DNA of 34,752 bases, taken from Lachnospiraceae bacterium. Its GTDB lineage: Bacteria; Bacillota; Clostridia; Lachnospirales; Lachnospiraceae. A program made the position numbers and the translations under genes. The stretch is taken from contig JAFTVH010000075.1 in assembly GCA_017465845.1 (NCBI GenBank), positions 1 to 34,752 of the forward strand, written 5' to 3'. Every line of letters starts with the position of its first letter. Position 1 is the first letter of the stretch. Shown piece by piece: positions 1 to 34,752 of this stretch. Below the pieces are notes generated by a model. The model saw only the letters and a program-made list of their open reading frames with translations. It was not told the DNA's origin and ran no database searches.

Positions 1-87
1 GGGCAGTGGAACTTAGGGAAACTGTCCCCCAATGAGTACTATACGTACATAACAACAGGAAAAAATCCACTATCAATAAACGGATAG
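1..87 (+). CDS. C-terminal end of a probable IS transposase (cut by window edge)
   Basis: An open frame enters from the window edge and stops with TAG at 85-87. The residues that can be read contain LGKLSPNEYYTYITTG, which resembles the basic and aromatic tail of DDE integrase-core transposases of the IS3 group, where a 'lgxltPxeyy' segment follows the catalytic core. Only 28 residues are visible, so the family call is tentative. The inverted-repeat structure just downstream (99-141) fits the right end of an insertion sequence. What is seen is the open frame and the motif; the transposase identity is inference. Confidence 0.4.
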   Translation, partial: GQWNLGKLSPNEYYTYITTGKNPLSING

Positions 88-98
88 TTCTTTGGGTA

Positions 99-141
99 TA
101 AAGTGTATTACAAAAATGTCCTTGACATGGGGTACACTTTA
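99..141. repeat. Inverted repeat, possible IS right end
   Basis: TAAAGTGTA (99-107) pairs perfectly with TACACTTTA (133-141), and a smaller TGTC/GACA pair (117-120/124-127) is nested inside. It starts only 12 bases after the stop of the probable transposase tail, which is where an IS terminus would lie. IS3-type ends usually finish in CA, and a CA is present at 135-136. It could instead be only a transcription terminator. Bases 142-287 hold nothing recognisable. Confidence 0.35.
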
Positions 142-287
142 AAAATTACATAGTTAAATAACAGTGAATTTGAAGAAATTTTGACATGGCACGAGGAAAA
201 AAATGTATATGTCCAAATAAGTGGATTAGCATCACAGGACCGTACAACTGTTGCTTAATCCTGATGAAAAAAGAGCCACATCTCAAT

Positions 288-1073
288 TTATAGAAAATAA
301 TGCTTTATCATAGTCTCCACAATGCTGGAATCTAATGGCTGGTCTTTCGTCTCATAAGTGGTAAGCAACTGCAAGGAAGGGTATATTTCGTTAGCTGTAT
401 AAAGCTGGAGTTTGGAAAATGTTTTTCTTTGATAAGTTGGGTTATCCATCATCCCGAAATGTTCCCAGTAGAAAATCTGCCCGGTTTGTGGATGGCGGAT
501 GGTAAAGTCAGGAAAAATAGTGACATCTCCCAATTGCAGGGCACATTCATATCGAAAAGGAACTTTGTGAACATGCAGAAGCATGGCAATAATGGCTTCG
601 GATTTGGAACGGACCAAAATTCCGGAACCGGTCTTATGAATGAGCTGTTCAGGATAGTTTTCATTATGCTCATAAGGGGAATTCATCCAATCTTGTAGTT
701 CCCGGGAGGATGGAGCGAAAAAGGGAGAAAGCAGTTCGGAATATCCTGAATTGTCAGAAAGTAATTGTAGAGCTCGGCTGTCAGCGGTGTGGTGGCGTAG
801 ATAAAAATCAATGGCTTTTTGTTCATGAAGCAAATCGTCTGCTTGTAAAGACAAGTATTTCTTAACGGCTAATTGTTCTGCAAGCTTTCGGCTTTTCCTG
901 GGGATATAAGTGCTGGTGTGACCATCACTCCGAAGCCATTTAACGTAGTCTCCGTTGCGTATACAGATAAGTTTTCCATCCGGCAACTCACGGATCCTGT
1001 TTTGAAGAGACGTAATTTCCTGTTCTAAGCGTTGCCGCTCAGAGCACATTTTAGAGTAAAGCGTAAATATCAA
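288..1073 (-). CDS. PD-(D/E)XK nuclease-like protein of unknown role
   Basis: This is a protein of about 250-261 residues, of a kind I recognise as widespread and often multicopy in Lachnospiraceae, without an assigned function. The N-terminal 30 residues are probably coiled coil. The middle carries a 'DGHTSTYIPRKSRKLAEQLA' segment. The C-terminal third has the order expected of a PD-(D/E)XK fold: SKSEAIIA, then PDFTI, then YWEHFG, giving candidate E, D and E-x-H residues. It lies 57 bases downstream of the MFS gene on the same strand and may be cotranscribed. The start is uncertain. The frame opens at a TTG (1073) that directly abuts an AGGAGG (1074-1079), while the first ATG is at 1049. Nuclease activity is inferred from motif order only. 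Confidence 0.6.
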   Translation of the reverse strand: MIFTLYSKMCSERQRLEQEITSLQNRIRELPDGKLICIRNGDYVKWLRSDGHTSTYIPRKSRKLAEQLAVKKYLSLQADDLLHEQKAIDFYLRHHTADSRALQLLSDNSGYSELLSPFFAPSSRELQDWMNSPYEHNENYPEQLIHKTGSGILVRSKSEAIIAMLLHVHKVPFRYECALQLGDVTIFPDFTIRHPQTGQIFYWEHFGMMDNPTYQRKTFSKLQLYTANEIYPSLQLLTTYETKDQPLDSSIVETMIKHYFL

Positions 1074-1130
1074 ACCTCCTTTATCATGTTATGTAACTAT
1101 TAAATCATATTTTATGTAAAGATACAATAA

Positions 1131-2366
1131 TTATTTTGCAAAGTATTTCTTGATAAATAACAGCAGGAAAATTCCCATAAGAGGGAACAATGCCGCCGTC
1201 AGCATCCCGACTTTCATCCCAATCTGCTCCGTAGATAAAGCGAGTATGGTACTAAGCTGTGCAGCCCAATCACTGACCGACACCTTATCCACGATCACAC
1301 CTAACAGCTGAGGCGCAACAGAAGCACCGAAATCTCCGCCGGCTGCCATCAACGCGTAAGCAACGACGCCGGGATTAGGAATTTTCTCCTCCATCAAAAT
1401 TAAGGTCCCGGGCCACAGCATAGAAGTAAAGCACCCGATTAACACGCAGGATAAAAAGGAAAAAATGATATTTTCAGAAAGTCCGATAATGAGGTAACAT
1501 GCAGTGGAACCAATCATACCCCAGAGTAATACAGTGGAGATATTGCGACCGTATTTTGCATACAATGTTCTGACAGAACCCAAAAGTATGGCAAATAATG
1601 CCATGCCGAAGATATCTCCCAATGATTTCGGGATTTGCAGGGTACTTTCCATATAACTGGAAATCCAGTTCGCCATTGTGTTTTCAGCAGCACTTCCGAG
1701 AAAAATGCATCCCATGCACAGTGCAAGTCCTACATTTCTTTTCCCTACTTCACCGGAATGATTATCCTGGGAAATATTCATCTCGGGCATAGGTGAGGTG
1801 GCGAAAAGATAGGAGGCTACCAGAGGAAACAATGCCAGAAAAACAGTCAGGTACATCCAGTTTTCTCTGCCGAACAGAGTCAGGAAGATTGTACTGATCA
1901 CAACGACTGTAAACACACCCCATGCATAAAGAGAATGAAGCATGCTCATATCTTTCTTAGGATGTTCGGAAGGAAGAGCAGCAATCAAGGGGCTTATTAA
2001 CACTTCGCAAAGTCCTGCCGCTATAGAAAAGACGACCGTGCCGATCAACAGCCCGGCATAAGCATACTGTGGCAGCAAACTGGGGACGATTGCATAAATA
2101 AACAATCCGGCAGAGGTCAGCAAAGGCATTACCTTAACTGTTTTGTGAATATTAAAATATTTTGCAAAAAAGCTGAAGATCAAATCGATAGACAGCTGCG
2201 TACAGAAATTCACCAACACCAGGGTACCCAGCAAGGTATAAGAGATGCCGTACATATCCCGGAAGGTCACGAACAATAGCGGTGGCAGGCAGAAAACAGA
2301 GGACATCGAAAGGTAAGCAAAATAGCAGGATAACTTTGTTCTTGTATAATTTATAGGCGTTGACAT
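1131..2366 (-). CDS. MFS transporter
   Basis: A 411-residue, very hydrophobic protein with about twelve predicted membrane spans, the usual size for the major facilitator superfamily. The N-terminal half (LLGTLVLVNFCTQLSIDLIF) and the 'GAAENTMANWISSYME'-like central region resemble the FucP/sugar-type MFS proteins that are common in Clostridia. The ATG at 2366 is preceded on the minus strand by AAAGGAG at good spacing. The gene is divergent from the AraC regulator at 2556, with 189 bases between them, so the regulator could control it. The substrate is unknown; a sugar or organic solute is inferred from the regulator and the neighbouring glycan genes. Confidence 0.75.
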   Translation of the reverse strand: MSTPINYTRTKLSCYFAYLSMSSVFCLPPLLFVTFRDMYGISYTLLGTLVLVNFCTQLSIDLIFSFFAKYFNIHKTVKVMPLLTSAGLFIYAIVPSLLPQYAYAGLLIGTVVFSIAAGLCEVLISPLIAALPSEHPKKDMSMLHSLYAWGVFTVVVISTIFLTLFGRENWMYLTVFLALFPLVASYLFATSPMPEMNISQDNHSGEVGKRNVGLALCMGCIFLGSAAENTMANWISSYMESTLQIPKSLGDIFGMALFAILLGSVRTLYAKYGRNISTVLLWGMIGSTACYLIIGLSENIIFSFLSCVLIGCFTSMLWPGTLILMEEKIPNPGVVAYALMAAGGDFGASVAPQLLGVIVDKVSVSDWAAQLSTILALSTEQIGMKVGMLTAALFPLMGIFLLLFIKKYFAK

Positions 2367-2555
2367 CTCGTTCTTTTCTCCTTTTATCTGAAATCAGCAT
2401 CTGCCCGGTAGTTTGGCAGATGAATAAATCTTAATCATCCAAATGTTACCACGCAGAAATCTAAAAGTAAATATTGAAACTGTTATAATTGTAAAGACCA
2501 AAAAAGCATGGTAAAATAGGTACAAGATTTCAAACGATACAAAGAGGACGAAGCC

Positions 2556-3419
2556 ATGTTTACCTATGAACAAAAGAAATTCTTGAATCCTCAGGAAAAT
2601 GTAAATATCATTTATTACCATCATGACAGAACATGTGAGATTCACGTCCACGAATTTGTAGAATTGATCTTCATTGCAGAAGGGACGGCGACTCACTATA
2701 TTGATGGGGAAAAATACGATACGGAGCCGGGGGACCTGCTTTTTGTAAATTACAGTCAGATCCATGCGTTTGAGGTGGGAGAGAATTATCAGTATTATAA
2801 TTTCCTGTATGTTCCGGAATTCTTCAGTGAGGAATTGATCAACTCAGAGAATATATATGAGATTTTTGAGATTTCTCTGTTTCGGGAATTCAAGGATATC
2901 AGATCGATTCAGACCCAGATGGTCCGTTTTCGGGGAAATGAATTCTTAGAAATCAGAAAGCTTGCGGAAGATATGTACAGGGAATTCAGGCAGAAGGAGA
3001 TGGGCTATCGGTCGGTGCTAAACGGCTACAGCAGAGTACTTTTCTCTAAAATCCTGCGGAAGCTGAAGTGCGAAGAGGTGGATTCTCAGGTGCAGACATG
3101 CATCAACCGGCTCACTGCCGATCTGCTTACCTATATCGATTCCAGGTGCTTTGAAAAGATATCCCTGAAAGAAATTGCGGAGAAGACTTTCTATAATCCA
3201 TCCTATCTCAGCCGTATGTTCAAGAATCAGTATGGCATCGGTCTCTCGGAGTATATCAAGGAGAAAAGGATGGAGGAGGCAGCAAGGCTTCTGGCAAATA
3301 GTGATTTGAGTAATGAAGAGATTATGAGTAGGGTGGGGTATGCTGACAGGAAGCAGTTTTATAAAGCTTTTAAGGAAAGCTATCATCAGACACCGGCGGA
3401 ATTTCGTAAGAACCGTTAA
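2556..3419 (+). CDS. AraC-family regulator with N-terminal cupin domain
   Basis: A 287-residue protein of standard AraC layout. Residues about 20-90 form a cupin-like effector domain (HVHEFVELIFIAEG, then 'YDTEPGDLLFVN'), and residues about 185-285 form two helix-turn-helix units ending in 'RVGYADRKQFYKAFKESY' and 'TPAEFRK'. The ATG at 2556 follows AGAGGA. It is divergent from the MFS transporter and lies upstream of the YesN/YesM-type two-component system. It probably senses a sugar or glycan fragment and controls the transporter, the downstream locus, or both. A strong hairpin follows it. Confidence 0.85.
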   Translation: MFTYEQKKFLNPQENVNIIYYHHDRTCEIHVHEFVELIFIAEGTATHYIDGEKYDTEPGDLLFVNYSQIHAFEVGENYQYYNFLYVPEFFSEELINSENIYEIFEISLFREFKDIRSIQTQMVRFRGNEFLEIRKLAEDMYREFRQKEMGYRSVLNGYSRVLFSKILRKLKCEEVDSQVQTCINRLTADLLTYIDSRCFEKISLKEIAEKTFYNPSYLSRMFKNQYGIGLSEYIKEKRMEEAARLLANSDLSNEEIMSRVGYADRKQFYKAFKESYHQTPAEFRKNR

Positions 3420-3445
3420 TAGAAATAGTTGAAAAAAGGGCAATC

Positions 3446-3478
3446 AACTGCTCCCTGTCTACTTGACAGGGAGCAGTT
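3446..3478 (+). terminator. Hairpin after the AraC gene
   Basis: AACTGCTCCCTGTC (3446-3459) pairs perfectly with GACAGGGAGCAGTT (3465-3478) around a 5-base loop. The trailing T-run is short, so this is a probable rather than textbook intrinsic terminator. It separates the AraC gene from the two-component operon. Confidence 0.7.
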
Positions 3479-3630
3479 TGAAATTTAGTACGACAGTTTT
3501 TTTCTAATCTCCAAGAACCGTAACTTGCAATTTCTGGAATTTTTCTGAAATGTTTGGACTCGATTTCCCGGATATTGTAAGATATTATAAAAGTGGTATG
3601 CTATACATAGAAACAGGAAGGATGATAAAG

Positions 3631-4740
3631 ATGCTGAAGATGATAATTGCGGATGACGACGAGATTATTCGCAGCAGATTGGTAAATAGAATCGACTGGA
3701 CTGCCATAGGCTATGAGATTGCAGACCAGGCGGCAGATGGCAGGGAACTTCTTGAAAAAACAAAGGAACTGAAACCTGATGTGGTACTGACAGACATTAA
3801 GATGCCTTTTATGAGCGGCATCGAATTCGTAGAAGAGATCAAGCGCAGTCAGTTGAAGACAGAAATCGTGGTGATCACCGGCTATGCTGAGTTCGAATAT
3901 GTGCATAAATTGCTCCACCTGGGTGTGTACGGTTATATTTTGAAGCCCCTGGATAAGGAAGAACTTAAAGAGTGCATGCGTAAGCTCTATGAGAAAGTCA
4001 TGCACAGTAAGAAAGTGGAAAAGCTTTTCAAGAAGGAACTCCGGGCTGGGGAAAAAACGGAAGACTATACCTTGCCTGGACCCAAGAAAAGAGAATTTAT
4101 CGAAACATTCCTGAAAAATAAGCAGGATGAGACAATGGTGCTTTTAGGTGCTATCCACCAGGATATGCTTGAAAAGTCAGTTTTACCCGACAAAATGCAG
4201 CAGTGCTATATGCACCTGTTCAACGGCATTTACAGGGCCTTAAAGGAAGAAGACAAGGTGGATAATGAGATCAAGAGTCTGATGCTTACCTTGTTTGAGG
4301 ACTTTTCTGAACTGAAAGAAGAGCAGGAGCTGCTTGATTTTGCCGGCTCCCTGATAGAACGGCTATTTGGGCGCCTATGCAAAATAGAAGATGAGAAAGC
4401 CAACATACATTTGCAGAAAGCTCTAAGCTACATAGATAAACATTTTGCCGAGAATCTCACCATGGCAGAGGTGGCCAATCGCATTGGTGTCAGTTATGGC
4501 TATTTAAGTTATATCCTCAACGAAAGTGTGGAAGGTGGCTTTGTGCGGATTCTCAGAAACCGGAGAATGGAGGAATCCAAGAAACTTCTTACGCAGACAG
4601 ATTACAAAATATATGATATTGCAGAGCGGGTAGGCTTTGCGAATTCCAGATATTTCAGTACCATGTTCTATGCAGACATAGGTATGACACCGGCGGAATA
4701 CCGGAGAAAGAATTTTAGAGAAAAAGATGAAAAAAATTAG
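3631..4740 (+). CDS. Response regulator with AraC-type output domain (YesN-like)
   Basis: The receiver domain covers residues about 1-120. It has the acidic cluster ADDDE near the N terminus and the probable phosphoacceptor Asp55 in 'VVLTDIKMPF'; the conserved Lys is in 'YILKPLDKEE'. The C-terminal 100 residues are an AraC/XylS double helix-turn-helix ending 'MTPAEYRRK'. The middle is a helical linker. The start at 3631 was chosen over 3550 or 3622 because AGGAAGG (3615-3621) is nine bases from it and the receiver fold starts there, giving 369 residues. Its 3' end overlaps the kinase gene by 14 bases, so the two are translationally coupled. YesN-type regulators usually control carbohydrate ABC transporters and hydrolases, which follow here. 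Confidence 0.9.
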   Translation: MLKMIIADDDEIIRSRLVNRIDWTAIGYEIADQAADGRELLEKTKELKPDVVLTDIKMPFMSGIEFVEEIKRSQLKTEIVVITGYAEFEYVHKLLHLGVYGYILKPLDKEELKECMRKLYEKVMHSKKVEKLFKKELRAGEKTEDYTLPGPKKREFIETFLKNKQDETMVLLGAIHQDMLEKSVLPDKMQQCYMHLFNGIYRALKEEDKVDNEIKSLMLTLFEDFSELKEEQELLDFAGSLIERLFGRLCKIEDEKANIHLQKALSYIDKHFAENLTMAEVANRIGVSYGYLSYILNESVEGGFVRILRNRRMEESKKLLTQTDYKIYDIAERVGFANSRYFSTMFYADIGMTPAEYRRKNFREKDEKN

Positions 4741-7426
4741 GGAGATACGAGGAAAACATACCATTAAGGGGAAGATTTTAAAAGTTTCATTAGCCACCCT
4801 GCTGACCTATGCGGCAGGTCTGATCCTGATCATTGGCATCATCTTTCCCAAGAATTATATAGAGCTTCAAGAACAGCTGAACCTGGATATTCTCATGAAT
4901 GCCAATCAGAACTTTTCTGAGATGCTTGATAGCGTATACAGAGAGTATGAAGGCATGCTAAATGATGCCTCCTTGACGGAGGCGCTTGAGGAAATTGATC
5001 GATATTATCAATATTCCACGAAAAAAGATACTTCGGAAAACTTAACATATCTGCATGCCATGGAGCAGCTTGCTGAAAGTAAGGCAGAGATCGTATTTAT
5101 GGCAGCTAAGACCATATCTGACTTCTTTTACGTGATGGGGGACGAAGCAGTGGGAGTATCTGCTAAAGATAAAAAAGAAAGCGACATTCCGTCTATTGCG
5201 GAATATCTGAATCACTTTGAAGAAAGCGAAACGGTCTTTCTCTGCACGGACGATATACCGGAATACGGAGGGACACGGGTAGATTTTGTCATCAGTTTTC
5301 CGGTGTATGATTCCCACAAAGAGATTTTAGGAAGGGTATGTTTCTTCCTCAACCAGGACAAGAAATATGTGGTCTGGGGCGACGATGAACTGATATTGCT
5401 CAATGGGGAAAACCAGATCATGTTCAGCAGCGGAAGCATAAATTACTCTGCACAGGATGACTTGCTCCCGGAGGAAGGACAGCAGTATGAGAGAGAGATT
5501 AATGGCATGAAATACCTGGTGGCCAGTTCCAGGCTGGATCCATACAACTGGAAGGTCGTCCATGTCCTTTCCATGAGCAGATTCCAGCAGACGGTTAAAG
5601 AGATTATAACCTTTACCGGTGTGGCCATTATTGTGGTATTCCTGCTGGCCTTTCTGCTCATGGGAAGTATGTCCAGGATGATTTCTTATAATATCGAGAA
5701 GGTAACGGAAGAAATGGACGGTTTTCTGGGAGAAGTCCATGAGCATGAGCCTGACAGGCGATTTGAGAAAAAGTGGATGGACCTGACCAACCGGTTCAGC
5801 TTGAATCAAAAGCTGTGGATTTACTACAGTATCATGATTATCCTTCCTATGATATTGATTACGGGTATGGTATATGGAAAGTGTCGCTACATCATCGAGA
5901 CAGAATATGAGAAAAATGCCAGTATTTTAAGTGATTATAGCTATCAGATTATTGAAAACAGGCTTTACGATGATACTTACGCGCTGCGGACAATTTTGCT
6001 GGACAGCTCTCTTATGGAGAAACTCTATCACTATGTGCAGAGTGAAGAGGAAGATGAGAAGAAAGAATTATACTATGACATTGCCATGAAGATTCAGACC
6101 ATCAGTAAGGAATGTGAGATCAGCTATTACGACACTGAAGGCAATTTTGTCTTGTCCTGGCCTAATATGCAGGAGCAGAAAAAACGGAACCTGACCATCA
6201 ATATCAACTATAATGAGAAGACTATATGGGATGATTACAGTCGTAAATACAGCTTCTATGTGGTGCGTAGGATGTACATGAAGTCTGACCAATATTCGGG
6301 AGACATCGGCTATCTGACTCTGCAGATACATGAGGATGCACTGTATGGAATCCTGAAAAATATGAACAGCGAGATGGAATATTCTTTTGCAGATAAACAG
6401 AAATGTATTTTCGCCTCCAGCAATTCCGAGGAGTTGGGTACCATTCTGGATGGGGACAGTATGGCGGAGAAAGGAATCTGTTATTATGAGGAGATGGCAA
6501 AATACGGAATAGCTGCATGTATTATGATTTCAGATGGCAATATGCGGGCGCTGCAGATTTACCTGCTGGAACTGCTGCTTCTGTGGGCTCTGGGAATTTT
6601 GATTGTGGTGGTATTGGTAGAACGCAGGAACTATGCAGATATTATGGAGCCTATCACTATGGTCAATCATGCACTTCTCACGAAAGAAGAGATTGACCTC
6701 AACAGCCAAAAAGGGGATGAACTCGATGCTTTGATATTATCTGTAGACAGGATGAAAAAGCGTATCAATTCCCTGATCGATGAGCTGTATGAAAATGAAA
6801 TCATAACCAGGGAGTTGGAGATGAAAGTCTTTCGTGCACAGGTAACGCCCCATTTTCTGTGTAATACCCTGGAGCGGATTGCCGCCTTGATCGACATGGG
6901 TGATGAACGGGCTGAGACGCTGGTAGTACTTTTGGGCAAATTTTTTCGCCAGGGTATCAGTCAGGATAAGCTGCTGATTACATTGGAGGAAGAAATTAAG
7001 TATACCCAGGTCTATATCCAGATTCATAAGATAGTGCTGGAAGAACGGCTGGAAGTGAACTGGAAAATACCGGAGAACCTTTTGACTTACCAGACCATCC
7101 AGTTCCTGCTGCAGCCGGTAATAGAGAATAGCTTAAAGCACGGACAATTCTCGGAAAAAGACCATCGTAAGATTGTAGTAAAAGGTTATGAAAGATGGGA
7201 TACTATTGTCATTGCAGTTGCAGATAATGGTGCCGGTATCAGCAAAGAAAAATTGGCAGTTATCCGCGAAAGCCTCAGGAGTAAACAAGTAGACAGCAAG
7301 GCTAAAGGCCTGAAAAACGTCCATGAAAGACTGCGCCTGACTTTTGGAGAGGACTATGGAATGAAGATATATAGTGTGGAAGGAAAAGGAGTATGTGTCT
7401 TTATGAAGATGCCAAAGCAAAAGTAA
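4727..7426 (+). CDS. Sensor histidine kinase of YesM type with two tandem sensor modules
   Basis: An 899-residue kinase; typical YesM proteins have about 580-600. Four membrane spans can be read: about 19-40, 294-314, 363-384 and 610-631. They enclose two separate extracellular regions, 41-293 and 385-609. The C-terminal His_kinase/HATPase part is canonical: PHFLCNTLE with His709, 'PVIENSLKHG' with Asn801, and DNGAGI at 833-838. The N-terminal half (1-350) resembles a second sensor that has lost its kinase, joined by a charged linker (about 321-355) to a complete kinase. No frameshift or stop is visible, so it is read as one protein. It overlaps the response regulator gene and sits upstream of an ABC importer whose ligand it may sense. 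Confidence 0.88.
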   Translation: MKKIREIRGKHTIKGKILKVSLATLLTYAAGLILIIGIIFPKNYIELQEQLNLDILMNANQNFSEMLDSVYREYEGMLNDASLTEALEEIDRYYQYSTKKDTSENLTYLHAMEQLAESKAEIVFMAAKTISDFFYVMGDEAVGVSAKDKKESDIPSIAEYLNHFEESETVFLCTDDIPEYGGTRVDFVISFPVYDSHKEILGRVCFFLNQDKKYVVWGDDELILLNGENQIMFSSGSINYSAQDDLLPEEGQQYEREINGMKYLVASSRLDPYNWKVVHVLSMSRFQQTVKEIITFTGVAIIVVFLLAFLLMGSMSRMISYNIEKVTEEMDGFLGEVHEHEPDRRFEKKWMDLTNRFSLNQKLWIYYSIMIILPMILITGMVYGKCRYIIETEYEKNASILSDYSYQIIENRLYDDTYALRTILLDSSLMEKLYHYVQSEEEDEKKELYYDIAMKIQTISKECEISYYDTEGNFVLSWPNMQEQKKRNLTININYNEKTIWDDYSRKYSFYVVRRMYMKSDQYSGDIGYLTLQIHEDALYGILKNMNSEMEYSFADKQKCIFASSNSEELGTILDGDSMAEKGICYYEEMAKYGIAACIMISDGNMRALQIYLLELLLLWALGILIVVVLVERRNYADIMEPITMVNHALLTKEEIDLNSQKGDELDALILSVDRMKKRINSLIDELYENEIITRELEMKVFRAQVTPHFLCNTLERIAALIDMGDERAETLVVLLGKFFRQGISQDKLLITLEEEIKYTQVYIQIHKIVLEERLEVNWKIPENLLTYQTIQFLLQPVIENSLKHGQFSEKDHRKIVVKGYERWDTIVIAVADNGAGISKEKLAVIRESLRSKQVDSKAKGLKNVHERLRLTFGEDYGMKIYSVEGKGVCVFMKMPKQK

Positions 7427-7437
7427 AGTAATTCGGT

Positions 7438-7485
7438 AAAAAGTCAATGGCATACCAAAATTTGGTGTGAGCATTGGCTTTTTCC
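7438..7485 (+). terminator. Intrinsic terminator after the kinase
   Basis: AAAAAGTCAATG (7438-7449) pairs with CATTGGCTTTTT (7472-7483), including one U-G pair. A smaller palindrome, ACCAAAATTTGGT, sits in the loop and a T-run ends the structure. This isolates the two-component operon from the transporter operon. Confidence 0.75.
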
Positions 7486-7555
7486 TTTGCTATGCTATTT
7501 GCCGGCAAGTGGGGGCGTATCTGAAAATAATGGAATAAACCTGGTATTTGTTACA

Positions 7556-7584
7556 TTGTGGCATCCTTAAAAAATCAATATAAT
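7556..7584 (+). promoter_or_regulatory. SigmaA-type promoter of the ABC transporter operon
   Basis: A TTGTGG box (7556-7561) is followed after 17 bases by a perfect TATAAT (7579-7584), 33 bases before the start codon at 7618. The weak -35 would fit an activator-dependent promoter, for example one driven by the YesN-like regulator. The ribosome binding site is AAAGGAGG at 7601-7608. Confidence 0.6.
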
Positions 7585-7617
7585 TGATTGTAGAAAAGGA
7601 AAAGGAGGCTGACATAA

Positions 7618-8568
7618 ATGAGAGTGCCGAGCACAGTTGGTTTTGGTGAATATTGTAAGCAGGCAAAGAAAAGGTTTCGCAAGAATAAAGGATTGTTGTT
7701 AATGACTGTTTTGCCCACAATTAAAATATTCGTGTTTTCGTATTTGACCTTATTTGGAGTTATCATTGCTTTTAAGAATTTCAGACCGGTTGACGGAATC
7801 TGGGGAAGTGAATGGGTGGGATTAAAGAACTTTGAGTTCTTCTTTAAATCCAATGACGCATGGCGCATTTTGCGAAATACGATTGTACTCAGTTTTGTAA
7901 ATATTTTTTTGGGGCTTATAGCTAACGTTTCGGTTGCCTTGTTTTTGTATGAGGTTTCAAACCGGTTTGCACTGAAAGCCTACCAAACGATTCTTTTTAT
8001 TCCCTACTTTTTTTCATATGTTTTAGTGGGATTGATGTTGACACCGCTTTTGAGCTCCAACGGTGGTATCATAACTGATTTAATTGAGCAGTTAACGGGA
8101 ACTGCCATCAACTTTTATGCAGAACCAATTGCCTGGACAATTATTCTTCCGATTGTACACATCTGGAAAGGAGTGGGATATGGAAGCCTGGTATATTACA
8201 GCGCATTGATGTCAATTGATTCGGAACTGTTTGAAGCGGCTGAAATTGACGGAGCCAATAAGTTCCAGCGTATTCGTCATATTTCACTGCCGGCTATTCT
8301 GCCTCTTGCATGTGTACTGACTATTATGGGTATGGGCGGTATTGTAAAGTCAGATTTTGGATTGTTCTATTATGTTACCCGTAATTCCTCGCAGTTGTAT
8401 GAGTGGACGGATACCATTGATACATATGTATTCCGGGCATTGACGACAGGGGCGAACTTCTCCGTAACATCGGCAATCAGTTTATTCCAGAATGTTGTTG
8501 GTTTGATTTTGATTCTTGTCACAAATAAGGTGGCTAAAAAGGTCGACAATGATTATGCATTGTTCTAG
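7618..8568 (+). CDS. Sugar ABC transporter permease, LplB type
   Basis: A 316-residue membrane protein with about six spans. Its N terminus (KNKGLLLMTVLPTIKIFVFS) is typical of LplB-like polysaccharide or oligosaccharide permeases of the CUT1 class. The cytoplasmic EAA loop, which docks the ATPase, is seen as 'EAAEIDGANKFQRIRHISLP'. It forms a heterodimer with the next gene product, and the stop codon is only 14 bases before that start. No ATPase gene is present in the operon, as is usual for such systems, which share an MsmX-type ATPase encoded elsewhere. Confidence 0.92.
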   Translation: MRVPSTVGFGEYCKQAKKRFRKNKGLLLMTVLPTIKIFVFSYLTLFGVIIAFKNFRPVDGIWGSEWVGLKNFEFFFKSNDAWRILRNTIVLSFVNIFLGLIANVSVALFLYEVSNRFALKAYQTILFIPYFFSYVLVGLMLTPLLSSNGGIITDLIEQLTGTAINFYAEPIAWTIILPIVHIWKGVGYGSLVYYSALMSIDSELFEAAEIDGANKFQRIRHISLPAILPLACVLTIMGMGGIVKSDFGLFYYVTRNSSQLYEWTDTIDTYVFRALTTGANFSVTSAISLFQNVVGLILILVTNKVAKKVDNDYALF

Positions 8569-8582
8569 TGGGAGGTAATATA

Positions 8583-9488
8583 GTGAGAAAGATACGAAGT
8601 AAAGATGAATTGGCGATGAAGCTGATTGTACATATAGTATTGCTGGCGCTTGTGGTAATGACTCTGTTACCCATGGCGTTGACTATAGTAGTATCCTTGA
8701 CTGATCAGTCAAGCATTGCAGCAAACGGTTACAGCCTATTCCCGGAAAAGTGGTCTCTGGATGCATATAAATATTTGCTGGATTCGCCAAATCAGCTGCT
8801 GAGAGGATATAAGAATTCCATCATCATTACTGCATTCGGTACAGTATTCGATGTAATATTTATTATACTGATGGCTTATCCGCTTTCCAGACCGGATTTT
8901 GCTTATAAAAAGTTCTTTAGTGTGTTTGTCTTTATGCCGATGCTTTTTGGCGGCGGTGCAGTAGCATCTTATTTGATGATTGTAAAGTATCTGGGATGGA
9001 AAAACAGTTTTCTGGCTGTTACGGTACCCGGTTTTTGCGCGAGCTTTGAAATATTCATGATGAGAGTGCTGTTTCAGGATATTCCCATGTCCTTGCAGGA
9101 GGCGGCAAAAATAGATGGTGCTTCGGATGGGAAAACTCTGGTTAGTATTGTACTTCCGCTTTCCAAACCTGCAATTGCTACAATCACATTACGCAATGTA
9201 TTGTCATATTGGAATAATACATCGGGACCTCAGTTGTATTTGACGGACTATAAGAAACATCCGATCACATTGCTCCTGAATAATATTGTGAAGATTGTTG
9301 AAGAAATGAAGCAGGCGCTTTTGGATCCGTCCATGGCCGGAGGTAATATCATAAAGGCGGAAGATATTCCTTCGGATACTATAACATATGCACTGATGGT
9401 GGTTGCTACGGTTCCCCTTTTGCTGGTATTTACCAGATTGCAGAAGTATTTTGCAAAGGGAATGACTGCCGGTGGTGTCAAGGGGTGA
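8583..9488 (+). CDS. Sugar ABC transporter permease, YtcP/LplC type
   Basis: A 301-residue second permease of the importer, with about six membrane spans and the EAA loop 'EAAKIDGASDGKTLVSIVLP'. The GTG at 8583 is preferred over the GTG at 8568 because GGGAGGT (8570-8576) is placed six bases before it. The C terminus 'QKYFAKGMTAGGVKG' is the usual ending of this permease family. It pairs with the upstream LplB-like permease and takes substrate from the downstream lipoprotein. Confidence 0.92.
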   Translation: MRKIRSKDELAMKLIVHIVLLALVVMTLLPMALTIVVSLTDQSSIAANGYSLFPEKWSLDAYKYLLDSPNQLLRGYKNSIIITAFGTVFDVIFIILMAYPLSRPDFAYKKFFSVFVFMPMLFGGGAVASYLMIVKYLGWKNSFLAVTVPGFCASFEIFMMRVLFQDIPMSLQEAAKIDGASDGKTLVSIVLPLSKPAIATITLRNVLSYWNNTSGPQLYLTDYKKHPITLLLNNIVKIVEEMKQALLDPSMAGGNIIKAEDIPSDTITYALMVVATVPLLLVFTRLQKYFAKGMTAGGVKG

Positions 9489-9557
9489 CGGAAGGTATAT
9501 ATGTTTTTGATGGCACAAGCCGTTAAAATAGAAGAAAAAAGAAAAGGAGAACGAAAA

Positions 9558-11135
9558 ATGAAAAGTAAGAAAATTACAGCACTATTGCTGGTAACAGCCA
9601 TGACTTTGGGTGTGATTGGCTGTGGCAGCCAGGGAAGCAAAGAGAGTTCATCTTCCAAGGAAAGCAGCCAGAGTTCCGTCGAGAGTTCTGCACCCAAGGA
9701 AAGTACAACAGAGTCTTCATCCACAGTTGTCGAAGAGGAACCGGCAGTTGATCTTTCTGAACATGTTGATTTGACCTGGTATGTTTCTATCGGTACCAGT
9801 AATGACATGGAAGAAGTATTTGCAGAGGCAAATAAAATTTATGAGGATAAATTGAATTGTAATGTAGAATTCAATTACCTCGGTAGTGACTACAAAACCA
9901 ACATGAATTTGATGATTGCAACCCAGGAAGAATTTGATATCTGCTACACAGATAACTGGTCTTTGATTTATGGTGATTGTGTTGCACAGGGTGGTTTTCT
10001 GGATATCACAGATATGTTACCGGAGGTGGCTCCGGAGCTTTGGGAGTACATTCCGGAAGCAGCATGGGATGCCTGTCGTATAAATGGTCGTATCTATGGA
10101 ATTCCCAACATGCAGCAGTGGGCGCGTCGAGCAGGTTATTTGTTCAATGGCAAGTATTATGAGGAATATGATGGAAAAGCTGTAACAGATATTGCAAGTT
10201 TGGCAGATTACATTATCCGTGTAAGCGAAGGAGAGAAGGCAAAAGGAAATACATGGGAATATCAGGCAGACAAAAATGACTGGCTCTACGAATTCAGCCA
10301 GACTGTTGGTTGGGAAGTGATCGGAGCTAAGGCGATTCCGGGTAAGGCAACTGCTACAGAAGAACATCCTACAGTATTTAATGAGTATCTCACGGACGAA
10401 TTTATAGAGATCATTCAAGCAAAAGCAAGGCTTTATAATGCGGGCTGTATACCTTCTGATATTTTGACTGCCTCAACATCATATCCTTCAAGTAATAGAA
10501 TTGCAGTCGTTGCAAATCTTGGTATGTCTGACGAAGCGGAGTGGCAGGCAGGCACCTTTAAAGATTGGGAAGGTGTTGTAATGGTTCCTCAGGGAATCAG
10601 CATGCTGACAACAGATGGTGTTTCTGCTACTATGACGGCAATTTCTGCAACCAGCAAAAATCCTGAACGTGCGCTTCTGGCTTATCAGGAAATGTTCTTT
10701 AATACAGAATTGTATACTTTGATTTCATATGGTATTGAAGATAAGCATTATATACTTGACGATAAGGGACGAGTTGAAAAGATTCCAAACGCCGGTTATT
10801 CCGGAACCAACTGGAAGATGGGTAATACCTTTACCGGTCTGATTCCTAGCAATTATAACGACCTTGATCGTTGGGAGAGAACCATTGAGTTTAACAACAA
10901 TGCAATCCCTTCTTCACTGCTTGGCTTCAGCTATGATACAAGTAAATGCTCTACCGAGATCGCTAACTGCCAGGCGGTCGTAAATGAATACTACAATGTC
11001 TTTATGGCTGGTGCTTATGGTGAAGATACCATGAAGTATTATGATGAATTTATTAAAAAGCTTGAGGCAGCCGGTGTTGATACTGTTATTGCAGACAAGC
11101 AGGCTCAGATTGATGCTTTTCTGGCTGGCAAATAA
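9558..11135 (+). CDS. Extracellular sugar-binding lipoprotein of the ABC importer
   Basis: The start at 9558 has AAAGGAG upstream and gives a clear lipoprotein signal: MKSKKITALLLVTAM, then VIGC with Cys22 as the lipidated residue. A Ser/Glu-rich linker (residues about 25-60) tethers the domain to the membrane. The body of the 525-residue protein is a family-1-type extracellular solute-binding protein. The C terminus ('NEYYNVFMAGAYGEDTMKYY' onward) resembles the DUF3502 tail found with LplB/YtcP permeases. It captures oligosaccharides outside the cell. The exact ligand cannot be read from the sequence; the glycosidases downstream suggest a fucosylated glycan fragment. Confidence 0.9.
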   Translation: MKSKKITALLLVTAMTLGVIGCGSQGSKESSSSKESSQSSVESSAPKESTTESSSTVVEEEPAVDLSEHVDLTWYVSIGTSNDMEEVFAEANKIYEDKLNCNVEFNYLGSDYKTNMNLMIATQEEFDICYTDNWSLIYGDCVAQGGFLDITDMLPEVAPELWEYIPEAAWDACRINGRIYGIPNMQQWARRAGYLFNGKYYEEYDGKAVTDIASLADYIIRVSEGEKAKGNTWEYQADKNDWLYEFSQTVGWEVIGAKAIPGKATATEEHPTVFNEYLTDEFIEIIQAKARLYNAGCIPSDILTASTSYPSSNRIAVVANLGMSDEAEWQAGTFKDWEGVVMVPQGISMLTTDGVSATMTAISATSKNPERALLAYQEMFFNTELYTLISYGIEDKHYILDDKGRVEKIPNAGYSGTNWKMGNTFTGLIPSNYNDLDRWERTIEFNNNAIPSSLLGFSYDTSKCSTEIANCQAVVNEYYNVFMAGAYGEDTMKYYDEFIKKLEAAGVDTVIADKQAQIDAFLAGK

Positions 11136-11165
11136 TATCAGTTAATTTCTTGTTACAGTGAAAAT

Positions 11166-11199
11166 AGACCCTGTCGTTGATACACTCGCGGCAGGGTCT
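11166..11199 (+). terminator. Hairpin between binding protein and downstream genes
   Basis: AGACCCTGTCG (11166-11176) pairs with CGGCAGGGTCT (11189-11199) with one U-G pair. No strong T-run follows. It may be a partial terminator or an mRNA-stabilising stem protecting the highly expressed binding-protein message, a known arrangement in sugar ABC operons. Confidence 0.55.
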
Positions 11200-11255
11200 G
11201 TTATAAAGTAAAAGATTATTAATTGCGATAACCTTTAACAGGAGGCAGGAGAGAA

Positions 11256-12974
11256 ATGATTTTAAATCTGGTTCATAGAGCAGCATTAACTGATACGTAT
11301 AGGTTTCAGCAGAAGTGCGCCCATGATTTGAAGCTGAAAACTACAGTTTACATATCCAGCAGTTTGCTGAAAAATGAAAAAGTTATCAGTATGGTAAAAG
11401 CAGATCAGGAAAAATACGGTGATGAAGTAGGAATATGGATTGACCGGCTGCCAGGTATGCCCTCAACGATGGTATGGCTGTTGAGTGAAGCTGATAAGAT
11501 GAAAACCGTAAAATATTCTATCGACAAATATAAAGAGGTATTTGGTCATGCTCCCAAAGCAGTATCTAATTATGTGTTGGATGCGCACTTAATTCGGATG
11601 ATCAAGGAATATTGTCCGGAGGTTACGATTTGTGTAGCGGGATGCTTTGAGGAAGGTGTGAAGGTATTCCACGGCTGTAATAATTCATGGTATTTATTCT
11701 CTGAAGGTATGAGTTGGAATCCCTGGTATCCTTCCAAGACCCAGTCCATTCGCCCGGCTGAGAATGAGGAAGATTGGGCAGGTGTGGTAGCAGTGCCACA
11801 CTTAAGCCGCGACCTGGTTTTAGCATATGAGGGAAGAAATGACTTCTTCGCCAGTCATCCTGCTAATGTTCAGCGTGGTCTGGCCAACGAGGGAATGATT
11901 CATGAGTACGATTACAACCTGGCTGATCAGTACAGAATGCAAGGAGATTATAATGATGGATTTTCCTACTATCAGATTCATGTAAGTTCAGGATGGCTTC
12001 ATCATAATCACAATATTATTGACTGTGATGAAATAACATATACTTTGTATCGGGACACTTTGGAATATATGGCAAAGCTCCGTGACGAAGGCGAAGTGGT
12101 TGATATGTACATGAGTGAGTTTGCAGAGTATTACAAGAAGACCGTGCCTATAGGCAAAGCAGATATAGCTGTAGGAAAAGATATTTTATACGGCTCCGGT
12201 AAGCACTATTTCTGGATCACCAACCCTGATTACCGCGTGCTGATTGATGCATTTCAGGGCGGGTCAATCGGGGATTTAAGACCTTATGCAGGAAAATATG
12301 AGTCATTTACCGGAACAGATTCTGAGTCCCTCACGATGAACTCTTACCCATACATTATTCAGTCCCAGTATCGTACCGGTGTTAAGAATCATTTTCAGGA
12401 TGGCAGCAGAACCACCGTTTTTGTAAAGCATAACGGGGAAGAGAAAGATATGTGCATGTACCCTTCCAAAGTAGCCGCAGTCAGAAGAGACAATGGAGAA
12501 GTGGAACTTGATCTTACGCCTGTTAAGATTGCATTTTCCGATGGATTTACCGTGAAAATACAGACCAACTACATGTTCTCCGGGAAGGGGAGGATCACTG
12601 TGGCGAGGAGGATTCTGGAGAAGTCGGAAGCAAATGCAGAACTGCAGTTTACAGAATATGTAAAAGGTTGTTACGGATTTACAGAATATCCGGAAAATAT
12701 GAAGGACATTGTGCTGGCATCTGACAATGGTGAGAAGCTTTATTATGGATATACAGATAAAACGTTGGCAGCAGAAGGCGGTAAGACGGTGACGGTCTCT
12801 ATCCCTCAGATTACCACAGAAGTGGAACTGTGCGCTGTAAATGTTGAGCCGGACCGTGCAGAGGTGTCAGATGGCAGCCTGTTTTCTCCTTATTATACCA
12901 TGAAGCTTCACTATACTTTGAAGAATGAAGAGGAGGTAAAGACATGCCTGACAGTAAGAAAAATGAAAGTGTAA
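11256..12974 (+). CDS. Unrecognised 572-residue protein, possible NodB-like (deacetylase/glycosidase) fold
   Basis: I do not recognise a named family. The N-terminal 300 residues read like a beta/alpha barrel of the NodB/GH57-like superfamily: short hydrophobic strands such as TVYISSSLL, VTICVAG and VVAVPHLSRDL, with conserved His, Asp and Trp residues ('GWLHHNHNIIDCDE'). The C-terminal 230 residues are beta-rich and could be a carbohydrate-binding or sandwich domain. There is no signal peptide, so it should be cytoplasmic. The ATG at 11256 follows AGGAGG (11240-11245). Its last 31 bases overlap the zinc-ribbon gene. It lies between the importer and the GH16/GH29 genes, so a role in processing the imported oligosaccharide is likely but inferred. 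Confidence 0.6.
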   Translation: MILNLVHRAALTDTYRFQQKCAHDLKLKTTVYISSSLLKNEKVISMVKADQEKYGDEVGIWIDRLPGMPSTMVWLLSEADKMKTVKYSIDKYKEVFGHAPKAVSNYVLDAHLIRMIKEYCPEVTICVAGCFEEGVKVFHGCNNSWYLFSEGMSWNPWYPSKTQSIRPAENEEDWAGVVAVPHLSRDLVLAYEGRNDFFASHPANVQRGLANEGMIHEYDYNLADQYRMQGDYNDGFSYYQIHVSSGWLHHNHNIIDCDEITYTLYRDTLEYMAKLRDEGEVVDMYMSEFAEYYKKTVPIGKADIAVGKDILYGSGKHYFWITNPDYRVLIDAFQGGSIGDLRPYAGKYESFTGTDSESLTMNSYPYIIQSQYRTGVKNHFQDGSRTTVFVKHNGEEKDMCMYPSKVAAVRRDNGEVELDLTPVKIAFSDGFTVKIQTNYMFSGKGRITVARRILEKSEANAELQFTEYVKGCYGFTEYPENMKDIVLASDNGEKLYYGYTDKTLAAEGGKTVTVSIPQITTEVELCAVNVEPDRAEVSDGSLFSPYYTMKLHYTLKNEEEVKTCLTVRKMKV

Positions 12975-13168
12975 TCTACCGATGTCCGATGTGTCTTGGA
13001 ACTTTGAACGATGTGACCATTGATGCAGATGCATGCGGAATTTATCGTTGCCTGAAATGTGGATATAACGGCGACTATGACAATCTTATGATAAAATATG
13101 CTGAGTTCAGATCCAGATATAAGCTGATGAAAGTCAGACTTACATTAGAAGATCAGAGGAAAATGTAA
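12944..13168 (+). CDS. Small zinc-ribbon protein
   Basis: A 74-residue protein with two CxxC knuckles, CPMC and CLKC, about 18 residues apart, the signature of a zinc ribbon. The rest is charged and probably helical ('KYAEFRSRYKLMKVRLTLED'). It overlaps the 572-residue gene by 31 bases and has its own AGGAGG just upstream of the ATG, so translation is probably coupled. Zinc ribbons bind nucleic acid or protein; a partner or accessory role for the upstream protein is inferred from the overlap. I know of no standard component of sugar-utilisation operons that this matches. Confidence 0.75.
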   Translation: MPDSKKNESVIYRCPMCLGTLNDVTIDADACGIYRCLKCGYNGDYDNLMIKYAEFRSRYKLMKVRLTLEDQRKM

Positions 13169-13217
13169 GAGCGAAAGCCCCCTGAAATATAGGTATGTAT
13201 GAAGAATGGAGGATAAG

Positions 13218-14045
13218 ATGAAGGAATATAAAGTTGATGATCATGTATCAAGTTTTTTGCCGGAAGGAAAAGAGTGGAAATTGGTTTGGCATGATGAATT
13301 TGATGGACCTGAACTGGATAAATCTAAATGGTTTTATCGTATGTATATGGCAGGAGAAAAACACAAGACGTATATTGAAGATGCCATTTCTTTTGATGGT
13401 AATAGTAATATTGTTTTTCATCTGATAGAGAGGGATGGAAAGTATTATTCTTCTACGATTCAGACCGGCGAAAATTTTACTGACAGACCAAATGGAGAAA
13501 GTAGAAATATGCCTCAAAACTTTATGCATAAATATGGCTATTATGAGTGCCGCTGTAAATTAAATAAGGAAAGATTATGGTGGACTGCTTTTTGGCTTCA
13601 GGCGCCTGAAGTGGCAATCGGAGATCCTATCATACCGGAAAAGAATGGTGTTGAAGTTGATATTATGGAGAATTTTAAACCGGGTACCTATATTCCCCAT
13701 TATTTGCATTGGGGAGGATATGGAGAAGGCTATAAATATGAGAATTCTGTGCAAATGCAAAGATACGCAACTGACGAAGATGCAGTTACTCCCGAGGAAA
13801 CGGAAGATGGCTTTCATACTTTTGCAGTACATTGGGAGAAGGACGGTTATACGTTTTATGTTGATGGAAAGCAAAGCGGCGTAAAGTGCTCAAAGGCTGT
13901 GTCTCATACAGAACAGTTTATTTTATTGTTCACGGAGTGTTACGGGCATAGAAATCTTATGGGGTATGATGCGAAGAAAGACTATAAAAGCGGTGCGCGG
14001 GATGAATTTGTAGTCGATTATGTACGTGTGTTTGACGAGGTGTAA
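13218..14045 (+). CDS. Glycoside hydrolase family 16 enzyme
   Basis: A 275-residue GH16 beta-jelly-roll enzyme. The N terminus has the family-typical 'WHDEFDG', and the active site has Glu146-Val-Asp148-Ile-Met-Glu151 within NGVEVDIMENF, the ExDxxE form seen in laminarinases, agarases, carrageenases and related endo-enzymes. 'HTFAVHWEKDGYTFYVDGK' near the C terminus is also characteristic. GH16 enzymes cleave beta-1,3 or beta-1,4 links in glucans or galactans by a retaining mechanism; which one applies cannot be told here. The ATG at 13218 is chosen over 13206 because GGAGG lies five bases upstream of it. It has no signal peptide, so it should act on imported oligosaccharides. The fucosidase gene starts two bases after its stop. 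Confidence 0.88.
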   Translation: MKEYKVDDHVSSFLPEGKEWKLVWHDEFDGPELDKSKWFYRMYMAGEKHKTYIEDAISFDGNSNIVFHLIERDGKYYSSTIQTGENFTDRPNGESRNMPQNFMHKYGYYECRCKLNKERLWWTAFWLQAPEVAIGDPIIPEKNGVEVDIMENFKPGTYIPHYLHWGGYGEGYKYENSVQMQRYATDEDAVTPEETEDGFHTFAVHWEKDGYTFYVDGKQSGVKCSKAVSHTEQFILLFTECYGHRNLMGYDAKKDYKSGARDEFVVDYVRVFDEV

Positions 14046-14047
14046 CA

Positions 14048-15697
14048 ATGGAGAGGGAGCAAATAAAACCGCTGAAAATTTTACCCAGTGACATACAAAA
14101 AAAGTGGGTATTACGTGGAAAGTCAATATTTTTCCATTTTGGAATCAATACATTTACCGGAAAAGAATGGGGAGATGGTACGGAGGATTTGTCTCTCTTT
14201 AATCCTGAACAGTTGGACTGTCGTCAATGGATCAGAACAATTAAAAATGCCGGTTTCCAAATGGCCATTCTGACAGCAAAACATCATGATGGATTTTGCC
14301 TGTGGCCCACAGCTTATACGGAGTTTTCTGTTAAGAATACACCTTATAAGGAGGGGAAAGGGGATATTGTGCGGGAGTTCGTAGATGCCTGCCATGAGTA
14401 TGGAATAGAAGCAGGGTTGTATGTCTCGCCATGGGATAGAAACGCCGAATCATGGGGAACTCCGGAATACAATGAATATTATATAAACCAACTGAAAGAA
14501 TTACTGACAAATTACGGAAAGATATCTGAATGCTGGTGGGATGGAGCCGGAAGCGAAAATGCGCAGTATGATTTTGCCCGATGGGTAAGCGTTGTGAGAA
14601 ATTTGCAGCCAGAGTGTGCCATATTTTCCTCGGGGAAGGGAATGAAATACACAGATTGCCGTTGGGCAGGAAATGAAAGAGGATGTGTAAAGAATCCCTG
14701 CTGGGCTACGGTGAAACCTGAAAATCTGCGTGAAGGGGATCCTGATGGTACGATTTTCATGCCGGCGGAAGCGGATGTATCTTGCAGGCCGGGATGGTTT
14801 TACCATGATTATCAGGACAAATATTCCAAGACTCCGGAACAGATATTTTACCTGTGGTTCAACTCCTGCGGTAAAAATGCCACACTGCTATATAATGTTC
14901 CGCCTGATAAAAGAGGTCTTCTGAGTGATGTGGATGTAAAAAATATATTAGGATTTCAGAATTTGATGAAGCGTTCGTTTGCTGTAAATCTGGCATATGA
15001 TGCCGTGATTACTGCGGATAGTGTGAACGAATATTATTCACCATACAATATGCTTTTGGAAGACAGGAATATATTTTATGCTGCAAGTCACAAGAATATT
15101 ACTCCGCACATAACCTTTAAGCTGCCTGAAGAGCGTGTGATTAATTGCTTTAAGATGTCTGAGAATATAGATTTGGGATATCGAATCCGCAGATATCAGG
15201 TTCTGGCACGCCAGGGAGACGATTGGAAACTCTTATGTGAGCAGGAATGCGTTGGAGCTTGCAGTGCAGAGTATTTTGATGAAATCAAAACGGATGAAAT
15301 TCAGTTAAAAATAGTAGAGGCGATAGATGTGCCTGTTATCACGGCATTTGGAATTTACTGTCTGGAAAGAAAACCGGTAAGCAGTGAGACAAAATATGAG
15401 GATAGTTGTAATCTTGTGGAAAACAGCCAGGTTACTGTGGATAATGATGTCATCACAATTAATTTAGGGGGAATCTATGCGTACAATACCGTAATTTTTG
15501 ATGGTATTGGTATAGAAGAGTATGAAATATATACCTTTAACGGAGCACGATGGGATTTTGAGATGAGGGGAGAAAAACCTTCGGCAAAACAGATATGTAA
15601 TATAAGAAATGTTACATGGTCCTATATGCTGAAATTAGTGATTATCAGAGGTCAGTATTCTCATAATACGGTTGAAGTATATTATAAGGTACGTTAG
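14048..15697 (+). CDS. Alpha-L-fucosidase, glycoside hydrolase family 29
   Basis: A 549-residue GH29 enzyme. Seen directly are FFHFGINTFT near the N terminus (His30), 'TAKHHDGFCLWPT' (His79, His80), and ECWWDGAG with Asp165 as the probable nucleophile. 'MPAEADVSCRPGWFYH' and NATLLYNVPPDKRG match conserved substrate-pocket and barrel-closing segments of the family. The barrel is followed by a C-terminal beta domain (residues about 350-549). It removes alpha-linked L-fucose from glycans with retention of configuration. It has no signal peptide and is therefore probably cytoplasmic. It starts two bases after the GH16 stop, so the two are cotranscribed and coupled. This is the clearest clue that the imported glycan is fucosylated. 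Confidence 0.92.
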   Translation: MEREQIKPLKILPSDIQKKWVLRGKSIFFHFGINTFTGKEWGDGTEDLSLFNPEQLDCRQWIRTIKNAGFQMAILTAKHHDGFCLWPTAYTEFSVKNTPYKEGKGDIVREFVDACHEYGIEAGLYVSPWDRNAESWGTPEYNEYYINQLKELLTNYGKISECWWDGAGSENAQYDFARWVSVVRNLQPECAIFSSGKGMKYTDCRWAGNERGCVKNPCWATVKPENLREGDPDGTIFMPAEADVSCRPGWFYHDYQDKYSKTPEQIFYLWFNSCGKNATLLYNVPPDKRGLLSDVDVKNILGFQNLMKRSFAVNLAYDAVITADSVNEYYSPYNMLLEDRNIFYAASHKNITPHITFKLPEERVINCFKMSENIDLGYRIRRYQVLARQGDDWKLLCEQECVGACSAEYFDEIKTDEIQLKIVEAIDVPVITAFGIYCLERKPVSSETKYEDSCNLVENSQVTVDNDVITINLGGIYAYNTVIFDGIGIEEYEIYTFNGARWDFEMRGEKPSAKQICNIRNVTWSYMLKLVIIRGQYSHNTVEVYYKVR

Positions 15698-15710
15698 AAA
15701 GGCAATAGCA

Positions 15711-15735
15711 ATCTCACCATCCAAAGTTGTGAGAT
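15711..15735 (+). terminator. Weak hairpin after the fucosidase gene
   Basis: ATCTCAC (15711-15717) pairs with GTGAGAT (15729-15735). It is followed by A-rich rather than T-rich sequence, so termination is doubtful. It lies 13 bases after the fucosidase stop and may mark the operon end or an mRNA 3' stem. Confidence 0.35.
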
Positions 15736-15764
15736 AAAAAGGACATATTCTCCACAGTCCAAGC

Positions 15765-15798
15765 ATAAGTATGTACAACAAAATAAGTATGTACAACA
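15765..15798 (+). repeat. 16-bp direct repeat in 5' region of the P-type ATPase
   Basis: The 16-base unit ATAAGTATGTACAACA occurs at 15765-15780 and again at 15783-15798, a perfect tandem copy with a period of 18. It lies 36 bases upstream of the proposed TTG start of the ATPase. It could be an operator pair or a recent slippage duplication. Confidence 0.7.
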
Positions 15799-15833
15799 GG
15801 AACAGCTTATGCAGTGGAACGGGAGGGGCAATA

Positions 15834-18518
15834 TTGTTCGAGGATAAAAATATAGAAGAAGTCATCCGACACTTTGGATGTAATGTGCAAAAAGGACTCA
15901 CACAGGAGGAAGCAGCAAGGCGCCTGAAGCAAAACGGCAGAAACGAAATGAAGGCGGTCCGAAAGAAGACTCTTTTGGAGTCCTTTTTTGAACAATTGAA
16001 TGATCCGCTGATTTATGTGCTGATTGCGGCAGCGGTGGTATCGGTAGTGCTGAAAGAAGTCAGCGATGCAGTGATCATCGGTGTGGTAGTCTTCATGAAT
16101 GCCATAGTGGGGATGGTGCAGGAGGGAAAAGCCCAGAAAGCGCTGGATAGTCTGAAGAAGCTGACCAGTCCCAAAGCTGTAGTGATCAGAGGCGGAAGCA
16201 GGATGGAGATACCGGCAGCAGAGTTGGTAACGGGAGATCTGGTATGTCTGGAAGCCGGCTGTCAGGTACCTGCAGATCTGCGTCTGGTCAGGACCAATAG
16301 TTTAAAAATAGAGGAATCATCGCTGACAGGTGAGTCTCTTCCCGTGGAAAAAGAAGCATGGTATCAGGCAAAGGGAAAGGTGTCGTTGGGAGACCGCCGC
16401 AATATGGCTTATATGTCCACCATCGTAACTTACGGCCGTGGAGAGGGCATCGTCACAGCTACGGGAATGGACACGGAAATCGGTCATATTGCAGGACTGA
16501 TCTCCGGCAGCAAGGAGGAGATGACTCCCCTTCAAAAACGGCTGGGAGAACTGGGAAAAGTGCTCAGTGTGGTCTCACTGTGCCTGTGCGGCGCATTGTT
16601 CGCCATTGCAGTTATCCAGAAAAGAGATATCATGAAAATGCTGCTGACGGCCATTTCTCTGGCGGTGGCAGCAGTGCCGGAAGGACTTCCCGCAGTGGTG
16701 ACCATCTGTCTGGCGCTGAGTGTGACCAGAATGGTGAAAGTCAATACTATTGTGAGGCGATTACCGTCAGTGGAAACATTGGGGGCTGTCAGCGTGGTGT
16801 GTTCGGATAAAACGGGAACACTGACCCAGAATAAGATGACGGTGGAAGTATGTTATCTGAATGAAAAGGAATATCATGTTTCAGAGAGCAGTCGGAGCAT
16901 TTTTACGGAAAACAGACACTTTCTCCAGGGACTCGCTCTGTGCAATGATGCAGTGCTGGAGAAAAATAACCGGTTAGGTGATCCCACGGAATTGGCACTT
17001 CTTGACATGGGGGAAAAGGTTGGTCTGAAACGTGCTGAATTGGAGCAGCAGCTTCCCAGGGTTGCAGAACTTTCCTTTGATTCAGAACGTAAAATGATGT
17101 CCACAAGGCATAAACTGCCCGGTGGCAGTTATATCGTGTATACCAAAGGTGCGCCGGAAAGAATACTGGAGAAATGTACCACCATCTGGAGACAGGGAAA
17201 GGCAGTTCCCATGACAAGTGCCCATCGACGACAGATTCTGAGGGAAGTAGAAAATTTATCGGGAGAAGCACTGCGCACTCTGGCTTTGGCTATGAAAGTG
17301 GAGAGCGCCAGGGATGGCGGCAGAATTGCAGAAGAAAATCTGACTTTTGTAGGTATGGTGGGAATGAAAGATCCACCAAGACCGGAAGCTGCTGAAGCAG
17401 TAGCGCTGTTTCGGGAAGCCGGTGTCAGTACCGTAATGATTACCGGAGACCATGTGGACACAGCGTGCGCAATCGGCAGACAGCTGGGAATCGTAAGAAC
17501 GCAGGAGCAGTGCATATCAGGGGAAGAGCTGGAGCAGATCAGTGACAGCGAATTCCTGGAGAGGCTGGATGAGGTAAGAGTCTTTGCCAGAGTATCACCT
17601 GCCCAGAAAGTCCAGATCGTCAGAGGGTTTCAGGAAAAAGGGCAGATCGTGGCAATGACGGGAGATGGCGTCAACGATGCACCTTCCTTGAAAGCCGCAG
17701 ATATCGGCATTGCCATGGGAATAACAGGAACGGATGTGGCAAAACAGGCATCGGATATGATTTTGACAGATGATAATTTTGCTACCATTGAAAAAGCCAT
17801 TGAGGAAGGACGCAGTGTCTATGAGAATATTCGCAAATCTGTGATTTTTCTCCTGTCCTCCAACCTGGGAGAAATCATGACCATGTTCACAGCAGTTATC
17901 TGTGGTCTGGCATCTCCTCTGAAATCCAGTCATATCCTGTGGATAAATCTGATTACAGATTCTCTTCCTGCACTGGCATTGGGCGTGGACAAAAATGATA
18001 CGAAAAGCCTGATGCAGCATTCACCCAGGCAGCCCCGGGAGAGTTTGTTTGCCAGAGGAGGACTGGCGTGTACCTGTTTTTATGGTCTGTTGATAGCCTG
18101 TGCCAGTTTAACGGCGTTTCTTATGCTGCCGCTGGGAATTTTAGAACTTCGTGGGTTGCCGATCAGTTTGCAGGGGATTACTGAGCTGCTGAAAGAGCCG
18201 GAGGTCCTGTGCAAAGCCCAGACTTATGCATTTACGGTACTCGGAATGTCTCAGCTTTATCATGCAGTAGGAATGCGGGATGTACAGCGGTCGGTGTTTC
18301 GGATGAACCATCTGGAAAATAAATTGATGATACTGGCATGCGCAGTGGGATTTGTGTTGCAGTTTGCAGTGACGGAGGTGCCTTTCCTGATTCAGGCATT
18401 CGGTACATCCCATCTGGATGCAAAAGAATGGATGTATCTGAGTATTCTGGCTGCCAGTCCGCTGATTGCGCATGAGGTGGCTGCTTTGGCAGGAAGAGGC
18501 GGTGGGAAAAATAAATAG
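15834..18518 (+). CDS. Calcium-type cation-transporting P-type ATPase
   Basis: An 894-residue P2A-type ATPase. The phosphorylation site is Asp325 in CSDKTGTLTQNKMT. The actuator motif is LTGESLPVEK and the hinge motif is GDGVNDAPSLK. Ion-site residues match the SERCA pattern: PEGLP in M4, SSNLGE in M5 (Asn and Glu), and NLITDSLPALALG in M6 (Asn, Thr, Asp). It should therefore pump Ca2+ (possibly Mn2+) out of the cytosol at ATP cost. The start is placed at TTG 15834 because GGGAGGGG (15821-15828) is five bases upstream and the protein then begins MFEDKNIEEV, as family members do; an upstream ATG frame from 15771 lacks a good ribosome binding site. It sits between glycan genes, and its 3' end meets the convergent AraC gene eight bases on. 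Confidence 0.93.
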   Translation: MFEDKNIEEVIRHFGCNVQKGLTQEEAARRLKQNGRNEMKAVRKKTLLESFFEQLNDPLIYVLIAAAVVSVVLKEVSDAVIIGVVVFMNAIVGMVQEGKAQKALDSLKKLTSPKAVVIRGGSRMEIPAAELVTGDLVCLEAGCQVPADLRLVRTNSLKIEESSLTGESLPVEKEAWYQAKGKVSLGDRRNMAYMSTIVTYGRGEGIVTATGMDTEIGHIAGLISGSKEEMTPLQKRLGELGKVLSVVSLCLCGALFAIAVIQKRDIMKMLLTAISLAVAAVPEGLPAVVTICLALSVTRMVKVNTIVRRLPSVETLGAVSVVCSDKTGTLTQNKMTVEVCYLNEKEYHVSESSRSIFTENRHFLQGLALCNDAVLEKNNRLGDPTELALLDMGEKVGLKRAELEQQLPRVAELSFDSERKMMSTRHKLPGGSYIVYTKGAPERILEKCTTIWRQGKAVPMTSAHRRQILREVENLSGEALRTLALAMKVESARDGGRIAEENLTFVGMVGMKDPPRPEAAEAVALFREAGVSTVMITGDHVDTACAIGRQLGIVRTQEQCISGEELEQISDSEFLERLDEVRVFARVSPAQKVQIVRGFQEKGQIVAMTGDGVNDAPSLKAADIGIAMGITGTDVAKQASDMILTDDNFATIEKAIEEGRSVYENIRKSVIFLLSSNLGEIMTMFTAVICGLASPLKSSHILWINLITDSLPALALGVDKNDTKSLMQHSPRQPRESLFARGGLACTCFYGLLIACASLTAFLMLPLGILELRGLPISLQGITELLKEPEVLCKAQTYAFTVLGMSQLYHAVGMRDVQRSVFRMNHLENKLMILACAVGFVLQFAVTEVPFLIQAFGTSHLDAKEWMYLSILAASPLIAHEVAALAGRGGGKNK

Positions 18519-18526
18519 TTTAAAAA

Positions 18527-19312
18527 TTACCGCTTCGCATGCAGCAAATATTCTCTGGGTGTCATCTTTGTCTTCTGGCGGAACTGGCGGTAAAAATGGA
18601 TCTCACTGGAATACCCGCTCATCAGTGCAATCTGCTCCATTTTCAGATTGGTATTCAAAATCAGGTCCTTGGCGTATTCTATCCGCATATTGATCAAATC
18701 TGTCTTAAAAGGAATTCCAAAAAGTTCTTTATATAAATGTTGAAAATAGGAAGGGCTGACATCCAGAGAAGCAGCCAGCTCTGCCGGAGTGAAATTCTTA
18801 TAAGCCTGGGACTGCATAGTCAGTCTCAGGTTTTGTAGTTTGGAGGAATAGGGGCTGTAGGGAAGTGCGGAATCCTTTTTTTCGATTGCCTGAAGCAGAT
18901 TGCTGACCAGCAGCTGCATGATCATGTCAACATTCTGACAGCGGCAGGACTTGGGTCCATAACTCCTCTCCCAGACCAGTTGTTCAAAATACCGGGAAAT
19001 GTGTCCAAGATTATCAAGCGGAATAGGCTGATGGAAAAGTAAGCCGCTATTATCCGGAAAATCAGGGTCATCACAATAAAAATGAAGCCAGTCATTTTTA
19101 AACTCGCCATCGATGCTTCGGTATTGATAGGGAACATTGGGACGAACAAGCACAGCGCTGCCCGGGTTGACGTCCATCTCCTCACCGTTTATGACAAACC
19201 AGGTGGAAGTTTTGATAATGAGCACAAGATAATCAGGGTTGCCGTTTGGCCTGGACATGAAAAAAGGATGTGGGTGTTTGGAATTGTATCCTGCAACGGT
19301 AACTGTGTACAT
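18527..19312 (-). CDS. AraC-family regulator, divergent from the GH88 gene
   Basis: A 261-residue protein with an N-terminal cupin domain (residues 1-130, including 'MDVNPGSAVLVRPNVPYQYR') and a C-terminal AraC double helix-turn-helix (160-258, 'MSGYSSEIHFYRQFRQKTKM' then TPREYLL). The ATG at 19312 has AGGAGG six bases upstream on the minus strand. It is divergent from the GH88 gene across a 119-base region that contains the GH88 promoter. It is most simply a local activator of GH88 responding to unsaturated uronosyl sugars or their products; this is inferred from arrangement only. It is distinct from the AraC gene at 2556. Confidence 0.87.
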   Translation of the reverse strand: MYTVTVAGYNSKHPHPFFMSRPNGNPDYLVLIIKTSTWFVINGEEMDVNPGSAVLVRPNVPYQYRSIDGEFKNDWLHFYCDDPDFPDNSGLLFHQPIPLDNLGHISRYFEQLVWERSYGPKSCRCQNVDMIMQLLVSNLLQAIEKKDSALPYSPYSSKLQNLRLTMQSQAYKNFTPAELAASLDVSPSYFQHLYKELFGIPFKTDLINMRIEYAKDLILNTNLKMEQIALMSGYSSEIHFYRQFRQKTKMTPREYLLHAKR

Positions 19313-19371
19313 ATGCGCCTCCTGAATTTTATGTTATAGCTAAAAAGGTTAGTAAATAATATTATAGGACA

Positions 19372-19400
19372 TTGTCGAATAACTGTCAATTCACTATAAT
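19372..19400 (+). promoter_or_regulatory. Promoter of the GH88 gene
   Basis: TTGTCG (19372-19377) is followed after 17 bases by TATAAT (19395-19400), ending 31 bases before the GH88 start. TGTC appears within the -35 and again in the spacer (AACTGTCAAT). These may be half-sites for the divergent AraC protein. Confidence 0.6.
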
Positions 19401-19431
19401 AAAACTACAAATAGTTATGGAGGAAATACAA

Positions 19432-20577
19432 ATGGAACAATTGCAATGGGCACAGGAAGTTTCTGAGAAAATCTGTCACAAGATGCGTATTGTGGCAGAG
19501 CGCAATAAGGAGAAGATTCCTTACACCACAGTAGATGGTGTCTTCGATGACAAGTCAGACGATAATACAATAGGCTGGTGGACAAACGGATTCTGGGGCG
19601 GAATGATGTGGCAGCTTTACAATGCCACAAAAGATGAACTGTATAAGGAAATCGCAGTAAGCAATGAGAAGAAGCTGGACTACGTTTTGATGCATAACAA
19701 AATGCTGGATCATGACAACGGTTTCAAATGGCTGCCGACTGCAGTAGCAAACTTTAGACTGAATGGTGATGAGGAAGCCAAGAACCGTGGAATCCTGGCA
19801 GCCGATAATCTGGCAGGCCGTTTTAATCCTGTTGGCCGGTTTATCCGAGCATGGAACGATGGCGGTGACGGTGTCAAAGCCGGCTGGGCTATCATTGACT
19901 GTATGATGAACCTGCCCCTTCTGTACTGGGCACATGAGGTGACCAACGATCCCCGTTATCTGCAGATTGCCACCATGCATGCAGATACTGCACAAAAATA
20001 TTTTATCCGCGAGGACGGATCTTCCAACCATATCGTGGAATTTGATCCGGTGACCGGAGAATATGTACGAATATATAGAGGTCAGGGATATGCGGAAGGC
20101 TCTTCCTGGACCAGAGGACAGGCATGGGCTATCTATGGATTTGCTTTAAGCTACATCCACACCGGCAATGAAAGCTACCTGAATACAGCCAAGAGAGTTG
20201 CCAATTATTTTATTGCCAATACACCTGAAAGCGGTCTGATTCCAGTGGATTTCAGACAGCCTGTTGACTGTACCCTGGAGGATTCAACTGCGGCAGCCAT
20301 CGCAGCCTGCGGTATGATCGAAATCGCTAAGCAGCTTGAGAAGAAAGGCGAACTGGGCGTGAATGAAAGCCACATTTATCTGAATGCTGCTGTTAAGATG
20401 CTGAAAGCACTGGATGAGAAGAGAAGTAACTGGGATGATAATTGTGATGCTATTATAGAAAAATGTACTTCAGCTTTCCATGATGCAAAAGGTCATGAGA
20501 TTACCATTATTTATGGTGATTACTACTTTATCGAAGCCATCTGGAAGCTGACAGAGCAGGAGATTTTCATCTGGTAA
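19432..20577 (+). CDS. Unsaturated glucuronyl hydrolase, glycoside hydrolase family 88
   Basis: A 381-residue (alpha/alpha)6-barrel enzyme of GH88. Aromatic and glycine-rich motifs are clear: WWTNGFWGGMMWQLYN, then 'DHDNGFKW' with Asp95, 'RAWNDGGDG' with Asp143 (candidates for the catalytic Asp pair of this family), and SSWTRGQAWAIYGFALSY. GH88 enzymes hydrate the double bond of 4,5-unsaturated uronic acids at the end of oligosaccharides made by polysaccharide lyases. No lyase gene is in this window. The ATG at 19432 is chosen over 19372 because GGAGG (19419-19423) is eight bases upstream and the upstream extension overlaps the promoter. It has no signal peptide, so it should act in the cytosol. 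Confidence 0.93.
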   Translation: MEQLQWAQEVSEKICHKMRIVAERNKEKIPYTTVDGVFDDKSDDNTIGWWTNGFWGGMMWQLYNATKDELYKEIAVSNEKKLDYVLMHNKMLDHDNGFKWLPTAVANFRLNGDEEAKNRGILAADNLAGRFNPVGRFIRAWNDGGDGVKAGWAIIDCMMNLPLLYWAHEVTNDPRYLQIATMHADTAQKYFIREDGSSNHIVEFDPVTGEYVRIYRGQGYAEGSSWTRGQAWAIYGFALSYIHTGNESYLNTAKRVANYFIANTPESGLIPVDFRQPVDCTLEDSTAAAIAACGMIEIAKQLEKKGELGVNESHIYLNAAVKMLKALDEKRSNWDDNCDAIIEKCTSAFHDAKGHEITIIYGDYYFIEAIWKLTEQEIFIW

Positions 20578-20659
20578 AATAAAAAGCACATTTATTTTGC
20601 AAAAAAAGCACATACTATTTCCGAAACAACATGTTAATAAACGATATGTAAAAAAACAA

Positions 20660-20695
20660 ATGTTTTGAGACTGAATGTTTTAAAATAGATGTTTT
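20660..20695 (+). repeat. Three ATGTTTT repeats upstream of a small gene
   Basis: ATGTTTT occurs at 20660-20666, 20675-20681 and 20689-20695, with spacings of 15 and 14 bases, just upstream of the ribosome binding site of the 82-residue gene. An AAAAAGCACAT pair also occurs earlier in the same A/T-rich gap. They could be regulator half-sites or chance in a low-complexity region. Confidence 0.4.
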
Positions 20696-20712
20696 GGAAA
20701 GGAGTATGTGCA

Positions 20713-20958
20713 ATGGATTTTGATGGTTCACCTACTGACGGATTTCCTTTTACAGAGCTGCCGCTGGGCTTCGGAATGGCACTGGCTATGAATGAAGCTG
20801 CTATGCAGCACTATGCGGGATTGACCGAAAGTGAGAAAGAAAAAATAATCTTAAAATGTAAGGATGCGACCAGCAAGGAAGAGATGCGCAGAATCGTAGA
20901 TTCTTTGGTGCCGGATGGAAATGTGAATTCTTTGTATGAGGGTCCGGAGGCGACGTAA
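20713..20958 (+). CDS. Small conserved protein of unknown function
   Basis: A protein of about 81 residues. The core LPLGFGMALAMNEAAMQHY, followed by 'LTESEKEKIILKCKDATSKE' and EEMRRIVDSL, matches a small helical protein I recognise as common in Firmicutes, with no assigned function. It contains no membrane span or signal peptide. The ATG at 20713 is chosen over an upstream start at 20689 because GGAAAGGAG is placed eight bases before it. It is convergent with the SDR gene, and a perfect 12-bp hairpin spans both gene ends. Confidence 0.7.
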   Translation: MDFDGSPTDGFPFTELPLGFGMALAMNEAAMQHYAGLTESEKEKIILKCKDATSKEEMRRIVDSLVPDGNVNSLYEGPEAT

Positions 20959-20962
20959 GTGT

Positions 20963-21000
20963 AATAGACGGCGGAAGGTTAACACCAACCGCCGTCTATT
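20963..21000. terminator. Perfect 12-bp hairpin shared by convergent gene ends
   Basis: AATAGACGGCGG (20963-20974) pairs perfectly with CCGCCGTCTATT (20989-21000) around a 14-base loop. The stop codon of the SDR gene (20979-20981) lies in the loop, and the right arm is part of the codons for its conserved IDGG C terminus. It probably terminates both genes, although neither side has a long T-run. Confidence 0.65.
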
Positions 21001-21698
21001 GTAATGATCTGTCCTGTCATATAAGTCGGTGCCTGAGCTGTCTGAAGCACCAGTTCGGCTACCTCCTCGGGTGTGCCAATACGGTCTGCAGGAATCTCCG
21101 CCCGCAGAGAATCCATGTCTTCCTTTGATAAATGTCCGTTCATATCGGTATCAATGACCCCACAGGCAATGGCATTCACCTGAATATTGCTGGGAGCCAG
21201 TTCCTTTGCCAGAGCTTTGGTAAAAGAATTTACAGCCCCTTTGGAAGCCGAATAAGCAACTTCCATAGAAGCCCCAACATTACCCCAGACAGAAGAGATA
21301 TTGATGATTTTTCCCTTATGCTTCTTTAATAAAAGCGGAATCGCCAGCTTACTGGTATAAAAACAGGAATCCAGATTGGTATGCATAATTTTGTGCCAGT
21401 CTTCCACACTCATATCCGACAACAGCCCGATATGAGCAATCCCTGCATTATTAACCAGCACATCCAAATCTGTAATGTACCCAAACACTCTGGACACATC
21501 ATCAAAATTCCCCATGTCTGCCTTCACAGCAAGACAACGTACCCCATATTCATCTTCCAGCTCCTGTGTAAACTTCTGAAGCTCCGTAATATGATTCCTG
21601 CAGGTCAGAAACAGATCATAACCTGCCTGTGCAAAACAAAGCGCGGTAGCCTTGCCGATTCCGCGCGAGGCTCCTGTAATAAGTGCGGTTTTTGTCAT
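20979..21698 (-). CDS. SDR-family oxidoreductase, FabG-like
   Basis: A 239-residue classical short-chain dehydrogenase/reductase. It has the cofactor-binding TGASRGIG at residues 8-15, NNAG in the middle, and the catalytic serine then YSASKGAV (Tyr-x-x-x-Lys). The C terminus 'YMTGQIITIDGGWC' is typical of FabG-like 3-oxoacyl-ACP reductases and related sugar or alcohol dehydrogenases. It uses NAD(P)H to reduce a carbonyl. It stands alone, away from fatty-acid genes, so FabG is only a likeness and the substrate is unknown. The ATG at 21698 has GAAAGGA upstream on the minus strand. Confidence 0.88.
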   Translation of the reverse strand: MTKTALITGASRGIGKATALCFAQAGYDLFLTCRNHITELQKFTQELEDEYGVRCLAVKADMGNFDDVSRVFGYITDLDVLVNNAGIAHIGLLSDMSVEDWHKIMHTNLDSCFYTSKLAIPLLLKKHKGKIINISSVWGNVGASMEVAYSASKGAVNSFTKALAKELAPSNIQVNAIACGVIDTDMNGHLSKEDMDSLRAEIPADRIGTPEEVAELVLQTAQAPTYMTGQIITIDGGWC

Positions 21699-21743
21699 TT
21701 TGTATCCTTTCTGCGGGGGAGGAAGAGGATTGTGGCACGAGTC

Positions 21744-21787
21744 AGAGGAAGGGGGAGGGGGAGGCGTTGCCCCCTCCCCCTTCCTCT
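21744..21787. repeat. 18-bp perfect purine/pyrimidine hairpin with G-runs
   Basis: The purine arm (21744-21761), with two GGGGG runs, pairs perfectly with the pyrimidine arm (21770-21787) around an 8-base loop. It lies just upstream of the SDR gene on that gene's 5' side. It could act as a terminator for upstream minus-strand transcription, or form G-quadruplex or triplex DNA. Confidence 0.7.
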
Positions 21788-22239
21788 TCTGTACTGCAAT
21801 TCTCTTCTATCCGCATAAAATATATAAAACGCCAAATAATATCAGTATAACATTCTGCCTTATCAAAAGAATTGCAGGGCATATGTGTATATATGTGACA
21901 GCTAGTCTAGCACCAATTTTACCGACTGCACGGTTGATACCGCTCCGTTTGCATTTGTATTGCTATGTCTTTGGACGTATACGGAAAGACTTATTCCGAA
22001 TGTCCAAAACACGTTAGGTTTTCCACCAAACAGGGGGCTATCAAGGGTATCTACCCCTGCAACTTAATTAATTGACATTGACTCATTGTCCAAGCTGTCA
22101 CAAATGGCGTTGTTTTCTGTGTAAGTATACCATGAGGTGGCTTGTTTTTCCACCCCAAACCTGTTAAACTAAAGTTATAAATATTATGTTATTTTTACTA
22201 ACTTAATTTAAGTTACTGTTTATGGATTGCCTCTAGGCA
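21788..22239. other. Gene-free stretch with small hairpins and a palindrome
   Basis: No convincing gene lies here. Visible structure includes CAGGGG (22031-22036) facing CCCCTG (22054-22059), with an alternative GGGT/ACCC stem inside, and GGTGG/CCACC around 22135-22155. A 17-base perfect interrupted palindrome, TAACTTAATTTAAGTTA (22199-22215), could bind a regulator. The frames here carry no family motif and the stretch may be degenerate gene debris. Confidence 0.4.
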
Positions 22240-22397
22240 GCTTCCGGACACCGAGGGTTCAAATTCAGACCCTATAAAAACGCCGGTCCTTGGGCTCGGT
22301 ACTTTCGCGACCGAATCCTCGCTTGCGAGGATTTGTACCGCTGCGTTTTTAACGGAGCGAAAGCGTGTCTGAATTTGAACCCTCAGTGCCCGGAAGC
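22240..22397 (+). ncRNA. Large structured inverted repeat, possible RNA element or MITE
   Basis: A 31-base left arm (22240-22270) pairs with a 31-base right arm (22367-22397) with only two mismatches. Inside are nested stems: AAAAACGC/GCGTTTTT (22276-22283/22343-22350), CGGTAC/GTACCG (22297-22302/22335-22340) and AATCCTCGC/GCGAGGATT (22314-22322/22325-22333). The copies of CTTTCGC and GCGAAAG (22302-22308/22357-22363) could form an alternative pairing. It ends 50 bases before the flavoprotein start, so it may be a cis-regulatory RNA, a small RNA, or a miniature inverted-repeat element. I cannot match it to a known family. Confidence 0.55.
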
Positions 22398-22446
22398 GTC
22401 CCTAGGGACCATCTCATGAACTGCAACTTCCAATTGGAGGCTAAGT

Positions 22447-23373
22447 ATGCAAAAATATGACCTTATCATTATAGGCTCAGGCCCCGCAGGTTTATCAGCC
22501 GCGGTTTATGGAAAACGCGCAGGCCACGACCTGGTGGTTCTTGAGAAGAATTATATGAGCGGCGGCCAGGTACTGAACACTTATGAAGTGGATAATTATC
22601 TGGGAATGTCCGGAATCAATGGATTCGATATGGGGATGCAGTTTCGGGCGCATGCGGATAAGCTGGGAGTGGAGTTTGTCACAGCTGAGGTGAATGGAAT
22701 CGAAGATATAGGTGGCAGTAAGCTGGTGCATACGGATCAGGGAGATTATGAAGCGAAAGCTGTGATTTATGCTGCCGGGGCAGAGCATGCCCATCTGGGA
22801 GTGCCCGGTGAGGTGGAACTGGCTGGACGTGGCGTCTCTTACTGCGCTACTTGTGACGGTGCTTTTTTCAGAGGAAAGACTGTTGCTGTGGTAGGCGGCG
22901 GAGATGTGGCATTGGAAGATGCGATTTATCTGGCAAGATTTTGTCAGAAAGTGTATTGCATTCACAGGCGCGATGAATTCAGAGGTGCCCATGTGCTGCA
23001 GGAAGAACTGAAAGCACTGCCTAATGTGGAAATTCTTTATCTTACGGTGGTAACGGAGATTGTCGGTTCTGAGCAGGTTGAAGAAATCGGGCTGAAGAAC
23101 GTAATGACCGAGGGAGAGAGTAAATTAAAGGTGGATGGTGTCTTTATCGCAGTGGGCATTCGCCCTAATACGAAAATTTTGGCAGAGCTTGTAAGCTGCG
23201 AGGAAGGGTATGTTCTCGCGGGAGAGGATTGTGCAACGGATTGCGATGGGATTTATGCGGCGGGAGATGTGCGTAAAAAGCCTTTGAGGCAGATCGTGAC
23301 GGCTGTAGCAGACGGAGCGAATGCGGTAGCCAGTGCCGGGGCTTATATCAATGGATTGGCTAAAAGTAAATAG
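22447..23373 (+). CDS. trxB: Thioredoxin-reductase-like FAD/NAD(P) oxidoreductase
   Basis: A 308-residue flavoprotein with the complete thioredoxin reductase layout: FAD site GSGPAG at residues 10-15, redox pair Cys133-Ala-Thr-Cys136 in SYCATCDGAFF, NADPH site VGGGDVALEDA, and C-terminal FAD site AAGDVRKKPLRQIVTA. It would transfer electrons from NAD(P)H via FAD to a disulfide partner such as thioredoxin. No thioredoxin gene lies next to it, so a ferredoxin-linked or other partner is possible. Start: TTGGAGG ends seven bases before the ATG. The large structured repeat lies 50 bases upstream. Confidence 0.85.
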   Translation: MQKYDLIIIGSGPAGLSAAVYGKRAGHDLVVLEKNYMSGGQVLNTYEVDNYLGMSGINGFDMGMQFRAHADKLGVEFVTAEVNGIEDIGGSKLVHTDQGDYEAKAVIYAAGAEHAHLGVPGEVELAGRGVSYCATCDGAFFRGKTVAVVGGGDVALEDAIYLARFCQKVYCIHRRDEFRGAHVLQEELKALPNVEILYLTVVTEIVGSEQVEEIGLKNVMTEGESKLKVDGVFIAVGIRPNTKILAELVSCEEGYVLAGEDCATDCDGIYAAGDVRKKPLRQIVTAVADGANAVASAGAYINGLAKSK

Positions 23374-23391
23374 ATTGGAAAGATACTCGCG

Positions 23392-23417
23392 AGGCGCCGG
23401 ATAAAACGGCGCCTTTT
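23392..23417 (+). terminator. Intrinsic terminator after the flavoprotein gene
   Basis: AGGCGCCG (23392-23399) pairs perfectly with CGGCGCCT (23407-23414) around a 7-base loop and is followed by a TTTT end (23414-23417). It closes the flavoprotein transcript before the cell-wall hydrolase gene. Confidence 0.8.
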
Positions 23418-23613
23418 AGCATTTGCTGAAGTCGCTTGCGAGGGTGTGGGAAGTAATCGGTGAAAAGTGAAAAAGCACAGAAAAACCTGATATATTTGGT
23501 AATTATTTACAGCATGCTTTTGTTGACAAAATGTAACATAAGTGCTATATTTATTAACGGACGTAATAATTTTGTAACAAATCAAAGCGATTAGACTACC
23601 ACAGGAGGACTAC

Positions 23614-24810
23614 ATGGTTCGCATCCCCTTGAGAATTACAACTTGCGCACTGGCAGCAGCCATTGCATTTTCAGGAATGAACATTACCGCTCAGGCAGCA
23701 GGCATTTCCTCTGTATTGCCCAATGGCGGAGTTAATATTACCATAGCAAAGGGTACCACCCTTGAGACACTTCAGGAGGAGACCGGTGACACCACTGCCA
23801 GAATTGAATCCATTCTGGATCAGGTAGCACTGGAAGAAGCACGTAAGGAAGCAGGACTGGAAGCCATTCGCCGGGAAGAGGAAGAACTGAAGAAGCTGGT
23901 CATTGCTCAGGTCAATAATTATGTGAATGTCAGAAGCCTGCCCAGTGAAGAAGGCGAGGTTCTGGGTAAGCTGTATAATAATTCTGTAGGTACTTATATA
24001 TCAGAAGAAAACGGTTGGTATCAGATTACCTCCGGTACCGTAACCGGTTATGTAAAAGCAGAGTACTGTGTGACCGGTGAAGCTGCGATTGAGCTGGCAA
24101 AGCAGGTATGCACCAGATTTGCTACTGTAGACACAGAGACACTTAAGGTTCGTACCGAGCCCAGCCTGGAAGCATCTGTTCTGACACTGGTTCCTTATAA
24201 AGATGAGCTTGTCGTATCAGAAGAAGTAGAAGGATGGGTGAAAGTAGATACCGAAGAGGGACTTGGATGGGTATCTACTGACTATGTGATCTTAAGCCGT
24301 GAATTTGTTGAGGCAGAATCCAAGGCAGAAGAGGAAGCTCGTCTTGCCAAGGAAGCAGAGGAGCGCCGCAAGGCTCAGGAAGCTGCAGCAAAAGCGGCGA
24401 AAGCATCTAAGAAGAGCAGCACTAAGACGACTACAACTGCAACAGTGGATACCGGCAGCGGAAACGAGATGGGTCAGGCAGTTGCTGAATATGCCCTTCA
24501 GTTTGTGGGCAATCCTTATGTATACGGCGGAACCAGCCTTACTAACGGTGCTGACTGCTCCGGTTTTGTAATGAGTGTATATGCTAACTTTGGTGTCAGC
24601 CTTCCTCATTCTTCCGCAGCGGACAGAAAACAGGGATATGCAGTAGATGGGCTTAGCAATGCGCAGCCCGGAGATTTGATCTGCTATTCCGGTCATGTGG
24701 CTCTTTATATCGGAAATGGCCAGATCGTTCATGCGGCTAATTCCAAGAAGGGAATCATTGTATCCAATGCGGATTACAAGACGATTCTGGCAATCAGGAG
24801 AATTTTCTAA
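23614..24810 (+). CDS. Secreted SH3b-NlpC/P60 cell-wall hydrolase
   Basis: A 398-residue exported peptidoglycan hydrolase. Residues 1-29 are a signal peptide ending AQA-A. Two SH3b-type repeats (about 98-150 and 167-228, both with a 'VRxxPSxEaxVL' pattern) probably bind the cell wall. A 55-residue Ala/Lys/Glu-rich linker leads to a C-terminal NlpC/P60 domain (about 285-398) with Cys315 in NGADCSGFVM and His361 in 'CYSGHVALYIG'; His373 in IVHAANS is the likely third residue. Enzymes of this kind cleave D-gamma-glutamyl-meso-diaminopimelate or similar stem-peptide bonds outside the membrane. The ATG at 23614 is preceded by AGGAGG. A strong terminator follows. Confidence 0.92.
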   Translation: MVRIPLRITTCALAAAIAFSGMNITAQAAGISSVLPNGGVNITIAKGTTLETLQEETGDTTARIESILDQVALEEARKEAGLEAIRREEEELKKLVIAQVNNYVNVRSLPSEEGEVLGKLYNNSVGTYISEENGWYQITSGTVTGYVKAEYCVTGEAAIELAKQVCTRFATVDTETLKVRTEPSLEASVLTLVPYKDELVVSEEVEGWVKVDTEEGLGWVSTDYVILSREFVEAESKAEEEARLAKEAEERRKAQEAAAKAAKASKKSSTKTTTTATVDTGSGNEMGQAVAEYALQFVGNPYVYGGTSLTNGADCSGFVMSVYANFGVSLPHSSAADRKQGYAVDGLSNAQPGDLICYSGHVALYIGNGQIVHAANSKKGIIVSNADYKTILAIRRIF

Positions 24811-24850
24811 TCAGATATTGCCGGAAGATAAAAATAAATATAAAGCAGAT

Positions 24851-24884
24851 AAAGCGGAAATCAGAATGTGGTTTCCGCTTTTTT
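24851..24884 (+). terminator. Intrinsic terminator after the NlpC/P60 gene
   Basis: AAAGCGGAAA (24851-24860) pairs with TTTCCGCTTT (24872-24881), ending in a TTTTTT run. Bases 24885-25076 hold no gene; only a short TTGCA/TGCAA hairpin near 25007-25023 was seen. Confidence 0.85.
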
Positions 24885-25076
24885 GAGCATATTTTACGTC
24901 GGGATAATCATATACTATAAGAAATGGTCTGAGAACTTTCTGTCATGTTTTGCCTGAGAGCAGTAATTTGTCGAAATATTAAAGTAAGTGACAGACACCA
25001 TTTTTTTGCATTGCTTGTGCAATTGTGACAAATACTCTGTAGAGTTTTCGTGGGAAATGGGGAATGCAGTGGATTT

Positions 25077-25157
25077 TGTGGAAAAGTTATCCACACCAAA
25101 AAACCGCGAAAAAACGGTAAAAGTTACTTATACACCAACTTATCCACATTATCCACA
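25077..25157. promoter_or_regulatory. Cluster of DnaA boxes
   Basis: The perfect DnaA consensus TTATCCACA occurs at 25087-25095, 25140-25148 and 25149-25157, the last two directly abutting. A reverse-strand copy with one mismatch lies at 25077-25085 and a two-mismatch copy at 25128-25136. No dnaA, dnaN or rpmH gene is nearby, so this does not look like oriC. It could be a DnaA-titrating or gene-regulatory cluster; it lies about 220 bases upstream of hpf. Confidence 0.75.
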
Positions 25158-25309
25158 TGAGTATTGTGAAAATTATGGTGCATTTATTATGGTAACTTGC
25201 GGAACGGATGTTTTGTGAAGTTCTGATAAAAAACAGCTTTTGACGAAAAATGTCGATTTGGGTACCAACTTTTTAAATGTCATAATCAAGAAAAAATTAA
25301 TTGAAATTG

Positions 25310-25339
25310 TTGCAAAACGCATGGCAAATGTGGTATAAT
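25310..25339 (+). promoter_or_regulatory. Promoter of hpf
   Basis: TATAAT at 25334-25339 has an extended -10 TG one base upstream (25331-25332) and a TTGCAA box at 25310-25315 with 18-base spacing. It lies 36 bases before the hpf start codon. Confidence 0.65.
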
Positions 25340-25374
25340 GTTTATACAATAAATAACTGAAAGGGATGAGCAGC

Positions 25375-25902
25375 ATGAAATTTGTTATTGTAGGCAGAAA
25401 TATTGAAGTGACACCAGGATTAAGAGATGCAGTTGAGGACAAGATTGGAAAGCTTGAAAAATATTTTAATCCGGACACAGAAGTACATGTAACCCTCAGT
25501 GTTGAGAAAGACCGTCAGAAAATTGAAGTTACGATACCGGTGAAAGGCAGTATCATTCGTTCCGAGCAGGTCAGCAACGATATGTACGTATCTATCGACC
25601 TTGTAGAAGAGATTATTGAAAGACAGCTTAAGAAATATAAAACCAAGATTGTGGACAAGCAGCAGAGCGCAAGTGCTTTCAGCCAGCTGTTCCTCGAGAA
25701 TGATGATCTGGACGATGAAGAGATCAAGATCGTTCGTACCAAGAAGTTTGATATCAAGCCCATGTATCCTGAAGATGCATGTATCCAGATGGAGCTGCTG
25801 GGACACAGCTTCTTCGTATTCATCAATGCGGAGACAGATCAGGTGAACGTAGTGTATAAGAGAAAGGGAGATACTTACGGATTGATCGAGCCGGAAGCAT
25901 GA
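25375..25902 (+). CDS. hpf: Long-form ribosome hibernation promoting factor (HPF/RaiA)
   Basis: A 175-residue protein starting MKFVIVGRNIEVTPGLRDAV, the conserved N-terminal S30AE domain that binds the small ribosomal subunit decoding region (about residues 1-100). A linker follows (QQSASAFSQLF), and then the C-terminal domain of the long form (about 115-173, 'FDIKPMYPEDACIQMELLGH' and VVYKRKGDTYGLIEP), which dimerises ribosomes into inactive 100S particles. The ATG at 25375 is preferred over 25366 because AAGGG lies nine bases upstream. In Clostridia hpf is commonly followed by secA; here it is followed by a VOC gene and a mobile element instead. It is well isolated by its own promoter and terminator. 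Confidence 0.95.
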   Translation: MKFVIVGRNIEVTPGLRDAVEDKIGKLEKYFNPDTEVHVTLSVEKDRQKIEVTIPVKGSIIRSEQVSNDMYVSIDLVEEIIERQLKKYKTKIVDKQQSASAFSQLFLENDDLDDEEIKIVRTKKFDIKPMYPEDACIQMELLGHSFFVFINAETDQVNVVYKRKGDTYGLIEPEA

Positions 25903-25913
25903 AAATATAAAAA

Positions 25914-25952
25914 TTATGAGGGGCTGATGTGTTGAACATCAGCCCCTCATAA
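25914..25952 (+). terminator. Strong hairpin terminator after hpf
   Basis: A perfect 17-bp stem, left arm 25914-25930 and right arm 25936-25952 around the loop GTTGA, begins 12 bases after the hpf stop. The T-run after it is short but the stem is very stable. Confidence 0.8.
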
Positions 25953-26002
25953 AGTTTGACAAACTCTCAAAAACTTTGAAAATCCCAAACAAAATGGTTA
26001 TA

Positions 26003-26048
26003 AAAAAGTGAGTCATCACCTAAAACAAGGGTATAAAACTCACTTTTT
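26003..26048. terminator. Bidirectional terminator between hpf and the VOC gene
   Basis: AAAAAGTGAGT (26003-26013) pairs with ACTCACTTTTT (26038-26048). A-runs on one side and T-runs on the other make it work in both directions, so it can end the minus-strand VOC transcript and back up the hpf terminator. Confidence 0.75.
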
Positions 26049-26151
26049 CTATTGTTTGAGAGGTTCTAATATGTCTCGACGTACAGAAAACTTTCTACGA
26101 CTTCTGGAAAAATGACTTTATCTACAGTAACTCACTAATGCAAAACTTATA

Positions 26152-26559
26152 TCAGTTTTTTATTAACATATGGCGATTAAAAGAACCAATCTCAACCAAA
26201 TTCCCCTCTGGGTCTGCAATATAGCAAGTCCGCTGTCCCCAAGGTTCGGTTGTCGGTTCTAAAACAGAGCGACCACCTTGAGCAATGATTCTTGCATATT
26301 CTTTATCAACTTCTCCAAAGGTATCAACATACAATGCTATTTCAAAATGGCCGTTGAGATCCTTTAGGTATTCGTATTTTCTGCTCGTCATCTGCTCAAA
26401 GTTATTCCGCTCATAGAGCATAAAAAGTGTCCCATCTTTGATTAGGTATACATTTACAGCATCCTCGCCCTCGGTAATTTCAAAACCGAGAACATCTCTG
26501 TAAAAACGAACCATTGTAGGCATATCGTCTACAAATAAGCCAAAACCGTCAAGTCTCAT
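26152..26559 (-). CDS. VOC-fold protein (glyoxalase/bleomycin-resistance family)
   Basis: A 135-residue protein with the paired beta-alpha-beta-beta-beta modules of the vicinal oxygen chelate superfamily. 'MRLDGFGLFVDDMPTMVRFY', 'RDVLGFEITEG' and the C-terminal 'TCYIADPEGNLVEIGSF' are typical. The DPEGNLVEI segment carries the usual metal-ligand Glu. Functions in this family range from glyoxalase to antibiotic binding, and the exact role cannot be read. The ATG at 26559 is chosen because GGAGG is eight bases upstream; a TTG at 26577 lacks one. The left attachment-like repeat of the mobile element lies in its 5' leader, 46 bases upstream of the start codon, so insertion may have replaced its native promoter. 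Confidence 0.8.
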   Translation of the reverse strand: MRLDGFGLFVDDMPTMVRFYRDVLGFEITEGEDAVNVYLIKDGTLFMLYERNNFEQMTSRKYEYLKDLNGHFEIALYVDTFGEVDKEYARIIAQGGRSVLEPTTEPWGQRTCYIADPEGNLVEIGSFNRHMLIKN

Positions 26560-26604
26560 TTCTGTATCCTCCGTCAAATTTGAATTGATCTATTTAATCC
26601 TCCG

Positions 26605-26624
26605 AAACCCTTGTATTTTCAAGG
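26605..26624. repeat. Left attachment-site core (attL) of the mobilizable element
   Basis: AAACCCTTGTATTTTCAAGG here is matched in the same orientation by AAACCCTTTATTTTCAAGG at 34098-34116, differing only by one missing base. The repeat brackets the integrase-relaxase module and lies 83 bases beyond the integrase stop, where a tyrosine recombinase core site is expected. Confidence 0.65.
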
Positions 26625-26661
26625 AAAATCGGCATTTTAATACTCGTTCCTTATGTATTTT

Positions 26662-26697
26662 CCCTTGTTTTTGCCCTTATGAGCCGAAACAAGGGAA
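26662..26697. repeat. Left arm-type repeat, integrase-binding candidate
   Basis: This 36-base segment begins CCCTTGTTTTTGCCCTTATG and ends AAGGGAA. A 34-base version in the same orientation lies at 34013-34046. In Tn916 the integrase N-terminal domain binds such direct repeats inside each end, and this pair has a matching placement. It also forms a CCCTTG/CAAGGG hairpin that may end the integrase transcript. Confidence 0.6.
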
Positions 26698-26706
26698 AGT
26701 TTTTGT

Positions 26707-28005
26707 TTAGGCTTCCCCGACCACCTTATCAAGCAGTCTTGCGGAAGTTCGTTTCGCTTCCCTCTTAGAGTGAGCGTAGATGTTCATTGTGGTACTTACA
26801 TCAGAGTGTCCGAGCAGTTCCTGCACGTCCTTTGGTGCTGCACCATTAGAGAGCAGGTTGCTGGAAAGTGTGTGTCTCAGCATATGAAAATGGAAATCCT
26901 CAAATCCTTCCAGTTTCTTTTTTGCCGACCTGCACATAACCCCAACCGTACTCGGTGACTCGTATGCTCCGTCAGGTCTAAGGCAGACAAAGGATATTTC
27001 CTTGTATCCGTCCGGCACTTCTTCCGTTCTCGGCAGGCTGTAGACTTCGTAGTAAGTACGGTCTTTTTCTTTGACCTCTTTGTAGTAGTTGAGGTTGTAG
27101 AGTTCGCCATACTTGAAACGGTTCTTGTGCTGTTCCGTCTTTGCCTTTCTGAGAATGTCTGCCAGAGTGTCGCAGAAGTCCACGGTGCGGACTTTTTTGC
27201 GTTTGGTAGCACCTATCTCTGTCTTGTGCCTTTGCCCGTTGTATCGCATACTGCGTCGTACTGTGAGGTACTGTCCGTCAAGGTTGATGTCCTGCCAAGT
27301 CAATGCACACGCTTCTCCGATACGAAGCCCTGTGTAATAGGCTATCTGCATCGGGAGCAGTGCAGGATTATCTTTCTTTTTCAGAAAGTCCTCCAACATC
27401 AGAAACTGCTGATGGTCAATGGTAGGTGCGTTGTCAACCTCACCGTCCTCGTCTGCAAACAGTTCGTATTCCTCTTTCTTTCCCCTCCATACCACATACT
27501 GCATAGGGTTAAAGGAAATCAGTTTCTTCGGGAATACCGCAAATCGGAACGCCCCCTGCAATACTGCGGAGAACAGTCTCAGATACCCTTTGCTGAGTGC
27601 CTTTGCTGTTGTTCCGTCAGGGTTTTCTCCCCCGAAAGTAAGGAAGTCCATAAATGCCTGTAAATGTTCCGCAGTGACTGTTTTCAGCTTTCTGTCGCCG
27701 ATAGGATATTTCTTTATCCTGTTCACTGTTCCCATATACGCCATCACTGTACCGTTGCTCAGATTGCCGGGTTTCAGTTCTTCCTCCACCCACATATCAA
27801 GCAGCATACCCACAGTGGTGTTCTCAGGCTTTGCCACGAACTTCTTCGCTTCGTAGTCCTCCATTGCCTTGCGGAGCAATGCTTCCGTTTCGGATTTGCT
27901 TTCTGTGCCTGCAAACTCACGCTGTACCATCTTTCCGCTTTCATCTTCTACATAGAAGCGGTAGTACCATTTCTTGCCCTTTTTTCTTACAGATCCTTTT
28001 GCCAT
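26707..28005 (-). CDS. int: Tyrosine recombinase/integrase of Tn916 type
   Basis: A 432-residue integrase. The N terminus (MAKGSVRKKGKKWYYRFYVE) is the small three-strand AP2-like arm-binding domain, residues about 62-175 form the SAM-like core-binding domain, and the rest is the catalytic domain. All key residues are visible: Arg228 in YYTGLRIGEACALTW, His374 and Arg377 in HMLRHTL, His400 in LLGHSDVSTTMNIYAHS and the nucleophile Tyr410. It should catalyse integration and excision of the element by a transient phosphotyrosine link. It is the outermost gene at the left end, next to attL. AAAGGAG precedes its ATG. It appears intact. Confidence 0.95.
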   Translation of the reverse strand: MAKGSVRKKGKKWYYRFYVEDESGKMVQREFAGTESKSETEALLRKAMEDYEAKKFVAKPENTTVGMLLDMWVEEELKPGNLSNGTVMAYMGTVNRIKKYPIGDRKLKTVTAEHLQAFMDFLTFGGENPDGTTAKALSKGYLRLFSAVLQGAFRFAVFPKKLISFNPMQYVVWRGKKEEYELFADEDGEVDNAPTIDHQQFLMLEDFLKKKDNPALLPMQIAYYTGLRIGEACALTWQDINLDGQYLTVRRSMRYNGQRHKTEIGATKRKKVRTVDFCDTLADILRKAKTEQHKNRFKYGELYNLNYYKEVKEKDRTYYEVYSLPRTEEVPDGYKEISFVCLRPDGAYESPSTVGVMCRSAKKKLEGFEDFHFHMLRHTLSSNLLSNGAAPKDVQELLGHSDVSTTMNIYAHSKREAKRTSARLLDKVVGEA

Positions 28006-28083
28006 TGATAAATAGTCTCCTTTCTATCCGTGGCAATCGGAACTGTGACGTATGGTGTGCGTAAAGTAAATAGTGTCACATCC

Positions 28084-28107
28084 GCCGATTGTTTCATCGG
28101 CTTTTTT
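28084..28107 (+). terminator. Plus-strand intrinsic terminator between int and the repressor
   Basis: GCCGAT (28084-28089) pairs with ATCGGC (28096-28101), followed by six T residues on the plus strand. The flanking genes run on the minus strand, so this would end a plus-strand transcript, for example antisense RNA made across int. Confidence 0.55.
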
Positions 28108-28128
28108 CATTGTCAAAGAGCCACGGAA

Positions 28129-28779
28129 TTATTCTTTTTCGGCAAGCCTTGCTTCGGCTTCCGCTACTATCCCGAAAAGGTCACCCATCTTTACAGCGGT
28201 GCGTCCTTCATCGTAGATATGTAAAATTCCGTCTAAGAATCGTTTCATATCCTCAATCGGTGCTTCCATCTCTTTATGGTAAACTCGCTCTGTAATCGCT
28301 CCCGATTCAATCGCATATCTGCGGAGAGACTGTTTCAGTCCTTCATCTTCTGCCACACGGTCAACCTCTGCCATAGCGTCGGAGAAGTGGTAGCAGAGAA
28401 CGGAATACAAATCAATCATCTTTCCGAGAAATGTGGTAAGAAGCTGTTGGTGCGGTTCGCCATTCACAACCGTAGACACAGTATCAATGTACTTCTTGAT
28501 ATGTTCTTCCAAGTCCTTTTCACAGAGCGTTCTGCTGTCATATTCCTTATCTTCTGAAAGACCTGTGAGCCATTCAGGAGTGGTAAGCAACGCTTCTGCC
28601 AGTCCATTGATAATCATTGTTCTCTTTGGGTCTACGCCATCTGCTTCGTATCTCTGTATCGTTGACTTATTCACTCCGATACGTTTGCCAAGCTCAGGCA
28701 TTGTGAGATTCAATTCTGTTCGACGTTCTTTCACTCGTTCACCGACCTGTTTTGCGGTGAATGTAATTTCTTTTTTCAA
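28129..28779 (-). CDS. XRE-family transcriptional repressor of the mobile element
   Basis: A 216-residue protein. Residues about 10-65 are an HTH_3 Cro/CI-type DNA-binding domain ('RRTELNLTMPELGKRIGVNK' then STIQRYEADG). The rest is helical and may mediate dimerisation or sense a signal. The TTG at 28779 is proposed as the start: AGGAGG lies eight bases upstream and the protein then begins MKKEITFTAKQ; the longer frame up to 28818 would run through the promoter. It is divergent from the excisionase gene and probably represses both, via GTTGCAAAA-type sites in the shared region. This arrangement is standard for control of excision in conjugative and mobilizable elements. Confidence 0.85.
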   Translation of the reverse strand: MKKEITFTAKQVGERVKERRTELNLTMPELGKRIGVNKSTIQRYEADGVDPKRTMIINGLAEALLTTPEWLTGLSEDKEYDSRTLCEKDLEEHIKKYIDTVSTVVNGEPHQQLLTTFLGKMIDLYSVLCYHFSDAMAEVDRVAEDEGLKQSLRRYAIESGAITERVYHKEMEAPIEDMKRFLDGILHIYDEGRTAVKMGDLFGIVAEAEARLAEKE

Positions 28780-28803
28780 GGTTTTCACCTCCTGACGAAT
28801 ACA

Positions 28804-28933
28804 AGTATAGCATATCAAAACCTGTTTTGCAACTATTTTCTCGATAAAAATTAAAAAATATCTTTAATGAGTTGTAAAATGAGTTGACAAGAAATAGCAA
28901 AATAAGTATAATGATAATTGCAAAGTTGCAAAA
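28804..28933. promoter_or_regulatory. Divergent promoters and operators of the repressor and excisionase
   Basis: Plus strand: TTGACA (28884-28889), 17 bases, TATAAT (28907-28912), a perfect consensus promoter for the excisionase gene. Minus strand: TTGCAA (28832-28827), 17 bases, TATACT (28809-28804) for the repressor. TTTTGCAAC (28825-28833) and its exact reverse complement GTTGCAAAA (28925-28933) overlap the minus -35 and follow the plus -10, so they are good repressor sites. Two TGAGTTG copies lie at 28868-28886. Confidence 0.7.
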
Positions 28934-28960
28934 TGAGTGTTTTGAAAGGAGAGATGTGTA

Positions 28961-29176
28961 ATGACAGCAATTAAAATGGGTTTAACTATCGAAGAAGCAG
29001 CGGAATGTACGGGTATCGGTAGGAACACAATGCGAAAACTGGTGGACTGGGGCAAACTTCCTGTTCTGAAAGTCGGACGAAAGACCATTATCCGCAGGGA
29101 TACGCTGGAGCGTTTTATGACAGTCAATCAGGGCAGGAATTTACTAAATCCCAATGATGTACGAAAAGTGGAATAA
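28961..29176 (+). CDS. xis: Excisionase-like helix-turn-helix protein
   Basis: A 71-residue winged-helix protein of the MerR/excisionase type: 'LTIEEAAECTGIGRNTMRKL' then VDWGKLPVLKVGRKTIIRRD. Such proteins bend DNA at the element ends and bias the integrase towards excision. The ATG at 28961 has AAAGGAG nine bases upstream. It is driven by a consensus promoter and is divergent from the repressor, so it should be induced when repression is lifted. Its gene ends 5 bases before the hairpin-rich probable oriT. Confidence 0.8.
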   Translation: MTAIKMGLTIEEAAECTGIGRNTMRKLVDWGKLPVLKVGRKTIIRRDTLERFMTVNQGRNLLNPNDVRKVE

Positions 29177-29181
29177 CCGTT

Positions 29182-29370
29182 CTCTCAAGCCCTCGGCGTT
29201 TGAGAGCGAAATACACCCCTCGCACAAATCTACGATTTGTACTCTGGGTATTTCGCCCCTGCGGGGAGCCTGTATCACAGCTTCGGACACCATCACCTCA
29301 GCTATGATACAGAGGAAATTGCACCGCAATTTCCATTGCTGTCCCACCAATCACCGATGGCTGTGACAGC
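29182..29370 (+). other. oriT: Probable origin of transfer (oriT), six-hairpin array
   Basis: Between the excisionase and relaxase genes lie six tight inverted repeats: CTCTCAA/TTGAGAG (29182-29206), GCGAAATAC/GTATTTCGC (29206-29256) with ACAAATC/GATTTGT nested (29224-29240), CCCC/GGGG (29256-29266), CTGTATCA/TGATACAG (29270-29312), GGAAATTGC/GCAATTTCC (29314-29334) and GCTGTC/GACAGC (29338-29370). A cluster of stems directly upstream of a relaxase gene is the usual form of a mobilisation origin. The nick site cannot be named from sequence alone. Confidence 0.6.
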
Positions 29371-29432
29371 CGCACCCGACAAATCGGTTGCGTAATGAGT
29401 ACGGTATTCTCAGCGAAGAAAGGAGCAAAAGG

Positions 29433-30863
29433 TTGGCAAGACATTCGTTCATTCAGATGTCGAAGCTGCCCAATGTTAAGGGAAGAATCTCATATATTAC
29501 GAGCCACGCCAAACAGGAAAACCTTTATGCCACCTATCGTACCGCCGACAATACCTTTTGGAACAATCTCGCCAGGGAAAATCAGCAGGAGTTCCTGCGA
29601 AGCGGAACAAAGGGGAAATGTATCGAAGCAAGGGAGCTAATCATTGCCCTGCCGGAGATTTACACCACCTTTGACCCACAGCAGGTGCTTGAAGAATTTA
29701 CGAATAAATTCCGACAGCAGTACGGAGTGGAATGTGTATCGGCTCTGCACCACAATAAACGCAAAACCAATTACCACATTCACCTCATATTCAGCGAAAG
29801 GAAACTGCTTCCCGAACCTGACATCAAGATTGCCACCAGAAGCGTGTTTTATGACGAAACAGGAAAAAGGGTACGAACCAAGAAAGAAATCACAGACGAA
29901 AACGGTCAAGTCCGAAAAGGCTGTACCGTTATCAAAAAGGGGGATGTTTACGAAAGCCATTTATTCACAACCAAAGACGAGCGTTTCAAAACAGAAGCGT
30001 TCATAGCAGAGGTAAAAGACGCTTACACGGAACTTATCAATTCCCACATTTCAGATCCCGAACAGCGACTGAAAGTGTTTGATAAGAACAGTGTGTATCT
30101 CCCAACAAAAAAGATAGGCAAGAACAACCCCAAGGCTGCCGAAATCGAAGCGGACAACACCGCAAGGCAGGAATGGAACAGAACAGCGGATTTGGCTCTC
30201 ATATCGGGCATTGAAGAAGCAAAGATACTGGAAATCAAGCAGACCGAAATCCACGGCAAAGCCGGTCAGTCCATCCGTGAAAATGGTTGGCTTCCAAACC
30301 TGTTCCGATGTATCGTAGGTAAGGCAAAGGAATTTCTGCAAGCCATTATCCGTGAAAAGGATATGCCACCCAAGCCAGTCCTTAATATGGATATGGACGA
30401 GTTCCGCACAATGCAGACTCTTATGTTAAAGGTACAGAAACAGGCGAAAGCAATCAAGAAGATGCAGGAAGTCACACTCCCAAATCTGCGACAGCAGCTT
30501 GCTGAAACAACAGGTATCTTCAAGGGCAAGGAGCGTAAGGCTCTGGAAAAACAGATACAGCAGACCGAAGCCGAACTTGATGAAAAACTGGATAAACTCT
30601 CCGATATTCTCACCAATGACGGTTATCCTGATGTACAGGCATTTATGAAAACTTACCGCACAGCAGAGGCTATTGTGACACAGTATAACCAAGAGCTTAC
30701 AGAATGGGAGCAGGCAGTCAAGAACGGACAGAAACCTGCCGAGAAACAGCACAGACCGCCTGAAAAACAAAGTGTGCGTAACAGGCTCAGACAGCTTCAG
30801 GAAGAGGGCAAACAGAACGCTCAGCCGAAGCAGAGAAAGAAAGCCCAAGACAGGGACAGATAA
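29433..30863 (+). CDS. mobA: MobA/MobL-type relaxase
   Basis: A 476-residue mobilisation relaxase. It begins MARHSFIQMSKLPNVKGRIS with the TTG at 29433, preceded by AAAGGAG; upstream frames reach into the oriT hairpins. The metal-binding histidine motif is 'ALHHNKRKTNYHIHLIF' (His115 and His117 as HxH), with a likely catalytic Tyr in the N-terminal part. The C-terminal 200 residues are Lys/Glu/Gln-rich and probably coiled coil, as in many Gram-positive relaxases. It would nick oriT and pilot the strand through a conjugation pore supplied by another element, since none is encoded here. No frameshift was seen. Confidence 0.88.
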   Translation: MARHSFIQMSKLPNVKGRISYITSHAKQENLYATYRTADNTFWNNLARENQQEFLRSGTKGKCIEARELIIALPEIYTTFDPQQVLEEFTNKFRQQYGVECVSALHHNKRKTNYHIHLIFSERKLLPEPDIKIATRSVFYDETGKRVRTKKEITDENGQVRKGCTVIKKGDVYESHLFTTKDERFKTEAFIAEVKDAYTELINSHISDPEQRLKVFDKNSVYLPTKKIGKNNPKAAEIEADNTARQEWNRTADLALISGIEEAKILEIKQTEIHGKAGQSIRENGWLPNLFRCIVGKAKEFLQAIIREKDMPPKPVLNMDMDEFRTMQTLMLKVQKQAKAIKKMQEVTLPNLRQQLAETTGIFKGKERKALEKQIQQTEAELDEKLDKLSDILTNDGYPDVQAFMKTYRTAEAIVTQYNQELTEWEQAVKNGQKPAEKQHRPPEKQSVRNRLRQLQEEGKQNAQPKQRKKAQDRDR

Positions 30864-30933
30864 TCACGACATAGAAAATCGATACCGCAGGGCGACCTGC
30901 CTTGCGGTCTTACATATATCAGGCCAAGAAAAT

Positions 30934-30962
30934 ACCCTGTAAGATTTTTCGTCTTGCAGGGT
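30934..30962 (+). terminator. Hairpin after the relaxase gene
   Basis: ACCCTGTAAGAT (30934-30945) pairs with GTCTTGCAGGGT (30951-30962), including two U-G pairs. A T-rich loop and a weak tail make it a moderate terminator. A smaller ACCGCA/TGCGGT stem precedes it. Confidence 0.55.
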
Positions 30963-30997
30963 GTAAATTTTGCAATTCACAATATGGGGGAGATTAG

Positions 30998-31033
30998 ATG
31001 ACACGTATCCGCTGGTACGCTTTTATTACTTGA
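30998..31033 (+). CDS. Possible 11-residue leader peptide
   Basis: An ATG at 30998 is preceded by GGGGGAG at good spacing and reads MTRIRWYAFIT before TGA. It ends exactly one base before the first 41-bp direct repeat. It may be a leader peptide, or the cut start of a gene broken by insertion of the repeat-framed cassette. It is too short for a firm call. Confidence 0.35.
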   Translation: MTRIRWYAFIT

Positions 31034-31074
31034 CCTGAGTTGAACGATGCACCATTCTTGGCGGGTCATTCAAC
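31034..31074. repeat. Direct repeat 1 framing the 410-residue cargo gene
   Basis: A 41-base segment starting CCTGAGTTGAACGATGCACC and ending GTCATTCAAC. It recurs in the same orientation at 32385-32427 with two substitutions and a two-base insertion. Each copy is an imperfect hairpin (GTTGAA ... TTCAAC) around a CATTCTTGGCGG centre. Confidence 0.8.
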
Positions 31075-31085
31075 GCAAAGGAAGA

Positions 31086-31125
31086 AAAACAACGGCTTGC
31101 ATTTTACAATGCAGACCGTTGTTTT
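31086..31125. terminator. Terminator of the 410-residue cargo gene
   Basis: AAAACAACGG (31086-31095) pairs with CCGTTGTTTT (31116-31125), and GCAT/ATGC extends it inside. The A- and T-ended stem works in both directions and lies 17 bases beyond the stop of the minus-strand cargo gene. Confidence 0.8.
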
Positions 31126-31141
31126 CTGATAATGGTTTATG

Positions 31142-32374
31142 TTACTGTTCTTTTCTTTCAGCTTTTTCAATAAGGCTGGAAAGCGAACGAAGTAGCTCGG
31201 CGTACTGAGAGGCAAGATAATTAAGGTCCAGTCGTCCGAGATCGGACTGGGAGTATTTATTTGAATAAAAGGTCAGAATTTTATGGATTCGGGTATAAAA
31301 GCGCTGTAAGGAATGCAGCTCGGAAACAGGCACCTCCTGCTTGCCGTCCAGTGCCCTAGAGATCTTCCTGCCGCTGAAACCGCATTGAAGCAGTGGGCGT
31401 TCTGATTTCTGTGCTAGGGACTCAAGAATCATGTACAGAATAATGAAACAGTTGAAGAGTTGTTGCTCGTCCTTAGTAATAGTGATCAATTTTTCCAACA
31501 GTTCAACGCTTCCGTCTGGATCTGTGGTCGGATCCAGATATCTCCAGGTTATGGCGAGGAGCTGAAAACCTTCTTTTTCCATCTGTTCCATCAGAGCATC
31601 GGTCAGCAATGCGTCGGACGGGGCAATGCCTCGCTGTTTTTCCTCTTCGTAAAGCTCCAGGATTTTTTCAAAGGTACAGAGAGTTGCACCGACGATCATA
31701 GGCAGAGCCTTTTCTTCATCCGGAATCGCTGCAGTCAGAAGAGGGGCGGCCACTGACGAAGCCATACCGCGGTAGCAGTGATAGAAGAAGATGACGGGAA
31801 CCGTCAGGCGCAGCTCCTCTGTAAAGTTCTTGGCCTGTTTGTCATACTGAGCTTCCACAACGATTCGCCACAGAGCATAATAATATCCTAAAAGCTCGAG
31901 GTACTGATCCCAGTCCTTTTTTACGGTATCATTGGGAAATAACCGCGCCTTTTTTTTGCGTGCCTCCAGTTCGGCAGCCGATAGGGAAGTGTTGTCGCCT
32001 TCTTTGTTCAGAGAAAGGTCAGCGGCGACCCATATCATACTGTGAACCAGCGGGATGGAACCCAGCCGATAGCAGTCATCTTCCTGCACCACGATACCAT
32101 GGGTAAGCAGATAACGGGTATAATTGTACGTGCTGTTTTTGGCTATGTACTGAATTTCTTTTTGCTTGTGTCGGGAAACACTCAGAAACAGCCGGAAGAT
32201 GTTATCTCCCTGTTCCTTTTCCATAAGTGCTTTTCCCAATGCGTTACAGGAAAACGAAGCATAGAAATCTTTATAAGCGGAGGGATCTGTGTGCAGGCGG
32301 AAGGGCTCTGGCTCTGCAATCAATTGCTTAAAAAGCTTATGCTGATGCTCTAAAAATTCTTGTGTGATTTCCAT
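31142..32374 (-). CDS. Unrecognised 410-residue helical cargo protein
   Basis: I do not recognise this family. The 410-residue product is soluble-looking and mostly helical, with no signal peptide or membrane span. Runs such as FYHCYRGMASSVAAPLL, 'GATLCTFEKILELYEEEKQR' and LLQCGFSGRKISRALDG suggest a helical-bundle or repeat fold. The ATG at 32374 is chosen because AGGAGGT lies six bases upstream; the frame further upstream only translates the direct repeat. The gene, with its own ribosome binding site and terminator, is framed by a 41/43-bp direct repeat, as if it entered as a unit. It is oriented against the relaxase. As accessory cargo of a mobile element it could serve in defence, stress or element control, but nothing in the sequence proves this. 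Confidence 0.65.
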   Translation of the reverse strand: MEITQEFLEHQHKLFKQLIAEPEPFRLHTDPSAYKDFYASFSCNALGKALMEKEQGDNIFRLFLSVSRHKQKEIQYIAKNSTYNYTRYLLTHGIVVQEDDCYRLGSIPLVHSMIWVAADLSLNKEGDNTSLSAAELEARKKKARLFPNDTVKKDWDQYLELLGYYYALWRIVVEAQYDKQAKNFTEELRLTVPVIFFYHCYRGMASSVAAPLLTAAIPDEEKALPMIVGATLCTFEKILELYEEEKQRGIAPSDALLTDALMEQMEKEGFQLLAITWRYLDPTTDPDGSVELLEKLITITKDEQQLFNCFIILYMILESLAQKSERPLLQCGFSGRKISRALDGKQEVPVSELHSLQRFYTRIHKILTFYSNKYSQSDLGRLDLNYLASQYAELLRSLSSLIEKAERKEQ

Positions 32375-32384
32375 AAAAATACCT

Positions 32385-32427
32385 CCTGAGTTGAAAACGA
32401 TGCCCCATTCTTGGCGGTTCATTCAAC
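32385..32427. repeat. Direct repeat 2 framing the 410-residue cargo gene
   Basis: A 43-base copy of the 31034-31074 repeat (CCTGAGTTGAAAACGATGCC at its start). It overlaps the upstream half of the AGGAGG that serves the cargo gene, so this copy would be in its mRNA leader. Confidence 0.8.
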
Positions 32428-32494
32428 CACTTATATTTAGTGCAAAGTTTTATTTATTTTCCAAATATAGATAAGTAATCTGTTACAAGCCATA

Positions 32495-32683
32495 TTATAA
32501 CAGAATATGACTGTTTGTATCAACTACTTTTTCCTGATAACCCGGTTCACCTGTCACCAAATATATATTATTATATTGCTTCTCTATTAAGCGTAAAAGT
32601 CTTAGTGTTCCGGTTTTAGGTGCGTATTCTTCTATTCGTCTGAAATGTTTTTCGGATGCTTTCCGGTTTGGCACTATCCGCAT
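32495..32683 (-). CDS. Small protein of unknown function
   Basis: A 62-residue basic protein (MRIVPNRKASEKHFRRIEEY at the start). The ATG at 32683 is preceded by AGGAGGT, which sets the start more firmly than the frame extending to 32707. The end overlaps the degraded tnpV fragment by 10 bases on the same strand. No domain is recognised. It may be an element-specific small gene or the broken remains of a larger one. Confidence 0.45.
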   Translation of the reverse strand: MRIVPNRKASEKHFRRIEEYAPKTGTLRLLRLIEKQYNNIYLVTGEPGYQEKVVDTNSHILL

Positions 32684-32925
32684 ATACACCTCCTGCGCAA
32701 TTCGCAAATAACCATCTTTATGTAAAAATTTTCTAAGCCTTGTATATTCTGTCTTGGGTCCTCATTTCTCTGTTGGACTAAGAATAACAAGTAATGGAAC
32801 ATTTGCTCCGCCTGTTGATTAATATCGGCAAGATAGGAGTTCAGTGTACCCTCAATCAGCATTTTGGTATAAAGAAAGTGCTTATGTAGCCTCAATTCAT
32901 AACTTTTCCAAGATAGACGGTACAC
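32674..32925 (-). pseudogene. Degraded tnpV copy
   Basis: The centre of this frame, HFLYTKMLIEGTLNSYLADI followed by NQQAEQMFHYL, closely matches the intact TnpV at 33545-33922 (HFLYTTMLVEGTLNRYLADI). The N-terminal third of TnpV is replaced by unrelated sequence and the C terminus diverges after the match. It has no convincing ribosome binding site. It is therefore read as a decayed paralogue. Confidence 0.75.
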
Positions 32926-33049
32926 TTTCAGATATTGTTTTCACTTCACTGTTGTTTTCTTGACCGATTCTTGATTTTTTGTAAAATAGTGATATAGTAA
33001 AAATGGTGACATAAAATGTACGTCAAAGAAATCTTGCGGAGAGAAGATT

Positions 33050-33478
33050 ATGAACTATGAATACATAAATATTAAGAATCTAAGACATCCATATCGCCTC
33101 AAAGATTCGGAGGTTTTCTTTAACGACCTGAGCTGTATGGACATCATCAAGGCGGTATTGGATGAAAAGGGAAATATAAAGAATTTTCCGGGTATCATCA
33201 TAGATGAACGCTGGGAGTCCAAACACAGAATCGGTCAATGCTATGATGTGCGTTTTGAAGCACAGTTTTTGGCTATGGAGAATGTAGAATATCTTATGCT
33301 GTGGATGATACAGCCATCCGGATGGTATTGGGTAGATGATGACGGATTTGGTTTTAATGGCGATTCAAGTATCACACTTTATTCCATCATAGACAAAAAT
33401 GTAAATTTTCTGAAAAAATTCCAGCTTTTCAGCATTAACAGATATATATACTGCCACGACTATGACCAGTATTTATAA
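33050..33478 (+). CDS. 142-residue orphan protein between two tnpV copies
   Basis: No family was recognised. The product is acidic and rich in aromatic residues (MLWMIQPSGWYWVDDDGFGF in the middle, then ITLYSIIDKNVNFLKKFQL). Size and composition resemble small immunity-type or SMI1-like proteins, but no motif decides this. GGAGAG precedes the ATG at 33050. It ends 21 bases before a perfect 13-bp bidirectional terminator and is convergent with the intact tnpV. A decayed tnpV lies on its other side, so the gene may have been captured between two copies. Confidence 0.6.
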   Translation: MNYEYINIKNLRHPYRLKDSEVFFNDLSCMDIIKAVLDEKGNIKNFPGIIIDERWESKHRIGQCYDVRFEAQFLAMENVEYLMLWMIQPSGWYWVDDDGFGFNGDSSITLYSIIDKNVNFLKKFQLFSINRYIYCHDYDQYL

Positions 33479-33499
33479 AATATTGTATCAAACAGATTA

Positions 33500-33533
33500 A
33501 GGGCGAAGATACCGTTAAAAGTATCTTCGCCCT
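33500..33533. terminator. Bidirectional terminator between the orphan gene and tnpV
   Basis: AGGGCGAAGATAC (33500-33512) pairs perfectly with GTATCTTCGCCCT (33521-33533) around an 8-base loop, between two convergent genes. Confidence 0.85.
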
Positions 33534-33544
33534 GACTTTATATG

Positions 33545-33922
33545 TTATGCGTAAATCAACTCGCTATTGACAGTCTCTCTTGCACAAGCTTGAATATTGT
33601 TCATCAATCCTATCCATTCCATAGGTGCTTCTACTTTTAACTGTTCCGTCACGCCTTGCTTTTCTGCCATTTCTTTAATCAATCTATGGAACATTTGCTC
33701 CGCTTGTTGGTTAATATCAGCAAGATAGCGGTTCAGAGTACCCTCAACCAGCATTGTGGTATAAAGGAAGTGCATTTGCTCCTTTAGATACTGCTTGTGG
33801 CGTTGTCCCCATAAGCCGATAGGCTCTGTTTCTTCTTTGGAAAGTATCAGACAAGGGATATAATAATCTCCCTGCAATTCATACCATAAACCGTTGCTTT
33901 CGTCAAAAATGTACTTGTCCAT
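33545..33922 (-). CDS. tnpV: TnpV-like transposon protein
   Basis: A 125-residue protein of the TnpV type, known from clostridial mobilizable transposons such as the Tn4451 group, with no proven function. The text 'DESNGLWYELQGDYYIPCLI', then LGLWGQRHKQYLKEQ-like and 'HFLYTTMLVEGTLNRYLADI', NQQAEQMFHRLI, is the family signature. The ATG at 33922 is preceded by GGAGG on the minus strand; the frame further upstream has no ribosome binding site. It is the outermost gene at the right end of the element, before the arm repeat and attR. A decayed paralogue lies 620 bases away. Confidence 0.85.
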   Translation of the reverse strand: MDKYIFDESNGLWYELQGDYYIPCLILSKEETEPIGLWGQRHKQYLKEQMHFLYTTMLVEGTLNRYLADINQQAEQMFHRLIKEMAEKQGVTEQLKVEAPMEWIGLMNNIQACARETVNSELIYA

Positions 33923-34012
33923 ATAATAAATCCTCCAGTATAATATATTCGCACATACGTCACACTTCTCCGATTGCCACATTCTGTTATATCTTGTTAT
34001 CAGATTTTCTTG

Positions 34013-34046
34013 CCCTTGTGTTTGCCCTTATCAGCTTCCAAGGGAA
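34013..34046. repeat. Right arm-type repeat
   Basis: CCCTTGTGTTTGCCCTTATC through AAGGGAA matches the left arm repeat at 26662-26697 in the same orientation with a few differences. It lies 52 bases inside the right core repeat. Confidence 0.6.
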
Positions 34047-34097
34047 GAATAAAACAGTGTGAAATCGTATAATAAATTAAGGTGAGCATTTTTCGAT

Positions 34098-34116
34098 AAA
34101 CCCTTTATTTTCAAGG
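34098..34116. repeat. Right attachment-site core (attR)
   Basis: AAACCCTTTATTTTCAAGG repeats the left core at 26605-26624 with one base missing. It marks the probable right boundary of the 7.5-kb element. Beyond it (34117-34375) only short hairpins were seen: AACCCT/AGGGTT (34137-34151) and AACCAC/GTGGTT (34155-34176). Confidence 0.65.
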
Positions 34117-34375
34117 CTTTTGGAGGATTTTATTAAAACCCTGTGAGGGTTAATAACCACTTATAAAATTGTGGTTTTCAAATTCAAGTTTATCTAACTC
34201 TTTCTTTGCTACTTTAAGTTTAGCACATTAAAGCGTGTTTGGAAATAGAGTTAATAAAATCTTAATTCAAATTATTTACTGTTATATACCTTAATGTAGA
34301 AAAACAAGCTCATTCACTTATTTAGACAAACCAATTCAAACTACCTTAATTTTGTATCGTTTTGGCGCAAATATA

Positions 34376-34483
34376 AGCAACAGTATCGGTGATGTAGCCG
34401 ATGCACTGAATTTTTCATCCATGGCACATTTTTCGGCCGCATTCAAACGGGCATATGGTATGCCGTCATTGGCATACAAATAG
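34376..34483 (+). pseudogene. C-terminal fragment of an AraC-family regulator
   Basis: The frame reads IGDVADALNFSSMAHFSAAF then KRAYGMPSLAYK and TAG at 34481-34483, which is the second helix-turn-helix of an AraC regulator. The frame is closed by a stop at 34292-34294 and nothing upstream resembles the rest of the protein. It is a remnant of a gene cut off by the insertion or a deletion near it. Confidence 0.8.
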
Positions 34484-34599
34484 AGGAAACTGTAAAAATA
34501 GATACAATAAAGAAAAAAAGAACCACCCTGGTATATCCGCACACTCCTTTTTCATATAATGGGGCAAGAGAGGAAGGCGGCTGCCTTGGATCGGCAACT

Positions 34600-34650
34600 G
34601 TCGGAGGCAACGTCAACTACTCACCACTTACAGAAGTGGGAGCTTGTGAC
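34600..34650 (+). mobile_element. IS200/IS605-like end hairpin (possible omega-RNA 3' scaffold)
   Basis: The segment GTCAACTACTCACCACTTAC, with stem CCACTT/AAGTGG (34624-34629/34634-34639) and then GGGAGCTTGTGAC, resembles the right end of IS200/IS605 elements, where the same stretch forms the 3' scaffold of the TnpB guide RNA. No tnpB or tnpA gene is present upstream within the window, so this is a remnant or a lone end. The remaining bases to 34752 hold no recognisable gene. Confidence 0.45.
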
Positions 34651-34752
34651 TATCCGGTAGTGCCAACGATTATCTCTCCTACCTTTGTTACGCAGTTGCC
34701 TGCGCTGATGTCACATCACGGGACGGTTGACACCCTTTCGGGATTTGCGCCC

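Follow-up and report, generated by a model that had tools for sequence, protein, structure and literature searches.

Repeat-bounded gene cassettes beside Cas1-Cas2 in Clostridia: a probable gene-capture module and its dead copy in a Lachnospiraceae contig

The described systems closest to the locus reported here are type II CRISPR-Cas adaptation, integrons, and casposons together with cas1-solo elements. In type II-A systems, incoming DNA is reported to be trimmed down to 30 bp by Cas1, Cas2, Csn2 and Cas9 acting as a complex (PMC8034620), and in casposons and cas1-solo elements Cas1 is found outside immune CRISPR loci and acts on mobile DNA (PMC9939771). On the Campylobacter coli plasmid p13786, cas1 and cas2 adjoin tet(O) and have been taken for CRISPR immunity, and neither the repeats nor the cassette arrangement that surrounds aph(2'')-Ii and aph(3')-IIIa is mentioned in the available portion of that report (PMC10800408). 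No earlier description of a repeat-bounded Cas1-Cas2 gene-cassette system was found in the open-licence PMC literature, a search outside which most preprints and closed journals lie. Here, a stretch of 34,752 nt from a Lachnospiraceae bacterium (contig JAFTVH010000075.1, assembly GCA_017465845.1; hereafter the window) was compared with repeat loci of other genomes. It probably holds a dead copy of a Cas1-Cas2 module, effector-less as judged by searches for Cas9 and Csn2, that captures gene-sized DNA in the manner of an integron. With type II CRISPR-Cas adaptation (E. faecalis Cas1, 5xvn; S. pyogenes Cas1, 4zkj) the module shares homologous Cas1 and Cas2, partly palindromic direct repeats of 36 nt and a leader, as well as signs of growth at the leader end, a repeat that is apparently copied and phage DNA among the inserts. 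It differs in that no Cas9 lies beside the array, in inserts that carry whole genes, in its carriage on mobilizable elements and in a Cas1 clade of its own. Casposons and cas1-solo elements likewise have a Cas1 outside immune CRISPR loci that acts on mobile DNA; here, however, Cas1 is accompanied by Cas2, a leader and a repeat array, and it would integrate fragments of foreign DNA instead of its own element. No PolB was found among the genes scanned beside cas1.

In the window, two direct repeats frame one minus-strand gene (Table 1). The initial annotation had claimed a like-oriented, hairpin-forming repeat on each side of this gene, and this was confirmed: copies A and B have the same orientation and are 94% identical across 32 nt in register, copy B being longer by two A. 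The repeat is an imperfect palindrome of 36/38 nt, and the length of 41/43 bp given earlier arose because the pentamer CCTGA, which precedes both copies alike, had been counted along with it. Folding of copy A beats that of shuffled sequences on both strands (z -3.7 on the minus and -2.8 on the plus strand), that of copy B on the plus strand only (z -2.4; minus strand z -0.3). A 31-nt repeat pattern with up to three mismatches matched copies A and B only in the window and gave no match in 100 dinucleotide shuffles; no further copies were found in the assembly of the window's genome, which is 85% complete. The repeat was also considered as an RNA element and rejected, since Rfam gave a sub-threshold Thr_leader match on the distal repeat (26.8 bits against a gathering value of 55). 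The cassette length would become 1,317 nt if the second repeat were set at 36 nt. The ribosome-binding site and the terminator attributed to the gene are indeed present within the cassette. By contrast, the supposed cut-off leader peptide is a complete 11-codon ORF (30998-31033) with its own TGA that ends 5 nt ahead of copy A; neither a counterpart of this stretch in the fetched repeat loci nor a tie to the cassette system was found.

Table 1. Features of the cassette locus and its surroundings in the window (positions within the 34,752-nt stretch)
Feature	Positions	Strand	Remarks
Tyrosine integrase	26707..28005	-	Distance to the array about 3 kb; probably shares the carrying element with the relaxase
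MobA/MobL relaxase	29388..30863	+	47.7 bits (cut-off 26.7); probably of the carrying mobilizable element
Copy A, leader-distal repeat	31039..31074	-	36 nt, GTTGAATGACCCGCCAAGAATGGTGCATCGTTCAAC (cas/cargo sense); one mismatch to the commonest repeat elsewhere
Cassette between the repeats	31075..32389	-	1,315 nt, with copy B at 38 nt
Intrinsic terminator of the cargo gene	31077..31125	-	Hairpin with 18-nt arms and T-run; z -8.1
Cargo gene P0001	31142..32374	-	410 aa, orphan, leader-sense
Ribosome-binding site	32381..32387	-	AGGAGGT; starts 2 nt inside the cassette
Copy B, leader-proximal repeat	32390..32427	-	38 nt, degenerate (two-base insertion and substitutions)
CRISPR-like leader	32428..32497	-	Resembles leaders of intact loci; ends ...ctaaatataagtg against the repeat
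Promoter-like site	32494..32523	-	TTGATA-18-TATAAT (11/12, TG before -10); points into the cassette
cas2 remnant	32498..32800	-	85% protein identity with intact cas2; codon 13 is an in-frame stop; GTT where the start is expected
tnpV-like gene piece	32794..32886	-	88% copy of 33686-33778; abuts the cas2 remnant in place of cas1

The cargo protein P0001 could be assigned to no Pfam, NCBIfam, PADLOC or PHROG family above cut-off, its best Pfam signal being TetR_C_30 at 14.8 bits, under the cut-off of that family. PDB matches were to designed pentatricopeptide repeats, in pieces of 22-36 residues of which no stretch passes alone. Relatives were found neither in plasmids, phages nor IMG/VR; among 299 genomes of the phylum only P0001 itself was recovered, and 250 genomes of the family yielded itself and one 65-residue match at 29% identity with three stops; a convincing relative was not recovered.

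The module in the window is dead: its cas2 carries a stop and cas1 is absent. The promoter-like site sits at the end of cas2 and is found at the same position in other loci. Four such sites occur in the region as compared to 3.9 expected by chance, and the promoter reading is therefore founded on the position conserved across loci and not on the site count. A distant DNA search with the region matched three plasmid records, at the repeat and an annotated cas2. The genome of the window gave no Cas9 match and one further Cas1 of 53.8 bits, below the type II cut-off. Because its two repeats differ by a 2-nt insertion and more, capture in the window is argued by analogy with the arrays of other genomes.

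A search with three mismatches detected the repeat in 8 of 299 genomes sampled from the family, counting that of the window; in one of the others, a single contig bore nine copies among the matches listed, spaced 285-1,761 bp apart. A collection spanning 84,980 species contained 84 contig stretches with the repeat; of the 80 listed, 47 are titled Lachnospiraceae and the rest are mostly other Clostridia, with three from Synergistes sp. The fuller loci have a common architecture, namely cas1-cas2, a leader of about 70 nt, a repeat, one or more cassette-repeat units and a distal flank, and thus direct repeats of about 36 nt stand behind a conserved leader as in type II CRISPR-Cas. The distal flank is common to 13 of the 14 arrays compared, whose leaders were chosen by a motif filter, and the window is the exception. 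Similarity to cas1 or cas2 (E up to 1e-10) within the fetched stretch of at most 8 kb was detected in 28 of 80 loci, some with fragments only. Contig ends make up many of the repeat loci without cas similarity, and some arrays have an orphaned or degenerate appearance.

Between leader and distal flank, one to three cassettes were found in L064, L114, L116, L068, L073, L103 and L039, among others. Flavonifractor sp. AGMB03687 (L050) has an empty site, with intact cas1-cas2, leader, a single repeat and distal flank. From the window alone, a cassette-exchange system with variable cargo had been proposed, and the first half of that proposal has gained strong support: different genes sit between the copies in many other genomes, and a single-copy site exists. 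The word exchange is not borne out, the evidence being for insertion and gain. In the window the repeat flanks only the cargo gene, as would be the case if the two copies were the leader and trailer of that one gene; elsewhere it flanks dozens of other genes and occurs alone in L050, so that this explanation is already refuted and retains practically no probability.

The inserts themselves are unlike spacers in length. Extraction gave 51 cassettes from 31 loci with lengths of 68-3,267 nt and a median of 969 nt, as compared to about 30 nt in type II CRISPR-Cas, and none of the 51 was of spacer length. Inserts between 1 and about 3,560 nt were eligible for extraction; gaps of 3.6 kb or more were absent from the fetched loci, most of which measure 8 kb or less. 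Five inter-repeat segments with cas genes, remnants or leaders (the first of L030, two of L091, and one each of L104 and L119) were dropped from the initial 56, and thirteen loci had been left out before extraction as copies, among them L051, which comes from another genome and whose cassette is nearly that of L004. No complete ORF of at least 90 aa was present in 13 of the 51 cassettes, and some cassettes are internal pieces of genes, open at both ends. APH(2'')-IIa with AAC(6')-Im exceeded curated cut-offs; an ABC-F protein matched OptrA with 572 bits, under the cut-off of 1450, and further cargo according to Pfam and NCBIfam comprised MGMT, chemotaxis receptors, a family-8 glycosyltransferase, and AraC and HD-domain proteins.

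Cas9 and Csn2 were searched for in 18 carrier genomes. Cas9 (TIGR01865) was over cut-off in one of the 18, whose completeness was not given, namely L081 with a full-length Cas9 in its genome, and three weak matches lay below the cut-off; Csn2 (TIGR01866) was over cut-off likewise in one, as two partial frames in the genome of L114. An ordinary CRISPR array was rejected on account of insert length and missing Cas9. It is very improbable that these loci are immune arrays with unusually long spacers, in which the cassettes would be memories of phages and plasmids for an effector acting in trans. Phage-like DNA in four cassettes and the promoter-like site in the leader would suit such a function; against it stand the lack of Cas9 over cut-off in 17 of the 18 carriers and in the genome of the window, inserts that reach 3.3 kb, hold whole genes mostly in leader orientation and would be senseless as guides, and the resistance genes and other non-phage genes among the cargo.

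The orientation of the cargo is biased. The longest complete ORF is leader-sense in 32 of the 38 ORF-bearing cassettes and opposite in the other 6 (p=2.4e-5); counting all complete ORFs, the ratio of leader-sense to opposite is 47:10, in which ORFs sharing a cassette are not independent of each other. Among 51 pairs of neighbouring repeats, 29 consist of identical copies, and the mean mismatch of 1.5 compares with 4.4 between loci, a closer likeness that is expected if insertion copies the repeat. Identical pairs are distributed unevenly, with 20 of 23 in arrays with the commonest repeat, 7 of 8 in L030 and 2 of 20 in the remainder; that the other 18 of these 20 pairs differ is as expected of older or decaying arrays. 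Put differently, arrays without the commonest repeat have 9 identical pairs among 28, and 7 of these are in L030.

A directional array behind a fixed promoter-like site (here predicted), empty and filled sites and resistance cargo are shared with integrons (IntI, attI, attC). By contrast to integrons, the array adjoins cas2-cas1, the repeat seems to be copied on insertion instead of being cassette-borne, the fragments seem to be drawn from any DNA, and the repeat misfits the attC consensus. No IntI gene was found among the neighbours read in intact loci, which were an HTH protein, a relaxase, a serine recombinase and host-type genes, and an attC identity of the repeat was judged unlikely from its behaviour and the attC consensus. 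The intact elements L103, L084 and L122 have one ORF lay-out in common, which in L103 comprises a serine recombinase (Pfam), a Mob_Pre relaxase, an HTH protein, cas1, cas2 and the array, in this order. This lay-out with its large recombinase, the tyrosine integrase in the window's element at about 3 kb from the array, and the combination of a palindromic repeat with directional cassettes known from integrons could all be accommodated if a site-specific recombinase other than Cas1, either the serine recombinase or the tyrosine integrase of the element, moved cassettes at the repeat in integron style. We regard this as improbable: the modules of L092 and L061 sit among host-type genes, with no recombinase among seven neighbour proteins tested, and the array adjoins cas2 and the leader where the cas genes are intact. 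Moreover, the repeats within an array tend to be alike and seem not to come with each cassette, and the repeat, GTTGAAY...RTTCAAC, is inside-out relative to the attC consensus.

Donor DNA provides a view of the junctions. The interior of a phage capsid gene (PF05065) makes up a 505-nt cassette of L103, and IMG/VR viral contigs carry this piece unbroken past both ends, at 96.8% identity over the exact length in L139, 96.6% in L138 and 90.7% in L140. In p13786, 808 plasmid records match the sequence that follows the second repeat; in 11 of the 11 non-self matches listed, homology to aph(3')-IIIa plasmids sets in directly behind the repeat (query base 41), upstream of aph(3')-IIIa, and in E. faecium pRUM the native neighbour at this junction is sat4. 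Furthermore, in L084, a Lachnospiraceae MAG titled Lapin, the 41 nt after the last repeat start at the same base as the p13786 junction. Close donors with junctions are thus at hand for two captures only, with both ends at high identity in the capsid donor alone, and because donors are so few a PAM is not readable. Phage-like homology of 69-90% covers three other cassettes in part or in full. The aph(2'')-IIa/aac(6')-Im cassette is matched by five plasmid records at 96.4-96.5%, and since this match stops short of both cassette ends it is read as kinship and not as a junction. Other searches gave no donor: none for both L103 cassettes in 98 relatives, none for the L068 cassette in plasmids, none for the L103 capsid piece in the phages collection, and none in E. 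coli genomes; for the L116 cassette, 299 genomes gave only pieces of about 70%, apart from a copy in G006 that adjoins the same repeat.

Near-identical elements were found to differ in their cargo. L103, L084, L122, L071 and L073 agree at 99.7-99.9% over the 1,450 bp that lead up to the first repeat, and no cassette was found in common among them, L122 having no complete cassette as it ends before its cassette closes. In two comparisons there are signs, at the level of sequence, that new units enter at the leader end. L109 has the glycosyltransferase (GT8) cassette of L039 (99.8%) with an extra 293-nt piece on the leader side, its far repeat being missing, and L084 and p13786 have the distal junction in common and differ on their leader sides, as judged on the 41 nt before the end of the L084 contig.

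Cas1 of the arrays is of type II (TIGR03639, 242 bits, cut-off 120; PDB 5xvn, E=1e-34), and Cas2 belongs to the general Cas2 family (TIGR01573, 47 bits, cut-off 24.5). The nine Cas1 proteins selected as full-length hits have 301 aa, no stops and at least 74% mutual identity. Other type II Cas1 proteins were detected in 27 of the 391 genomes sampled across the class, and their identity to the array-linked Cas1, which forms its own clade, reaches 37% at most; by close match, no Cas1 was found in viral contigs. The residues E147, H202 and E217, the presumed catalytic triad by the numbering of the E. faecalis and S. pyogenes Cas1, are kept in all properly read Cas1 rows (35 of 36, the L171 row with two residues being excluded). 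For the 26 of 36 pairs whose dS exceeds 0.02, dN/dS is 0.06-0.18, which indicates that Cas1 is under purifying selection; few of these pairs are independent, as seven of the nine genes are near-identical, and the pairs with L081 are saturated (dS of 2 or more).

These data also bear on the possibility that the loci are decayed type II CRISPR loci, in which genes entered between leftover repeats by homologous recombination or illegitimate insertion and Cas1-Cas2 was uninvolved. We consider this unlikely. The dead module of the window, the fragmentary state of several arrays and cas genes, the type II nature of cas1 and the non-identical repeats in many of the less common arrays are what decay would leave behind; it would, however, hardly account for nine Cas1 genes (chosen as full-length) without stops and under purifying selection, for differing cassettes on near-identical elements together with an empty one-repeat site, for junctions at the exact repeat edge in both close donor cases, or for the fact that among 51 inserts, the smallest of 68 nt, none is of spacer length.

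The architecture, the conserved leader, the empty site, the differing cargo on near-identical elements, the donor junctions, the lack of Cas9 over cut-off in most carriers and the constraint on Cas1, all apparent from sequence comparison, instead argue for capture by the Cas1-Cas2 module. We infer from them that Cas1-Cas2 performs the insertion, that a missing ruler lies behind the insert size and that the leader drives expression. Following this, we propose that Cas1-Cas2 would join a DNA fragment of any length to both ends of the leader-proximal repeat, which would be copied in the process, so that the fragment becomes a repeat-bounded cassette. With Cas9 and Csn2 missing from the locus and from most carriers, no ruler would be left, and inserts of any length would result. 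Fragments would be taken regardless of content, pieces of phage genes as well as whole genes, and the promoter in the leader would read through the newest cassettes; as the promoter-like site points into the array, the array would act like that of an integron. Selection would then retain useful leader-sense genes, for example resistance genes, which would explain the leader-sense bias. The module rides on small mobilizable elements and also sits among host-type genes, and its copy in the window would have caught one fragment of 1.3 kb with an orphan gene and later lost cas1 and the function of cas2.

It is fairly probable that Cas1-Cas2 thereby provides a third natural means of gene capture, next to integrons and transposons: an adaptation enzyme that has lost the immune effector and with it the 30-bp ruler, stores whole genes in place of memories, travels among gut Clostridia by way of mobilizable elements and in at least one case (C. 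coli p13786) has reached a plasmid of another phylum along with aminoglycoside-resistance genes. If so, Cas1-Cas2 would naturally do the job of integron integrases and, as no attachment site on the incoming DNA would be needed, any fragment could become a cassette. This would represent a live path from immune memory to gene capture and would help to explain the presence of some aminoglycoside-resistance genes in gut Clostridia and on the Campylobacter plasmid. Moreover, the role of Cas9 and Csn2 in setting the spacer length of type II systems would become directly testable, and biotechnology would gain a Cas1-Cas2 integrase for long inserts. Among the loci compared, an intact one (L103) belongs to a named strain, Fusibacillus kribbianus YH-rum2234.

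A GNAT/aph(2'')-Ii cassette was found framed by the palindromic repeat on a Campylobacter coli plasmid, p13786 (L003), where it lies beside a truncated cas1 and an intact cas2, which adjoin tet(O). The second repeat is followed by aph(3')-IIIa, and no third repeat was found in the circular record up to position 6 kb. The aph(2'')-IIa/aac(6')-Im cassette of Fusibacillus kribbianus (L103) showed 96.4-96.5% identity to plasmids from Klebsiella, Citrobacter and Enterococcus, the match ending before either cassette end is reached.

The long array at locus L030, the repeat of which starts with CTTGAACGA, is accompanied by a cas1 gene whose N-terminal part is missing, and repeats are also present on at least four further contigs of this genome. 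At L091, L104 and L119, cas genes or their remnants were located together with leaders inside repeat-bounded segments, which, judged from sequence, look as if they were tandem or captured modules. Among the 18 carrier genomes searched, Cas9 scored above the cut-off solely in that of locus L081 (674 bits). The window genome encodes a second, different Cas1 (L278; G000:C9:8099-8863), whose score lies below the type II cut-off.

Coordinates of features at the repeat loci and in the window
Feature	Position	Remark
Eight-cassette array	L030:8189-14958	behind endolysin gene
Inverted pair CTATATTT / AAATATAG	e.g. L050:2577-2642	leader, immediately before first repeat
TCAGG (cargo sense)	window 32385-32389 and 31034-31038	after both window repeats
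93-bp repeat, 88% identity	window 32794-32886 and 33686-33778	part of tnpV gene
Cassette of C. coli p13786	L003:991-2520	GNAT + aph(2'')-Ii between two perfect repeats
Cassette of F. kribbianus	L103:383-2066	aph(2'')-IIa + aac(6')-Im

With regard to the repeat edges, the inverted pair of the leader was present in one sub-group of loci and could be a site read by Cas1-Cas2 or by a host factor. A comparison of L068, L073, L103 and L045 with L050, L064, L114 and L116 shows two forms of the distal flank, which starts directly at the repeat with either caaattataccc or (t)ataccc; elements that are otherwise alike differ here by about five bases. In the window, both repeats are followed by TCAGG and the direct repeat therefore measures 41/43 rather than 36/38 nt; this extension may reflect either chance or a staggered copy.

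One copy of the duplicated part of tnpV abuts the cas2 remnant of the window. Elsewhere in the window, at 22240-22397, an inverted repeat of 31 nt was observed, with arms that are 94% complementary and separated by 96 nt.
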